From Halichondria panicea (Eukaryota > Porifera > Demospongiae > Suberitida > Halichondriidae): a DNA stretch of 64,000 bases. The translations under genes and the position numbers were made by a program. The stretch covers positions 475,001 through 539,000 of the forward strand of contig NC_087390.1 of assembly GCF_963675165.1 (NCBI RefSeq). Direction: 5' to 3'. Shown piece after piece: positions 1 to 64,000 of this stretch. Numbering within the stretch: position 1 is the first letter of the stretch; each line of letters starts with the position of its first letter. The notes under the pieces are model-generated. The model saw only the letters and a program-made list of their open reading frames with translations, was not told the origin of the DNA and did not search any database.

Positions 1-1693
1 GACATTCTCATCAATAATGCAGGTACTGCATGCAACAGTCCAAGATTGTTTGTTTGGTGTACTGATCCTATCCCTTCCAATTGTAGGTGTCTTTACCAGG
101 TCACTGTTTATAGATATGCAAGAGCCTACACACAGACGTCTCATGGAAGTTGACCTCTTTGCACCCTGGATACTGACCCATGATGTCTTGCCAGGTAGGT
201 AATTAATTAATGCTTGGTCATAATCATGTACACACGTATACATGAGAGTTGGAGTATATTTACTGTATAGCGGGGATATTTCGTGGGTATAAATGTTCAC
301 AGTTTTCGCTGATCAAGCATGTATACCACAAACATTTATACCCACGAATTAATATCGCATGCATGGGCTGCTATTCCGCGAAAATTAAATTCGCGAAATC
401 TTTCTAACGGTCAATCCACGAAGGTTTATACCCTCCGCTCGAAGTATACCGCTATATACGGTAATTGCACTGTAAATTTTTTATACCTAGCTTGCTTGTA
501 TACACAAGTCAAGTCTCTTAATTTAAATTGTAAATATGCATTCTGTAATAGGAATGCTCTCTTCTGGTTTCGGTCATGTGATAAACATTTCGTCCATTGT
601 GGGGAAATTCAGCACTGGCAGAAAAACTTCCTATTCTGGTGCCAAGTTTGGCCTTAACGGGATGATGGACTCTCTTCGCTGCGAGGTCTGTGCACACACT
701 TTAAACCTCTGATTTAATTATTGGAAGCGTTTTTATGATCGGAGAAAAGGGGTCATTAAGTAAACCCGTTTTAATTTCTAAGAATCATATAATATTCTTG
801 GTAAATGGGGCTGTTCTAATTATATACCGTATAACGGGTAATTTTCGTGGTCAAGCTGACCTCCACGAAATTTTAACGTAGGCGTGGCTTACCATAACGT
901 GTGAATGCAGTGCAGGCAATGAGACTTACATACTCACAAAAATCACTGTTTTCCAGATAAACGAATATTTCACCCCACGTACGAAAATTACCCACTATAC
1001 GGTACATCTTGTGTCAGTATAATAATAGTGTGTGCTCACATTAATTTTTGCTCACTATAATTATACAGGTTATAGATAAGAATGTCCATGTGACTAACGT
1101 GTGTCCGGGGCCAGTGAAAACAGCTGTGGCAGAGAATGCTCTCCTGTCTGATGGATCCACCAACAACAAGAAAAATCCTCTCATTGAGGGCGGGATGACA
1201 GTTCAAAGGTCAACTCAGTGTGTGCATACTAGAATTGGTATAATAATCATATGGAAATCTTAGGAATAGAAAATATCGTTCATCTCAGTTTATGCCAAAT
1301 TAATAATTAGTGTAAATATTGCATAGATGTATAGCAGTACTGCTAAAAAAAAGAATGCACTTTGACCTGATTCTAGCCACATACTAAGACTCTATTCTAT
1401 TTATACGTATACAGGTGTGCAGAGCTTACTCTGATCGCTGCGTCTAGTCAGCTCTATGAGGTACGCCATCAACAATTCATAAATACTCGGACTGGTATCT
1501 CAATCACATGGTATCTCAATCACATGGTATTCATTAGTTAAATATACTTTTCTTATCCAAGCAGGTATGGATCTCGAAGCATCCCTATCTCCTGTGCACC
1601 TACCTGGCTCAGTATGCTCCCTCACTCTGCAAGTGCCTACTGCACTGGTGGAGTCAGAGGAAAGAGAAGATGAATAAAGATAAAAAGAATTAA
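1..1693 (+). CDS. DHRS7: DHRS7-like short-chain dehydrogenase, copy A (5' partial)
   Basis: Last six exons of an SDR gene whose start lies left of the window: 1-22, 87-194, 552-685, 1069-1208, 1415-1460, 1565-1693, all with GT-AG borders and consistent phase. The exons encode NNAG, the catalytic block ISSIVG...YSGAK with Ser, Tyr and Lys in place, then VCPGPVKT and a basic C-terminus ending KMNKDKKN. SDRs of this family reduce or oxidise carbonyl/hydroxyl substrates with NAD(P)(H); DHRS7 is ER membrane-bound. Nearly identical in exon plan to the two following copies, so it is the first visible member of a tandem array. Introns hold two short inverted-repeat elements. All catalytic residues that fall in the window are present. 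Confidence 0.85.
261..463. repeat. Short inverted-repeat element (TACCGTATA family) in SDR-A intron
   Basis: Starts TACTGTATAGCGGGGATA and ends CCGCTATATACGGTA, so the ends are imperfect inverted repeats. The interior has GTATAAATGTTC and its complement, as in the copy near 62.84 kb. Probably a MITE. Confidence 0.6.
825..1004. repeat. Short inverted-repeat element (TACCGTATA family) in SDR-A intron
   Basis: Begins TACCGTATAACGGGTAATTT and ends AAAATTACCCACTATACGGT plus A, an imperfect terminal inverted repeat of about 25 bp. Interior has CGTGG/CCACG hairpin segments. Same family as 3064-3280. Confidence 0.7.
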
Positions 1694-1792
1694 CTATATG
1701 ATTTTTCCAATTGTCTACTCTAGATCTTATCTCATTATGACTCATGGGGGGGAGGGGCTAGCTAGTATTATATAATATTAATAGTTATCAAG

Positions 1793-4156
1793 ATGTCCTC
1801 CTGGTTAGTGATCTTGCTGGTGCTGGCCTTGCTCTACTTGCTGTACAAGCTGGTGGTGTTTGTCAGAGCTGATGCTGATATCACACTCCTCAGCAGAACA
1901 CTAGACACCCGTTACTTTGACAACAAGGTGGTGTGGGTCACTGGAGCCTCTTCTGGAAGTGAGATCGTTTAAAATAATCACGATTTGCAATATATTATGG
2001 TGCTATGGTATAGTTATGGGCGATTGTCAGTGTTTGTCGCCATAATTAAAGACATGCTCCTCTAGACTGTTTTTTATCCCAAGTATAAAAACGACTATAA
2101 CATAAGGAAAACTCTTTTATCTTGCTTGTTATATACCGTTTTAAATAAATGAGCCTAGCATGCATCCGAGTAGTTAAGTATGTACCAGCCAAATATTATA
2201 ACTGTTTTCAGTTGGAGAGGAGCTGTGCTACCAGTTGTCTAGACTGGGTGCTAGACTAATTCTCAGTGCAAGGTCAGAGGACAAACTGAAGGTGGTCAGG
2301 AAGGGACTTGCAAAACCCAACCAGGCAAAGTGAGAAAATATTATAGTGTACAATACAACAATTCTATATTTGCTCTATATTCAGGATCCTGCCAGTTGAC
2401 CTGAGTGACCCCTCTGCCACTAGGGAGGCTACCGAGAAGGCAAAGGCTCTGTTTGGAGGAATAGACATTCTCATCAACAATGCAGGTTCAATATGAAACA
2501 GTTTAAGGTTGTGTTTGTTGATTCCTAATCCTAAACCTTCCACTTGTAGGTGTCTCTACCAGGTCACTGTTTATAGACATGCAAGAGCCTACACACAGAC
2601 GTCTCATGGAGGTTGACCTCTTTGCACCCTGGATACTGACCCATGATGTCTTGCCAGGTAGATCTCTTCTTTGTACTGGTTCTTAATTTGCACAACACCA
2701 GTATATCTCAAAATTGACGCTTGCTATAATAGGAATGCTCTCCTCTGGTTTTGGTCATGTGATTAACATCTCGTCCATTGCGGGTAAGTTCAGCCTCAGC
2801 AGGAGAACCTCTTATTCTGGTGCCAAGTTTGGCCTGAATGGGATGATGGATGCTCTTCGCTGCGAGGTCTGTGCATGTGTACACTGACTGCATTTTTATT
2901 AACTGCATCTGTCCCTTTAATATTTCAATTAATGTTCCTTTATCTGAGTTCTATAAACTCTTGTTGTGTTGTAAGTGGAATTTTCACTTAGCATGCAGAT
3001 ACACCTTTCTTTCCCAGTAGAATAGTGCGTGCTCACTGTTACATTGTATCTTCGCTCTCATAATACCGTATAGCGGGTAATTTTTGTGGAGTAAATATTC
3101 GTTATTTTCGTGGGCAAGCTGCAGGCCATGGCCTCCACGAAAAGTTAACGTAGGCGCGGCTTACCGGAACGTAGGAATGCAGGCAGGCAACGAGACTAAA
3201 CTAAATTTTTACTCACGAAAACCACCGTTTCTCGAGTTGAACGAATTTTTTACCCCTCGAAAATTATCCGCTATATGGTATGCATACAGGTTATAGATAA
3301 GAATGTCCATGTGACTAACGTGTGTCCGGGACCAGTGAAGACAGCTGTGGCAGAGAATGCTCTTCTGTCTGATGGATCCACCAACAACAAGAAAGATCCT
3401 CTCATTGAGGGCGGGATGACAGTTCAAAGGTCAGCTCAGTATGTGCAGCATTGTGCAAATACCAATTATAATTATTCAATTTCAAATTATATATTCAAGT
3501 TTGGTATGCATGCATGGTAAGGATGTCTTAGGAGAGTAGCAACACTCAGCAAGTTTATGTCAAACAATTTATATGTGTTGCTTGGGGCATTTGGAAATAT
3601 TGAAGATGTATTATTATGCATAATTATGATAGGAATGTAGTGAATATCGTATAGCATGACATTTTCGAGAGGCTTAATTTTCGCGGATTTCGTGGGTTAG
3701 CAATCCTACACGAAAATTAAGCCCACGAAAATTATCTGCTATAACGTGAAAGGCATGGCTTCCGGTATAAGCAGAACATTGTGCAACGAAATGCTTTTAG
3801 AGGCCATTCCACGAAATATAAGTGCCTCGAAAATTTCGGGCTATACAGTACTTTTATGTTACAGCCACACATAATTATTATTATGCAGGTGTGCAGAGCT
3901 CACTCTGATTGCTGCTTCTAGACAGCTCTATGAAGTGAGTTATCAACACTTCACTATAATTATAATACTCGGATTGCTTCCTCAACGGCTATATAGTTCT
4001 GCTTATAATAATTATTTTCTTATCTAATTATAGGTGTGGATCTCCAAGCATCCCTACCTCATCCTCCCTTACCTGGCTCAGTATGCTCCCTCACTCTGCA
4101 AGTATATACTGCACTGGTGGGCACAGAGGCAAGAGAAGAAGATGAAAGAGAATTAA
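1793..4156 (+). CDS. DHRS7: DHRS7-like short-chain dehydrogenase, copy B (complete)
   Basis: Eight exons, 1793-1958, 2212-2329, 2385-2485, 2550-2657, 2733-2866, 3290-3429, 3889-3934, 4034-4156, give 311 aa with every junction in phase. Residues about 4-24 are a hydrophobic membrane anchor (LVILLVLALLYLLYKLVVFV). The Rossmann motif TGASSGIG is at 50-57, NNAG at 126-129, the catalytic triad Ser179, Tyr192 (YSGAK) and Lys196, then CPGPV. This is the classical SDR layout; the anchor and PGPV signature point to the DHRS7 branch, an ER-bound NADP(H) oxidoreductase. The start is the first ATG before the anchor. Promoter sequence (GGGGGGAGGGG...AGTTATCAAG) is repeated upstream of copy C. Substrate cannot be read from sequence. 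Confidence 0.9.
3064..3280. repeat. Short inverted-repeat element abutting an SDR-B splice acceptor
   Basis: TACCGTATAGCGGGTAATTT at the left and AAAATTATCCGCTATATGGT plus A at the right form the terminal inverted repeat. The right end stops nine bases before exon 6 of copy B, so the element supplies the upstream flank of that acceptor. Copy A carries a related element (825-1004) about 60 bp further from the same exon. Confidence 0.7.
3645..3850. repeat. Short inverted-repeat element, variant subfamily
   Basis: Left end TATCGTATAGCATGACATTT, right end AAAATTTCGGGCTATACAGT plus A, with an internal CACGAAAATTAAGCC hairpin. Variant of the TACCGTATA family; the 57.26-kb copy belongs to the same variant. 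Confidence 0.6.
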
Positions 4157-4313
4157 CTGTGATTAAATTTATTTACTTATAATTATATTATAAGGCATTA
4201 ATTTTTCTTTCTGGAGGTAATAGTAACAAATATTTGTTTGGGTATATAAACTAAATGACTCATAGGGGGGGAGGGGGTAGCTAGATCTGGTATTATATAA
4301 TCTAGTTATCAAG

Positions 4314-6816
4314 ATGTCCTCCTGGTTAGTGATCTTGCTGGTGCTGGCCTTGCTCTACTTGCTGTACAAGCTGGTGGTGTTTGTCAGGGCTGATGCTGAT
4401 CTCACACTCCTTAGCAGAACACTAGACACCCGTTACTTTGACAACAAGGTGGTGTGGGTCACTGGAGCCTCTTCTGGAAGTGAGATCGTTTAAAATAATC
4501 ACGATTTGCAATATATTATGGTGCTATGGTATAGTTATGGGCGATTGTCAGTGTTTGTCACCTTAATTAAAAACATGCTCCTCTAGACTGTTTTATCCCA
4601 AGTGAAAACGACTATAACATAAGGAAAACTCGCTTGTTATATACCGTTTTAAATAAATGAGCCCAGCATGCATCCAAGTATAGTTAAGTATGTACAAGCC
4701 AATTTCAAATAATTATTATAACTGTTTTCAGTTGGAGAGGAGCTGTGCTACCAGTTGTCTAGACTGGGTGCTAGATTAATTCTCAGTGCAAGGTCAGAGG
4801 ACAAACTGAAGGTGGTCAGGAAGGGACTCGCAAAACCCAACCAGGCAAAGTGAGAGAATTGCAATAAACAAAAGAATTTTTATTTGCTCCATATTCAGGA
4901 TCCTGCCAGTTGACCTGAGTGACCCCTCTGCCACTAGGGAGGCTACTGAGAAGGAAAAGGCTCTGTTTGGAGGAATAGACATTCTCATCAATAATGCAGG
5001 TACTACATGCAACTGTCCTATGTTGTTTAATTTCTTTTCCACTTTCCAGGTGTTTCTACCCGATCAAGTTTCATTGATATGCAAGAGCCTACACACAGAC
5101 GTCTCATGGAGCTTGACCTCTTTGCACCCTGGATACTGACCCATGGTGTACTATCAGGTACATACGTAGCTAATCACAAATCAATTTTGGATCTTGAAAG
5201 GAAAGAAATTTTTTATTTTTTGTTTGTTGAGTCAAATTTTGCAAAATTATATCAACAACTGACAATAATTATATACATATAAGAATAATATTATGTAGTA
5301 CTTGCAGGTATGTTGTCCTCTGGGTTTGGTCATATTGTCGTTACTAACTCTGTTCTGGGCAAGTTTGGTTCTAGTGGGAAGAGTTCTCTAGCCACCGCCA
5401 AATTTGGAGTGGTTGGAATGATGGACTCTATCAGATATGAAGTGAGTTATTCTTTGGAGCATAAAATTATATAAAAATTGTAGTGAAGCTGTTTGTATGT
5501 GTGTGTCTGTATAATTATGTCTATTTTAGCTGAGAAAACGAGATAAATCACTGATCAAGTACACCATTATTGTATAGCACTATCAGTAGAGCTACACTTT
5601 TTGAAATTGTACGTTGCAACAACACAGGCTTTTCAAACTTAACGCCTGATTTTGCCTATTATAATTATAGGCTTCTCTACGTTTGTCTTGCGTATTTTGA
5701 TTCATGGATAGCTAGGTAGCTGAACTCATATAGACTACAATTTATCTCTTTCGATAACCTGCATGAGGAAGAATAACTTTAGTACAAGCCAATTCCTAGC
5801 TAGTCTGGACCCGGTTGAAAGTTCTTGTCGAGACAGCGTGCTTATTCATATAATATGAGACTCTGTATGTGTACTGCTCATACAACCCCACACATTGTGC
5901 AAGTAAAGTCTAGATCTCATTATTGTCTTCTTTAGATGAGTGGACGCAATGTCCATGTGACGGTGGTGTGCCCTGGGCTAGTGAGGACGGGCATCTCTCG
6001 GAATGCACTCTTGTCCGACGGTTCTCTCAACAACAAAACGGACCAGCATATTGAAGCGGGGATGAAACCTCAAAGGTTGATTGGCTGCAGTATTTTCTTT
6101 CTGAGTTTAAGATCATGATTGCTCTCAGGTCCAAATGTACGTAGCCTCGTTCCCAGGCGGATTTGTCTCCAATGTAACGCTAGGGCGCCTGTCCAAATGC
6201 CCTATTTTGATCTGGGTGATTGTTCGAAATGGTCCCGTTTCAAAAGCTATAAGTACAATAAATTATTGTAGCTGCGAAATCTTGAGAGAATGTGTTTATT
6301 GACATCACTCACACGTGCAGGTGTTCTGAGCTTATTTTGACAGCTGTGTCCAATCAACTTGCAGAGGTAAGTTAGTCATGTGATCAACATCTCGTCTATT
6401 GCGGTAGAGTTACACAGAGACTGTGACAGGTCAATCTCTCTTGAAGTTGTACTATAAATTATCAGCTATGTAGCTGCATGGCTACAGCTAACCCTATTCA
6501 CTAACTTACTTCATTCATTTTTCCTCTTATTGAACTAAGATAAACGATAGATTTAAAAAAGTTACTGATCAACCCACGGCCATACCGACATGTTTAATTT
6601 TATTAACTGGAACATTTGGAAAGTATTATAATTATTTGGCGAATAAGCGACTTGAAGCCTTCACAACGAGTGTTGTGGTTCCATTACATTAATTAGGTGT
6701 GGATCTCCAAGCATCCCTACCTCTTCATCACCTACCTGGCTCAGTATGCTCCCTCACTCTGCAAGTACCTACTGCAACAACGAGCAAACCAACATATATC
6801 CAAAGAACCTAATTGA
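4314..6816 (+). CDS. DHRS7-like protein, copy C, catalytic Tyr replaced by Leu
   Basis: Eight exons, 4314-4479, 4732-4849, 4899-4999, 5050-5157, 5308-5441, 5936-6075, 6321-6366, 6697-6816, encode 310 aa with an intact frame. Anchor, TGASSGIG and NNAG match copy B, but exon 5 has diverged: ISSIAG became TNSVLG (Ser179 kept) and the YSGAK motif reads LATAK, so Tyr192 is Leu while Lys196 remains. The C-terminal half is also divergent (VVCPGLVRTGIS, ending HISKEPN). In known SDRs the Tyr is the acid/base catalyst, so this copy is probably inactive as an oxidoreductase, although its open frame and splice sites argue that the protein is still made. It may be a regulatory or binding paralogue, or early decay. 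Confidence 0.82.
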
Positions 6817-7124
6817 GTAGTATTATACCGTAGTGAGTTTTAATTTGACTTACATGCAGTTATAAAGTTGTGTTCCGTATCATAACATCAAATTAAGTTT
6901 CTCGGCCACGTTTTGCAAGTGATGTCATTATTTTGTCTAGATGGGGTGTAACAAAATTCACGACTTAATTGTTTATTTATATCCTGTATTGTTTCAGAGT
7001 GTCAATCAGTACAATTATGCCTATAGCTATAGCTGTAGCACTATGTATCATAAAGGTACAGTTTGAAGTTGTAGCTCTATTTCAGTTTTAGTTTGCAACA
7101 AGTCACTTCGTCGTATCTTGAACA
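6817..7124. other. Intergenic, no gene seen
   Basis: AT-rich spacer between SDR copy C and the next gene on the same strand. It must hold the 3' end of one and the promoter of the other. No convincing motif seen. Confidence 0.6.
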
Positions 7125-9063
7125 ATGCTATTAGATCTACATATAACAGTTGATATCAACTGGCTAGATTTAAGCCTTTTGTATCTTCTGGTGTCCTTGG
7201 TTTTGGTGAGCATTTTGCTATATTATGCATACTTCAAGAAAAGACTTGTTTATGAAGACTATGGTAGATCTACAGAAAAAGAAATTTCTGAAGCTGAGTC
7301 AGATTTCTACGAATTCAGGTATGCTACTATATAAATACCTAATTATGATTATGTGCTTTACACTTGTAGATATAGTCTATACCTCCATATAGACACACAA
7401 TACTTGGTACGACTAGGCTATTGCTATTGCTATCAGTACTGCATGTGTTACAGTAACCAAGTGTATGACATATAGTCTATAAGGGTGTATCTGTGAGGAA
7501 AGTAGAATCTAATGTAAATTTGCAAATACAGCATACTGGTTTTAATCAATGAATAATGTTATAGAAAAATAGAAAGGGATTGTACCTGGGGAATCCCCAT
7601 TGCTACCCTGGTAAACATGTACATATTTGGAAGTTGTGTACACTGTAATACCATATTAAAACTTGCATTCCCGTTGCATGCAAAACCCTGCAGCAAATTA
7701 CTGTATGCTTCCATGTACACATACTATATAACGTGTAGCAGGTAATTTATCTCATGCTGTATGCATTGCCAGGCTGTGCAGACCTAAACCGGAAGATGGT
7801 TGCGAGTCCCTACAATATCAAGTTGTTCGAGAATTTAGTCAAAAACTAGTAATTATAGTCGAGAATGCTGGTGTCAACGAATTGTTAGATGAGCTGTTTC
7901 AACGTGGTGTCATAGGTTTGGAAACAAAAAAGCGAATTGAAAACCTTCAGAGTACAACAGAACGCAGTAGGAATTTGATTTCCTTATTGCAAAATAGTGT
8001 CAGATACTGTCCAGACCAAACTCTAAAAATTCTGCTTGATATTATGAAGTCAAACGCTGTGTACAATGATGTAAGGCTTGAGATTGAGAAAAGATTTTTT
8101 AACTTAAGTTTCAATAGCAAACTCAGAGCCGACGTTGTCATTAGATATATCTGTTACACTGGAAAATTAACAGGGAAGAGGTTTAACAATATTTGTCTTC
8201 ATTTTCAAAAAGCACTCCTGGAAAACGATTGTAGGAAATTAAAATCTCTATTAAGAGAAAAATTTCCATTTACTGTTGAAGAGAGACTGTACTTTGAATG
8301 CTACCACTGTTTAGGCCTAACCCACAAGCATGATGAAGCGAGTATTCAAGATGCAATACACATATTGGAAAACATCGTACATCAAACAAAAACCTCACCA
8401 ACTGACAACAAGGACATTATTAGAGGCAGGGCGTACAGAATAATGGCGGGTGCATATCAAAAGCTGGATAAAATCGAGGAAGCATCTGATTGCATTAACA
8501 AAGCGATAGCCATACATTCCTATCTTGAGCATGGCTGCGAGAAAGCATGCACCTTTTTAGAATTTACTAAAATACAACAAAGTGATCCAAATATGAGGAA
8601 AACGAGAGAAAAAATGGCAGATGAATTTATGATGGTCAAAGAGTTCACATTGAAATGCAAAAACGAAGCAAGAAGACTCAAGATGATTAAAATGGTCGAA
8701 ATACAAATCGCACTGTTTTTCCTCAATCCTACGAAAAAGGATTCATTTTTCTCGATGACCAAATGGATGAGTTTTTCCCCTTCAACTGATGAACTTGACA
8801 AAGCTCAAAAATGTCTTGCAACATTACAATTATCTAACCTCGGCCAACAGAACATTTATCAAGTGAGATGGAACACAGCAATGTCAGACTTGCATAGACA
8901 TCGAAAGAATTATCAGCTGGCGCATCAGTATATAGTGGAAGCACACAACGTAACTATGAGTGCTGATATTCTGAGAGAAGATTGCTTGAAGATTGACAAG
9001 AAGCTGGCTTGGTTGAGCAAAAGAAACACATCTATACATGTACCTGACATTGAAACGGACTAA
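7125..9063 (+). CDS. Membrane-anchored death-fold-like protein with helical C-terminus, family not recognised
   Basis: Two exons, 7125-7318 and 7773-9063, join in phase (EF-R-LCRP) to 494 aa. Residues 17-39 are a hydrophobic segment (LSLLYLLVSLVLVSILLYYAYF), followed by KKR, suggesting a short N-terminal part outside the cytosol. Residues about 75-160 (QYQVVREFSQKL...LLDELFQRGVIGLE...NLISLLQN...LKILLDIM) have the helix spacing of a CARD or related death fold. Residues 165-490 are helical, with pairs such as GRAYRIMAGAYQKLDKIEEA and NYQLAHQYIVEAHN that look like TPR hairpins. The Met at 7125 is the first in frame before the membrane segment. I do not recognise an orthologue; domain calls are by eye. 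An innate-immune adaptor or receptor is plausible given the NLR array nearby, but that is inference. Confidence 0.7.
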
Positions 9064-9430
9064 AATGTTTGATCGGTTGAATTTGACAAGAATGAGTGTA
9101 CTTATAATGTACGTCTCAATGTTATAATTACGTCGTCTCTATATATCAAGCACAAGTGCATGCACCGATCGATGTGTGTTAATTATGCTGCTAACGTTTA
9201 CGTCTGAGATCAGCAAAGGAACTGTGTGTAATTAGCAACAAGAAACAATAATTGTATAACTATATGATAGCAATCAAGAATTCATTATGAACTCTATAGA
9301 GTCTTGATTGCATGCATGTCTGATATAGCACAATTTTAAAGACTGTACGTAAGCATTAAGAATTCCAATACTCTATTACATGAATAATTGTGTTCAGTTG
9401 AAAAGTTTGCACGTCCATATATGAGTATCA
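9064..9430. other. Convergent intergenic spacer, no gene seen
   Basis: AT-rich stretch between the stop codons of the membrane/death-fold gene (+) and BOLA1 (-). It contains the complementary words TCAAGAATTC and ATGAATTCTTGA near 9270-9310, a possible hairpin. Confidence 0.5.
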
Positions 9431-11386
9431 TCATCTTTTAGAGCCTCCTAAACACGGTGGTGACTGTGTGATCTTTTCCCCACGGCTTTCCCAGCGAGCA
9501 GGAGTGTCAGCCTATAGTGGTGCGTGTGTGGGGGGAGGTAAGTGGGCGTGTGTGTGGGGGAGGGGTTAAGTGGGTGTGTGTGTGGGGGAGGGGGTTAAGT
9601 GGGCGTGTGTGTGTGTGTGTGTGGGAGGTTAAGTGTGTGTGTGTGTGTGTGTGGGGGGAGGGCGTGGTACTAATATAATAAACAAATTCGAATTGTGCAC
9701 AGCTATATAATATAATCACCTATATACCGGTATGTTAACATTGACTTAATTATTCAACTGACTTTTAAGAAGCATGCAGAATCATCCCTAGCTTTCTTAA
9801 CAAAGTAACCCCATGCACTCGAATGCATAATTCAGCTCCCACCATGCATAATTTATAGTAGACTACTACCTATTCTCCCATGCACTCCACCTGTATGGAG
9901 AGGGCGTGCACTCCCTGCTGCAGCTGCTCTCCTAGGGCATCCATTATCAGTCGATGGCGCTGTATAATTATAATACAGAGTAAACGAAGAACCAACGAGT
10001 GGAAACTAAGCCCAATGTATCACTATGATATACTGGAGCCCAATGTATCACTATGATATACTGGAGCCCAATGTGCTGAGCCTATTGTTTGCCAGAGGGA
10101 ACATAGCTAAACCTGCATGAAGGTATAACCTCTCAAATGATGATCTAAATAGTGTACCTTGATCAAAGCCACTCCCTCAAACTTGTCGGACACCACCACC
10201 ACTTTAAAATGAGACTCGGAGCCTATTTAAACATAGGGAGAAATAAAAACCAATTGAGTCGATCAAGAAGACACATTCATTGCATGATGTATGTGCATAT
10301 ACCAACACACAGAGAATAATGATATATAGCTGTATAAAGAAGGATATACTCCATGCAGTGAGATGTGTCCAGAATATTATTTTCAAGCCTGAACATGAAC
10401 ATTTGCCTGTAGTATGCCCAGGGCCTAAAAGGTGTACAGTAGTTATTTGTATCACACACCTTTCGGTACATTGTGCATGTGACTCTCGTTGATGACCTCA
10501 AGATGGAGTGGCTGCATGTGGAATAAATACATAGTTACATGCAGTCAAGTAAGATGCAGCTATATTATAGTGTAAGCAACATCCAATATATGTGCTGTCG
10601 GTATACTATATATACAGATATGCTTCACAATACTGTATACCGTATTACTAGAATGTTTTGCGAGCATCAAACATTTGCGAACTTTGCGATGGTCGATCAA
10701 TTCGCAACAATAAATCCGCAAAAACCTAAATTATTACCAGTTAGTAAATACACACGATCCTTGCCAGAACGCAATAGTTAGATCACAAAGGGTAACATTT
10801 TCTGCTGATTTGGCTCATAATTTGCAAAGGTTTTTCACCCGCAAACATTCTAGTAATACGGTATTCTATTCACAAAGCTTATCAGTTATTATCGTATAAT
10901 TATAGTAGGGTACATATACTTACAGTTAGTTGTTGCTCCAGCTTGGTGTGTATGGTCCTCTGTACTTCACCAGTCGCCTATAGTGGAGGGGGGGCTAGAT
11001 CACCATGGCAACACGTATAGGTTATATGCACAAATGAAGTGGTTTTGTGCACAAAATTAATATTGCAGTCAAATAATTATAAATCAATCACTGTACTGTG
11101 GTGATACAACTTATACCGTACAATTTTGCTATGGACATTGACAACTAGCACTGCTATGACTTGTGGCATGCATACACGTACTTATTACCCAACGTCAGGT
11201 ATGGAATCAGGACATGTATGTTATAGTTATGGAACCAGGACGTGCATGTTCATATGGATTCATACACATGCACTCAGGCCATTCCAGCCACTCCCTCACC
11301 TCCCGACTGCTCATACTGGCTGTGTGTACGTGTGCAGACAGACTAATTAGCCTCTGGAGAATCACTGCACTCCTCAGACTATTCAT
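9431..11386 (-). CDS. BOLA1: BolA-like protein 1, mitochondrial (complete)
   Basis: Six exons on the minus strand, 11300-11386, 10924-10977, 10460-10511, 10158-10222, 9891-9959, 9431-9511, all in phase, 135 aa. The N-terminus (MNSLRSAVILQRLISLSAHV) is basic and hydrophobic without acidic residues, typical of a mitochondrial presequence. The BolA fold follows: TIHTKLEQQL, PLHLEVINESH, SESHFKVVVVSDKFEG, then the family signature RHRLIMDAL with its conserved His, and GVHALSIQADTPARW. BOLA1 partners monothiol glutaredoxin 5 in mitochondrial iron-sulfur handling. The short exons are invisible to simple ORF searches. Its 5' end is about 250 bp from the 3' end of the PPIG gene on the same strand. 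Confidence 0.93.
9519..9670. repeat. GT-rich microsatellite in the last BOLA1 intron
   Basis: Runs of GTGTGTGT interspersed with GGGGGAGG and TTAAGTGGGCG units repeated several times. Short open frames across it encode only His/Thr/Pro runs. Confidence 0.85.
10011..10073. repeat. 28-bp direct repeat in a BOLA1 intron
   Basis: The unit beginning CCCAATGTATCACTATGATA occurs twice in tandem, followed by a partial third start (CCCAATGTG). Confidence 0.85.
10638..10863. mobile_element. MITE with about 24-bp terminal inverted repeats
   Basis: Starts TACCGTATTACTAGAATGTT and ends AACATTCTAGTAATACGGTA, a near-perfect inverted repeat. It lies in a BOLA1 intron and has no coding capacity. Confidence 0.82.
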
Positions 11387-11640
11387 CCAAGAAGATATGA
11401 TAATGGGTACAGGTCGTTTATTCTATTGTAACACACATATTCACGTATATTAGAGAAAAATCGGCCTAGAAAATTTCACTTTCCCACCCTCTAATATTAG
11501 ACGCATAATAAGCCGCGGAGATTAATCGAAGTCTAACAGCCAGCAATTAATTTCTTGTATACATGTACAAAAGGATAAGGGTAAATACGTGTAGTGTACA
11601 CATCATATCACATGTACGTGTATAACAATGGTGAGAATAT

Positions 11641-14600
11641 TCAGTGAATCATCTCCTCTGAGAGCTTGGCCAGTCCAAACAAATCCTCTTCTTCTATTCC
11701 TCTTTGAAACGCCCTCTCTAATCCTTCGTCTTCTTCGTCCGACGAGCTCTGTGCACTGTCGCGATGTCGTGCCCATTTGGACGCAACTTCTTGTCGTTCT
11801 TCAGACCTCGATCGACTTCGCCTCCTATTCCTACGCTCACGTCGCGGTGATCTACGATCTGGAGAGCTGCGTCTCCTTCGAGATCTGTCAGGCGAATCAC
11901 CGCTAACAGATCCACCACGATAGCGCCGCCTCCTCTCTCGTGAAGTATCATCTCTTTCCCTTGACTTAGACGTACGGTTTCCAGTCTCTAGCATGTCAGA
12001 ATTGTCTCGATGGCGAGATATATTTGTGTCCGGACTACGTCTTCTGTGCGGGCTATGAGAGTACTTCCTCTGTCGATCTCTGGATCTGGAACGGGAATAT
12101 CGATCTCTGGATCTGGAACGGGATCGTCTATCCTTGGATCTGGAACGGGACCGTCTCCATGTTGACCGATATCCTCTGCGTTCCCATGGTTCTCTCTGCT
12201 GTGAGTCAAACTGCTTTGGGGGAGTCTTGTAGCGCTGCGTGTGTGTGTGTGGGCGGGGGGTAATCATGACTGATACACGAGGTTCTGTATGCAGTGAATT
12301 TACTAAATAGAAGCGGTGGCCTACTAATTAATATGAAAGCTATGGGGAGGTTTTGAGGTTTCTGGCTGTATTATAGGCAGGTCAGACTGCACATTGGTTC
12401 AGACTCAGTACTCAGTATATACACACACAGTACATGTAGATTGCTGTATACACACAGTCAGCCCACATGTATGCACACTTAATACTAGTACATATAGACG
12501 AGGGACACTGTCAGTACTCACCATGAGCCCTCTGCCCTTCAGCTTCCTACCAGACTGGGACACCTGGAGAATGAGGGCAGAATAGGTACAGTGAAGGCAA
12601 GTATAAAGTGGTAACATTATACAAGAAATTTACTTTAAAAGTTTATATCTACAGTGGCATACAGAGTGAGAATTGTATCTACAAACTAGTACATGTATAA
12701 TAATTCCTACCTGGTGCTTCTTCCTGGGCTTGTACACTTTCTCCACTCTTCTTGTTGTTGTTAAACTGAGAGAAAGTTGCATAATATTTACAAATCACAA
12801 AGCAAATAAAAATTAAGCTACAGCTACAGCTACATGTATTATACACTGTAGTTTTGTCGGACCTACTTCGTATCTTTCTTTCTCTCCTCCCTGACGGGTG
12901 AGGGCGTCCTACTGCGCCGGTATAGCCACGACTTGTTAGCTTCATCCTCTAGTTCGGGAGGAAGGGGAGGCTCCTCCTCATCAACCATCGTGGAGGTCAC
13001 ATGATCATCACCTGACAACACAGAGCTCTCCTCTGAGTCAGAGTCAGACCTGGGAAAAACAATAAACGTACGTACAAATTCACAGGTGTCATATTTTTTT
13101 CAGATTGTGATAATTATTTTTAATACTCACTGTGGAGGCTTCTTTTTCTTTTTCGTTTTCAATTTCTTCTCCCTTCGCCTCTTCTTTCTTTTCTCTTTAT
13201 TTACGACCTTCCCCTTCTTGTGTTTCTTACGTCTCTTGCTCCTCTCATCGCTGGAGCTCTCTTCACTCTCAATCTCAGAGGATGACTCATCATGACTGGT
13301 AGACTCTGCTGACAACTCCACCACTGCTCTCTTCTTGACCTTCTTAGCTGTTTGTAGAAATAACAGAGAGTGTTAGATAACTGGGCGTGTGTTTAGTACG
13401 CTACATTAGTGTAGGCATAGAGACCAGTGCTGGTTACACATACCATAACTATAACGTAGATTGGCCAAGCGCTAAATAAAGCATCTTTGAACGGCCATAA
13501 CTTTAGTTCTGTTGGTTTAATAACGTAAATTCAAACTTGTTAAGATGGTGTCTTAAAATCAAAAGTCTATTTTAGGTCTGTTTTTGCAATACCATGAACT
13601 ATAGCCCATGGTATTTTCCAGAAATTATGGCGCGTTCCAAATTTGAGAATTAAACATTCCATCTGAAAGAGCTTTTTTTAAGCTTTCAGAAAATTATAAA
13701 ATCGTTAACATTGGACAATCGAAACTCTATTTAAAGAGCCGATTCTAGTAATAAGGATTGGAGGTATCAAAGGAAGAATTGGAGACAATTGGAATGCAAT
13801 TAAAGTCCTCTGGGAAGGCAGTTAATTACGACCTTTTGACCCTGATAATCATGCATTGAGGAAATGACCTCTCACCTTTAGAGACTCGTACCAGCTCCCC
13901 TGAGTTGACAATCCTGACGTCAGCGTAGGGTCGATGGTTCGTGTCCACCTTCTGATTCTCCATCTCTGTCACAAACTGTACTCCACTGATCACATGACCA
14001 AACACCACGTGAATGCCGTCAAGGTGGGGGGCAGGACGAGTGGTACTATGAGAGGGTGGGGGGTAAGAATATAATTACTGTTATAACGACACTGGTATAC
14101 AAACTACATTCTGTAGACTGTATACTGGGCATTCGTTCAACTAGAAAACGGTGAGTTTCGTGAAATTTTGTGTAGGTCAGCTTGCCAACGAAAATAACGA
14201 ATATTTTACTTCATGAAAATTACCCGCTATACGGTATACAAGATGAACATACACAGCTGCAAACACAACTATCAGACTTCAAGCTCAGGGCAATAATTAT
14301 CTATGGAGACAATTACAGAGGCTTTACACACCTACAGATCTAGACCTATACATAGGGGGATAAGAAACATTCAATTTACACTAGAGCACTAAAGTGCAAA
14401 CCCTCGGCTGGTGACATGATTAGGTCTCCTCTGCCAGATGTTTTAATTCCGGATGGTAGCATTTCATACTATAATTATAAGTGCAGCTAAGATGGTAGTC
14501 ACACACACACACACAGATATTATCCGCCCAATCTCTCACATGAAGAACTGAGATCCGTTGGTGTTGGGTCCCTTGTTGGCCATTGAGAGCAGGAATGGTT

Positions 14601-15246
14601 TCTCGTGTTTGTGCTGGAACGCCTCATCCTTGAACATGCCACCATAGATGGACTCCCCACCCGTTCCATCACCTGTGTGAGGTGTGTGTGGGGGTGGAGG
14701 TGTGTGTGTGGGTGTGTGTGTGGAGGGGGGATGAAACACAAAGATTGTCCAATTGTCTTCGGGAAAACTACTGAAGATGTGTAGTACCCTTGTGTGTACA
14801 TGTAATTAACTTACGACTAAAAAAATTTAAGCATCGTATTTTTTCACACTTAGGTACATAATACTATCACAAATGACATGATACAATGTCCATACTGACC
14901 GCAGCTGAAGTCTCCTCCCTGTACAATGAATCCCTTCACTATACGGTGGATGGGTGTGCCCTTGTAGTGTAGTGGCTTGAACGTGCTCTTGCCCTCCCCC
15001 CTCTCACCCGTACACAGACACCGAAAGTTCTCCGTTGTCTTGGGAACCACATTACTATATAACTCAAACACAACCCGCCCAGCTGAACAAGAGAGGAAGA
15101 AATACTTTTACGACAGTCGCATATTAAAATGTCTACTAGATCTAGTACAGCTTGATTATACAGCCAAACCAACACATCCATAACTTACTTGCCACTCCAT
15201 TGATAGCTATGTCAAAGAAACATCGTGGAAGAGGAGCAGGCATCAT
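11641..15246 (-). CDS. PPIG: PPIG-type nuclear cyclophilin with RS domain (complete)
   Basis: Nine minus-strand exons: 15189-15246, 14900-15082, 14540-14672, 13876-14045, 13131-13347, 12867-13049, 12711-12765, 12522-12563, 11641-12234; 544 aa, all phases agree. Residues 1-180 are a cyclophilin domain ([79 protein letters not shown]) with catalytic-site residues Arg66, Phe71 and Gln74. A Lys/Ser/Glu-rich middle follows, then an Arg-Ser-rich tail from about residue 350 (repeats of RSRSRSRDR). PPIG/SR-cyclophilins bind the RNA polymerase II C-terminal domain and splicing factors in nuclear speckles. Two ATGs are adjacent at 15241-15246; the outer one is used here. Exons 1-3 are duplicated at 63094-63806. 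Confidence 0.93.
13490..13790. repeat. Diverged copy of the CCATAACTTGAATTC satellite, in a PPIG intron
   Basis: Contains GGCCATAACTTTAGTTCTGT, AATACCATGAACTATAGCCC and AAGCTTTCAGAAAATTATAA, all words of the tandem array at 18.5-19.3 kb, so it is a lone diverged unit. Confidence 0.65.
14140..14235. repeat. Partial TACCGTATA-family element in a PPIG intron
   Basis: Right end AAAATTACCCGCTATACGGT plus A is clear; the left end is truncated or diverged (AACGGTGAGTTTCGTGAAAT). Confidence 0.55.
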
Positions 15247-15520
15247 GAAATTAGGCTATCTTCGAGCTTCATGGAGGGTGTATCTTTTACCACATGGCAG
15301 TTGGGCGTTGCTGTTGGATTGGACTGATACGCCCATCTAGCCCATAATTGTGATCTACCATTGTTTCATTAATGATCTTTACCCTAATAAAGTATCAGAT
15401 TTAGTACACAATGCATTTTCACAACAATTAACACTAGACTACAAGTCAGAAAACAGAGAATCTTGTGCCTTGTTTTTTATTACTTGACCATACGTACAAG
15501 ACCCTCCTCTTTGACCATAC
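15247..15520. promoter_or_regulatory. PPIG upstream region, duplicated at the right end of the window
   Basis: Contains TTTCATTAATGATCTTTACC at 15364-15383, a word also found just upstream of the EAF copies (17295, 26824, 45741), upstream of NLR3 (55008) and in the second PPIG copy (63924). The stretch to about 15440 is repeated at 63807-64000. From 15490 the sequence (TACAAGACCCTCCTCTTTGA) matches the NLR3 upstream region at 54.95 kb, so this is where the array flank joins PPIG. Confidence 0.55.
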
Positions 15521-17249
15521 TGGCATCATAATAGATACTGTACACTCCGTGGATGTGAAACACTTCCGCCCACTACCAAAAGTCCTGAAACACTCATTGC
15601 AACGGATGACACGGACAGAGTATCCGAGATTTCGTATTAGTATACGGAATCTACTGCACAGATACAGTAAAACTGCGCAGGTGCAAAAATCATTATGGCT
15701 GAAGCTCCAAGTCCAAGCTCTTCCAGCACTACTGATTCTCTATGCAGTGATGAAAGTTTTGAAGAGGTGTTCATGAAGAATGAAAGTGGAGATGGAGAAA
15801 TAATCTTGTTGCCAAAGACTAAGGCTATTACTCCTGGCAAATCAGCTAGATCTAGCTACACTACTGACAGCGGTACCCAAGTCCCAGAAGAAGCTTTGAA
15901 CGGAGACAGTGTTGTAGGGTTTTTCTTCAATTGTCTGTCTAGCATAGGTGAGGAAACAACAATACAGAGATCACCAAGAGGCCAGAAGGTGTTGATTGTA
16001 TTAGCCGAACTCAAAAAGGGTGATCCCAAATACCTCGCTGACATTGCCATCACCCTCCTTTCAAGAGTTTACTCTTGTATTGCTGCTGGAAAGACTTACA
16101 GACTACCATCTATCTCTCAAGCTTGTGTATGGAGGTTATTCCACCAAATGAGAAACTCAGAAGGTGTAAGAACTTTATGGAAGAACTTTATTGCTCTACA
16201 CACTTTCCCTGCAGCCGAATCTAACCTAACCCTCCAACTCCTGCTAGATCAAATGTTGAAAGCAATGTTGAAGAACGAAGCACAAGCCTCGGCTGTCATT
16301 TCTTCTAGTACTGTGCCCCCCCTTTCACCACGAGAGAAAAATGCAGTGCGTTATATGGCTGGTTATGTGGTAATTTCTTTGCTGAGGAAATTCAAGCGCC
16401 CTGTGAAGAAACCCGTTTTACAGGAGAAGTATAGAATTTTTATAACAGTGCTACTCTCTAGAAAGTACCGGTGCTTGTGTGTTTTTCTTGGGTCTATAAA
16501 AATGGGTACGAGCTCCCTTTCGCTTCCTCTTGTGATATGGCATACCTAAAATGTGTATGTTAAAATACATAATTATAATAATTTACTCTGCATGCATTCA
16601 ATACATTTGTTTTTCACCACAAAAAGACACACTTTTTTGAAATGCCAAAACACATACTGAGGGTTTAAACACATTCTCCTGGTATAAGGACATCTATATT
16701 ATTGAATGACCACATCAGTTAAGTAATGGAGCTTTTTGTTGGCAAAATCGCCTAACCACAAGATGAGTACCGTTAAACACCTAAATTTGGCCTATCGCTC
16801 TGCTTGCTGCTAGCCTTATGTATTTCCTTAAGTGCTGAATACATTCTCCTGGTAGTTCACTTCATAGACTAACAGGAAAGCAAGAAGAAATGCCCCAACC
16901 ATACACCCAACCAAAAATCGCCTAACCACAAAGTTATCACTTAGTAAGTTACACGTAAAAATGAGCTCCAAAAGGCTATCCACTAATAATGCAGGCTCAA
17001 TATACACGCTCCATGATAGACTTACCTCCCACCTACGAGACAGAGCAGACCCTCCCCTCAACAGAAGCCTCAAATGTGCAGCTGTGCAAGAAAACAACCC
17101 TAAAAGTGTCCATTTCTGCAGCTGGTTGCCGTTGCAGTGAGTGAACACAAATACTCCGTAATCTACCCGTATACTACCTACGTTTCACATCCACGGAGTG
17201 TACAGTATCTATGGTTTCACATCCACGGAGTGTACAGTATCTATGCTGG
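15521..17249 (+). mobile_element. Inserted element with 31-bp inverted repeats carrying one ORF
   Basis: A 31-bp sequence starting ATAGATACTGTACACTCCGT (15531-15561) recurs inverted at 17214-17244 and again at 17182-17212. The flanks are CATAC on both sides (15516-15520, 17250-17254), and the paralogous sequence at 54.96 kb reads TTTGACCATACAAGACCCTC with no insert, as an empty site would. An alternative border uses the 7-bp direct repeat CTGGCAT (15520-15526, 17246-17252), giving ends CATA. A 7-8 bp duplication with CA ends would suit P- or hAT-type elements. Superfamily not settled. Confidence 0.7.
15695..16549 (+). CDS. Hypothetical protein inside the inverted-repeat element
   Basis: Open frame of 284 codons. 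The N-terminus is Ser/Thr-rich and low complexity (residues 1-60), then an ordered helical region: KVLIVLAELKKGDPKYLADI, ACVWRLFHQMRNSEGVRTLW, and REKNAVRYMAGYVVISLLRK at about 231-250. The last block resembles the YxxGYV region of some transposase-like and THAP-associated proteins, a weak resemblance recalled without alignment. After KKPVLQE a GTATAG splice donor is possible, so the last 30 residues may be intron read-through and more exons may follow toward 17.1 kb. No catalytic motif recognised. It is probably the element's own protein or a cargo gene. Confidence 0.5.
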   Translation: MAEAPSPSSSSTTDSLCSDESFEEVFMKNESGDGEIILLPKTKAITPGKSARSSYTTDSGTQVPEEALNGDSVVGFFFNCLSSIGEETTIQRSPRGQKVLIVLAELKKGDPKYLADIAITLLSRVYSCIAAGKTYRLPSISQACVWRLFHQMRNSEGVRTLWKNFIALHTFPAAESNLTLQLLLDQMLKAMLKNEAQASAVISSSTVPPLSPREKNAVRYMAGYVVISLLRKFKRPVKKPVLQEKYRIFITVLLSRKYRCLCVFLGSIKMGTSSLSLPLVIWHT

Positions 17250-17355
17250 CATACAAGACCCTCCACGATTTTTGCAACGCTATTCTTTCAATTGTTTCAT
17301 CAACGATCTTTACCGTATATGACAATTTGGCCTCAAGTACGTGCAGTCTTGTTTT

Positions 17356-18335
17356 ATGGCTGAAGTTGCTTCTACTGAACAGCTCCCAGTGAAACTGGGT
17401 CAGGAATACAGAATAAAACTGAGCAAAAGCTTCACCTTCCCCAGGGAGAATGCCTATCACACCATCAAATGTGAGTCAGAGTCGAGTTTCTCCGATTTAC
17501 ACCATACTAAAATATCGCCATGCATACATAGAGTTCATCTCCTTCAGTGAAGGATTATATAAACCAGTATGATAGGAAGACTGTAGTGGCGTATCTCCAC
17601 CCCCTTAGTCTTAATATAAATACATGTATTTTTTTCAGCCGAATTTTACCGAATCATTTTAGTGACTGACATTGATGGCCACTGTATCAGATGACTTGAA
17701 GCCTCTGTCAGTGGATCCCACAAAGCCTGGTAAACTGCGAGTGGCTGATGATGAAGTGAACGTACAACTACCAGTAGTACAGGTGAGGGGATAACTGTAG
17801 CTTAGCTACAATCACTTCCTCCATACCCTGAGGTTGTATCTAGGGAAGTGAGCAGTCACCGTGGTGGTACACTGGGGTACTGTACAACTAGCCCAGCATC
17901 ATAACACTATTTGCTATCTCACAGCAACTGAGCTAGATCTATTAATAGGTTTCTAGGGAGCCAACTTAATAAGCAAGTACATGTAGTTGTGTATAGTTAC
18001 AATTATGAGCTCTCCAATCAGCTATTTTATTGTGAGGCATGTTTGCCAATAGAGAGGTGGTCTCCTAACACAGTCAGGTCCAAACACATAATTATATGCT
18101 ATGGAGATGTTGAGTGGCTGTATTATAGAGGGTGACTGCAATAGACAGGTTTGACTATAACTACAATCATTCTGCCCCCCTCCACTTCCACACAGGCTGA
18201 GTGGACTGATGATGTGGCCCAGTTCAGAGGACCCAAGAAGCCTGTCACTAAAGAGTGTGTGCTCATCATAGACACTGTGTCTGGGGAGGCAGTACTGGAG
18301 AGGATCAGTAACAACATCCAACTCAAGGCCATCAG
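17356..18335 (+). pseudogene. EAF (ELL-associated factor), N-terminal domain only
   Basis: Exons 17356-17470, 17691-17782, 18196-18335 join in phase: LGQEYRIKLSKSFTFPREN, YHTIKYDLKPLSVDPTKPGK, VNVQLPVVQ, then FRGPKKPVTKECVLIIDTV and VLERISNNIQLKAIR. This is the EAF N-terminal domain, which binds ELL and supports RNA polymerase II elongation. Known EAF proteins continue with a long Ser/Asp-rich transactivation tail; no such exon is seen before the satellite array and the carboxypeptidase exons. The frame ends in phase 2 and cannot splice onto the next CPVL exon (it would meet TGA TGA at once). The domain itself is intact, so this is either a truncated gene or the source of the two shorter copies downstream. 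Confidence 0.75.
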
Positions 18336-19875
18336 GTTATTAGTAGGACACTCAGGCAGAGTCAAGTGTATTATGTGTGTACACTAACCACTAGGACACC
18401 CTCTATAATTATTACAGCCCAGGTTAATGGAGTTGCTTGCTTACAATTATAGACAAAATCTACTGTAGCAAAAGTCACTAAGGGCACCAAAGTGTAATAG
18501 CTCCCCAATGGTTTGGGGACTCTTTTAGCTGCCATAACTTGAATTCTGTGGATCCAATTTCAACGATTTTATGATTTTCTGAAGGCTTAGAAAAAGACCT
18601 TTCAAATGGTGTCCTCAAAGTTCAAATTTAAGAGATTAAAATATTTGCCAATTTGGCAATACCATGGATTATTGGGTCTAAAGGCGAAAAATGACAAATT
18701 CTGGCCCCAACGAAACTTTGAATGTCAACACATAATTTGAAAGGTCTCTTTCTAAGCTTTCAGAAAATCATAAAAATTTTGACATTGGATCACTAGTACT
18801 AATATTATGGCTGTTGAAAGATACATGTATGTATTACAACCCCCCTCTGTTTATTCAATGGTTCGGAGACTCTTTCATCTGCCATAACTTGAATTCCGTG
18901 TATCCAATTTCAACGATTTTCTGATTTTCTGAAAACTTAGAAATAGACCTTTCAAATGGTGTCATCAAAGTTCATATTTAAGAGATAAAAGTTTTTACCA
19001 ATTTGGCAATACCATGGACAATAGCCCATGGTCCAAAGGCGAAAGATAACAAATTACGACCCCAACGAAGGTTTGGATTTAAACACATAATTTGAACGGT
19101 CTCTTTGTACGCTTTCAGAAAATCATAAAAATGTTGACATTCGATCACCAGTACTGAAGTTATGGCTGTTGAAAGATACATGTATATTTAACTACAACCC
19201 CCCTCCGTTTATTCAATGGTTTGGGGGCTCTTTCATCTGCCATAACTTGAATTCCGGGTATCCAATTTCAACGCTTTTCTGATTTTCTGAAAGCTTAGAA
19301 AGAGACTTTTCATATTTGAGAGATAAAAAAGTATTTGTCAATTCTTATTTCTGCTGCTACCCCTCACACACACACACACACACATCTATATAATAGTTAG
19401 ACACTGTTTTGGAGGTATCTATGGGATTTAGAAGCCCAAAGGCACTGATTTAGTATCCCAAGCGTAGCGAGGGTACTACAAGTGGCTGAGGGCTTCTAAA
19501 TCACATGGACACCGATAAAAAAAGTGTCTAACTCATTTAGATACTAGTGCGCATGCCTAAACCTTGCCCTCGATGCTTGACTACAATACAATTACTTCGC
19601 AACAGAATACTAGGTATATATACTAAGTAAATTGCAGGTATACTAAGTCCCATAGTATATCAGCTCTGAGGCACTTTTCCCATGTACTTCCCATGTAGAT
19701 CTTATCTACTAGTGTCTAATTAATGCCTGTTCCCCATTCCCAACACTTCCATCGCCACCACAAAGCCTCTAGACAATTCCTGAGGTTTATTATCATAAAA
19801 TCACCTCAACCAAGCAACCTACATTATATAGATAAGACACCCACACACACACACACACACACACATGCACACACG

Positions 19876-19922
<47 letters not shown>
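18336..19922. other. Non-coding stretch between EAF and CPVL fragments
   Basis: Made up of the tandem satellite (about 18520-19330), a unique AT-rich stretch and a CA microsatellite at 19841-19920. No exon recognised. Confidence 0.6.
18520..19330. repeat. Tandem satellite, unit about 350 bp
   Basis: Units begin near 18528, 18877 and 19236 with GCCATAACTTGAATTC and share CAATTTGGCAATACCATGGA, AAGCTTTCAGAAAATCATAA and TTATGGCTGTTGAAAGATAC. Single diverged units lie at 13.5, 35.8, 47.3, 58.5 and 62.7 kb, so the family is dispersed as well as tandem. Confidence 0.85.
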
Positions 19923-19923
<1 letters not shown>

Positions 19924-21395
19924 GACGGACGCAAGTGATGATAAATGTGTACGCTGACCTTGTGTTCCAGTTTGGAATGGCTGACGAGGACCAAGCCGCT
20001 TACATTTATTCAAGGACCAACACGGCTATGCAGTACATCAAAGCTGAACGGTTTTACGATGGCTTCAAGGTACACACACTATACACAGCATCAGAACTCT
20101 AGTCACAGAGGCAACTCTAGTACTCAGTACCTGTACAGGAACCAACTACTGAAGCCACTGACTAACTACAATGTATGTGCATCACGTACCCCCTCTCGTC
20201 CACCAGGGTTCAGTACCTAGCAGTTAGTGAACATTGTAGCCAGCTCTGTGCTTGTCTAAGCTATTACTCAACGCAGCTGTTACGGTTTATTCGGTGGCCA
20301 ATTCACAGAAGCTCAGCATCCAAAATCCATTTCACATTCTCAAAGTAGGTATAACATGTTTGTGCCGACTGTTGCAGATTTTTGATGCTCTGCTCAACGG
20401 AGATCTGATACCGTATCCTACGTACTTGTACAACATCACTGGATCTACCAACTACTACAACATTCTCAGGACCTCGCTAGGCACACGTATGTTGATAGAG
20501 TATGTCAGAAAGTGTTGGATAGAAGTATACAGTCCTGTTTGGAGTGGTATATACTCTTTTTACCTATACGTAGTGTACTGAACATTCTACTGTATTATTT
20601 ATCTTATGTTGGTACATACTTAACCAGTGTTTGGTTAAAGGGCTCTTGTTTGAGTAGCTAATTGAATTTGGGAATCTGTACAAGTTAAGTTGTGTGTATG
20701 GATTAAATTTGGGGAAGTCCTGGACTATACAATTATCTCTATAGTGGTCATGTACTGTGTTAGAGGACATTGAGAAGCTGTGTGCATGGCAAATAATGGC
20801 AAGAAAAATTAGCAGTAATACATGCTGCCCCCTCCCCTAAGCCATAGTCTAGCCTGCCACCCTGTTTGAACTTTACACTGGGGGAAACACTGACTTAAGT
20901 ATTGTAGGGTGTTGTTGAAATGTCATGCCCTGGGGTGATTGGTTTCTCCCTGTGTGTATACTTGTGTAAGGAAACCAATCTATAGCTGTCACCCCTTGCA
21001 AGGGCAGACCAACAGTGGCTATAATAAAGAGGTGGCCTGGTTAAAACACATGCTATGGAGACTCTGAAGCTTGTTAACCTGGCTGTATTGTAAAGGGTGC
21101 CTGATTATTGGCTGACCACAATAGACAAGTTTCACTGCATTTAATTTAGTTACAGTATAAGAACTGTAGAGGGCAATTGCTGACATTTCGGTCATTCAAA
21201 TTGATTATTTAAGACAGTTCTTCACATGCAATATTTCTTATTCGTCCAGCCTCCCCTGATTTTAACTACTACGTTCCCTTCATCAACACCACTGACATCA
21301 GACGAGCCATTCACGTCGGCAGTCTCAGCAATGGCTATCACGCTGAGGTGGACAGATTAAAGGTTGCTAGTTTTGTATATGTTCTTACCTCCTCC

Positions 21396-22490
21396 CCCCC
21401 CACACACACACACACACATTTCTTGTTCTCACCCCCCCCCCCCCACACACACACACACATTTCTTGTTCTTACCTCCCCCCCACACACACACACACATTT
21501 CTTGTGCACACACACATTTCTTGTTCTCCCCCCCCCCCACACACACACACACACATTTCTTGTTCTTACCTCCCCCCCACACACACACACATTTCTTTTT
21601 CTCACCCCTCCCCCCACACACACACACACACATTTCTTGTTCTCTTCCCCCCCCCACACACACATACACACACACATTTCTTGTTCTCCCCCCCACACAC
21701 ACACACACATTTCTTGTTCTCACCCCCCCCCCACACACACACATTTCTTGTTCTTACCTCCCCCCCCCACACACACACACATTTCTTGTTCTCCCCCCCC
21801 CCCCCCACACACACACACATATCTCTTGTTCTTACTTCCCCCCCACACATACATTTCTTGTTCTTACCCCCCCCCCCCATACACACACACACACATTTCT
21901 TGTTCTCCCCCCCCACACACACACATTTCTTGTTCTCACCCCCTCCCCCCCCACATACACACACATTTCTTGTTCTCATCCCTCCCCCACACACACACAC
22001 ACATTTCTTGTTCTCACCCCCCCCACACACACACACACACACACACATTTCTTGTTCTCCCCCCCCCCACACACACATTTCTTGTTCCCACCCCCCCCCC
22101 CCCACACACACACATTTCTTGTTCTCACCCCCCCCCCCACACACACACACACATTTCTTGTTCTCACCCCCACCCCACACACACCCACATATTCTTCTTC
22201 TCACCCCCCCCCACACACACCCACATATTCTTGTTCTCACCCCCCACACACACACACATATTCTTGTTCTCACCCCCCCCAAACACACACACACACATCT
22301 CTTGTTCTTACCCCCCCCCCACACACACACATTTCTTGTTCTCACCCCCCCCCCACACACACACACATTTCTTGTTCTCACCCCCACCCCACACACCCCA
22401 CACACACACACATATTCTTGTTCTCACCCCCCCCACACACACACACATATTCTTGTTCTCACCCCCCCCACACACACACATTAAAGTAGA
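21396..22490. repeat. 1.1-kb minisatellite (CA)n-TTTCTTGTTCTCACCCC
   Basis: About thirty head-to-tail units of roughly 30-45 bp, each made of a CA run, TTTCTTGTTCT and a C run. Long open frames on both strands arise only because the unit lacks stops; they encode PPTHTHTFLVLT-like repeats and are not genes. Confidence 0.95.
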
Positions 22491-22520
22491 TTAAAGGTTT
22501 CTAATTTTGTTATGTTCGGG

Positions 22521-22539
22521 TTAACCCTAACCCTAACCC
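22521..22539 (+). repeat. Short interstitial telomere-like repeat
   Basis: TTAACCCTAACCCTAACCC, about two and a half copies of CCCTAA, just after the minisatellite. The third CPVL copy has a shorter version at 49485-49498. Confidence 0.7.
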
Positions 22540-22704
22540 CCACACACATTTCTCCCTTCACAGATAGGAGATGATGTTGCCGGGTATGTGAGGACAGTGA
22601 ACAAGTTTATGCAGGTGGTCGTGAGAGGGGGTGGGCACATTCTCCCGTTTGACCAGCCGGAGAGAACACTCAACCTCATCCAGAACTTTGTGAACATGCA
22701 ATAG

Positions 22705-23025
22705 CCTATTATAATTATGTTGTCTGGAAATGATCATGCTTCAAGTATAAGGATAAAAATGAAATCTATAATTATAGTCGTGTCATTTAATATGTTGTTT
22801 GAAGAGAAGATTTTAATTACCAAATCAACGAAACGATGAAAAACAATTGCTATTAGAGACATAAATAATTATGGAGTGTATAATTATTGTATAGAGTTTA
22901 TACTCTCTGCCCAATGGTACACAAAAATATACTGTACATGTATAAGAAAGATAGCCACCGATTGGGAAGACTTATAAGATTTAGTATACAAACTAGACCA
23001 TAACATAAAACAGGAGTCATATCAT
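22705..23025. other. Convergent spacer between CPVL copy 1 and NLR1
   Basis: AT-rich 3' flank shared nearly verbatim with 38544-38877 and 49665-49986, which shows it was duplicated with the unit. No gene seen. Confidence 0.7.
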
Positions 23026-26000
23026 TCATAATAACTGAATAAACACAATTCTTCGTCTGACATCAACGTACTCGGGACATGTGACAATGTTCTTTTTTGT
23101 ATTCTTAAAAGCGCCGAATTCTTTCAGTGTTTTGTTTTCAAACAGCCCCCTGACAATTGGGGAGTAGTCGGTGATCCCAGCATTGAGGTGAAACACCTCT
23201 AGAGTCTTGTTCTTGGCTAACACATTACCAACAGCTTCAGCCTCGACAGTGGTAACAGTGTACGGTATTAAATCTTTTAATGGTGGCACATACAGGAGTT
23301 TCAGGTGTTTAACTGTATTGTTTTCTCTCAATGCTTCCAAGGCGGGTAGTAGATCCGGTAGCAAACGCTTAAAAAACCTAAGTTCAATGAATTGTAGAGT
23401 TGTATTCCGTTGAAACATTTCGGCCAGTTCAAGCGTTCCGAAATAATAAAGTGGTTCATTATAACTAATAGGAGGTGAAATAGTTAGCTCACTTGAGAAT
23501 CTACTACACATTCTCTCGGCTTTTGACGATCCTTTCTCATAGTACACATAAGGAGTGGGAAGTACACACTGTGTCCATGAGTCATTCAGTTTAGTCAATC
23601 CAGCTAAAAACAATAGAATCATCTTGTATGATCCATCATCAGCCTTTGTTTCAAACAAAAGAAACTGCTTGTGTGGGGTTTTATTTCTCCAGACATAAAA
23701 TGCAGCGAGGAACTCTTGAAGTGTTAGATGAAGGAAATTGTAAGATGGAGAACTGTTGCTTTTCTTATATAAAGGATGTACACTGTTCATGAATCCAAGT
23801 GTGTTAGTATCAACAACATCTTCCTTGAAAAAAACCAACTGTTGTTTTTTTTTTGTTATTCCATTGTATGCAATATGGCAGAGCTTATCAAAATGTACTT
23901 GAAGTGACGAAGGTAACTTACTCAGCTCACCACTCCAATCACTGTCTGAATGTCTTTTAATCAAAATTTGACAGTATTCGGTGTATAGTTCAGTTGTTGT
24001 GTTGGGGATTATGCTATTGCTATTCTCATGGTTTTCTCTGTAAACTTCGACTACTATTCTGGCATGAAGAGGGTTATACATTGCACTAGAGATACGTGGA
24101 TTAGAGTTAATGTATTTATGTAGTTCTGGTGGAGCCCCATCTTTGATCATTAGATCAATGTACTCTTGAATTTGTTCGGAAGAAAAACCTAAAATTTCAA
24201 TGAACTGATCAACTCTTGAGCTACAAGTAACAGGTAGATCGCATACAGCCCAGGGCCTAGTGGTAACAAGCACGGTACTAGCTGGCAGAAGACGTCCGGT
24301 TATTAGTTTTATAAAAATGGAATTTTTTTGTCTAAAGAATGGTGGCAACTCATCCAGGCCTTCCAAAACGAAAAGAATACCGTGCCCATGACAATTTTGT
24401 ATGATAGTAGTAGCAACAACATTTTTAGAAGCATCAGTATTTTCACATTGAAATAGATCAACTAATTCTACAGCTTCCTGAACATTCTCATCTCGAAGTC
24501 GGAGCAACACAACGAGGGAGTAATCTGTCCAAACTTCACCATTAGCCCATCGTCTGCACAGTTCCCATGACAAAGTCGTCTTACCTCCTCCAGGAGCCCC
24601 TTTAATGACAACTAGTTTAGAGAATTTGCCCTCTACTTTGGAAGCTATCTGGTCCATTGTGATTCTCTCTCTAGGAAATCCATCCAGCTCGCCTTTAACT
24701 ATTAGTGACCAGGACTCTTCCATTTTCTTTCTTGATAAATGTTTACTTACATCCGCACATTCTAGGTTAACAAAATGCTTAACACACTGGAGAGGATATT
24801 TGTCATCAGCAGGGAGAGATCTTGTATCGTAAATATTAGTTAAGTATGATCGATAAATTCCTATTGCTTCATCTGGTTGGATGGTGGAACGATTATCGGA
24901 TTTGGATTCTACAGTATAAAAGAATAATCATGAAGCGAAGGTAATAATACAGTGGAATCTTCAATAATGGGCCCTCCAAACTAAGTAAACTGTGAGAATT
25001 ACAACAAATAGGACTGCGCTTCCACCCCCAAACTTTCAGAGTCTTACATGAACTAATGCAGCAATCCCTGAGATGGGTCCTTTACTCTATCACCACTCAC
25101 ACAAACTACCGATTAGCTAACTCACTGGTTGGTCCAGGAGTCGTTGTGGACAATTTCTTCTTAGATGGCCCAGGTGAAGTATCGTCATCTGCTATAATTA
25201 TATATACAATTGACTGAAGTACATAAAGATAATAATATAAGTGTTCGTGATGAGTTGAACTATCCATTCACATAGTTAAGTACTGTTGACTATTCATGGA
25301 AATGCTTATAGTGTGGTCTATATTGCTAGTAGCCTCACAATTGTTCTACATATCTAAGTTACGTTCCTAGCTTTAGGCTACGGTATACTGATATTTATCA
25401 ATAGAAAAGGTCAAGGTTAGCCTCATGACTATTCATACCTGTACATGCCTCCTCTATAGCCTCAGCGACATCATTCCGTGCAACTGTTGGTGCTCTGAGA
25501 CTTTGACATATGTCAGAATAGGTGAGAGGGCCAGTCTTCAAGCGAGCAGATATCATTTCACGTAAGCAGTCCTTGTTCCTGTGACACTCATCTTTTATAT
25601 CTTTGAGGGTGCCAGGATCTAATCCCAGATCAAGTCCCAGGTCTAACCAGTCTCCAGCAGCTTTTATCAAGTTCTTGTAAACAAAATTCACATCACCGAG
25701 AGTCAGAATTGAGCCTATAAAAATTACAACCAAATGATAAGTACACATGGTCATACACATGGTTTATGCAAGCATGTTCTCTGAGGAGCAATGTCATTGT
25801 GTATATTATGTATCATAAGGAGACACCGCTTACCAAGCGTTGGTCCAGGGTTTGCTTCAACATCTCCTGACTGTAACAGTAAGCGGAATATCAGTAACAG
25901 TATATACAGACTGAGAGTGGGGGGCCGATTAGTGCTCTGAGCTCTCACTTGGAACTTGATCGGCTTTTCTTGAGTATCAAAAACTAGAAAGTAAGAGTGA

Positions 26001-26642
26001 CGTTTATAATTATTGTGGCAGTAAATATATAATTGATTACCTGATGTGGTTGAGTTCCATTGTTTCCGAGGGTTCCATCTCACCAAGCAGGCAGTGATGA
26101 GTGAGTAGCAGGTGATAAACACAGCTGACAGAATGAGAACGGCTAGTGCACTCCCCCTCCATCCCAGCTCACAAGGAAACACTCCGGTCCAACTCAAGTC
26201 AACCATAGGGCAAGCAGGACGTGGGGGAGCTGGGTAGAGTTACATAAAATTAATATATTCATGTGATGTGACATCACAATTGTGGTCATGAGATTCCGTG
26301 AATACCAAGCAATGCTGTTTAAAACCGACCTTTATATTATAATTATGTACATTATATGATGTAGCCTATGCTCCGTAATATGCTCGGTATAATTAGTGTA
26401 TGATAAGAAATGTTATGCAATTATTGGTGAGTATGCTTCACTGACTTACAGGAAAAAGTTTGTAAGAAGAGTATGTATCTGATGGTGACCATAATGAGGT
26501 AGAGTTGGTAGAGGACAGGGGTGATCAACACAGAGGCAAGGCTGGCTCTGAGCTGCCAACTAGGCTTAGGGAAAACCAGGGTAACATCATCGTCCAGATC
26601 ATTTGAGAGATAACGGGCATGTCTCTGAGATGTCATCTTCAT
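23026..26642 (-). CDS. NLR1: TM-TM-2A-death-NACHT-LRR receptor with shortened LRR region
   Basis: Six exons: 26450-26642, 26041-26229, 25834-25983, 25439-25714, 25126-25191, 23026-24908; 918 aa, every junction in phase. Residues 33-60 and 91-114 are hydrophobic membrane segments. Residues 151-175 are a third hydrophobic run ending in LLLQSGDVEANPGP, a complete 2A motif (DxExNPGP), so Gly174/Pro175 is a predicted ribosome-skipping point. Residues 179-269 are a death domain (WLDLGLDLGL...CLREMISARL...YSDICQSLR). A PGPT-rich linker leads to the NACHT domain: Walker A GAPGGGKT at 395-402, Walker B ILFVLEGLDELP at about 469-480, sensor-like VLVTTRPWAV. The LRR part is much shorter than in NLR2 and NLR3 through an in-frame loss. 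NLRs oligomerise on sensing microbial or damage signals; the ligand here is unknown. Confidence 0.88.
25849..25890 (-). other. 2A-like ribosome-skipping motif in NLR1
   Basis: Encodes LLLQSGDVEANPGP in frame, ending in exon 3. The downstream product would start with Pro-Thr-Leu-Gly-Ser just before the death domain. The family requirement D-x-E-x-N-P-G-P is fully met. Confidence 0.85.
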
Positions 26643-26878
26643 GGTTCTGTCAGAAGACCATGCAACTGTGCAGCTCCAAGATTCAAGACAAATAGTTGCT
26701 GAGAAGCTTTTTCTGTAGCGTTCAGTGCAGACTTAATGCCAGTCAGAACAAATAATCTTTGTTTAGCCTTGACCTTTTTGAACGAGACCCTCCCCTTTTT
26801 TTGCAACGATATTCATTCAATAATTTCTTTAATGATCTTTACCGTATACAACAATTTGGCTTGGAGTTGTCTCGTTCT
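26643..26878. promoter_or_regulatory. Bidirectional promoter, NLR1 / EAF copy 2
   Basis: 236 bp separate the two divergent ATGs. It includes a GATCTTTACC word about 40 bp before the EAF ATG and a GAGACCCTCCCC block, both conserved in the equivalent 45561-45804 interval. Confidence 0.6.
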
Positions 26879-26992
26879 ATGGCTGAAGTTGCTTCTACTG
26901 AACAGCTCCAGTGAAACTGGGTCAGGAATACCGAGTCAAACTGGGCAAGAGCTTCACCTTCCCCAGGGAGAACGCCTATCACACCATCAAAT
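26879..26992 (+). pseudogene. EAF exon 1, copy 2, frameshifted
   Basis: 114 nt against 115 in the other copies: the CAGCTCCCAGTG of copies 1 and 3 reads CAGCTCCAGTG, so one C is lost and the frame breaks after ten codons. Donor ATCAAAT/GTGAGT is kept. Downstream the intron matches copy 1 as far as CACTGTATCAG, exactly the acceptor of exon 2, and then switches to unrelated repeat sequence. Confidence 0.9.
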
Positions 26993-27553
26993 GTGAGTCA
27001 GAGTTTCTTTGAGTCGATTTCTAGCATACTAAAAAAATAATATTGCCATGCATACATAGAGTTCATCTCCTTCAGTGAAGGATTATATAAACCGGTATGG
27101 TGAGAAGACTGTAGTGGTGTGTCTCCATCCCCTTAGCCTTAATATAATGTCTAATGTATTTTTACCAAATTTGTACACAACACTGATGTGAATCATTTAG
27201 TGACTGACATTAGTATTGTTGATGGCCACTGTATCAGTAGCCTCGATCCCAGGCCGCACTTCACCAGGGAAGTGGGCCTGGTATCGACTGCTTGCGTATG
27301 CGCTCTAATATCCCCCGGTATCTGGGGGCTTTGGATAACATCGTATATGCTCAGTAAAATAATGACATCATAATGGGCGGAGTCCTGCAGGACAGGTGTG
27401 TGAGGTGTGAGGGCTTGAGGGGTGTGAGGTGTAAGGGTGTGAAGTCATGGAGTGTATTACTTTAGTATCATCAATATTAGGGTGCTTCCCTACAGTGCAT
27501 GTGTATTGCTAGCAAAGATAGTTTTTTGGTCCGTGTACTGTTACTCAATCATT
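26993..27553. other. EAF copy 2 intron remnant joined to repeats
   Basis: Contains the EAF intron 1 remnant to about 27236, then repeat sequence. AGTCCTGCAGGACAGGTGTG at about 27380 is the tail and donor of the methylmalonyl-CoA mutase exon seen whole at 31121-31232. Confidence 0.6.
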
Positions 27554-28144
27554 ACCCGAGGCGCGCGTGGGCAGCCACGGGTATAGTAGTCTGTTGGTTT
27601 ATTTGTTTGTGATGGGCTTTTCTACTCATCTGGGTACCACAGCTCTGCGTTTACAGCATGGATAGCGTTTACAGCATGGATAGCCTTTACACAACAATAT
27701 AAATAGTGGTAGATTTTTATGTTAAAGCTTCTTTGTCGAGCAAAAGCTAAGAAGCTTGAACTTGCATGTTGGCAGCTAGCTAGCTACATGTGGCCTTGAT
27801 TACATAGTTGCAGCTGAAGTGATCCGTACCAGGAACAATTGAGTAGAAAAGCTAAAATTGTGACTGGTTGTTGGCTGACTCTGGATCCTATATACTCCAG
27901 CCTGGCAGGAGCCATACCTCTCTAAGTCTAAGACTCAAGGCTTCTTTGCTGTGATCCCAGTACACAGTGCATGTCTAATGTGACATGTACCACTCAATGT
28001 TTCAGCATGCCTCCAGTCTGGTTTAGTTTTATTGCTCTTGAGTTGCTGTACTAGTCATACATCACTACATGCACTGCATTAATTACTCTTTTGGTTTCTT
28101 TATTATCATGTCACCAGCCAAGGGTTTGCACTTTAGTGCTCTAG
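27554..28144. mobile_element. 591-bp element ACCCGAGGC...GTGCTCTAG inserted in repeat R1
   Basis: R1 copies elsewhere read ACTCAATCATTGTGATGTGA; here that word is split as ACTCAATCATT, element, TTGTGATGTGA. The simplest reading is an insertion with a TT duplication. Related copies at 35115-35749 and 46716-47279 share both ends and TT flanks. No ORF of note. Confidence 0.75.
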
Positions 28145-29000
28145 TTGTGATGTGATTGGTTGAAGGCACATATTCGTACTTATAGATAGATTTTAGTGCG
28201 TATCTTGTGTTAGAAGGTCAAGGCCATTATTCACATACTTAGGAATAAATTCATTTGGTTTGCTATACTCCCCTTTGAGACCTCATACTTTGACACTGAT
28301 CCCAATAAGGGGAGGGTAAACGCCAGTCGTCTGGCTGTTCAAAGTGTGGTTGTAGATCAGAAGGTCAGGGCCATTATTCATAGATTTAGGAATAATGGTT
28401 TGCTGTACTCCCCTTTGAGACCTCATACTTTGACACTGATCCCAATAAGGGGAGGGTAAGCGTCAGTCGTCTGGCTGTTTCAAGTGTGGTTGTAGCAGAA
28501 GGTCAGGGCCATTATTCATAAATTTAGGAATAATGGTTTGCTGTACTCCCCTTTGAGACCTCATACTTTGAATGTATTCACACTGATCCCAATAAGGGGT
28601 GTGTGCGACAGACTAATCAGAGTTTTATCTAGTAGGGGGCGGGGCGGAAGCTTACTCCCCAAAAATAGAGGGGAAAATAGGGAAGAGAAGGAGTTTGAGT
28701 ACTAGACCCAACAATATCTAGACATGGTCTTTTGCTAGAGGATAATTGGTCATCATCCATCATCTAGTCTTACCACAAATCTATTCATTGCTTTTGGTAG
28801 TACATGTGGTTTCTGGTGTATACTTGCACAATTACAAGCCAGCATACCAAGAGTAGGGCTGTCCAAAAAAATTTGCCTATTAGAATTTCTAAATTTTTCT
28901 TCCTCCATTATAATTATTCTCATTGAAAAGCCAACATGCACCATAAATAGCAATATTGCAGCCATATAAAACTAAACAACTGATATGTGTACTGCACTTA
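28145..29000. repeat. Repeat R1, copy 1 (with internal near-duplications)
   Basis: Marked by GAAGGTCAAGGCCATTATTC, CTCCCCTTTGAGACCTCATA and ACTGATCCCAATAAGGGG, the latter two occurring three times within the copy. Further copies start near 29560, 31340, 34210, 34868 and 46430. No coding potential seen. Confidence 0.8.
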
Positions 29001-29559
29001 CATGATATTATTGACCTCTATGACCTCATACTGACTCTATATACCTATTATTCTAAATTTTTAGCCTCACCTATTATTCTCCTAGTTGGCATCAAACAAT
29101 TTTGTAACAGATATCAATCATGTAGGCCGACTTACCTATTTGTTACCATACAAGCGATATCTATACGTGCCAATTACAATAATTACATATCTATTATGAG
29201 GTTGATTGCACACAACTACAATAATTGGGACAGTCCTAATACCAATTAAACAAGATATGACTCAGAGGATCTATTGATGTCCTTTATGCCCTTGCTAGAA
29301 GGAGATTTGCCATTGGAACTACATGGAGTAACTGTTACCACTAAATCATTCGTGTCCAAATCTCTTCTCAGGTCAATAGGAAAAAAAGTTACATGGAGTT
29401 GCCTGTCAATGCACATTGCCAGGAGTACATCGCTAATAGGCACCAACAACTAACAATATAGGGGTGTGGTAGCCAGAAGTTGGTGTGGCCTCCAATTTTT
29501 TGTGCTAGCGCGCGTGGTTTCCTCCTCCAAGCTTAAAATCCTAGATGAAACCCAGTCAG
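29001..29559. repeat. R1-flanking repeat with an unoccupied Tc1-like target site
   Basis: Shares GTACTGCACTTACATGATAT and CTGACTCTATA...TTTTTAGCCTCACC with 32.1-33.5 kb, but here CTCTATATACC is continuous, i.e. without the palindromic element found at 32200. Confidence 0.75.
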
Positions 29560-30240
29560 TCGATAGTTTTTGGTCCGTGTACTGTTTTAAAGTTACTCAA
29601 TCATTCTGATGTGATTCGTTGAAGGCACATAAATTATTCTCATTTTCGTACTTATAGATAGATTTTAGTACATATCTTGTGTTAGAAGGTCAAGGCCATT
29701 ATTCACATACTTAGGTCATTTGGTTTGCTATACTCCCCTCATACTTTGACACTGATCCCAATAAGGGGAGGGTAAGTGCCAGTCAGTCTGGCTGTTCAAA
29801 GTGTGGGTGTAGATTAGAAGGTCAGGGCCATTATTCATAGATTTAGGAATAATGGTTTGCTGTACTCCCCTTTGAGACCTCATACTTTGAATGTATTCAC
29901 ACTGATCCCAATAAGGGGTGTGTGCGCCAGACTAATCAGGGTTTCATCTAGTAGATGGGGGGCGGGGGCGGAAGCTTACCCCCCAAAAGAGAGGGGAAAA
30001 TAGGGAAGAGAGGGAGTTTGAGTACTAGACCCAACAATATCTAGACATGGTCTTTTGCTAGAGGATAATTGGTCATCATCCATCATCTAGTCTTACCACA
30101 AATCTATTCATTGCTTTTGGTAGTACATGTGGTTTCTGGTGTATACTTGCACAATTACAAGCCAGCATACCAAGAGTAGGGCTGTCCAAAAAAAATTTAC
30201 CTATTAGCAATTTTTCTTTCTATTATACTCAATCATTGTG
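29560..30240. repeat. Repeat R1, copy 2
   Basis: Same landmarks as copy 1 (GGTCCGTGTACTGTTTTAAA, AAGGGGAGGGTAAG, GGGGCGGAAGCTTAC) without the inserted 591-bp element. Confidence 0.8.
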
Positions 30241-30283
30241 ATGTGATTCGTTGAAGGCACATATTCGTACTTATAGATAACCA

Positions 30284-30690
30284 CTGCCACCCTGTTTGAA
30301 CTTTACACTGGGGGAACTGACTTAAGTATTGTAGGGTGTTGTTGAAATGTCATGCCCTGGGGTGATTGGTTTCTCCCTGTGTGTATACTTGTGTAAGGAA
30401 ACCAATCTATAGCTGTCACCCCTTGCAAGGGCAGACCAACAGTGACTATAATAAAGAGGTGGTCTGGTTCAAACACATGCTATGGAGACTCTGAAGCTTG
30501 TTAACCTGGCTGTATTGTAAAGGGTGCCTGATTATAGGCTGACCACAATAGACAAGTTTCACTGCATTTAATTTAGTTACAGTATAAGAACTGTAGAGGG
30601 CAATTGCTGACATTTTGGTCATGCAAATTGATTATTTAAGACAGTTCTTCACATGCAATATTTCTTATTCGTCCAGCCTCCCCTGATTTT
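30284..30690 (+). repeat. Stray copy of a CPVL intron inside the repeat block
   Basis: Matches 20856-21260, 37086-37490 and 48610-49010, from GCCACCCTGTTTGAACTTTA to TCGTCCAGCCTCCCCTGATT. It ends inside CPVL exon 3, after which other sequence follows, so it is a fourth, fragmentary copy of the unit. Confidence 0.85.
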
Positions 30691-31120
30691 GATTGATCCC
30701 CTGATTTGATTGAATTTGGGGAAGCCCTGGACTATACAATTATCTCTAGCGCTTTAGTGCAAGGCTAACTCATATGTTGAATAGAAAGTTTGTGTGAACA
30801 GATGGTGCTATGAAAGATCCTGAAGAGACTGCAACAGCCTTTAATGTGAAGAAGCTTTAGTTTGCTAATCCACGAACCAAAATCCAAGAGATCGTGGCTA
30901 GAAGCCTATAGAAGCTGTCAGTTTTTGTTGCATTGCAACCGTTGATCAGTTACAGCTGGAACACACACACAGACACACACAGTCAGCTTTACTGTATCCC
31001 TCGTGCGGCTAGGCCTCGAGGCATAATAAGGGGAGGGTAAGCGTCAGTCGTCTGGCTGTTCATATGGTTGTAGATCAGACCATTCCACACCATAGTACGT
31101 ACCTTCCTCTCTGTGTGCAG

Positions 31121-31232
31121 CATATGCCTCAGTACATTGCTATTTCTGGCTACCACATCATGGAGGCTGGTGCTGACCCTGTGCTGCAGTTGGCCTTCAC
31201 TGTGGCCGATGGGTTAGAGTATTGCAGGACAG
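31121..31232 (+). pseudogene. Orphan methylmalonyl-CoA mutase exon
   Basis: Preceded by CTGTGTGCAG and followed by GTGTGTGAG, the 112-nt exon encodes [20 protein letters not shown] and then [18 protein letters not shown]. This is the SISGYHMQEAGA...ADGLEY(S/C)RTG block of the substrate-binding barrel of mitochondrial methylmalonyl-CoA mutase. No other MUT exon lies near it. Fragments of its 3' end recur at about 27380 and 46305. Most likely a gene piece caught in the duplications. Confidence 0.8.
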
Positions 31233-31339
31233 GTGTGTGAGGGGTGTGGGGTGTGAGGGTGTGAAACTACTAAGTCATGGAGTGTATTAATTTAGTGATG
31301 AGTCATCAATATTAGGGTGCTTCCCTACAGTATAATTGC

Positions 31340-32110
31340 TAGCAAATATGGTTTTTTGGTCCGTATACTGTTTTAAAGTTACTCAATCATTGTGATGTGA
31401 TTCATTGAAGGCACATATTCGTACTTATAGATAGATTTTAGTGCGTATCTTGTGTTAGAAGGTCAAGGCCATTATTCACATACTTAGGAATAAATTCATT
31501 TGGTTTGCTATACTCCCCTTTGAGACCTTATACTTTGACACTGATCCCAATAAGGGGAGGGTAAGCGCCAGTGGTCTGGCTGTTCAAAGTGTGGTTGTAG
31601 ATCAGAAGGTCAGGGCCATTATTCATAGATTTAGGAATAATGGTTTGCTGTACTCCCCTTTGAGACCTCATACTTTGAATGTATTCACACTGATCCCAAT
31701 AAGGGGTGTGTGCGCCAGACTAATCAGGGTTTCATCTAGTAGGGGGGGGGGGGCGGAAGCTTACCCCCCAAAAGAGAGGGGAAATTGGGAAGAGAGGGAG
31801 TTTGAGTACTAGACCCAACAATATCTAGACATGGTCTTTTGCTAGAGGATAATTGGTCATCATCCATCATCTAGTCTTACCACATATCTATTCATTGCTT
31901 TTGGTAGTACATGTGGTTTCTGGTGTATACTTGCACAATAACAAGCCAGCATACCAAGAGTAGGGCTGTCCCAAAAAATTTGCCTATTAGAATTTCTCAA
32001 TTTTTCTTCCTATTATTCTCCATTATAATTATTCTCATTGAAAAGCCAGCATGAACATGAACCATAAATAGCAATATTGCAGCCATATAAAACTAAACAA
32101 CTGATATGTG
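31340..32110. repeat. Repeat R1, copy 3
   Basis: From GGTCCGTATACTGTTTTAAA through GGGCGGAAGCTTACCCCCCA to AGCAATATTGCAGCCATATA, colinear with copy 1. Confidence 0.8.
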
Positions 32111-32111
32111 T

Positions 32112-32179
32112 ACTGCACTTACATGATATTATTGACCTCTATGACCTCATAGAGGTCAATAATATCATGTAAGTGCAGT
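32112..32179. repeat. 68-bp perfect hairpin
   Basis: ACTGCACTTACATGATATTA... and its reverse complement form two 33-bp arms around CC. In the paralogue at 29.0 kb only the first arm exists, so the second is a local inverted duplication next to the palindromic element. Confidence 0.85.
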
Positions 32180-32199
32180 ATTAAACCTCTGACTCTATA

Positions 32200-33428
32200 C
32201 AGTTCGTTTAGTCTAGAGAGTAGATTACCACAAATGTGTGAGTAGTTGTACTTAAATGTAAATATCTTTTGATTGGAGCATTTCTAAGAAATGGTGTTGA
32301 TACCCGTGTGTAGATGAATGACTGAACTACATATCCAAAAATGTTTCTATGGAAACATAATATGGTGGGTTTGTGGTGATTAATAGAACAACAGCAAATT
32401 GTTATAGTGGGTAATCGGTTAGAGTAATAAAACACTAACCTTAAACAGCTAAGGTCTTAGACTTTTATCAGGCAATAGTTTAATAGTTTAGGTATCCTGA
32501 CCATCCCTTTATGGGTCTTACATATGCTCACAGTGTCTATAATTCATGATTTACCGGTTTTTAGGTACACTTTTGGTTAGAGTAATATCTTCTGAAAATT
32601 TTATAGCTTAGCTTTAAAAGTTCTCTGGTAAGTTTACAAATAAATGGGCTACATTTTGATACCAAGAACATCCTCTATGCTTATTCCATTGTTGAGATAT
32701 CACTGAAAAACTACATATTCTACTATTTTCTACTGTTTTGATGACATCACAAGCTGCTAACCACAAATCGATGACACTCAAATTAACCACATAAGTGGGC
32801 GTACAATAACTATACGCCCACTTTTAATTACGTTTGTGGTTGATTAAAGCATCATTGGTTTGTGGTTTGCAGCTGCTGATGTCATCAAAACAGTAGAAAA
32901 TAGTAAATTATGTAGCTTTTCAGTGTTATCTCAGCAATGGAATAAGCATATAGGATGTTCTTGGTATCAAAATGTAGCCCATTTATCTGTAAACTTAGTA
33001 CAGAAATTTGAAAGCTAAGCTATTAATTTTTCAAAAGTTATTACTCTAACCAAAAGTGTACCTGAAAACCAGTAAATCATGAATTATAAACACTGTGAAC
33101 ATTTGTAACACTCATAAAGGGATGGCTAGGATACTTAAACCATTGAACAATTATGTGATGAAGTCTAGGACCTTAGCTGTACAAGATTACTGTTTTATTA
33201 CTCTAACCGATTACCCACTATAACAATTTGCTGTTGTTCTATTAATCACCACAAACCCACCACCTTATGTTTCCATCGAAACATTTTTGGATATGTTGTA
33301 GTTCAGTCATTCATCTACACACGGGTATCAACACCATTTGTTAGAAATACTCCAATCCAAAGATATTTACATTTAAGTACAACTACTCACACATTTGTGG
33401 TAATCTACTCTCTAGACTAAATGAACTG
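32200..33428. mobile_element. 1.2-kb palindromic Tc1/mariner-like foldback element
   Basis: The left half (CAGTTCGTTTAGTCTAGAG...) returns as the reverse complement in the right half (...CTCTAGACTAAATGAACTG), arms of about 600 bp around GTGGGCG...CGCCCAC near 32810. The ends CAGT/ACTG and flanking TA (32198-32199, 33429-33430) suit the Tc1/mariner type, and removing the element plus one TA gives CTCTATATACC exactly as in 29.03 kb. No transposase frame, so non-autonomous. Confidence 0.88.
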
Positions 33429-33471
33429 TATACCATTTTTTTAGCCTCACCTATTATTCTCCTAGAATAAT

Positions 33472-34022
33472 TATGCCTCGGTGCGCATGCGCAAGCGAGG
33501 TATACGGTAGTGTATTTGTGTGTCTGTCTGTCTGTCTGTGTAGACTGCTACAGCTGCTCAAGGATGAATCAAGTGCAAGTAAGAGTTTCTATAGGCTTCT
33601 AGTCATGTTTACTTGGATTTTAATTCGTGGATTTGCAAAATAATGCTTCGTTCTCTAGTTATGCCTAGTTTTGCTTACTTGGAATGCCATTGCAGCCTTT
33701 TCAGTAGAGCACGTAGCCAAACTTGTTTACCGAGTGTTACTACTCTACTTAGTAGTTAGCGATGCACTAGAACGCTAGCTATTGGTAGCTGCAAGAATGA
33801 GGAAGAGAGCTGCAAGGCTCTGTTGATGGCAGCCATTAATTTTAGACTTGAACTTTTGGCATCGATCGTTTTTAACAACAATCATGGTCGATCATTACCC
33901 ACTCTTTAAGTTTGCATGCAGCAAAAGCAAAAATGTTCATCAGTATAAAAGGTATTAGTAGCTTCATGTTATGTAGCTTTGGCATCTCCACCGAGGCATC
34001 AGCACCTGCGGTGCTTTCATTA
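33472..34022. repeat. Interspersed repeat, GCCTCGG...CCGAGGC ends
   Basis: Begins TGCCTCGGTGCGCATGCGCA and ends near CCACCGAGGCATCAGCACCT. Includes a short GTCT tandem run at 33520. Inserted between two pieces of the R1-flanking repeat; no ORF recognised. Confidence 0.6.
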
Positions 34023-34209
34023 GAACAGTCCTAATACTAAGTTACATGGAGTTGCCTGTCAATGCACATTGCCAGGAGTACATCGCTAATAGGCACCAAC
34101 AACTAACAATATAAGGGGTGTGGTAGCCAGAAGTTGGTGTGGCCTCCAATTTTTCGTGCTAGCGTGCGTGGTTTCCTCCTCCAAGCTTAAAATCCTAGAT
34201 GAAACCTGG

Positions 34210-35080
34210 TCAGTTGATAGTTTTTTGGTCCGTGTACTGTTTAAAGTTACTCAATCATTGTGATGTGATTCGTTGAAGGCACATTTTCGTACTTATAGAT
34301 AGATTTTAGTGCGTATCTTGTGTTAGAAGGTCAAGGCCATTATTCACATACTTAGTTCATTTGGTTTGCTGTACTCCCCTTTGAGACCTCATACTTTGAC
34401 ACTGATCCCAATAAGGGGAGGGTAAGCGTCAGTCGTCTGGCTGTTCAAAGTGTGGTTGTGTAGATCAGAAGGTCAGGGCCATTATTCATAGATTTAGGAA
34501 TAATGGTTTGCTGTACTCCCCTTTGAGACCTCATACTTTGAATGTATTCACACTGATCCCAATAAGGGGTGTGTGCGCCAGACTAATCAGGGTTTCATCT
34601 AGTAGGTGGGGGGTGGGGGGGGGAGCTTACCCCCCAAAAGAAAGGGGAAAATAGGGAAGAGAGGGAGTTTGAGTACTAGACCCAACAATATCTAGACACA
34701 GGTTTTTTGCTGGAGGATAATTGGTCATCATCCATCATCTAGTCTTACCACAAATCTATTCATTGCTTTTGGTAGTACATGTGGTTTCTGGTGTATACTT
34801 GCACAATTACAAGCCAGCATACCAAGAGTAGGGCTGTCCAAAGAAATTTGCTTATTAGCAATTTTTCTTCCTCAATCATTGTGATGTGATTGGTTGAAGG
34901 CACATATTCGTACTTATAGATAGATTTTAGTGCGTATCTTGTGTTAGAAGGTCAAGGCCGTTATTCACATACTTAGGAATAAATACATTTGGTTTGCTGT
35001 ACTCCCCTTTGAGACCTCATACTTTGACACTGATCCCAATAAGGGGAGGGTAAGCGTCAGTCGTCTGGCTGTTCAAAATA
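34210..35080. repeat. Repeat R1, copy 4 plus a partial copy 5
   Basis: Copy 4 runs to about 34860, then a second start (CTCAATCATTGTGATGTGAT) at 34874 gives the first third of another copy. Confidence 0.8.
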
Positions 35081-35114
35081 GCAGTATAGCTTTATCATAG
35101 TACTATGCATAATT

Positions 35115-35749
35115 ACCCGAGGCTGTGCCGTGGCCAGCGGGTATAGTAGTCATTTGGTTTGTTTGTTTGTGTGTGGCACATGAGTCTGCTTCTGCGTTTA
35201 CAGCATGGATAGCCTTCACCCAACAAGTTAATACGTAGTTGCAGATTTTGATATAAAGCCTCGTTGTCGAATATAAGCGAGCAAAACTAAGAAGCTTAAA
35301 CTTGCACGTTGGCAGCTAGCTAACTAACTACACGCGGCCTTTATTCGAGGTACCCTACTTATTTACAGCTGAAGTGATCCCGTACCAAGAACAATGGAAC
35401 AGGGTCGCTAATAGAAAGCTAAAATTATGATTGTGGTTGTTGCTTATAATTATTATCCTAGCCTCAGAGCATACCCCACAGGAGCTATACTGAGACTCTA
35501 GGCTTCTTTGCTGACTGTGCTGTGATCCTAGTCCACAGTGCATACCCCACAGGAGCTATACTGAGACTCTAGGCTTCTTTGCTGACTTTGCTGTGATCCT
35601 AGTCCAGTACACTACTAAACTCCATTCTCAAAACTTTCAGCCTCTAGACTTTAATTGCTCCCGTACGTTACTTGCTGCTTAGCCTGCTTACATAATACCC
35701 TTAATTCTGATTTATGTGAACAGCCGAGGGTTAGCACTTAGTGCTCTAG
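35115..35749. mobile_element. ACCCGAGGC...GTGCTCTAG element, copy 2
   Basis: Same ends as 27554-28144 and flanked by TT on both sides. Includes a near-tandem repeat with CATACCCCACAGGAGCTATA twice (35470, 35540). Confidence 0.7.
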
Positions 35750-35759
35750 TTAAACTTAA

Positions 35760-35940
35760 CGTACTGAAGTTATGGCTGTTGAAAGATACATGTATGTTTA
35801 ACTACAACCCCCCTCCGTTTATTCAATGGTTCGGGGACTCTTTCATCTGCCATAACTTGAATTCCGGGTATCCAATTTCAACGCTTTTCTGATTTTCTGA
35901 AAGCGAGACCTTTTATATTTGAGAGATACTTATTTCTGCT
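35760..35940. repeat. Satellite fragment upstream of CPVL copy 2
   Basis: TTATGGCTGTTGAAAGATAC to AACGCTTTTCTGATTTTCTG matches the end of the 18.5-19.3 kb array; the same piece precedes CPVL copy 3 (47290-47460). Confidence 0.8.
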
Positions 35941-35946
35941 GCTACC

Positions 35947-35978
<32 letters not shown>

Positions 35979-36154
35979 CACATCTATTTAATGCCTGTTC
36001 CCATTCCCAACACTCCCATCGCCACCACAAAACCTCTAGACAATCCCTGAGGTTTATTATCATAAAATCACCTCAACCAAGCAACCTACATTTATACAGA
36101 TAAGACACCCACCCACCCACACACACACCCACACACACACACACACACATACAG

Positions 36155-38543
36155 GGACGGACGCAAGTGATGATGAATGCGTACGCTGACCTTGTGTTCC
36201 AGTTTGGAATGGCTGACGGGAACCAAGCCGCTTACATTTATTCCAGGACCAACACGGCTGTGCAGTACATCAAAGCTGAATGGTTTTACGATGGCTTCAA
36301 GGTACACACACTATACACAGCATCAGAACTCTAGTCACAGAGGCAACTCTAGTACTCAGTACCTGTACAGGAACCAACTACTGAAGCCACTGACTAACTA
36401 CAATGTATGTGCATCACGTACCCCCTCTCGTCCACCAGGGTTCAGTACCTAGCAGTTAGTGAACATTGTAGCCAGCTGTGTGCTTGTCTAAGCTATTACT
36501 CAACGCAGCTGTTACGGTTTATTCGGTGGCCAATTCACAGAAGCTCAGCATCCAAAATCCATTTCACATTCTCAAAGTAGGTATAACATGTTTGTGCCGA
36601 CTGTTGCAGATTTTTGATGCTCTGCTCAACGGATATCTGATACCGTATCCTACGTACTTGTACAACATCACTGGATCCACCAACTACTACAACATTCTCA
36701 GGACCTCGCTAGGTACACGTATGTTGATAGAGTATGTCAGAAAGTGTTGGATAGAAGTATACAGTCCTGTTTGGAGTGGTATATACTCTTTTTACCTATA
36801 CGTAGTGTACTGAACATTCTACTGTATTATTTATCTTATGTTGGTACATACTTAACCAGTGTTTGGTTAAAGGGCTCTTGTTTGAGTAGCTAATTGAATT
36901 AGGGAATCTGTACAAGTTAAGTTGTGTGTATGGATTGAATTTGGGGAAGTCCTGGACTATACAATTATCTCTATTGTGGTCATGTACTGTGTTAGAGGAC
37001 ATTGAGAAGCTGTGTGCATGGCAAATAATGGCAAGAAAGATTAGCAGTAATACATGCTGCCCCTCCCCCAAGCCATAGTCTAGCCTGCCACCCTGTTTGA
37101 ACTTTACACTGGGGGAACTGACTTAAGTTATTGTAGGGTGTTGTTGAAATGTCATGCCCTGGGGTGATTGGTTTCTCCCTGTGTGTATACTTGTGTAAGG
37201 AAACCAATCTATAGCTGTCACCCCTTGCAAGGGCAGACCAACAGTGGCTATAATAAAGAGGTGGTCTGGTTCAAACACATGCTATGGAGACTCTGAAGCT
37301 TGTTAACCTGGCTGTATTGTAAAGGGTGCCTGATTATAGGCTGACCACAATAGACAAGTTTCACTGCATTTAATTTAGTTACAGTATAAGAACTGTAGAG
37401 GGCAATTGCTGACATTTTGGTCATGCAAATTGATTATTTAAGACAGTTCTTCACATTCAATATTTCTTATTCGTCCAGCCTCCCCTGATTTTAACTACTA
37501 CGTTCCCTTCATCAACACCACTGTCATCAGACGAGCCATTCACGTCGGCAGTCTCAGCTATGGCTCTCAGTCTGAAGACGTGGAAATGGCCCTTGGAAAC
37601 AAGAGTGCAATCTCAGCTATGACTATCACGCTGAGGTGGACAGATTAAAGGTTGCTAGTTTTGTATATGTTCTCACATTTCTTGTTCTCACACCCCTTCA
37701 CACACACACACATTTCTTGTTCTCACCCCCCCACAAACATTGTTCTCCCCCCCCCCCCACACACACACACATTTCTTGTTCTCCCCCCCACAAACACACA
37801 AATTTCTTGTTCTCCCCCCCCCCCCCCCACACACACACACACATTTCTTGTTCTCCCCCCCACACACACACACAAATTTCTTGTTCTCCCCCTCACACAC
37901 GCACACACATTTCTTGTTCTGACCTCCCCCCCACACACACACACATTTCTTGTTCTCCCCCCCACACACACACACAAATTTCTTGTTCTCACCTTCCCCC
38001 CCCCCACACACACACAAATTTCTTGTTCTCACCTCCCCCCCACACACACATTTCTTGTTCTCACCTCCCCCCCACACACACATTTCTTGTTCTTACCTCC
38101 CCCCCCACACACACACACACATTTCTTGTTCTCACCTCCCCCCCACACACACACATTTCTTGTTCTCACCTCCCCCCCACACACACACATTTCTTGTTCT
38201 CACCTCCCCCCACACACACACATTTCTTGTTCTCACCCACCCCCACACACACACACATTTCTTGTTCTCACCTCCCCCCCACACACACACATTTCTTGTT
38301 CTCACCTCCCCCCCCACACACACACACATTTCTTGTTCTCACCCCCACACTCTCACCCCCACACACACACACACATTTCTTGTTCTCACCCCCCCCCCCA
38401 CACACACACACTTCTCCCCTTCACAGGTGTGGACAGTGAACAAGTTTATGCAGGTGGTCGTGAGAGGGGGTGGGCACATTCTCCCGTTTGACGAGCCGGA
38501 GAGAGCACTCAACCTCATCCAAAACTTTGTGAACATGCAATAG
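36155..38543 (+). pseudogene. CPVL: CPVL-type carboxypeptidase, 3' exons, copy 2
   Basis: Exons 36155-36301, 36610-36712, 37479-37650 and 38427-38543 correspond to copy 1. The third exon keeps about 60 extra bases (SYGSQSEDVEMALGNKS) that resemble the normal family sequence; reading through them meets a TAA at the exon end. The last exon has lost the IGDDVAGYV segment and begins VWTVNKF. GGGHILPFDEPERA with the catalytic His remains. The Asp exon is missing and replaced by minisatellite. Clearly decaying. Confidence 0.85.
37672..38415. repeat. Minisatellite in CPVL copy 2
   Basis: Same CA-run/TTTCTTGTTCT/C-run unit as 21396-22490, about twenty units, in the same intron. Confidence 0.95.
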
Positions 38544-38877
38544 CCTATTATAATTATGTTGTCTGGAAATGATCATGCTTCAAGTGTAAGGATAAAAATA
38601 AAAATGAAATCTATAATTATAGTCGTGTCATTAATTTTAATATGCTGTTTGAAGAGAAGATTTTAATTACCAAATCAACGAAACGATCAAAAACAATTGC
38701 TATTAGAGACATAAATAATTATGGAGTGTATAATTATTGTATAGAGTTTATACTCTCTGCCCAATGGTACACAAAAATATACTGTACATGTATAAGAAAG
38801 ATAGCCACCGATTGGGAAGACTTATAAGATTTAGTATACAAACTAGACCATAACATAAAACAGGAGTCATGTACGTA
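38544..38877. other. Convergent spacer between CPVL copy 2 and NLR2
   Basis: Copy of 22705-23025. No gene seen. Confidence 0.7.
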
Positions 38878-41800
38878 TTAATTATTAAAAGGGTCCTTCT
38901 TCATAAACACAATTCTTCGTCTGACATCAACGTACTCGGGACATGTGACAATGTTCTTTTTTGTATTCTCAGAAGTGCCGAATTCTTTCAGGGTTTTGTT
39001 TTCCAACAGCCCCCTGACAATTGGGGAGTAGTCGGTGATCTCAGCATTGAGGTGAAACACCTCTAGAGTCTTGTTCTTGGCTAACACATTACCGACAGCT
39101 TCAGCCTCTTCAGTGGTAACAGTGTACGGTTTAAACTTACTGATTGGTGGCACATACAGACAGAGTGTCAGGTGTTTAACTGTATTGTTTTCTCTCAATG
39201 CTTCCAAGGCGGGTAGTAGATCCCCTGGCAACTGTATACAAAACATAAGTTCAATGAATTGTAGAGTTGTATTAAGTTGAAACGTTCCGAAATCATAATC
39301 ATAATCTGAGTGCCTACTATAAGTATATAAAAAATCAAGCGGTTCATTATAATTAATATAAGGTGAAATATTTAGCTTAGTTAGACTTGTGTTAACTTGC
39401 AGTCCCTGCATTAAATGACTCAGGCTACTTTTCAAATAAACATGATGCAGTGTCAATTCCTCTAGAGATGTGTCAGTCTGTAGATACTCACCAATAGCTT
39501 CATCAAAATCGCAGTCAAGGTGACATGTAAGTTTAAGGCTTTTAATGGAATGTAATCGATTGTCTTTGAGATAACGTAAAAGTTCACAGACATTATCAGG
39601 ACATAACAAAGTTAGTGATTGCAAGTGCTGGGGGGTACAGAAATATTCAAATTGGCCCTTTATTTCACTTTGGATATCGAGTTCTTTAAGTATCGGACAA
39701 TTGAGTAGAGTACTAAAAAGCTGCTCAGATTGTGCGGGGGTCAAGTGAAATTTGGAAGAGCATCGCAGATATTGTAAGCTTAGTTTCCAGTGGCTTAATA
39801 TTGAAATTAAGTTTTTGGTGGTAGACTCTGAAAAAACAGTTTTTAGAAACGTTCTTTTTGCTTTGTTATTGGTAAATGAAATTTCAGACAGTAAATGTGG
39901 CAAGATTTTCGTGTTGTTCCTTTTTAACTCAGTCACGTTCAATCCAATTGAAATACACCCATTATCAGTATTTATGATGATGGGTGAGTTAATAATAGAC
40001 GGCTCTTGTACCAAATGTATCACCAACATTTCAATACTAGAATGTGCAATGAAGTCAGACAACAACTCTTCATCAGCTGGCGATACTCGAGCACATTTCA
40101 AAACTTTCAAGCAGTGTTTTGGCTTCAAAATATCAAGTATTCGTATCACAGTGTCTCTTGAGATGCCAAAATCTAGCTCTACAACACTTAAGTTTGGAGA
40201 TAGCTCTATAGTGTCAAATATTTTTAATGTACATGGAACCTCAGGCCCAACAAATTTATCGTCAATATATCCTGATCTTTGATTACTGATAGTGACGCTT
40301 TCTAATTCTGGTAGTATCCTATCAGTGAGTGAATGCCAAGCAGATGGAATCTTGAATGTGGTAGACATTTTCAGATGCCTTACACTTAGAGTAAAAGAAG
40401 GCAAAACTTTGTTGATTCCTGCTAACATCATCGATCTATCCACATAACTTATATTAAACTTGAACATGTCCATTAGAGTTACTTTAAAATGAGCAGAAGC
40501 TACAACATAACCAAGTGCAAACTGATCAATTCTCCAATCATCTAGCGGTAGTTCATACAGCACATTACAATACAAGTCCTTCATGGCTTGCACATTTTGG
40601 CTTTCATAGATCCACAGAATTTGATCACTTGAGAATCTACACATTCTCTCGGCTTTTGACGATCCTTTCACATAAGGAGTTGGAAGTACACACTGTGTCC
40701 ATGGGTCATTCAGTTTAGTCAATCCAGCTAAAAACAACAGAATCATCTTGTATGATCCATCATTAGCATTCGTTTCAAACAAAATCAACTGCTCGTGTGG
40801 GGTTTTATTTTTCCAGACGTAAAATGCAGCGAGGAACTCTTGAAGTGTTAGATGAAGGAAATTGTAAGATGGAGAACTGTTGCTTTTATTATGTAAAGGA
40901 TGTACACTGTTCATGAATCCGAGTGTGTTAGTATCAACAACATCTTCCTTGAAAAAAACCAACTGTTGTTTTTCTTTTGTTATTCCAATGTACGCAAATT
41001 GGCAGAGTTTATCAAAATGTACCTGAAGTGACCAAGGTAACTCACTAAGCTCGTCACTCCAATCACTCTCTGGTTTGTCATGTAAATATCTTTCAATTAA
41101 AACTTGACAGTATGCAGTGTATAGTTCAGTTGTTGTGGTAGGAAAGACGCTGCTTTTTTTGTGATAATTTTTTTTGTAAACATCAACTACAATTCTGGCA
41201 TGAAGAGGGTTATACATTGCGCTAGATATATGTGGATTAGAGTTAATGTATTCACGTAGTTCTGGTGGAGCCTCTCGATTTTTTATCATTAGATCAATGT
41301 ACTCTTTAATTTGTTCGCCAGAAAAACCTAAGATTTCGATGAACTGATCAACTCTTGAGCTACAAGTGACAGGTAGATCACATACAGCCCAGGGCCTAGT
41401 GGTAACAAGCACAGTACTAGCTGGCAGAAGACGTCCGGTTATTAGCTTCATAAATATGGAGTCTTTTTCTCTAAGGGATGGTGGCAATTCATCCAGGCCT
41501 TCCAAAATGAAAAGTATGCCCTGCCCATGATTCTTTCGGATAATAGTATAAATATTTTTGGAATCATCAGTATCTTCACATTGAAATAGATCAACTAATT
41601 CTACAGCTTCCTGAATATTCTCATCTCGAAGTCGGAGCAATACAACGAGGGAGTAATCTGTCCAAACTTCATCATTAGCCCATCGTCTGCACAGCTCCCA
41701 TGACAAAGTCGTCTTACCTCCTCCAGGAGCCCCCTTAATGACAACTAATTTAGAGAATTTGCCTTTTACTTTGGAAGCTATCTGGTCCATTGTGATTCTC

Positions 41801-44800
41801 TCTCTTGGAAATCTATCCAGCTTGCCTTGAACTATTTTTGACCAAGACTCTTCGATTTCCTCTCTGGATAAATGTTTACTTACATCCGCACATTCTAGGT
41901 TAACAAAGTCTTTAACACACTGGAGAGGATATTTGTCATCAGCAGGGAGGGATCTTGTATCGTAAATACTAGTTAAGTATGATCGATAAATTCCTATTGC
42001 TTCATCTGGTTGGATGGTGGAACGATTATCGGATTTGGATTCTACAGTATAAAAGAATAATCATGAAGCGAAGGTAATAATACAGTGTAATCTTCAATAA
42101 TGCATGGGCCCTCAAAACTAAGTAAACTGTGAGAAATACAACAAATAGGACTGCGCTTCCACCCCTAAACTTTCAGAGTCTTACATGAAAAAATGCAGCA
42201 ATCCCTGAGATGTGTCCTTTACTCTATCACCACTCACACAAACTACCGATTAGCTAACTCACTGGTTGGTCCAGGAGTCGTTGTGGACAATTTCTGCCGC
42301 CCAGGTGAAGTATCGTCATCTGAAAGTCATAATTCGTTGCTATACAATTGACTAAGAACATACCAATAATTGTAAAATTTGGTAGGTGTTTTAATTTGGT
42401 GTTTTTTTGGAAATTTATCGAAAATCGCCAAATTTAAAAAGTTTTTCGGTGGACACAATGTCATTGCTGTAGTAGCCACACCTGAGACACCAAATTAAAA
42501 ACTGCCATGCAATTACGTTCAAATGGCTCATCTGCTAATAATAATAATATCCGCCAAATTATAGTGTTAATAATGTGCCCTTCCAACTAAGTAATTATAA
42601 TTGTATAAAGTGTGGATACACTGTTCGATATTATTAATAGTACCTCTCCAAATAGGGCTGTAATTCTATCCCCTGAACTTTCTTACATGAAAAAGTGTAC
42701 AGATGATTATGTAGTCTTTTATCTATCACTGTATACACACAAACTAAACTGATTAATAATATTAGGTAAGGCAATTCACTCACTGATTGGTTCACGTTTT
42801 GAATATTCTTCAATGCTGGTGGCTGTGTCCTCTTTTCCCAGACGGCGGACAATAGTTAGAAGTGCTTGAAATGTCGCTTCTTTGGGTTTCCTTCTCTTCC
42901 AGCATTTCAAGCATAGATGTACTGCAACCCTTGTGTTCTCTGCTCGCTTTACATCACCGTCTTCATGAGGGTCTAGTGATAATGCGGCAGCAAGAAGTGT
43001 AGCACTATCAAAATAAGTAGCCAAATGAATCAGATCTCCATCTTTTATCACCGTATCTAGCATTGAAGCTTCCAAGGTTTCTGTGAGTCCAGCACCACCT
43101 AATGAACAATATATATAATTATTATCAGTCGCTATAATTATATTAATTATGTTATGTATTACAAAATAATAATGCAGGTTTGGTACAGCGTTGTACTATA
43201 ATACTGTAGGCACATATAATGATAAACCAAAACACAAAACACAAATGGAAACAAAACATTCAATAATTGACCCTCCAAACTATTCTACCGCAATAGATTC
43301 AGCGTTACTATCCTGAGCTGTACGAATATTTAAAACACGAAAATTAATATTAAAAATAATGAGTATTTCATACGAATTTGCACCAACGAATATTACTCGC
43401 TATATAGATACGGTAGGTACACTAAGTCTACTTGCTGAACTACGTACACTAGTAACAATAATTAATATAGAAATTATGGTAACTAATTATGATAATGGGC
43501 GATGGTGACCGAAGCTATTAAGATCAATGCCCGTGGTTCCATATTAATTTTATCAAGTAATATAAGAAATAATTGCAAGCCCTCCAAACTAAATAAATAC
43601 AGTACCACTCCAAATAAAGCTGTGCTTCCATCCCAGTACATAAACAATGTATAGCAATCTTTCAAAGGTCCATGTCTTTTATTCTATCTATCACAACTCA
43701 CACAAACTACCGATTAGCTAACTCACTGGTTGGTCCAGGAGTCGTTGTGGATAATTTCTGCCTCTTAGATGGTCCAGGTGAAATATCATCATCTGAAAGT
43801 AAGTAAATGTTTGTTATGATTACAATTGACTAAAGTACTGTATTTCATCTAAGTTACATTCCTGACTAGGCTGGTAAAATATCCATTCATGTACAACTTC
43901 CATCAATACAAACTACCGATTAGCTAATTAAGGTGATTCACTCACTGGTTGGTTCAGGATTCATTGTAGACGTATTTGTTTTAGATGGCCCAGGTGAAGT
44001 ATCGTCAACTGAACGTAAATAATTAGATACTATATAATTATACAAAAGTACATAATTATAGTAGTGTACCTGATGTGGTCAACTACGTATATACCCATGC
44101 GTTCACATACCTAAGTCTATCCATAGAAATGCTTATAGTGTGGTCGAGGTTAGCCTCATCACTATTCATACCTGTACATTCCTCCTCTATAGCCTCAGCA
44201 AGGAAGTTTTGTCCAACTGTTGGTGCTCTGAGACTCTGACACAATTCAGAATACGTAACACTGGCAATTTTCAAGCGAGCAGCTAGCATTTCACGTAGAC
44301 AGTTTTGATTGTCTCCATGTTTATCCCTGATATTATCGAGGGTGTCATAGCTCACTTTCAGAGCAAGTCCCAAGTTAAACCATTTTCCAGCGGCATTAAT
44401 CAGTTTCTCGTAAACAGACAACAAATCATCGATAGTCAGAATCGAGCCTATAAAAATATTAATTTCAATGGCATACACATGCATGGTCTATAAATAACTG
44501 ACAGTATTTTATATATAATATGCATACAGAAGATAACACTTACCTAGCGTTGGTCCAGGGTTTGCTTCAACATCTCCTGACTGTAACAGTAAGCGGAATA
44601 TCAGTAACAGTATATACAGACTGAGAGTGGGGGGCCGATTAGAGCTCTGAACTCTCACTTGGAACGTGGTCGGCTTTTCTTGAGTATCGAAAACTAAAAA
44701 GTAAGAGTGACGTTTATAATTATTGTAGCAGTAAATAATTATATATAGTTGATTACCTGATGTGGTTGAGTTCCATTGTTTCCGAGGGTTCCATCTCACC

Positions 44801-45560
44801 AAGCAGGCAGTGATGAGCGAGTAGCAGGTGATAAGCACAGCAGACAGAATGAGAACGGCCAGTGCACTCCCCCTCCATCCCAGCTCACAAGGAAACACTC
44901 CGGTCCAACTCAAGTCAACCACAGGGCAAGCAGGACGTGGGGGAGCTGTGTAGAGTTACATAAATATATTCATGTGCTGTGACATCACAAGTGTGGGTCA
45001 TGAGATTCCGTGAATAGCAATTAAGTAATACACTAATGGCTGTTTCCTTAAGTGTATTGTAGCCCATAATAATTATGAGTAGAGTACAAGGGAGTATTAT
45101 GAGACCTCTATAAAATTAATGTTTCTGACCAATTAATGTCAGCTAAATAGCCTGTTCACTAAACCATAAATATTCATGTGCTATATTCATGTGCTGTGTC
45201 ATCACAAGTGTGTGTCATGAGATTCCGTGAATACCAAGCAATGCTGTTTAAAACTGACCTTTATATTATACGTAGCGTATGCCCCGTAATATGCTCTGTA
45301 TAATTATACCAAAGTGTATGATAAGAAATGTTATGCAACTATTGGTGAGTATGCTTCACTGACTTACAGGAAAAAGTTTGTAAGAAAAGTATGTATCTGA
45401 TGGTGACCATAATGAGGTAGAGTTGGTAGAGGACAGGGGTGATCAACACAGAGGCAAGGCTGGCTCTGAGCTGCCAACTAGGCTTAGGGAAAACCAGGGT
45501 AACATCGTCGTCCAGATCATTTGAGAAATAACGGGCATGTCTCTGAGATGTTATCTTCAT
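38878..45560 (-). CDS. NLR2: TM-TM-2A-death-death-NACHT-LRR receptor
   Basis: Nine exons: 45368-45560, 44757-44945, 44544-44693, 44172-44447, 43946-44008, 43727-43792, 42784-43098, 42263-42319, 38878-42041; 1490 aa, all in phase. The first 178 residues equal NLR1 in layout, with two membrane segments and LLLQSGDVEANPGP ending at Gly174/Pro175. The first death domain (WFNLGLALKVSYDTLDNI...CLREMLAARL) is followed by three SPGP.../TPGPT linker exons and an additional 105-residue death-fold exon (TLEASMLDTVIKDGDLIHLA...FQALLTIVRRLGKEDTATSI) that NLR1 and NLR3 lack. NACHT Walker A GAPGGGKT is at 540-547, Walker B ILFILEGLDELPP follows. The C-terminal half carries many LRRs (e.g. LSVVELDFGISRDTVIRIL, TVKHLTLCLYVPP). 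Minus strand, tail-to-tail with CPVL copy 2. Confidence 0.9.
42784..43098 (-). other. Extra death-fold exon unique to NLR2
   Basis: Phase-matched exon with GT-AG borders, inserted among duplicated linker exons. Contains DLIHLATYFDSATLLAAALS and VHLCLKCWKRRKPKEATFQA, with the helix pattern of a death domain. Domain call by eye. Confidence 0.7.
44559..44600 (-). other. 2A-like ribosome-skipping motif in NLR2
   Basis: Encodes LLLQSGDVEANPGP, identical to NLR1 and NLR3. Confidence 0.85.
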
Positions 45561-45804
45561 GGTTCTGTCAGAAGACCATGCAACTGCGCAGCTCCAAGAT
45601 TCAAGACAAATAGTTGCTGAGAAGCTTTTTCTGTAGCATTCAGTGCAGACTTAATGCCAGTCAGAACAAATAATCTTTGTTTAGCCTTGACCTTTGACTA
45701 CGAGACCCTCCCCTTTTTTTGCAAAGATATTCATTAATTATTTCTTTAATGATCTTTACCGTATGCAACAATTTGGTTTTGAGTTGTCTCTCCTGTCTTG
45801 TTCT
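45561..45804. promoter_or_regulatory. Bidirectional promoter, NLR2 / EAF copy 3
   Basis: 244 bp between divergent ATGs, nearly identical to 26643-26878, with TTTAATGATCTTTACC ending 44 bp before the EAF ATG. Confidence 0.6.
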
Positions 45805-45919
45805 ATGGCTGAAGTTGCTTCTACTGAGCAGCTCCCAGTGAAACTAGGTCAGGAATACCGAGTCAAACTGGGCAAGAGCTTCACCTTCCCCAGGGAGAAC
45901 GCCTATCACACCATCAAAT
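45805..45919 (+). pseudogene. EAF exon 1, copy 3
   Basis: 115 nt, open, encoding MAEVASTEQLPVKLGQEYRV and then FTFPRENAYHTIK with a good GTGAGT donor. The sequence is colinear with copy 1 to CACTGTATCAG and then leaves EAF exactly at the exon 2 acceptor, as in copy 2. Only the promoter and first exon survive, so no functional EAF can be made from here alone. Confidence 0.88.
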
Positions 45920-46429
45920 GTGAGTCACAGTTTCCGAAGTCGATTTCTAGCATACTATATAAAATATTGCCATGCATACATAGAGTTCATCTCCTTCAGT
46001 GAAGGATTATATGAACCAGTATGGTAGGAAGACTGTAGTGGCGTGTCTCCACCCCCTTAGCCTTAATATAATGTCTAATGTATTTTTGCCAAATTTGTAC
46101 ACAACACTGGTGTGAATCATTTAGTGACTGACATTAGTATTTTTGATGGCCACTGTATCAGTAGCCTCGATCCCAGGCCACACTTCATCAGGGAAGTGGG
46201 CCTGGTATCGACTGCTTGCGCATGCGCTCTAATATCCCCCGGTATCTGGGGGCTTTGGATAACATCGTATATGCTCAGTAAAACAATGACATCATAATGG
46301 GCAGAGTACTGCAGGACAGGTGTGTGAGGTGTGAGGGGTGAGGGGTGTGAGGTGTGAAACTACTAAGTCATGGAGTGTATTAATTTAGTGATGAGTCATC
46401 AATATTAGGGTGCTTCCCTACAGTATAAT

Positions 46430-46690
46430 TGCTGGCAAATATGGTTTTTTGGTCCGTGTACTGTTTTAAAGTTACTCAATCATTGTGATGTGATTCGTTG
46501 AAGGCACATATTCGTACTTATAGATAGATTTTAGTGCGTATCTTGTGTTAGAAGGTCAAGGCCGTTATTCACATACTTAGGAATAAATACATTTGGTTTG
46601 CTGTACTCCCCTTTGAGACCTCATACTTTGACACTGATCCCAATAAGGGGAGGGTAAGCGTCAGTCAGTCTGTTCAAAATAGCTGTATAG
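46430..46690. repeat. Repeat R1, partial copy 6
   Basis: From TATGGTTTTTTGGTCCGTGT to AAGGGGAGGGTAAGCGTCAG, close to the partial copy at 34868-35080. Confidence 0.8.
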
Positions 46691-46715
46691 CATTATCATA
46701 GTACTATGCATAATT

Positions 46716-47279
46716 ACCCGAGGCTGTGCCGTGGCCAGCAGGTATAGTAGTCATCTGGTTTGTTTGTTTGTGTGTGGCACATGAGTCTGCTTCTGCGTTT
46801 ACAGCATGGATAGCCTTCACCCAACAAGTTAATACGTAGTTGCAGATTTTGATATAAAGCCTCGTTGTCGAATATAAGCGAGCAAAACTAAGAAGCTTAA
46901 ACTTGCACGTTGGCAGCTAGCTAACTAACTACACGCGGCCTTTATTCGAGGTACCCTACTTATTTACAGCTGAAGTGATCCCGTACCAAGAACAATGGAA
47001 CAGGGTCGCTAATAGAAAGCTAAAATTATGATTGTGGTTGTTGCTTATAATTATTATCCTAGCCCCAGAGCATACCCCACAGGAGCTATACTGAGACTCT
47101 AGGCTTCTTTGCTGACTTTGCTGTGATCCTAGTCCAGTGCACTACTAAACTCCATTCTCAAAACTTTCAGCCTCTAGACTTTAATTGCTCCCGTACGTTA
47201 CTTGCTGCTTAGCCTGCTTATATAACACCCTTAATTCTGATTTATGTGAACAGCCGAGGGTTAGCACTTAGTGCTCTAG
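46716..47279. mobile_element. ACCCGAGGC...GTGCTCTAG element, copy 3
   Basis: Near-identical to 35115-35749 with the internal 70-bp duplication reduced to one unit. Flanks are also the same, so it was duplicated with the unit and did not insert independently. Confidence 0.7.
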
Positions 47280-47289
47280 TTAAACTTAA

Positions 47290-47460
47290 CATACTGAAGT
47301 TATGGCTGTTGAAAGATACATGTATGTTCAACTGCAACCCCCCTCCATTTATTCAATGGTTCGGCCACTCTTTCATTTGCCATAACTTGAATTCCAGGTA
47401 TCCAATTTCAACGCTTTTCTGACTTTCTGAAAGCAACCTTTCATATTTGAGAGATAAAAA
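47290..47460. repeat. Satellite fragment upstream of CPVL copy 3
   Basis: Matches 35760-35940, from TTATGGCTGTTGAAAGATAC on. Confidence 0.8.
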
Positions 47461-47502
47461 AGCAATTCTTATTTCTGCTGCTACCTCTCACACACACACG
47501 CA

Positions 47503-47545
<43 letters not shown>

Positions 47546-47631
47546 CCATCGCCACCACAAAACCTCTAGACAATTCCTGAGGTTTATTATCATAAAATCA
47601 CCTCAACCAAGCAACCTACAGATAAGACACC

Positions 47632-47678
<47 letters not shown>

Positions 47679-47679
<1 letters not shown>

Positions 47680-49664
47680 GACGGACGCAAGTGATGATGA
47701 ATGCGTACGCTGACCTTGTGTTCCAGTTTAGAATGGCTGACGAGAACCAAGCCGCTTACATTTATTCAAGGACCAACACGGCTGTGCAGTACATCAAAGC
47801 TGAATGGTTTTACGATGGCTTCAAGGTACACACACTATACACAGCATCAGAACTCTAGTCACAGAGGCAACTCTAGTACTCAGTACCTGTACAGGAACCA
47901 ACTACTGAAGCCACTGACTAACTACAATGTATGTGCATCACGTACCCCCTCTCGTTCACCAGGGTTCAGTACCTAGCAGTTAGTGAACATTGTAGCCAGC
48001 TGTGTGCTTGTCTAAGCTATTACTGAACGCAGCTGTTACGGTTTATTTGGTGGCCAATTCACAGAAGCTCAGCATCCAAAATCCATTTCACATTCTCAAA
48101 GTAGGTATAACATGTTTGTGCCGACTGTTGCAGATTTTTGATGCTCTGCTCAACGGAGATCTGATACCGTATCCTACGTACTTGTACAACATGACTGGAT
48201 CCACCAACTACTACAACATTCTCAGGACCTCGCTAGGTACACGTATGTTGATAGAGTATGTCAGAAAGTGTTTGATAGAAGTATACAGTCCTGTTTGGAG
48301 TGGTATATACTCTTTTTACCTATACGTAGTGTACTGAACATTCTACTGTATTATTTATCTTATGTTGGTACATACTTAACCAGTGTTTGGTTAAAGGGCT
48401 CTTGTTTGAGTAGCTAATTGAATTTGGGAATCTGTACAAGTTAAGTTGTGTGTATGGATTGAATTTGGGGAAGTCCTGGACTATACAATTATCTCTATTG
48501 TGGTCATGTACTGTGTTAGAGGACATTGAGAAGCTGTGTGCATGGCAAATAATGGCAAGAAAGATTAGCAGTAATACATGCTGCCCCTCCCCCAAGCCAT
48601 AGTCTAGCCTGCCACCCTGTTTGAACTGTACACTGGGGGAAACACTGACTTAAGTATTGTAGGGTGGTGTTGAAATGTCATGCCCTGGGGTGATTGGTTT
48701 CTCCCTGTGTGTATACTTGTGTAAGGAAACCAATCTATAGCTGTCACCCCTTGCAAGGGCAGACCAACAGTGGCTATAATAAAGAGGTGGTCTGGTTCAA
48801 ACACATGCTATGGAGACTCTGAAGCTTGTTAACCTGGCTGTATTGTAAAGGGTGCCTGATTATAGGCTGACCACAATAGACAAGTTTCACTGCATTTAAT
48901 TTAGTTACAGTATAAGAACTGTAGAGGGCAATTGCTGACATTTTGGTCATGCAAATTGATTATTTAAGACAGTTCTTCACATTCAATATTTCTTATTCGT
49001 CCAGCCTCCCCTGATTTTAACTACTACGTTCCCTTTATCAACACCACTGACATCAGACGAGCCATTCACGTCGGCAGTCTCAGCAATGGCTATCACGCTG
49101 AGGTGGACAGATTAAAGGTTGCTAGTTTTGTATATGTTCTTACCTCCCCCCCCCACACACACACATTTCCCACACACACACACATTTCTTGTTCTCACCC
49201 CCCCCCCCCCACACACACACACATTTCTTGTTCCTACCCCACACACACACACATATTCTTGTTCTTACCCCCCCACACACACATTTCTTGTTCTCACCCC
49301 CCCCACACACACACATTTTTGTTCTTACCTCCCCCCCACACACACACATACTCTTGTTCTCACCCCCCCCCCCACACACACATTTCTTGTTCTCACCCCC
49401 CCCACACACACACATATTCTTGTTCTCACCCTCCCCCCACACACACACACACACATTAAAGGTTTCTAATTTTGTTATGTTCGGGTTAACCCTAACCCCC
49501 ACACACACATTTCTCCCTTCACAGATAGGAGATGATGTTGCCGGGTATGTGAGGACAGTGAACAAGTTTATGTAGGTGGTCGTGAGAGGGGGTGGGCACA
49601 TTCTCCCGTTTGACCAGCCGAAGAGAGCACTCAACCTCATCCAGAACTTTGTGAACATGCAATA
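47679..49664 (+). pseudogene. CPVL: CPVL-type carboxypeptidase, 3' exons, copy 3, with stop
   Basis: Exons 47679-47825, 48134-48236, 49005-49117, 49525-49664 match copy 1. In the last exon VNKFMQVVV reads VNKFM-stop: CAG is TAG at about 49573, before the catalytic His motif. Catalytic Asp exon is absent as in the other copies. Exon 2 has a normal GT donor. Non-functional as a peptidase. Confidence 0.9.
49143..49460. repeat. Minisatellite in CPVL copy 3
   Basis: Nine or ten units of the same CA/TTCTTGTTCT/C-run repeat; the shortest of the three arrays. Confidence 0.95.
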
Positions 49665-49986
49665 GCCTATTATAATTATGTTGTCTGGAAATGATCATGC
49701 TTCAAGTATAAGGATAAAAATGAAATTTATAATTATAGTCGTGTCATTTAATATGTTGTTTGAAGAGAAGATTTTAATTACCAAATCAACGAAACGATCA
49801 AAAACAATTGCTATTAGAGACATAAATAATTATGGAGTGTATAATTATTGTACAGAGTTTATACTCTCTGCCCAATGGTACACAAAAATATACTGTACAT
49901 GTATAAGAAAGATAGCCACCGATTGGGAAGACTTATAAGATTTAGTATACAAACTAGACCATAACATAAAACAGGAGTCATACATA
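49665..49986. other. Convergent spacer between CPVL copy 3 and NLR3
   Basis: Third copy of the 22705-23025 spacer. No gene seen. Confidence 0.7.
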
Positions 49987-52900
49987 CTAGTCAATAAACA
50001 CAATTCTTCGTCTGACATCAACGTACTCGGGACATGTGACAATGTTCTTTTTTGTATTCTCAGAAGTGCCGAATTGTTTCAGTGTTTTGTTTTCAAACAG
50101 CCCCCTGACAATTGGGGAGCACTCGGTGATCTCAGCATCGAGGTGAAACACCTCTAGCGTCTTGTTCTTGGCTAACACATTACCGACAGCTTCAGCCTCT
50201 TCAGTGGTAACAGTGTATGGTTTAAACTTACTGATTGGTGGCACACACAGACAGAGTGTCAGGTGTTTAACTGTATTGTTTTCTCTCAATGCTTCCAAGG
50301 CGGGTAGTAGATCCCCTGGCAACTTTATACAAAACGTAAGTTCAATGAATTGTAGAGTTGTAGGAAACATTTGGGCCAGTTCAAACGTTCCGAAACCATA
50401 ATCAAGCGGTTCATCATAACTCATAATAGGTGACATTGTTAGCTTAGTTAGACATGTGTTAACTTGCAGTCCCTGCCATAAATGACTCTGGCTACTTTTG
50501 AAATTCCAATAACGCAGTGTCAATTCCTCTAGAGATGTGTCAGTCTGTAGATACTCACCAATAGCTTCATCAAAATCGCAGTCAAGGTTACATGTAAGTT
50601 TAAGGCTTTTAATGGAATGTAATCGATTGTCTTTGAGAGAACGTAAAACTTCACAGGCATTATCAGGACATAACAAAGTTAGTGATTGCAAGTGCTGGGG
50701 GGTACAGAAATATTCAAATTGGCCCATTATTTCCCTTTGGATATCGAGTTCTTTAAGTATCGGACAATTGAGTAGAGTACTAAAAAGCTGCTCAGATTGT
50801 GCGGGGGTCAAGTTAACACGGGAAGAGCATCGCAGATATTGTAAGCTTAGTTTCCAGTGGCTTAATATTGAAATTAAGTTTCTGATAGTAGACTCTGAAA
50901 AAACCTCATTGTCTGTTGAAAATATTCTTTTTGCTTCGTTATCGGTAAACGAATGTTCAGACAGTAAATGTGGTAAGATTTTCGTGTTGTTCCTTTTTAA
51001 CTCAGTCACGTTCAATCCAATTGAAATACACCAATTATCAGTATCTGTGATGGGTGAGACAATAATAGAAATTGCTTGTACAGTAATAGGAATCACCAAC
51101 ATTTCAATACTAGAATGTGCAATGAAGTCAGACAACAACTCTTCATCAGCTGGCGATACTTGAGCACATTTCAAAACTTTCAAGCAGTGTTTTGGCTTCA
51201 AAATATCAAGTATTCGTATCACAGTGTCTCTTGAGATGCCAAAATCTAGCTCTACAACACTTAAGTTTGGAGATAGCTCTATAGTGTCAAATATTTTTAA
51301 TGTACATGGAACCTCAGGTCTATCAAATTCATCGTTAATAACTCCTGATCTTGGATTACTGATTATGACGCTTTCTAATTCTGGTAGTATCCTATCAGTG
51401 AGTGTATGCCAAGCAGATGGAATCTTGAATGTGGTAGACATTTTCAGATGCCTTACACTTAGAGTAAAAGAAGGCAAAACTTTGTTCATTCCTGCTAATA
51501 TCATCGATCTATCCACATCACTGTCATTAAACTCGAACATGTCCATTTCAGTTACTTTGAAATGAGCAGAAGCTACAACATAACCAAGTGCAAACTGATC
51601 AATATCATCATCATATAGCGGTGGTTCATACAGCACATTACAATACAAGTCCTTCATGACTTGCACATTTTGGCTTTCATAGATCCACAGAATTTGATCA
51701 CTTGAGAATGTACACATTCTCTCGGCTTTTGACGGTCCTTTCTCATGGTACAAGTAAGGAGTTGGAAGTACACACTGAGTCCATGAGTCATTCAGTTTAG
51801 TCAATCCAGCTAAAAACAATAGAATCATCTCGTAAGATCCATCATCAGCCTTTGTTTCAAACAAGATCAACTGCTCGTGTGGAGTTATATTTTTCCAGAC
51901 GTAAAATGCAGCGAGGAACTCTTGAAGTGTTAGATGAAGGAAATTGTAAGATGGAGAACTGTTGCTTTTGTTATATAAAGGATGTACACTGTTCATGAAT
52001 CCGAGTGTGTTAGTATCAACAACATCTTCCTTGAAAAAAACCAACTGTTGTTTTTCTTTGGATATTCCATTGTACGCAATTTGGCAGAGTTTATCAAAAT
52101 GTATCTGAAGTGACCAAGGTAACTCACTAAGCTCGTCACTCCAATCACTCTCTGGTTTGTCATGTAAATATCTTTCAATTAAAACTTGACAGTATGCAGT
52201 GTATAGTTCAGTTGTTGTGTTAGGAAAGACGCTGTTTTTTTTGTGACAATTTTTTTTGTAAACATCAACTACAATTCTGGCATGAAGAGGGTTATACATT
52301 GCACTAGAGATACGTGGATTAGAGATAATGTATTCACGTAGTCCTGGTGGAGCCTCTCGATTTTTGATCATTAGATCAATGTACTCTTTAATTTGTTCGC
52401 CAGAAAAACCTAAGATTTCGATGAACTGATCAACTCTTGAGCTACAAGTAACAGGTAGATCACATACAGCCCAGGGCCTAGTGGTAACAAGCACGGTACT
52501 AGCTGGCAGGAGACGTCCGGTTATTAGCTTCATAAATATGGAGTCTTTTTCTCTAAGGGATGGTGGCAATTCATCCAGGCCTTCCAAAATGAAAAGTATG
52601 CTCTGCCCATGATTCTTTCGGATAATAGAATAAACACTTTTGGAATCATCAGTATCTTCACATTGAAATAGATCAACTAATTCTACAGCTTCCTGAACAT
52701 TCTCATCTCGAAGTCGGAGCAATACAACCAGGGAGTAATCTGTCCAAACTTCACCATTAGCCCATCGTCTGCACAGTTCCCATGACAAAGTCGTCTTACC
52801 TCCTCCAGGGGCCCCCTTAACGACAACTAATTTAGAGAATTTGCCTTTTACTTTGGAAGCTATCTGGTCCATTGTGATTCTCTCTCTTGGAAATCTATCC

Positions 52901-54806
52901 AGCTTGCCTTGAACTATTTCTGACCAAGACTCTTCGATTTCCTCTCTGGATAAATGTTTACTTACATCAGCACATGTTAGGTTAACAAAATGCTTAACAC
53001 ACTGGAGAGGATATTTGTCATCAGCAGGGAGAGATCTTGTATCGTAAATACTAGTTAAGTATGATCGATAAATTCCTATTGCTTCATCTGGTTGGATGGT
53101 GGAATGATTATCGGACTTGGATTCTACAGTATAAAAGAATAATCATGAAGCGAAGGTAATAATACAGTGGAATCTTCAATAATGGGCCCTCCAAACTAAG
53201 TAAACTGTGAGAAATACAACAAATAGGACTGCGCTTCCACCCCCAAACTTCCAGAGTCTTACATGAACAAATACAGCAATCCTTGAGGTGTGTCCTTTAC
53301 TCTATCACCACTCACACAAACTATACCGATTAGCTAACTCACTGGTTGGTCCAGGAGTCGGTGTGGACAATTTCTTCTTAGATGGCCCAGGTGAAGTATC
53401 GTCATCTGCTATAATTAAATATACAATTGACTAAAGTACATAAAGATAATATATAAGTGTTCGTGACGAGGTGGACTATCCATTCACATAGTTAAGTGCT
53501 GTTGACTATTCATAGAAATGCTTACAGTGTAGTCTATATTGCAGTAGCCTCACAACTGTCCTACATATTTTAGTTACGTTCCCGGCTTTAGGCTACGGTA
53601 TACTGATATTTATCCATAGAAATACTGGTCAAGGTTAGCCTCATGACTATTCATACCTGTACATGCCTCCTCTATAGCCTCAGCGACATCATTCCGTTCA
53701 ACTGTTGGTGCTCTGAGACTCTGACATATTTCAGAATAAGTGAGAGGGCCAGTCTTCAAGCGAGCAGCCAGCACTTCACATAGACGAATTTGATTATCTC
53801 GATGTTTATCACTGATATTATTGAGGGTGTCAAAACCTAATCCCAGATCAAGTCCCAGGTTGAACCAGTTTCCAACAGCTTTTATCAGGTTCTTGTAAAC
53901 AGAATTCAAATCATCGAGAGTAAGAATTGAGCCTACAAAAATTACCAGTGAATGGTAAGTGAATGGCACACACATGGTTTAAGCATACTCTATAAACAAC
54001 TGACAGCAGTTTGTACAAAGAGACTGCTTACTAAACGTTGGTCCAGGGTTTGCTTCTACATCTCCTGACTGTAACAGTAAGCGGAATATCAGTAACAGTA
54101 TATACAGACTGAGAGTGGGGGGCCGATTAGAGCTCTGAGCTCTCACTTGGAACTTGATCGGCTTTTCTTGAGTATCAAAAACTAGAAAGTAAGAGTGACG
54201 TTTATAATTATTGTGGCAGTAAATATTACCTGATGTGGTTGAGTTCCATTGTTTCCGAGGGTTCCATCTCACCAAGCAGGCAGTGATGAGTGAGTAGCAG
54301 GTGATAAACACAGCTGACAGAATGAGAACGACCAGTGCACTCCCCCTCCATCCCAGCTCACAAGGAAACACTCCGGTCCAACTCAAGTCAACCACAGGGC
54401 AAGCAGGACGTGGGGGTGCTGTGTAGAGTTGCATAGATATATTCATGTGCTGTGACATCACAATTGTGGTCATGACTCCGTGAATGCACTAATGGCTGTT
54501 TAAACTGTCCTTTAAGCATAATGTGGCCTATATTAATATGCTCGGTATAATTATACCAAGTGTATGATAAGAAATGTTATGCAATTATTGGTGAGTATGC
54601 TTCACTGACTTACAGGAAAAAGTTTGTAAGAAGAGTATGTATCTGATGGTGACCATAATGAGGTAGAGTTGGTAGAGGACAGGGGTGATCAACACAGAGG
54701 CAAGGCTGGCTCTGAGCTGCCAACTAGGCTTACGGAAAACCAGGGTAACATCGTCGTCCAGATCATTTGAGAGATAACGGGCATGTCTCCGAGATGTCAT
54801 CTTCAT
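49987..54806 (-). CDS. NLR3: TM-TM-2A-death-NACHT-LRR receptor, full-length LRR
   Basis: Six exons: 54614-54806, 54230-54418, 54032-54181, 53657-53932, 53343-53408, 49987-53123; 1336 aa, all in phase and with exon sizes identical to NLR1 for exons 1-5. Two membrane segments, 2A motif ending Gly174/Pro175, death domain (WFNLGLDLGLGFDTLNNI...LCEVLAARL), one TPGPT linker, NACHT with GAPGGGKT at 395-402 and ILFILEGLDELPP, and a long LRR region (SLQYLRCSSRVNLTPAQSEQ, SIKSLKLTCNLDCDFDEAIG). The start MKMTSRRHARYL is chosen to match NLR1; an in-frame Met exists further upstream (54968) but the added residues are not conserved. Minus strand, tail-to-tail with CPVL copy 3. Confidence 0.9.
54047..54088 (-). 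other. 2A-like ribosome-skipping motif in NLR3
   Basis: Encodes LLLQSGDVEANPGP. Third identical occurrence; the following residues (TFSS) differ from NLR1/2 (TLGS), so the motif is conserved while its neighbourhood drifts. Confidence 0.85.
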
Positions 54807-55327
54807 GATTCTATCAAGAATAGACCAACTGTGCCAGCTCCAAGATTTAATGTTGTGGTTGAAGCTTACTTCTTCAGTGCAGATTTGATGCCAGTCAGAA
54901 CAGAGAATCTTGCATGTGCTTTGTTTACTTGGCTGTACGTACAAGACCCTCCTCCTTTGACCATACAAGACCCTCCCCGTTTTTTTGCAACGCTATTCTT
55001 TCAGTTGTTCCATCAATGATCTTTACCTTATAGTTATGCATGACTAGCTATTGTGTAAACTGTTCATAATAATGTTCATCCCTGCTTCAAGTATATGAAC
55101 TGCACTATATATAGTAAATCTCACAATGTCATACATGTACATGTGCATACTTATAATTACATTCTCGCATATGCCAACTTGTTATAGTAATACGGTAAAG
55201 CATGGGTCATCAACGAACATACAATACATTTTATTACATGTATAATTATATGAATTGAGCAAAGAAACACAAAATGTACAGAAGACAATATAACGGTGAA
55301 TGAAATGATTTTAGCTAGCTATACAGA
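54807..55327. promoter_or_regulatory. NLR3 upstream region; EAF copy absent
   Basis: Carries the same blocks as the other NLR/EAF promoters (TACAAGACCCTCCTCCTTTG, TTTGCAACGCTATTC, CATCAATGATCTTTACC at 55011-55027) but no EAF exon follows. The array ends here and AT-rich sequence leads to the formin 3' end. The uninterrupted CCATACAAGACC word serves as the empty site for the 15.5-kb element. Confidence 0.6.
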
Positions 55328-58300
55328 TTATTTCAGCCATGGTCTATTGGCACCGTAATTGTCCTCTCTAGCTTTAGTTCTTCTCTGTAGGGACTTGAGA
55401 AGTTCATCATGTGGTGAGGGTGCTGCCACCTGATTGGACGACGTAGAGTTGCCATGCTTACGTAATGTGTTACGTCTGTAGTTGGCCGGTCTGTATGCAG
55501 TGTTCTTCATACCTGTATATAGTACAAGCACAAGAGCGGCCGATGAATTCAGAATTGGTACACTGTCATGTATGTAGTAGCAAGCATGCAAATCTATACT
55601 ATAGTTCAGTAGTTACAGAAGATAAAATAACCCAGGGCCAAATCTACACCTAAAAAATGTGCACGCTGCTCAGTAAACTTCAGACTACCAAACTATATAC
55701 AGTCTCAAATAATGAGCCTAGACAAGTGGTTACACACAAGTACTGACAGTAGCCAATCAACTAACCGGAAATGATCTCTTCAATAGCTCCGTCGTAGATC
55801 TGAGGCAGTACGTCCACACCCTGATCATCCTGTACACACAAGCAAGCAGGTTCTCAGTTAATATATAGACAGACAGAACATTCTCAGTTGATATTTAGAC
55901 AGCAAGTGATTATTATTCAAGAGATATTCTTATACCAGGAGAGGGTGTTGTTTACCTCTGATAAGGAAGTGTCATCCACGCAAGGTAATACACACAGTTG
56001 CTATAATGGAGGAATGAGAGAATGTGTTAACAGAATGATTGATGTACGCTCTTGTGATATACTTACAGCTTGTCTGATGGCTAACTTGGCAAGGTTTTCA
56101 CTGTCTGCTTTCTGTATAGAGACAAAATATCATTCACCATTAAAACTGTACTGTATACCACACCCACACACTGTACATGACTGCACTTAGAAACACTAAA
56201 ATACAAATACATACGGGAAAGAGGAACCAACATTTGACAAAGGTTTGAAACAATTTCTTTGGACAATGTATAAACAAAGGTGAACATGTTGTTTGTAGAT
56301 AATCAGTAGCCCTCATCTCCCCTGAAGCATATCAAACAGGAAACCACCACAGACCACTAAAGGTGATTGATGGTATCAGCAATAGTTGTAGGGTCAACTG
56401 CTGGTTACCTAGGGCAGCATACTAGAAAGACTGATCTCATGACATGCCAACATCTATCCTACATGTCAATGCACAACACTCGTTATTATAATTATAGTAA
56501 GAAAGTTACTCTGAAGTTTGTGACGAATCTGTGCAGAACGGGGAAGATGGAGTTGGGTTGACTCAGTTTAGCATTTTCTCCAAAGTATTGCACAACTTCT
56601 CCGAACGCCTCCTACAAAATGAGGTTTACATGTGGTGTGATCGATAAGCAATTGGTAATTACATGTACGTAATAACGATGTATAATAAAATCTTAAAGCT
56701 GAGCTGACCTTGGCAGTCTCCAATCCTTTCTCCAGCTTGGTGACCTTAGGCTCTGCCTCCAGACAGAAGGTCTTGAGGGGAGTGTTCTGTTTATTGTTGA
56801 TGAGCTCTCCAGTCGCTTCCTTTATGCCCTTACTGATCTGACGGAAGTCGGCCATGAGTAGGTCCAGAGAGACTGTGTGTGTGGGTGTGTGAGGTGTGTG
56901 GTGTGTGGGTGTGAGGTGTGTGGGGTGTGGTGTGTGGAGGGGTTGATAAACATCAACGTTTACAGAGCATGTCTATTGTAAAATAATATTAGCCAGAGAG
57001 ACAGTGATTCAAAGTACATATAATTCCAAGGCTGTTTATAGAGCTAATGAAACAAGAAGCTGATGATAGACACCATTTTCTCACCAGGTGCAGCCTTATC
57101 CAGGTAGGTGAGCTCATGGACAAATCCTAACAGCAAGGGGAACTTGTCTCGTATCACTCCTGCTACGTAGTGCATCAGTGTTACCGTGTGGTCACTAGGG
57201 GCCTTGGAATCACGCAGCTGCATGGGTAGAGAGAGAGGAGGTCACACCTACACATGTACTCATACACCGTATAACGCGGAGCTTTTGAGAGGCTTTATTC
57301 TCGTTGTTTTCGTGTATTCATGAAAATTAGATGTGCAAAGATTAAAAGCGTGGCTCCGGTAAGCAGATATCCCACAAATATGCAACCAAATGCTTTTAGA
57401 GGCCATTCCACGAAATGTAAGTACCTCGAAAATTTCGCGCCATACAGTATATAATCATGCTCGTGTCCTATATGGTTTGCTGTACATGTGTATGCTTGAG
57501 AAAAAGTTAATCCATCCACAAACAGTCATAATTTATTGTCTGTTAGAGTGAATCAGTTTGTGTGGCCAGCTCACCATGTCCAGAGAGGCCACCTTGAACC
57601 CGTACACTCCGCCCCTCTTACTGCTGTTCATGTAGTTGCCAAACGCTAGAATTATCTGCGCAATAAGATACATAGCAAGAGTAAACCACAACCAAATGAG
57701 AGCAGAAAGCAAGCTACACATTATTAATAGAATATTGCTACAAACATGTACATGTACATGCATGTACGTAGAGTCACACTGATTATTGTTGGCACAACAG
57801 GAGGAAAGGCAGTAGAATGTAGTCTGAAAGGTATTGAACAGTATAGGGGGACTCTAGCCTCCCCCGGAGCCCCCATGCTTTCTATGATGCTGTAACAAGC
57901 AAGTACGGGGGCCACTAAAGTGAAAGTGAATGTCTAAGTTCAACAAGACACACAGATAGCAGTTTGCTCACCTCCAAGACTTTCTTAAAGTGGTCTGAAG
58001 AAGTCACAGATTTAGAGGCTGCTATCACTGCATCAATTTGCTGTGAGGAGATAATGCACAGGCAGTACTGTAACTATGTATGGAGAAGTTATTCATTTGT
58101 GAGGAGGTTTAGAGTAGTAGTCAGGCCAGAACAAACTACCTAACACCTCATTCAATGGGGCAAAAACTTGTTTTCTAAAGATATTCCTTGTGGGTTCCAC
58201 CGCTACAATAGTTGTTAGGCAATACACAAGGCAGGGGAAGCCGCACAAGTACTACTAACACATGTATAATTATTATGCTCAACTCACAGGGATTAGAATA

Positions 58301-61300
58301 CCAATGTCCTCCTCAAAGTTGCCCATGAAGATCATCACATTCAGTCGTGCTTGTAACCTCTCCACTCTGTATAACTGCACAATGAGGGAATAGGATAAGT
58401 AACTACCAAGGGCCGTCATGAAAATGAAAATTAATGGCCTGCTGCAAATATGTGATTTGAGCATATCATCTGAAAGAGCTAGCTTTCAAAAAAATAAAAT
58501 CGTTGGAATTTGACCATTGAACTCTATTTAAAGAGATAACTCTAGTAATTTCAAAATGCAGCCTATACGTAGCTACCCATCACCTACAGCAAGCTAAAGT
58601 CTATTTGTGTTGAGTTTGACCTTCATAAAGTTGTCATAACTTTTTCATACTTTACTGAAATTCAAAGTTTCATATACCATTGGATTCCTTGTTAAAAAGC
58701 GCTTCTATCTATACGCTGTAGTTAAAAGTTAGCATTTTCCATGTAGAAGTCCCAGGCATACTTGTCCACCACATAAAGCATAAATGAAGCCATAATTGAC
58801 CACATAACTTCCGGGGCCAAACTCAATGCAAATAGACTTAAGATTGCTTCTCTCACCTCAAACACGAACCGGTCATTGTCTGGCAGGGTCTTCGGGTCTT
58901 TCTTGTCTTTCTGGAACTGACCAAACTTCTTAACCTCGTCTTCGTTGGGAGTCACTTTGTTTAGGATCTCCACCAAATCCACTGGCAGACGTTCCAAGTC
59001 CATCCTGGGGGAGGGGCCAACAAGAACATCAAAGGGTGGGTGTGGTGTGTATAATTATAATCAGTCACGCACAGTAGTAAACAAAATAACAACGCATGTA
59101 CAGTACTTGTATATCAGAGGAGGTACGACAGGCGTGGTGCAGCTCAAGCAATTAGCCTTTGATTGAATAATAATTATCCTCCCACGTCGTATGTTTTTGC
59201 TGAGAGTAATCAGAGGCTAATTACTTGAGCTGCACCGCGCCTGTCGGACCTCCTCTGCTTGTGTATCAATTGTAAACTCCACATTAATTTGTTTTCAGAT
59301 CCCCTGCTACTGTAGCTAACCATACTTACTGTGTGATGACATCTTTGAGCTCCTCTGAAGAACACGTAATCTTCCTCCGTGCAATGGCAACGTTCTGAGA
59401 TCTGTTGGTGTCCAGTAGCCCTTCCTTCTGCACCGTCTTCTTGCGGGGGGTGGGCTTTGGCTTGACTCCCTCTCCGTCAGGCTCATTATTAGCGGGTGTG
59501 TTCAGCTTGAAGGTCTCCTCAAACTCTGAGTGAGAGAAAAAAACCAATTGAACAGTAGAGCTATGTGATACCGATCTTGGAGTTTCGGTCTCCATTGTTT
59601 TCGAAAAATAAACAAAGTACTGGATCGCTCGATAGTTATAAACAAGTACATACTGCAATACGTGAAGACATATATGAAATATTAAAAGACGTACAAATGA
59701 CAAAATTTTCACACTCTAATCACATGACCACCCCTCACCGGTAAAATCAATCAGTTTGATGATTTTCTCATCGTCCATTTCAGTAAAGACAGTGCCTGCG
59801 ATCTGGGTAGCTGGGATACTGGACCAGTTGAGTAGGGGCAGTTGATACTTGATCTCAATCTTCCTCTTACCCCCGCGGACTGGGGACAGCGGGAGAGAGA
59901 GGGACAAGTACATACAGTGTGAAGTATAAGCTCTACAGCTACATGTATAACTATATGTACGATGAGTACAGTAGGATTCTGATAACTGAACAAATTCTGA
60001 GCTGAAACTTAAGATACAGCTAGTAACTTAATTAGACAATAAAAATTTCTTCTTCAGAAAAAAGTTGGCTCCTTCAAAAAGCAACTGATAATGATAAGTG
60101 TTGACTTACTTCCGAATTTTCCTCCCAGGGGTGGAAGTGGTGGTGCTCCCGGCCCCCCTGGTGGAGGGGGTGGTGGGGGGGGGCACCCGGCAGTCCAGGA
60201 GGGGGTGGGGCACCTCCGGGGAGTGGGGGAGGAGGGGGTGCTCCAGGAGGGGGAGGGGCATCTGACGAAGGCTGTGGAAGAAAATAACATACATGATTAT
60301 AACAATTTACTGCATTTGTACAAAACCAACCATACATCTGTCTAATTTCATATTTATATATGTGCTACAGTGTGTACATGCATGACCTACAGATGCTTCA
60401 ACAGTCAACGTACAGGTAATGTTCCAGTTTGTGCCTCCTTGACAGTTTTGTTCAAATCTGATAACTTCTTCTCCAGGTCAGCTAGGAGGGAGAGGGCAAT
60501 GGAGAAAAGTAGTCAACAAGATGATTTATATATGCAGAATCTCAGAGCAAGTATTTTTTTGTTGGTCTGTTCTCTCAATCTTATAAAAGATCATCTAGAG
60601 TTCTCAAACCCATAAAGTATTTATACTAGCTAGACATGATTCTCACCAATTCTCTTGAGTGACTGGAACTCTGCAGCCTCATGTTTCTCTTGGAGCTAAC
60701 GAGACAATGTGGGCGTGTCATCATACATGTACATACAAGGGTGTAATAAACACAGTCGCATAGCCTCAGGGCATGATTTGGTAAGGGGTCATCATAATAT
60801 AAAACACACGTAGCATGATCATCCTCGTATGTATTGATGTAACTACAGCTACACTGTACACAATAAACATGAAATGCACAATTGCTTTAACTCGTGTTAT
60901 GAGCACTCAAAGTTTGATAGTAAACAGCCCCATTTAGGAAAATCACAACTTTAGGTGATAAATTATAATAATAGTTTATTCTTCGCGAAAACAACATTTT
61001 CATTCTGAAAGCAGTCCCTGATCTAAACACATCATTAGATAGTATTTAAAGGGGCTACAAACGCATCTTTTTATTTTGAAAATGGTTACTCTACTGTTTT
61101 CTCTCCCATACACACATTGCATGCACTGTCTGCCATTCTTAGTATCCTAACATCGACACCATATACTGTACATACCTCCGCCATTTGAGACTTGGTTTGT
61201 TCCACAGAGGACAGAGCGTCCGCCTTTGTCTTTGAATCCTCTATCAGACTCTCCACGTGGAAGAAGTTTCCCTGATAGGCTGAGATCTGCGAGAGGAGAT

Positions 61301-61903
61301 TCGGAGCTACCGACGATGAGGACTTGAGTCTCTGTGTGTGTGTGTGGGAGTGTGTGTAGGTGAGTGTGGGCGTGTGGGTGAGTGTGGGCGTGTGTGTGTG
61401 TGTGCATGGGGAGGGGGGCATAATAATAGCAATAACAGAGAAAAAGAAAATGCTTACGAGGGTAAGTCATACATGCACACAAACTATACATATCGACTAC
61501 TAAAGAAGATGTGTGGTTAAACACACTATGACGCAGCGTAGCTACTAGTTAGAGCTCAAAGCCTGTCATAAAATTGAGTACACAACCAGAAAATGGACGT
61601 ATGTAAACAGCAGCAGACCTCACCTCAATAAAGTCGTCAAGTCCGAGCAGAGTGAACTCGTGTTGCAGGTGCACCCTGAAGTTCATGTCCTCAGCAGAAT
61701 GCACAAACACGTTGATGAAGGTCATACAAGCCACTTGGAATTCAGCACTTGCTGTGGGCTCCATGAAATAATGGACTAGCTTCTCAAACCGATACTGTTT
61801 GTTGTTTTCCTTCTTGAAGTTGTCCACTGATTCCATTATCTTGATGTGACCACCCTTTACCAGACACACGGCTGCTAGGAGCTCAATCACAGCTATAGCA
61901 GTC
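55328..61903 (-). CDS. FMNL: Formin-like protein, FMNL type (5' exons missing)
   Basis: Seventeen minus-strand exons: 61624-61903, 61176-61331, 60647-60695, 60414-60481, 60110-60271, 59739-59879, 59330-59525, 58857-59004, 58288-58374, 57972-58040, 57575-57655, 57085-57217, 56709-56872, 56510-56611, 56067-56111, 55766-55829, 55328-55512. Order of domains: FH3/DID end ([36 protein letters not shown]), coiled coil ([15 protein letters not shown]), proline-rich FH1, then FH2 ([82 protein letters not shown]) and a short C-terminus (YDGAIEEII...NRPWLK). FMNL formins nucleate and elongate unbranched actin downstream of Rho-family GTPases. The GTPase-binding exons are not in the window. The FH1 exon needs a 1-nt shift. 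Confidence 0.88.
57263..57449. repeat. Inverted-repeat element, variant subfamily, in a formin intron
   Basis: CACCGTATAACGCGGAGCTT to AAAATTTCGCGCCATACAGT; shares interior words (GAGGCCATTCCACGAAAT) with 3645-3850. Confidence 0.65.
58430..58720. repeat. Diverged satellite unit in a formin intron
   Basis: TCTGAAAGAGCTAGCTTTCA, GTTGTCATAACTTTTTCATA and related words resemble the CCATAACTT satellite, with low similarity. Confidence 0.45.
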
Positions 61904-62027
61904 CTGTGTGTGTGTGTGTGTGTGTGGAGGGGATGGTGTGTGTGGGCAGTGTGCGTGTCGAGGGGGTGGGTGTGTGAGTAGGTGTGTGTGTGTGTGTGGG
62001 GAGGGGGTGTTTTCATAACTAATTTGT

Positions 62028-62622
62028 GATAAGGAAGTGTCATCCACGCAAGGTAATACACACAGTTGCTATAATGGAGGAATGAGAGTTCACCATTCAA
62101 ACTGTACTGTATACCACACCCACACACTGTACATGACTGTACTTAGAAACACTAAAATACAAATACATACGGGAAAGAGGAACCAACATTTGACAAAGGT
62201 TTGAAACAATTTCTTTGGACAATGTATAAACAAAGGTGAACATGTTGTTTGTAGGTAATCAGTAGCCCTCATCTCCCCTCAAGCATATCAAACAGGAAAC
62301 CACCACAGACCACTAAAGGTGATTGATGGTATCAGCAATAGTTGTAGGGTCAACTGCTGGTTACCTAGGGCAGTATACTAGACTGATCTCATGATATGCC
62401 AACATCTATCCTACATGTCAATGCACAACACTCGTTATTATAATTATAGTAAGAAAGTTACTCTGAAGTTTGTGACGAATCTGTGCAGAACGGGGAAGAT
62501 GGAGTTGGGTTGACTCAGTTTAGCATTTTCTCCAAAGTATTGCACAACTTCTCCGAACGCCTCCTACAAAATGAGGTTTACATGTGGTGTGATCGATAAG
62601 CAATTGGTAATTACATGTACGT
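62028..62622 (-). pseudogene. Duplicated formin exon (copy of exon 56510-56611) with flanks
   Basis: Matches 55960-56630 almost base for base, with a clean deletion corresponding to 56017-56133 that removes the neighbouring exon 56067-56111. The exon copy is 62462-62563 ([20 protein letters not shown]...). It lies upstream of the first visible formin exon, in an order that could not give a normal formin. Confidence 0.9.
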
Positions 62623-62635
62623 ACTCAACATTGAT

Positions 62636-62760
62636 GATACCATTTGAAAGGTCTCTTTTTAAGCTGTCAAAAACCCCCAAAATAGTTGAAATTGAATGCA
62701 CGTTATGGCAGCTGAAAGAGTCCTCAAACCATTGATTAAACGGAGGGGGGATGAAGTTGG
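62636..62760. repeat. Satellite fragment at the duplication junction
   Basis: CCATTTGAAAGGTCTCTTTT, GTTATGGCAGCTGAAAGAGT and CCTCAAACCATTGATTAAAC match the satellite family. It joins the formin copy to the PPIG copy. Confidence 0.65.
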
Positions 62761-62839
62761 TATGTAATAGACGGACTATAATTATAACACGAGTGTAGGG
62801 TCCAATTTGTCTGACAAAAGCGTGGGCTATAATTAGGGT

Positions 62840-62926
62840 ATACGTTGGTATAAATGTTCGCGGTAGATGCTTGATCAGCGAAAACCATGAACATTTATAC
62901 CCTCGAAATATCCCCGCTATACGGTA
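62840..62926. repeat. Inverted-repeat element fragment
   Basis: ATAAATGTTCGCGGTAGATG...GAACATTTAT hairpin and a CCCCGCTATACGGTA end, matching the element at 261-463. Confidence 0.6.
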
Positions 62927-63093
62927 GCTAGGGAAATACTGAATGGAAGGAACTACCTACAGACAACACTGATAGTACACTCATAGGGAGGTAATAAACC
63001 CTCCACTGATATAGCTAGTGCAGCACTATTAGCATGCAGTGGATGAGATGGTGGTCTCACACACACACAGCTATTATCCGCCCACTCTCTCAC

Positions 63094-63806
63094 ATGAAGA
63101 ACTGAGATCCGTTGGTGATTGGTCCCTTGTTGGCCATTGAGAGGAGGAATGGTTTCTCGTGTTTGTGCTGGAACACCTCATCCTTGAACATGCCACCATA
63201 GATGGACTCCCCACCCATTCCACCACCTGTGTGGGGTGTGGGGGGTGGGTATGTGTGTGTGAGGTGTGTGGAGAGGTGTGAAACACAAAGATTGTCCAAT
63301 TGTCTTCGGGGAAACTAGTGAAGATGTGCAGTACCCTTGTGTGTACACGTAATTAACTTGCGACTAAAAGATATTTAAGCATCGTATTTTTTCACACTTA
63401 GGTACAGAATTGTATCACAAATGACATGATACAATGTCCATACTGACCGCAGCTGAAGTCTCCTCCTTGTACAATGAAGCCCTTCACTATACGGTATGGG
63501 TGTGCCCTTGTAGTGTAATGGCTTGAACGTGCTCTTGCCCCTCCCCCCTCTCACCCGTACACAGACACCGGAAGTTCTCCGTTCTCTTGGGAACCACATT
63601 ACTATATAACTCAAACACAACCCGCCCAGCTGAACAAGAGAGGAAGAAATACTTTTTACGACAGTCTACATTAATACAGCATATTAAAATGTCTACTAGA
63701 TCTAGTACAGCTTGATTATACAGCCAAACCAACACATCCATAACTTACTTGCCACTCCATTGATAGCTATGTCAAAGAAACATCGTGGAAGAGGAGCAGG
63801 CATCAT
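63094..63806 (-). pseudogene. PPIG exons 1-3, frameshifted copy
   Basis: Exons 63749-63806, 63448-63629 and 63094-63226 correspond to PPIG exons 1-3. Exon 2 is 182 nt instead of 183: two bases are lost where the original has GGTGGATGGG and one C is gained in a C run, breaking the cyclophilin frame in the region of HRIVKGF. Exon 3 is open and still reads [20 protein letters not shown]. Exons 4-9 are absent. Sequence upstream to the window end equals 15247-15440, so this is a partial segmental copy. Confidence 0.9.
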
Positions 63807-64000
63807 GAAATTAGGCTATCTTCATGCATGGAGGGTGTATCTTTTACCACATGGCAGTAGTTGGGCGTTGCTGTTGGATTGGACTGATACGCCCATCTAG
63901 CCAATAATTGTGATCTTACCAATGTTTCATTAATGATCTTTACCCTAATAAAGTATCAGATTTAGTACACAATGCATTTTCACAACAATTAACACTAGAC

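Follow-up and report, generated by a model that had tools for sequence, protein, structure and literature searches.

Immune-receptor-like genes of the sponge Halichondria panicea appear to make two proteins per message through a 2A sequence

Described 2A systems and the sponge locus

The 2A or StopGo sequence is considered a viral device that is rare among cellular genes (PMC12846837, available text), and NLRs are named as cellular carriers in the available text of PMC11512398. The closest described system is that of the sea urchin Strongylocentrotus purpuratus, whose SpNLR2A sequences resemble the sponge ones in having a hydrophobic tract or signal before the 2A, ahead of death-domain/NACHT/LRR receptors (PMC4981915, available text here and below). 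As in the sponge, many genes of one family carry it, about 35% (85/241) in the urchin (Roulston et al. 2016, PMC4981915). That study analysed 14 sequences, each a 2A of 26 residues placed at the N-terminus and serving as the signal in its own right; some urchin NLR 2As are described as lying “within the N-terminal region.” For SpNLR2A, recoding in vitro is estimated at ~80%, and the unskipped stretch acts as a signal sequence.

In the available text of PMC12846837, the viral core is given as (D/G/C/N)(V/I)ExNPGP, and leucine-rich upstream motifs ending in (A/S/C)G form a defined viral class, of which motif 6, one of two, was active when assayed. Variants with N at position 12 are more than 95% active in their natural contexts, and D12N is only modestly active in foreign contexts.

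Sponge NLRs have their own literature. Demosponge NACHT/LRR proteins with transmembrane segments, comparable to those described here, are interpreted as membrane-bound in the available text of PMC12909245 (with Yuen et al. 2014 cited there), which also reports that NLRs, measured against assembly span, are most expanded in H. panicea, and in which “2A-like” occurs 0 times. NLRs of H. panicea were found in a transcriptome (PMC8242945, available text), and the available text of PMC8623073 mentions neither sponges nor NLRs. In the literature searched (titles and abstract openings of the entries listed, without the Cell Rep. article of Rao et al. 2025 about 2As in eukaryotes), no description of a 2A in sponge receptors was found, so nothing there contradicts the initial annotation, which had called the arrangement undescribed. 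An N-terminal NLR signal/2A is already known from the sea urchin; a conserved membrane protein before a receptor 2A was not found in the searched literature and is new relative to it.

Judged by their sequences, dozens of H. panicea immune-receptor-like genes appear to make two proteins per message by means of a 2A. The example followed here, NLR1, lies in a 64,000-nucleotide stretch of the genome (the window). Its 2A is at residues 168-175, behind two hydrophobic segments rather than N-terminal, and NLR1 therefore lacks the defining feature of the sea-urchin signal/2A. The sponge differs from the urchin also in having a separate module of ~120 residues in front, which contributes another two hydrophobic segments plus a conserved loop, and in placing this module ahead of non-NLR bodies as well. 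It would differ from the sponge NLRs of PMC12909245 (available text) in that the membrane part would be separated co-translationally. It shares with viral StopGo (PMC12846837, available text) the core and, by eye, an LLLLSG-like upstream hexapeptide, and differs in that the carriers are cellular genes, with 116 pattern matches, some of them in retrotransposon-like frames. A downstream PHD finger or reverse transcriptase frame, as in a non-LTR retrotransposon ORF1 with a 2A, was looked for in NLR1 and not matched.

The NLR1 gene and the other receptor copies of the window

NLR1 is a minus-strand gene of 6 exons that runs from an ATG at 26642 to a stop codon at 23026 and translates to 917 residues. 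Its features, in window coordinates, are the following.

26450..26642, minus strand: exon 1, N-terminus and first hydrophobic segment (residues about 27-60), by open frame, consensus GT donor and hydropathy
26041..26229, minus strand: exon 2, conserved loop CPMVDLSWTGVFPCELGWRGSAL, second hydrophobic segment, then RWNPRK
25834..25983, minus strand: exon 3, variable linker, hydrophobic LSLYILLLIFRLLLQ, 2A motif and the downstream product’s first residues
25841..25864, minus strand: 2A (StopGo) core DVEANPGP, predicted break Gly174/Pro175 (Pro175 codon 25843-25841)
25439..25714, minus strand: exon 4, probable death-fold domain adjoining the 2A
25126..25188, minus strand: exon 5, short linker DDDTSPGPSKKKLSTTTPGPT
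23026..24908, minus strand: exon 6, NACHT ATPase and a shortened C-terminal region, through the stop codon

Exons 1-3 (26642-25834) encode the two hydrophobic segments and then LSLYILLLIFRLLLQSGDVEANPG, with P on the far side of the predicted break, and splice in frame to exon 4. The modelled introns are GT-AG, exons 2-6 start in phase 1, and exons 2-5 are multiples of three. Intron 2 has 57 nt and is stop-free, which makes in-frame retention possible; its counterpart is retained in the NLR3-type model P0004. Within the core, NPGP starts at residue 172 and its final Pro is residue 175 of 917, so the predicted products have 174 and 743 aa. The coordinates, the strand and the complete SGDVEANPGP motif in exon 3 that the initial annotation proposed were all borne out, as was its 174-residue first product; its 744 residues for the second were one too many. 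The same exon chain occurs in annotated H. panicea protein models, themselves predictions. P0002, from another gene, has the joins of NLR1-model exons 1-5, and its NPGP likewise starts at residue 172. A model of NLR1 itself was absent among the annotated proteins matched by NLR3 residues 1-280.

The body of NLR1 has a NACHT domain above the Pfam cut-off (PF05729, E 2.5e-19) and matches NLRP3 and other NLR structures (best E 1.1e-15). Its C-terminal region is about 415 residues shorter, in frame, than those of NLR2 and NLR3. LRR families gave no match, at E<=1 for NLR1 and at E<=0.01 for P0004 and P0005; by eye the region is repeat-like.

The remaining receptor copies of the window, both on the minus strand, are these.

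44172..45560, minus strand: NLR2 leader, exons 45560-45368, 44945-44757 and 44693-44544, with the death-fold exon at 44447-44172
44574-44551, minus strand: NLR2 2A core (C14:519552-519574)
38878..42060, minus strand: NLR2 NACHT body, open frame of 1060 aa
49987..54806, minus strand: NLR3, 1335 aa, exons 54806-54614, 54418-54230, 54181-54032, 53932-53657, 53405-53343 and 53123-49987
54062-54039, minus strand: NLR3 2A core (C14:529040-529062)

NLR2 and NLR3 have the leader and the DVEANPGP core in common with NLR1, which makes three receptor copies in the window; a search of its six frames for NPGP gave these three and one unrelated NNPGP. P0004 equals the NLR3 leader over 285/285 residues, with intron 2 kept in, and from residue 431 to residue 1484 it matches the NLR2 body at 100% identity. 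The other leader compared, at L006, is 3 bases off NLR3 across these leader exons. The joint between an NLR3 leader and an NLR2 body could be genuine splicing across tandem copies or a modelling error.

The initial annotation placed a death domain directly after the 2A. The position holds, and the identity is plausible if weakly scored in Pfam. Among eight exon-4-type sequences scanned against Pfam, the Death family matched 5 (best E 0.011, below cut-off), NLR1’s own not being one of these, and a competing family, UBR1-like_wing, matched 6 (best E 0.0062), just exceeding its cut-off of 27 in the exon-4-like region of P0001 (27.8). A PDB profile built from the eight sequences met death domains only, in 7/7 matches (FADD, PIDD/LRDD; E 0.027-0.089). 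NLR1 exon 4 itself has 45% identity to a domain repeated in P0001, a protein that scores Pfam Death at 7.5e-11 over residues 452-521. On these comparisons, NLR1 exon 4 is probably a death-fold domain.

The module and the 2A across the genome

H. panicea’s own assembly (131,455,214 bases) was searched in six frames with the 96-residue membrane core of the leader. This census gave 92 exon matches, sorted as 47 of exon-2 type and 45 of exon-1 type; for 3 of the 47 exon-2 copies an exon-1 match was missing within 3 kb upstream. As a DNA pattern, D(V/I)ExNPGP had 116 matches in the 131-Mb genome and the same pattern read backwards had 0. A listed 2A lay 184-240 nt downstream on the same strand for 44/47 exon-2 matches, a figure that used 115 of the 116 pattern places; by simple arithmetic, chance linkage would be expected about 0.02 times. 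The remaining place is L056, with the pattern-conforming GDVEVNPGP, and L054 and L055 have GNVEANPGP, a D-to-N change. The canonical core is thus present in 45/47 module copies and the expanded core (D/G/C/N)(V/I)ExNPGP in 47/47. This retention in all module copies found supports the co-translational split predicted for NLR1. The DNA was read around 8 of the module matches and 45 of the pattern places, 30 of the latter to ±1.5 kb only, as well as in 3 further stretches.

The linkage holds from the receptor side as well. A search with P0004, in which the best 31 of 1165 candidates were scored, gave 49 matches, 30 of them NACHT bodies, being those most like P0004; the other 19 were leader, death or C-terminal pieces. 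A family 2A lay upstream within 9 kb in 30/30 and within 2.6 kb in 29/30, three of the 47 family positions being approximate in this count.

The protein search with NLR3 residues 1-280 gave 13 proteins, all from H. panicea. GD(V/I)E(A/S)NPGP is present in 12 of them, the start of NPGP ranging over residues 164-212; P0013, the exception, has no 2A and by eye shares only the C-terminal exon-4-like domain. The membrane module is found in 11 of the 12 2A-bearing proteins (nine genes), P0010 being without it. The bodies that follow are these.

NACHT: P0004, P0005, P0007, P0008
Roc-like GTPase: P0001 and P0009 (scanned, below the curated cut-off), with P0003 and P0006 as isoforms of P0001’s gene
Dynamin-like: P0010
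Ankyrin repeats: P0011 (scanned), P0012 (precomputed table)
Unclassified, with a terminal death domain: P0002

The same leader therefore stands ahead of NACHT, Roc-like and ankyrin bodies. The hydrophobic stretch that the initial annotation saw before the 2A is there, and is of the known signal/2A type; the arrangement as a whole is a device found across the genome with several receptor classes. Since exons 2-5 are symmetric (1-1), exons for leader, 2A, death domain and body could be exchanged without loss of frame. The shared leader on different bodies, the EHD-like leader of another protein, P0045, and the NLR3/NLR2 combination in P0004 fit such exchange.

Conservation was compared between 12 C14-type copies (11 on C14, one on C16) and 7 copies of the C2 family, the two contributing 9 and 6 copies for the first segment, 12 and 6 for the second, and 11 and 7 for the 2A region. 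Between families, pS is 0.83, 0.63 and 0.75 and pN 0.20, 0.18 and 0.26 for the first segment, the second segment and the 25-residue 2A region, respectively. The residues G, V, E, N, P, G and P of the 2A core never vary, D gives way to N in two copies only, and x is A or S; silent changes between the families fall in the V, E, N and both P codons. Within C2, omega (dN/dS) is 0-0.14; within the C14-type family it is 0.64-0.98 on very few changes, so that recent constraint in this young family is neither supported nor excluded.

A comparison of NLR1 with P0011 (C2) shows where the leader is held. Identity is 15% at the N-terminus, 59% in segment 1, 60% in the loop, 54% in segment 2, 14% in the linker and 23% in the pre-2A stretch; it is then 5/6 in LLLQxG and 7/8 in the core, together 12/14. 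Two conserved islands, the membrane core and the 2A, with diverged sequence between them, would be expected if membrane protein and 2A are both used, and this makes the membrane part look like more than a signal. One of the seven C2 copies has LLLQRG, and the C2-family form of the sequence is LLLQCGDVESNPGP.

The two hydrophobic segments claimed ahead of the 2A are present in the hydropathy profile: on the Kyte-Doolittle scale NLR1 exceeds 1.6 in peaks near residues 36-60, 86-113 and 151-169, in five runs, the third peak running into the motif. Three or more hydrophobic runs also arose in 108/1000 shuffles of the NLR1 leader, and P0011, with its diverged leader, has a first segment that is less hydrophobic and short of the threshold, so hydropathy alone is weak evidence. 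The loop VDLSWTG.FPC.LGWRGSAL is invariant across 7 leaders. The stretch after the second hydrophobic segment is clearly basic and the N-terminus about neutral, from which both ends of the two-segment module would probably be cytosolic.

No Pfam family was above cut-off for the membrane module. Its matches among 7 members (Commissureless 3, DUF3377 3, DUF2417 2, COX2_TM 1, CBM_5_12_2 1) are weak and inconsistent between members and were judged chance transmembrane matches. A PDB profile search gave two matches at E 0.8-1, which were rejected, leaving no PDB relative. An AlphaFold model of P0002 from an 11-sequence alignment (mean pLDDT 38.9) was unusable for the module fold; it has helices at 29-62, 84-116 and 151-167, which at this confidence were given no evidential weight. 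Among long proteins, the module was found in H. panicea only, at E<=0.001 or E<=0.01, and the search also gave 47 short open frames from contigs.

Readings of the arrangement

Motif, reading frame, exon phases, linkage and conservation are all read directly from the DNA. NLR1 is probably a two-product gene, in which StopGo would secure the joint expression of a constant membrane protein and of cytosolic receptors that can be swapped. The DVEANPGP core is in frame in the three window copies, as StopGo’s D(V/I)ExNPGP requires, and the hexapeptide before it (p6-p11), LLLQSG or LLLQCG, belongs by eye to the leucine-rich class ending in (A/S/C)G. From this class, with its one assayed motif, and from the sea-urchin case we infer efficient separation at the NLR1 2A.

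In such a gene, the ribosome would first make the membrane protein of ~174 residues. With the C-terminal LLLIFRLLLQSGDVEANPG in the exit tunnel, the Gly-Pro bond would be skipped and the membrane protein released, and the same ribosome would go on from Pro175 to a soluble death-fold/NACHT receptor. The receptor would stay in the cytosol despite the hydrophobic segments at the start of the message, and a small unskipped fraction may remain membrane-linked. The membrane protein, presumably inserted, would be the constant partner carried in front of many different cytosolic receptors. As a linker to such a constant partner, StopGo would act like that of an operon, fixing co-expression. The invariant loop and the use with several receptor classes favor a shared partner over a mere address tag. 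Tentatively, one could extend this to a two-component immune system, a plausible picture in which interchangeable cytosolic receptors of death-fold type (NACHT, Roc-like, ankyrin) would each be produced at a constant ratio to one conserved membrane protein, and in which symmetric phase-1 exons would allow leaders and bodies to be recombined in the genome or by splicing.

Another possibility, which we regard as somewhat doubtful, is dual targeting as in the sea urchin: the 2A would be deliberately incomplete, giving a cytosolic receptor when skipped and an ER- or membrane-bound one when unskipped, with the leader mainly an anchor. The same signal/2A sequence type was shown experimentally to work in this way for SpNLR2A6 (PMC4981915, available text), and sponge NLRs with transmembrane segments have been interpreted as membrane-bound (PMC12909245, available text). 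However, a mere anchor need not keep a loop invariant across 7 leaders, and the canonical core with its leucine-rich stretch would predict high efficiency. The third hydrophobic stretch, if inserted, would moreover place an unskipped receptor in the lumen, so that a cytosolic receptor would need separation.

That the 2A is non-functional and the genes encode membrane-anchored NLRs is improbable. The annotation does model single fused proteins, and 2A activity can be lowered by hydrophobic leaders; but the core is kept in every module copy found, two with the D-to-N change, and its fixed positions show silent and hardly any replacement changes between strongly diverged families.

It is more improbable still that the 2A exon was left behind by a non-LTR retrotransposon, or that the gene model is wrongly fused with a separate upstream gene: PHD-like open frames do follow the 2A directly, by eye, at L012, L014, L016, L028 and L042, and we take these to be typical of such elements, but no PHD or reverse-transcriptase family was matched in NLR1, whose downstream part matched models of NACHT and of other NTPases, or in a scan of 7 annotated proteins of the family, and the fixed spacing of module and 2A in 44 copies, the symmetric phase-1 exons and the same exon chain in RefSeq-type models of nine genes all speak against it. 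The 2A motif itself may have a retroelement origin.

One animal genome thus holds 116 pattern matches, and 47 module copies in it pair a 2A with a conserved putative membrane protein. If the two-product reading is right, animals would have a natural means of producing several proteins per mRNA at scale. Those membrane-bound-looking sponge NLRs that belong to this 2A family would then be soluble receptors whose membrane partner is a protein of its own. For measuring cellular StopGo, the naturally occurring D-to-N and upstream variants would be a ready set, and the question of why immune receptors recruit a 2A becomes testable with simple reporters.

The membrane protein is not obligatory, since some proteins have an EHD-like leader before the same 2A. 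In P0045, such a leader replaces the membrane exons ahead of the same 2A exon and aligns to EHD2 residues 106-178 (best E 2.7e-21 of six EHD matches). By eye, P0010, P0041-P0044, P0046 and P0047 resemble P0045.

Receptor copies and their flanking repeats

Compared with NLR2 and NLR3, NLR1 (23026-24908) is missing about 415 residues from its C-terminal region, and its frame is intact. In the predicted RefSeq-type model P0004 (LOC135347242), the leader of NLR3 (53657-54806) is joined to the body of NLR2 (38878-44003), and NLR3's own NACHT exon is bypassed. Past the 3' end of every copy (three of three) lies one CA-rich minisatellite array, and these arrays apparently belong to the duplicated unit:

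21395-22480, CA-rich minisatellite array
37674-38415, CA-rich minisatellite array
49150-49451, CA-rich minisatellite array

Possible fate of a freed receptor

A receptor released by skipping at the 2A core of NLR1 would carry an N-terminal proline (codon at window 25843). Other systems are known to have a proline N-degron pathway, judging from a title cited in PMC12846837, so the stability of the freed receptor might depend on skipping.

Variant cores, leaders and other 2A families

Elsewhere in the genome, the 2A core has a natural D-to-N variant at two places, where the exon-3 frames are otherwise open:

C14:1031250-1031950, GNVEANPGP (L054)
C14:3451040-3451740, GNVEANPGP (L055)

The leader can differ as well. 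In the predicted protein P0045, the main family's 2A exon is preceded by and fused to part of an EHD-type GTPase domain, and P0041-P0044, P0046, P0047 and P0010 have, by eye, a similar leader.

Beside the membrane-module family there is another 2A receptor family on C15 (L047-L049) and C13 (L046), with L048 and L049 placed in it by eye. Its leader is short, carries W(R)ARIGLY and has a single hydrophobic stretch in front of SGDVELNPGP or AGDIELNPGP; a death-like frame scores weakly in Pfam (0.058), and a NACHT body lies 3' of the 2A (Pfam NACHT, 5.7e-23 in L047 and 5.7e-19 in L046).

Additional 2A families were seen at L033 and L036 (C5), at L009, L029, L045 and relatives (C1, C3, C4, C11, C12), and at L010-L011 (C1). 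Their leaders have WRARIGLF or WRVRTGL and hydrophobic stretches leading into AGDVE(S/L/I/T)NPGP, followed 3' by frames that look death-like by eye; Pfam gave no match for those of L033 and L009, the two tested among these families.

At L012, L014, L016, L028 and L042, open frames that look PHD-finger-like by eye stand immediately 3' of DIE(L/P)NPGP, and by the same judgement resemble ORF1 of non-LTR retrotransposons.
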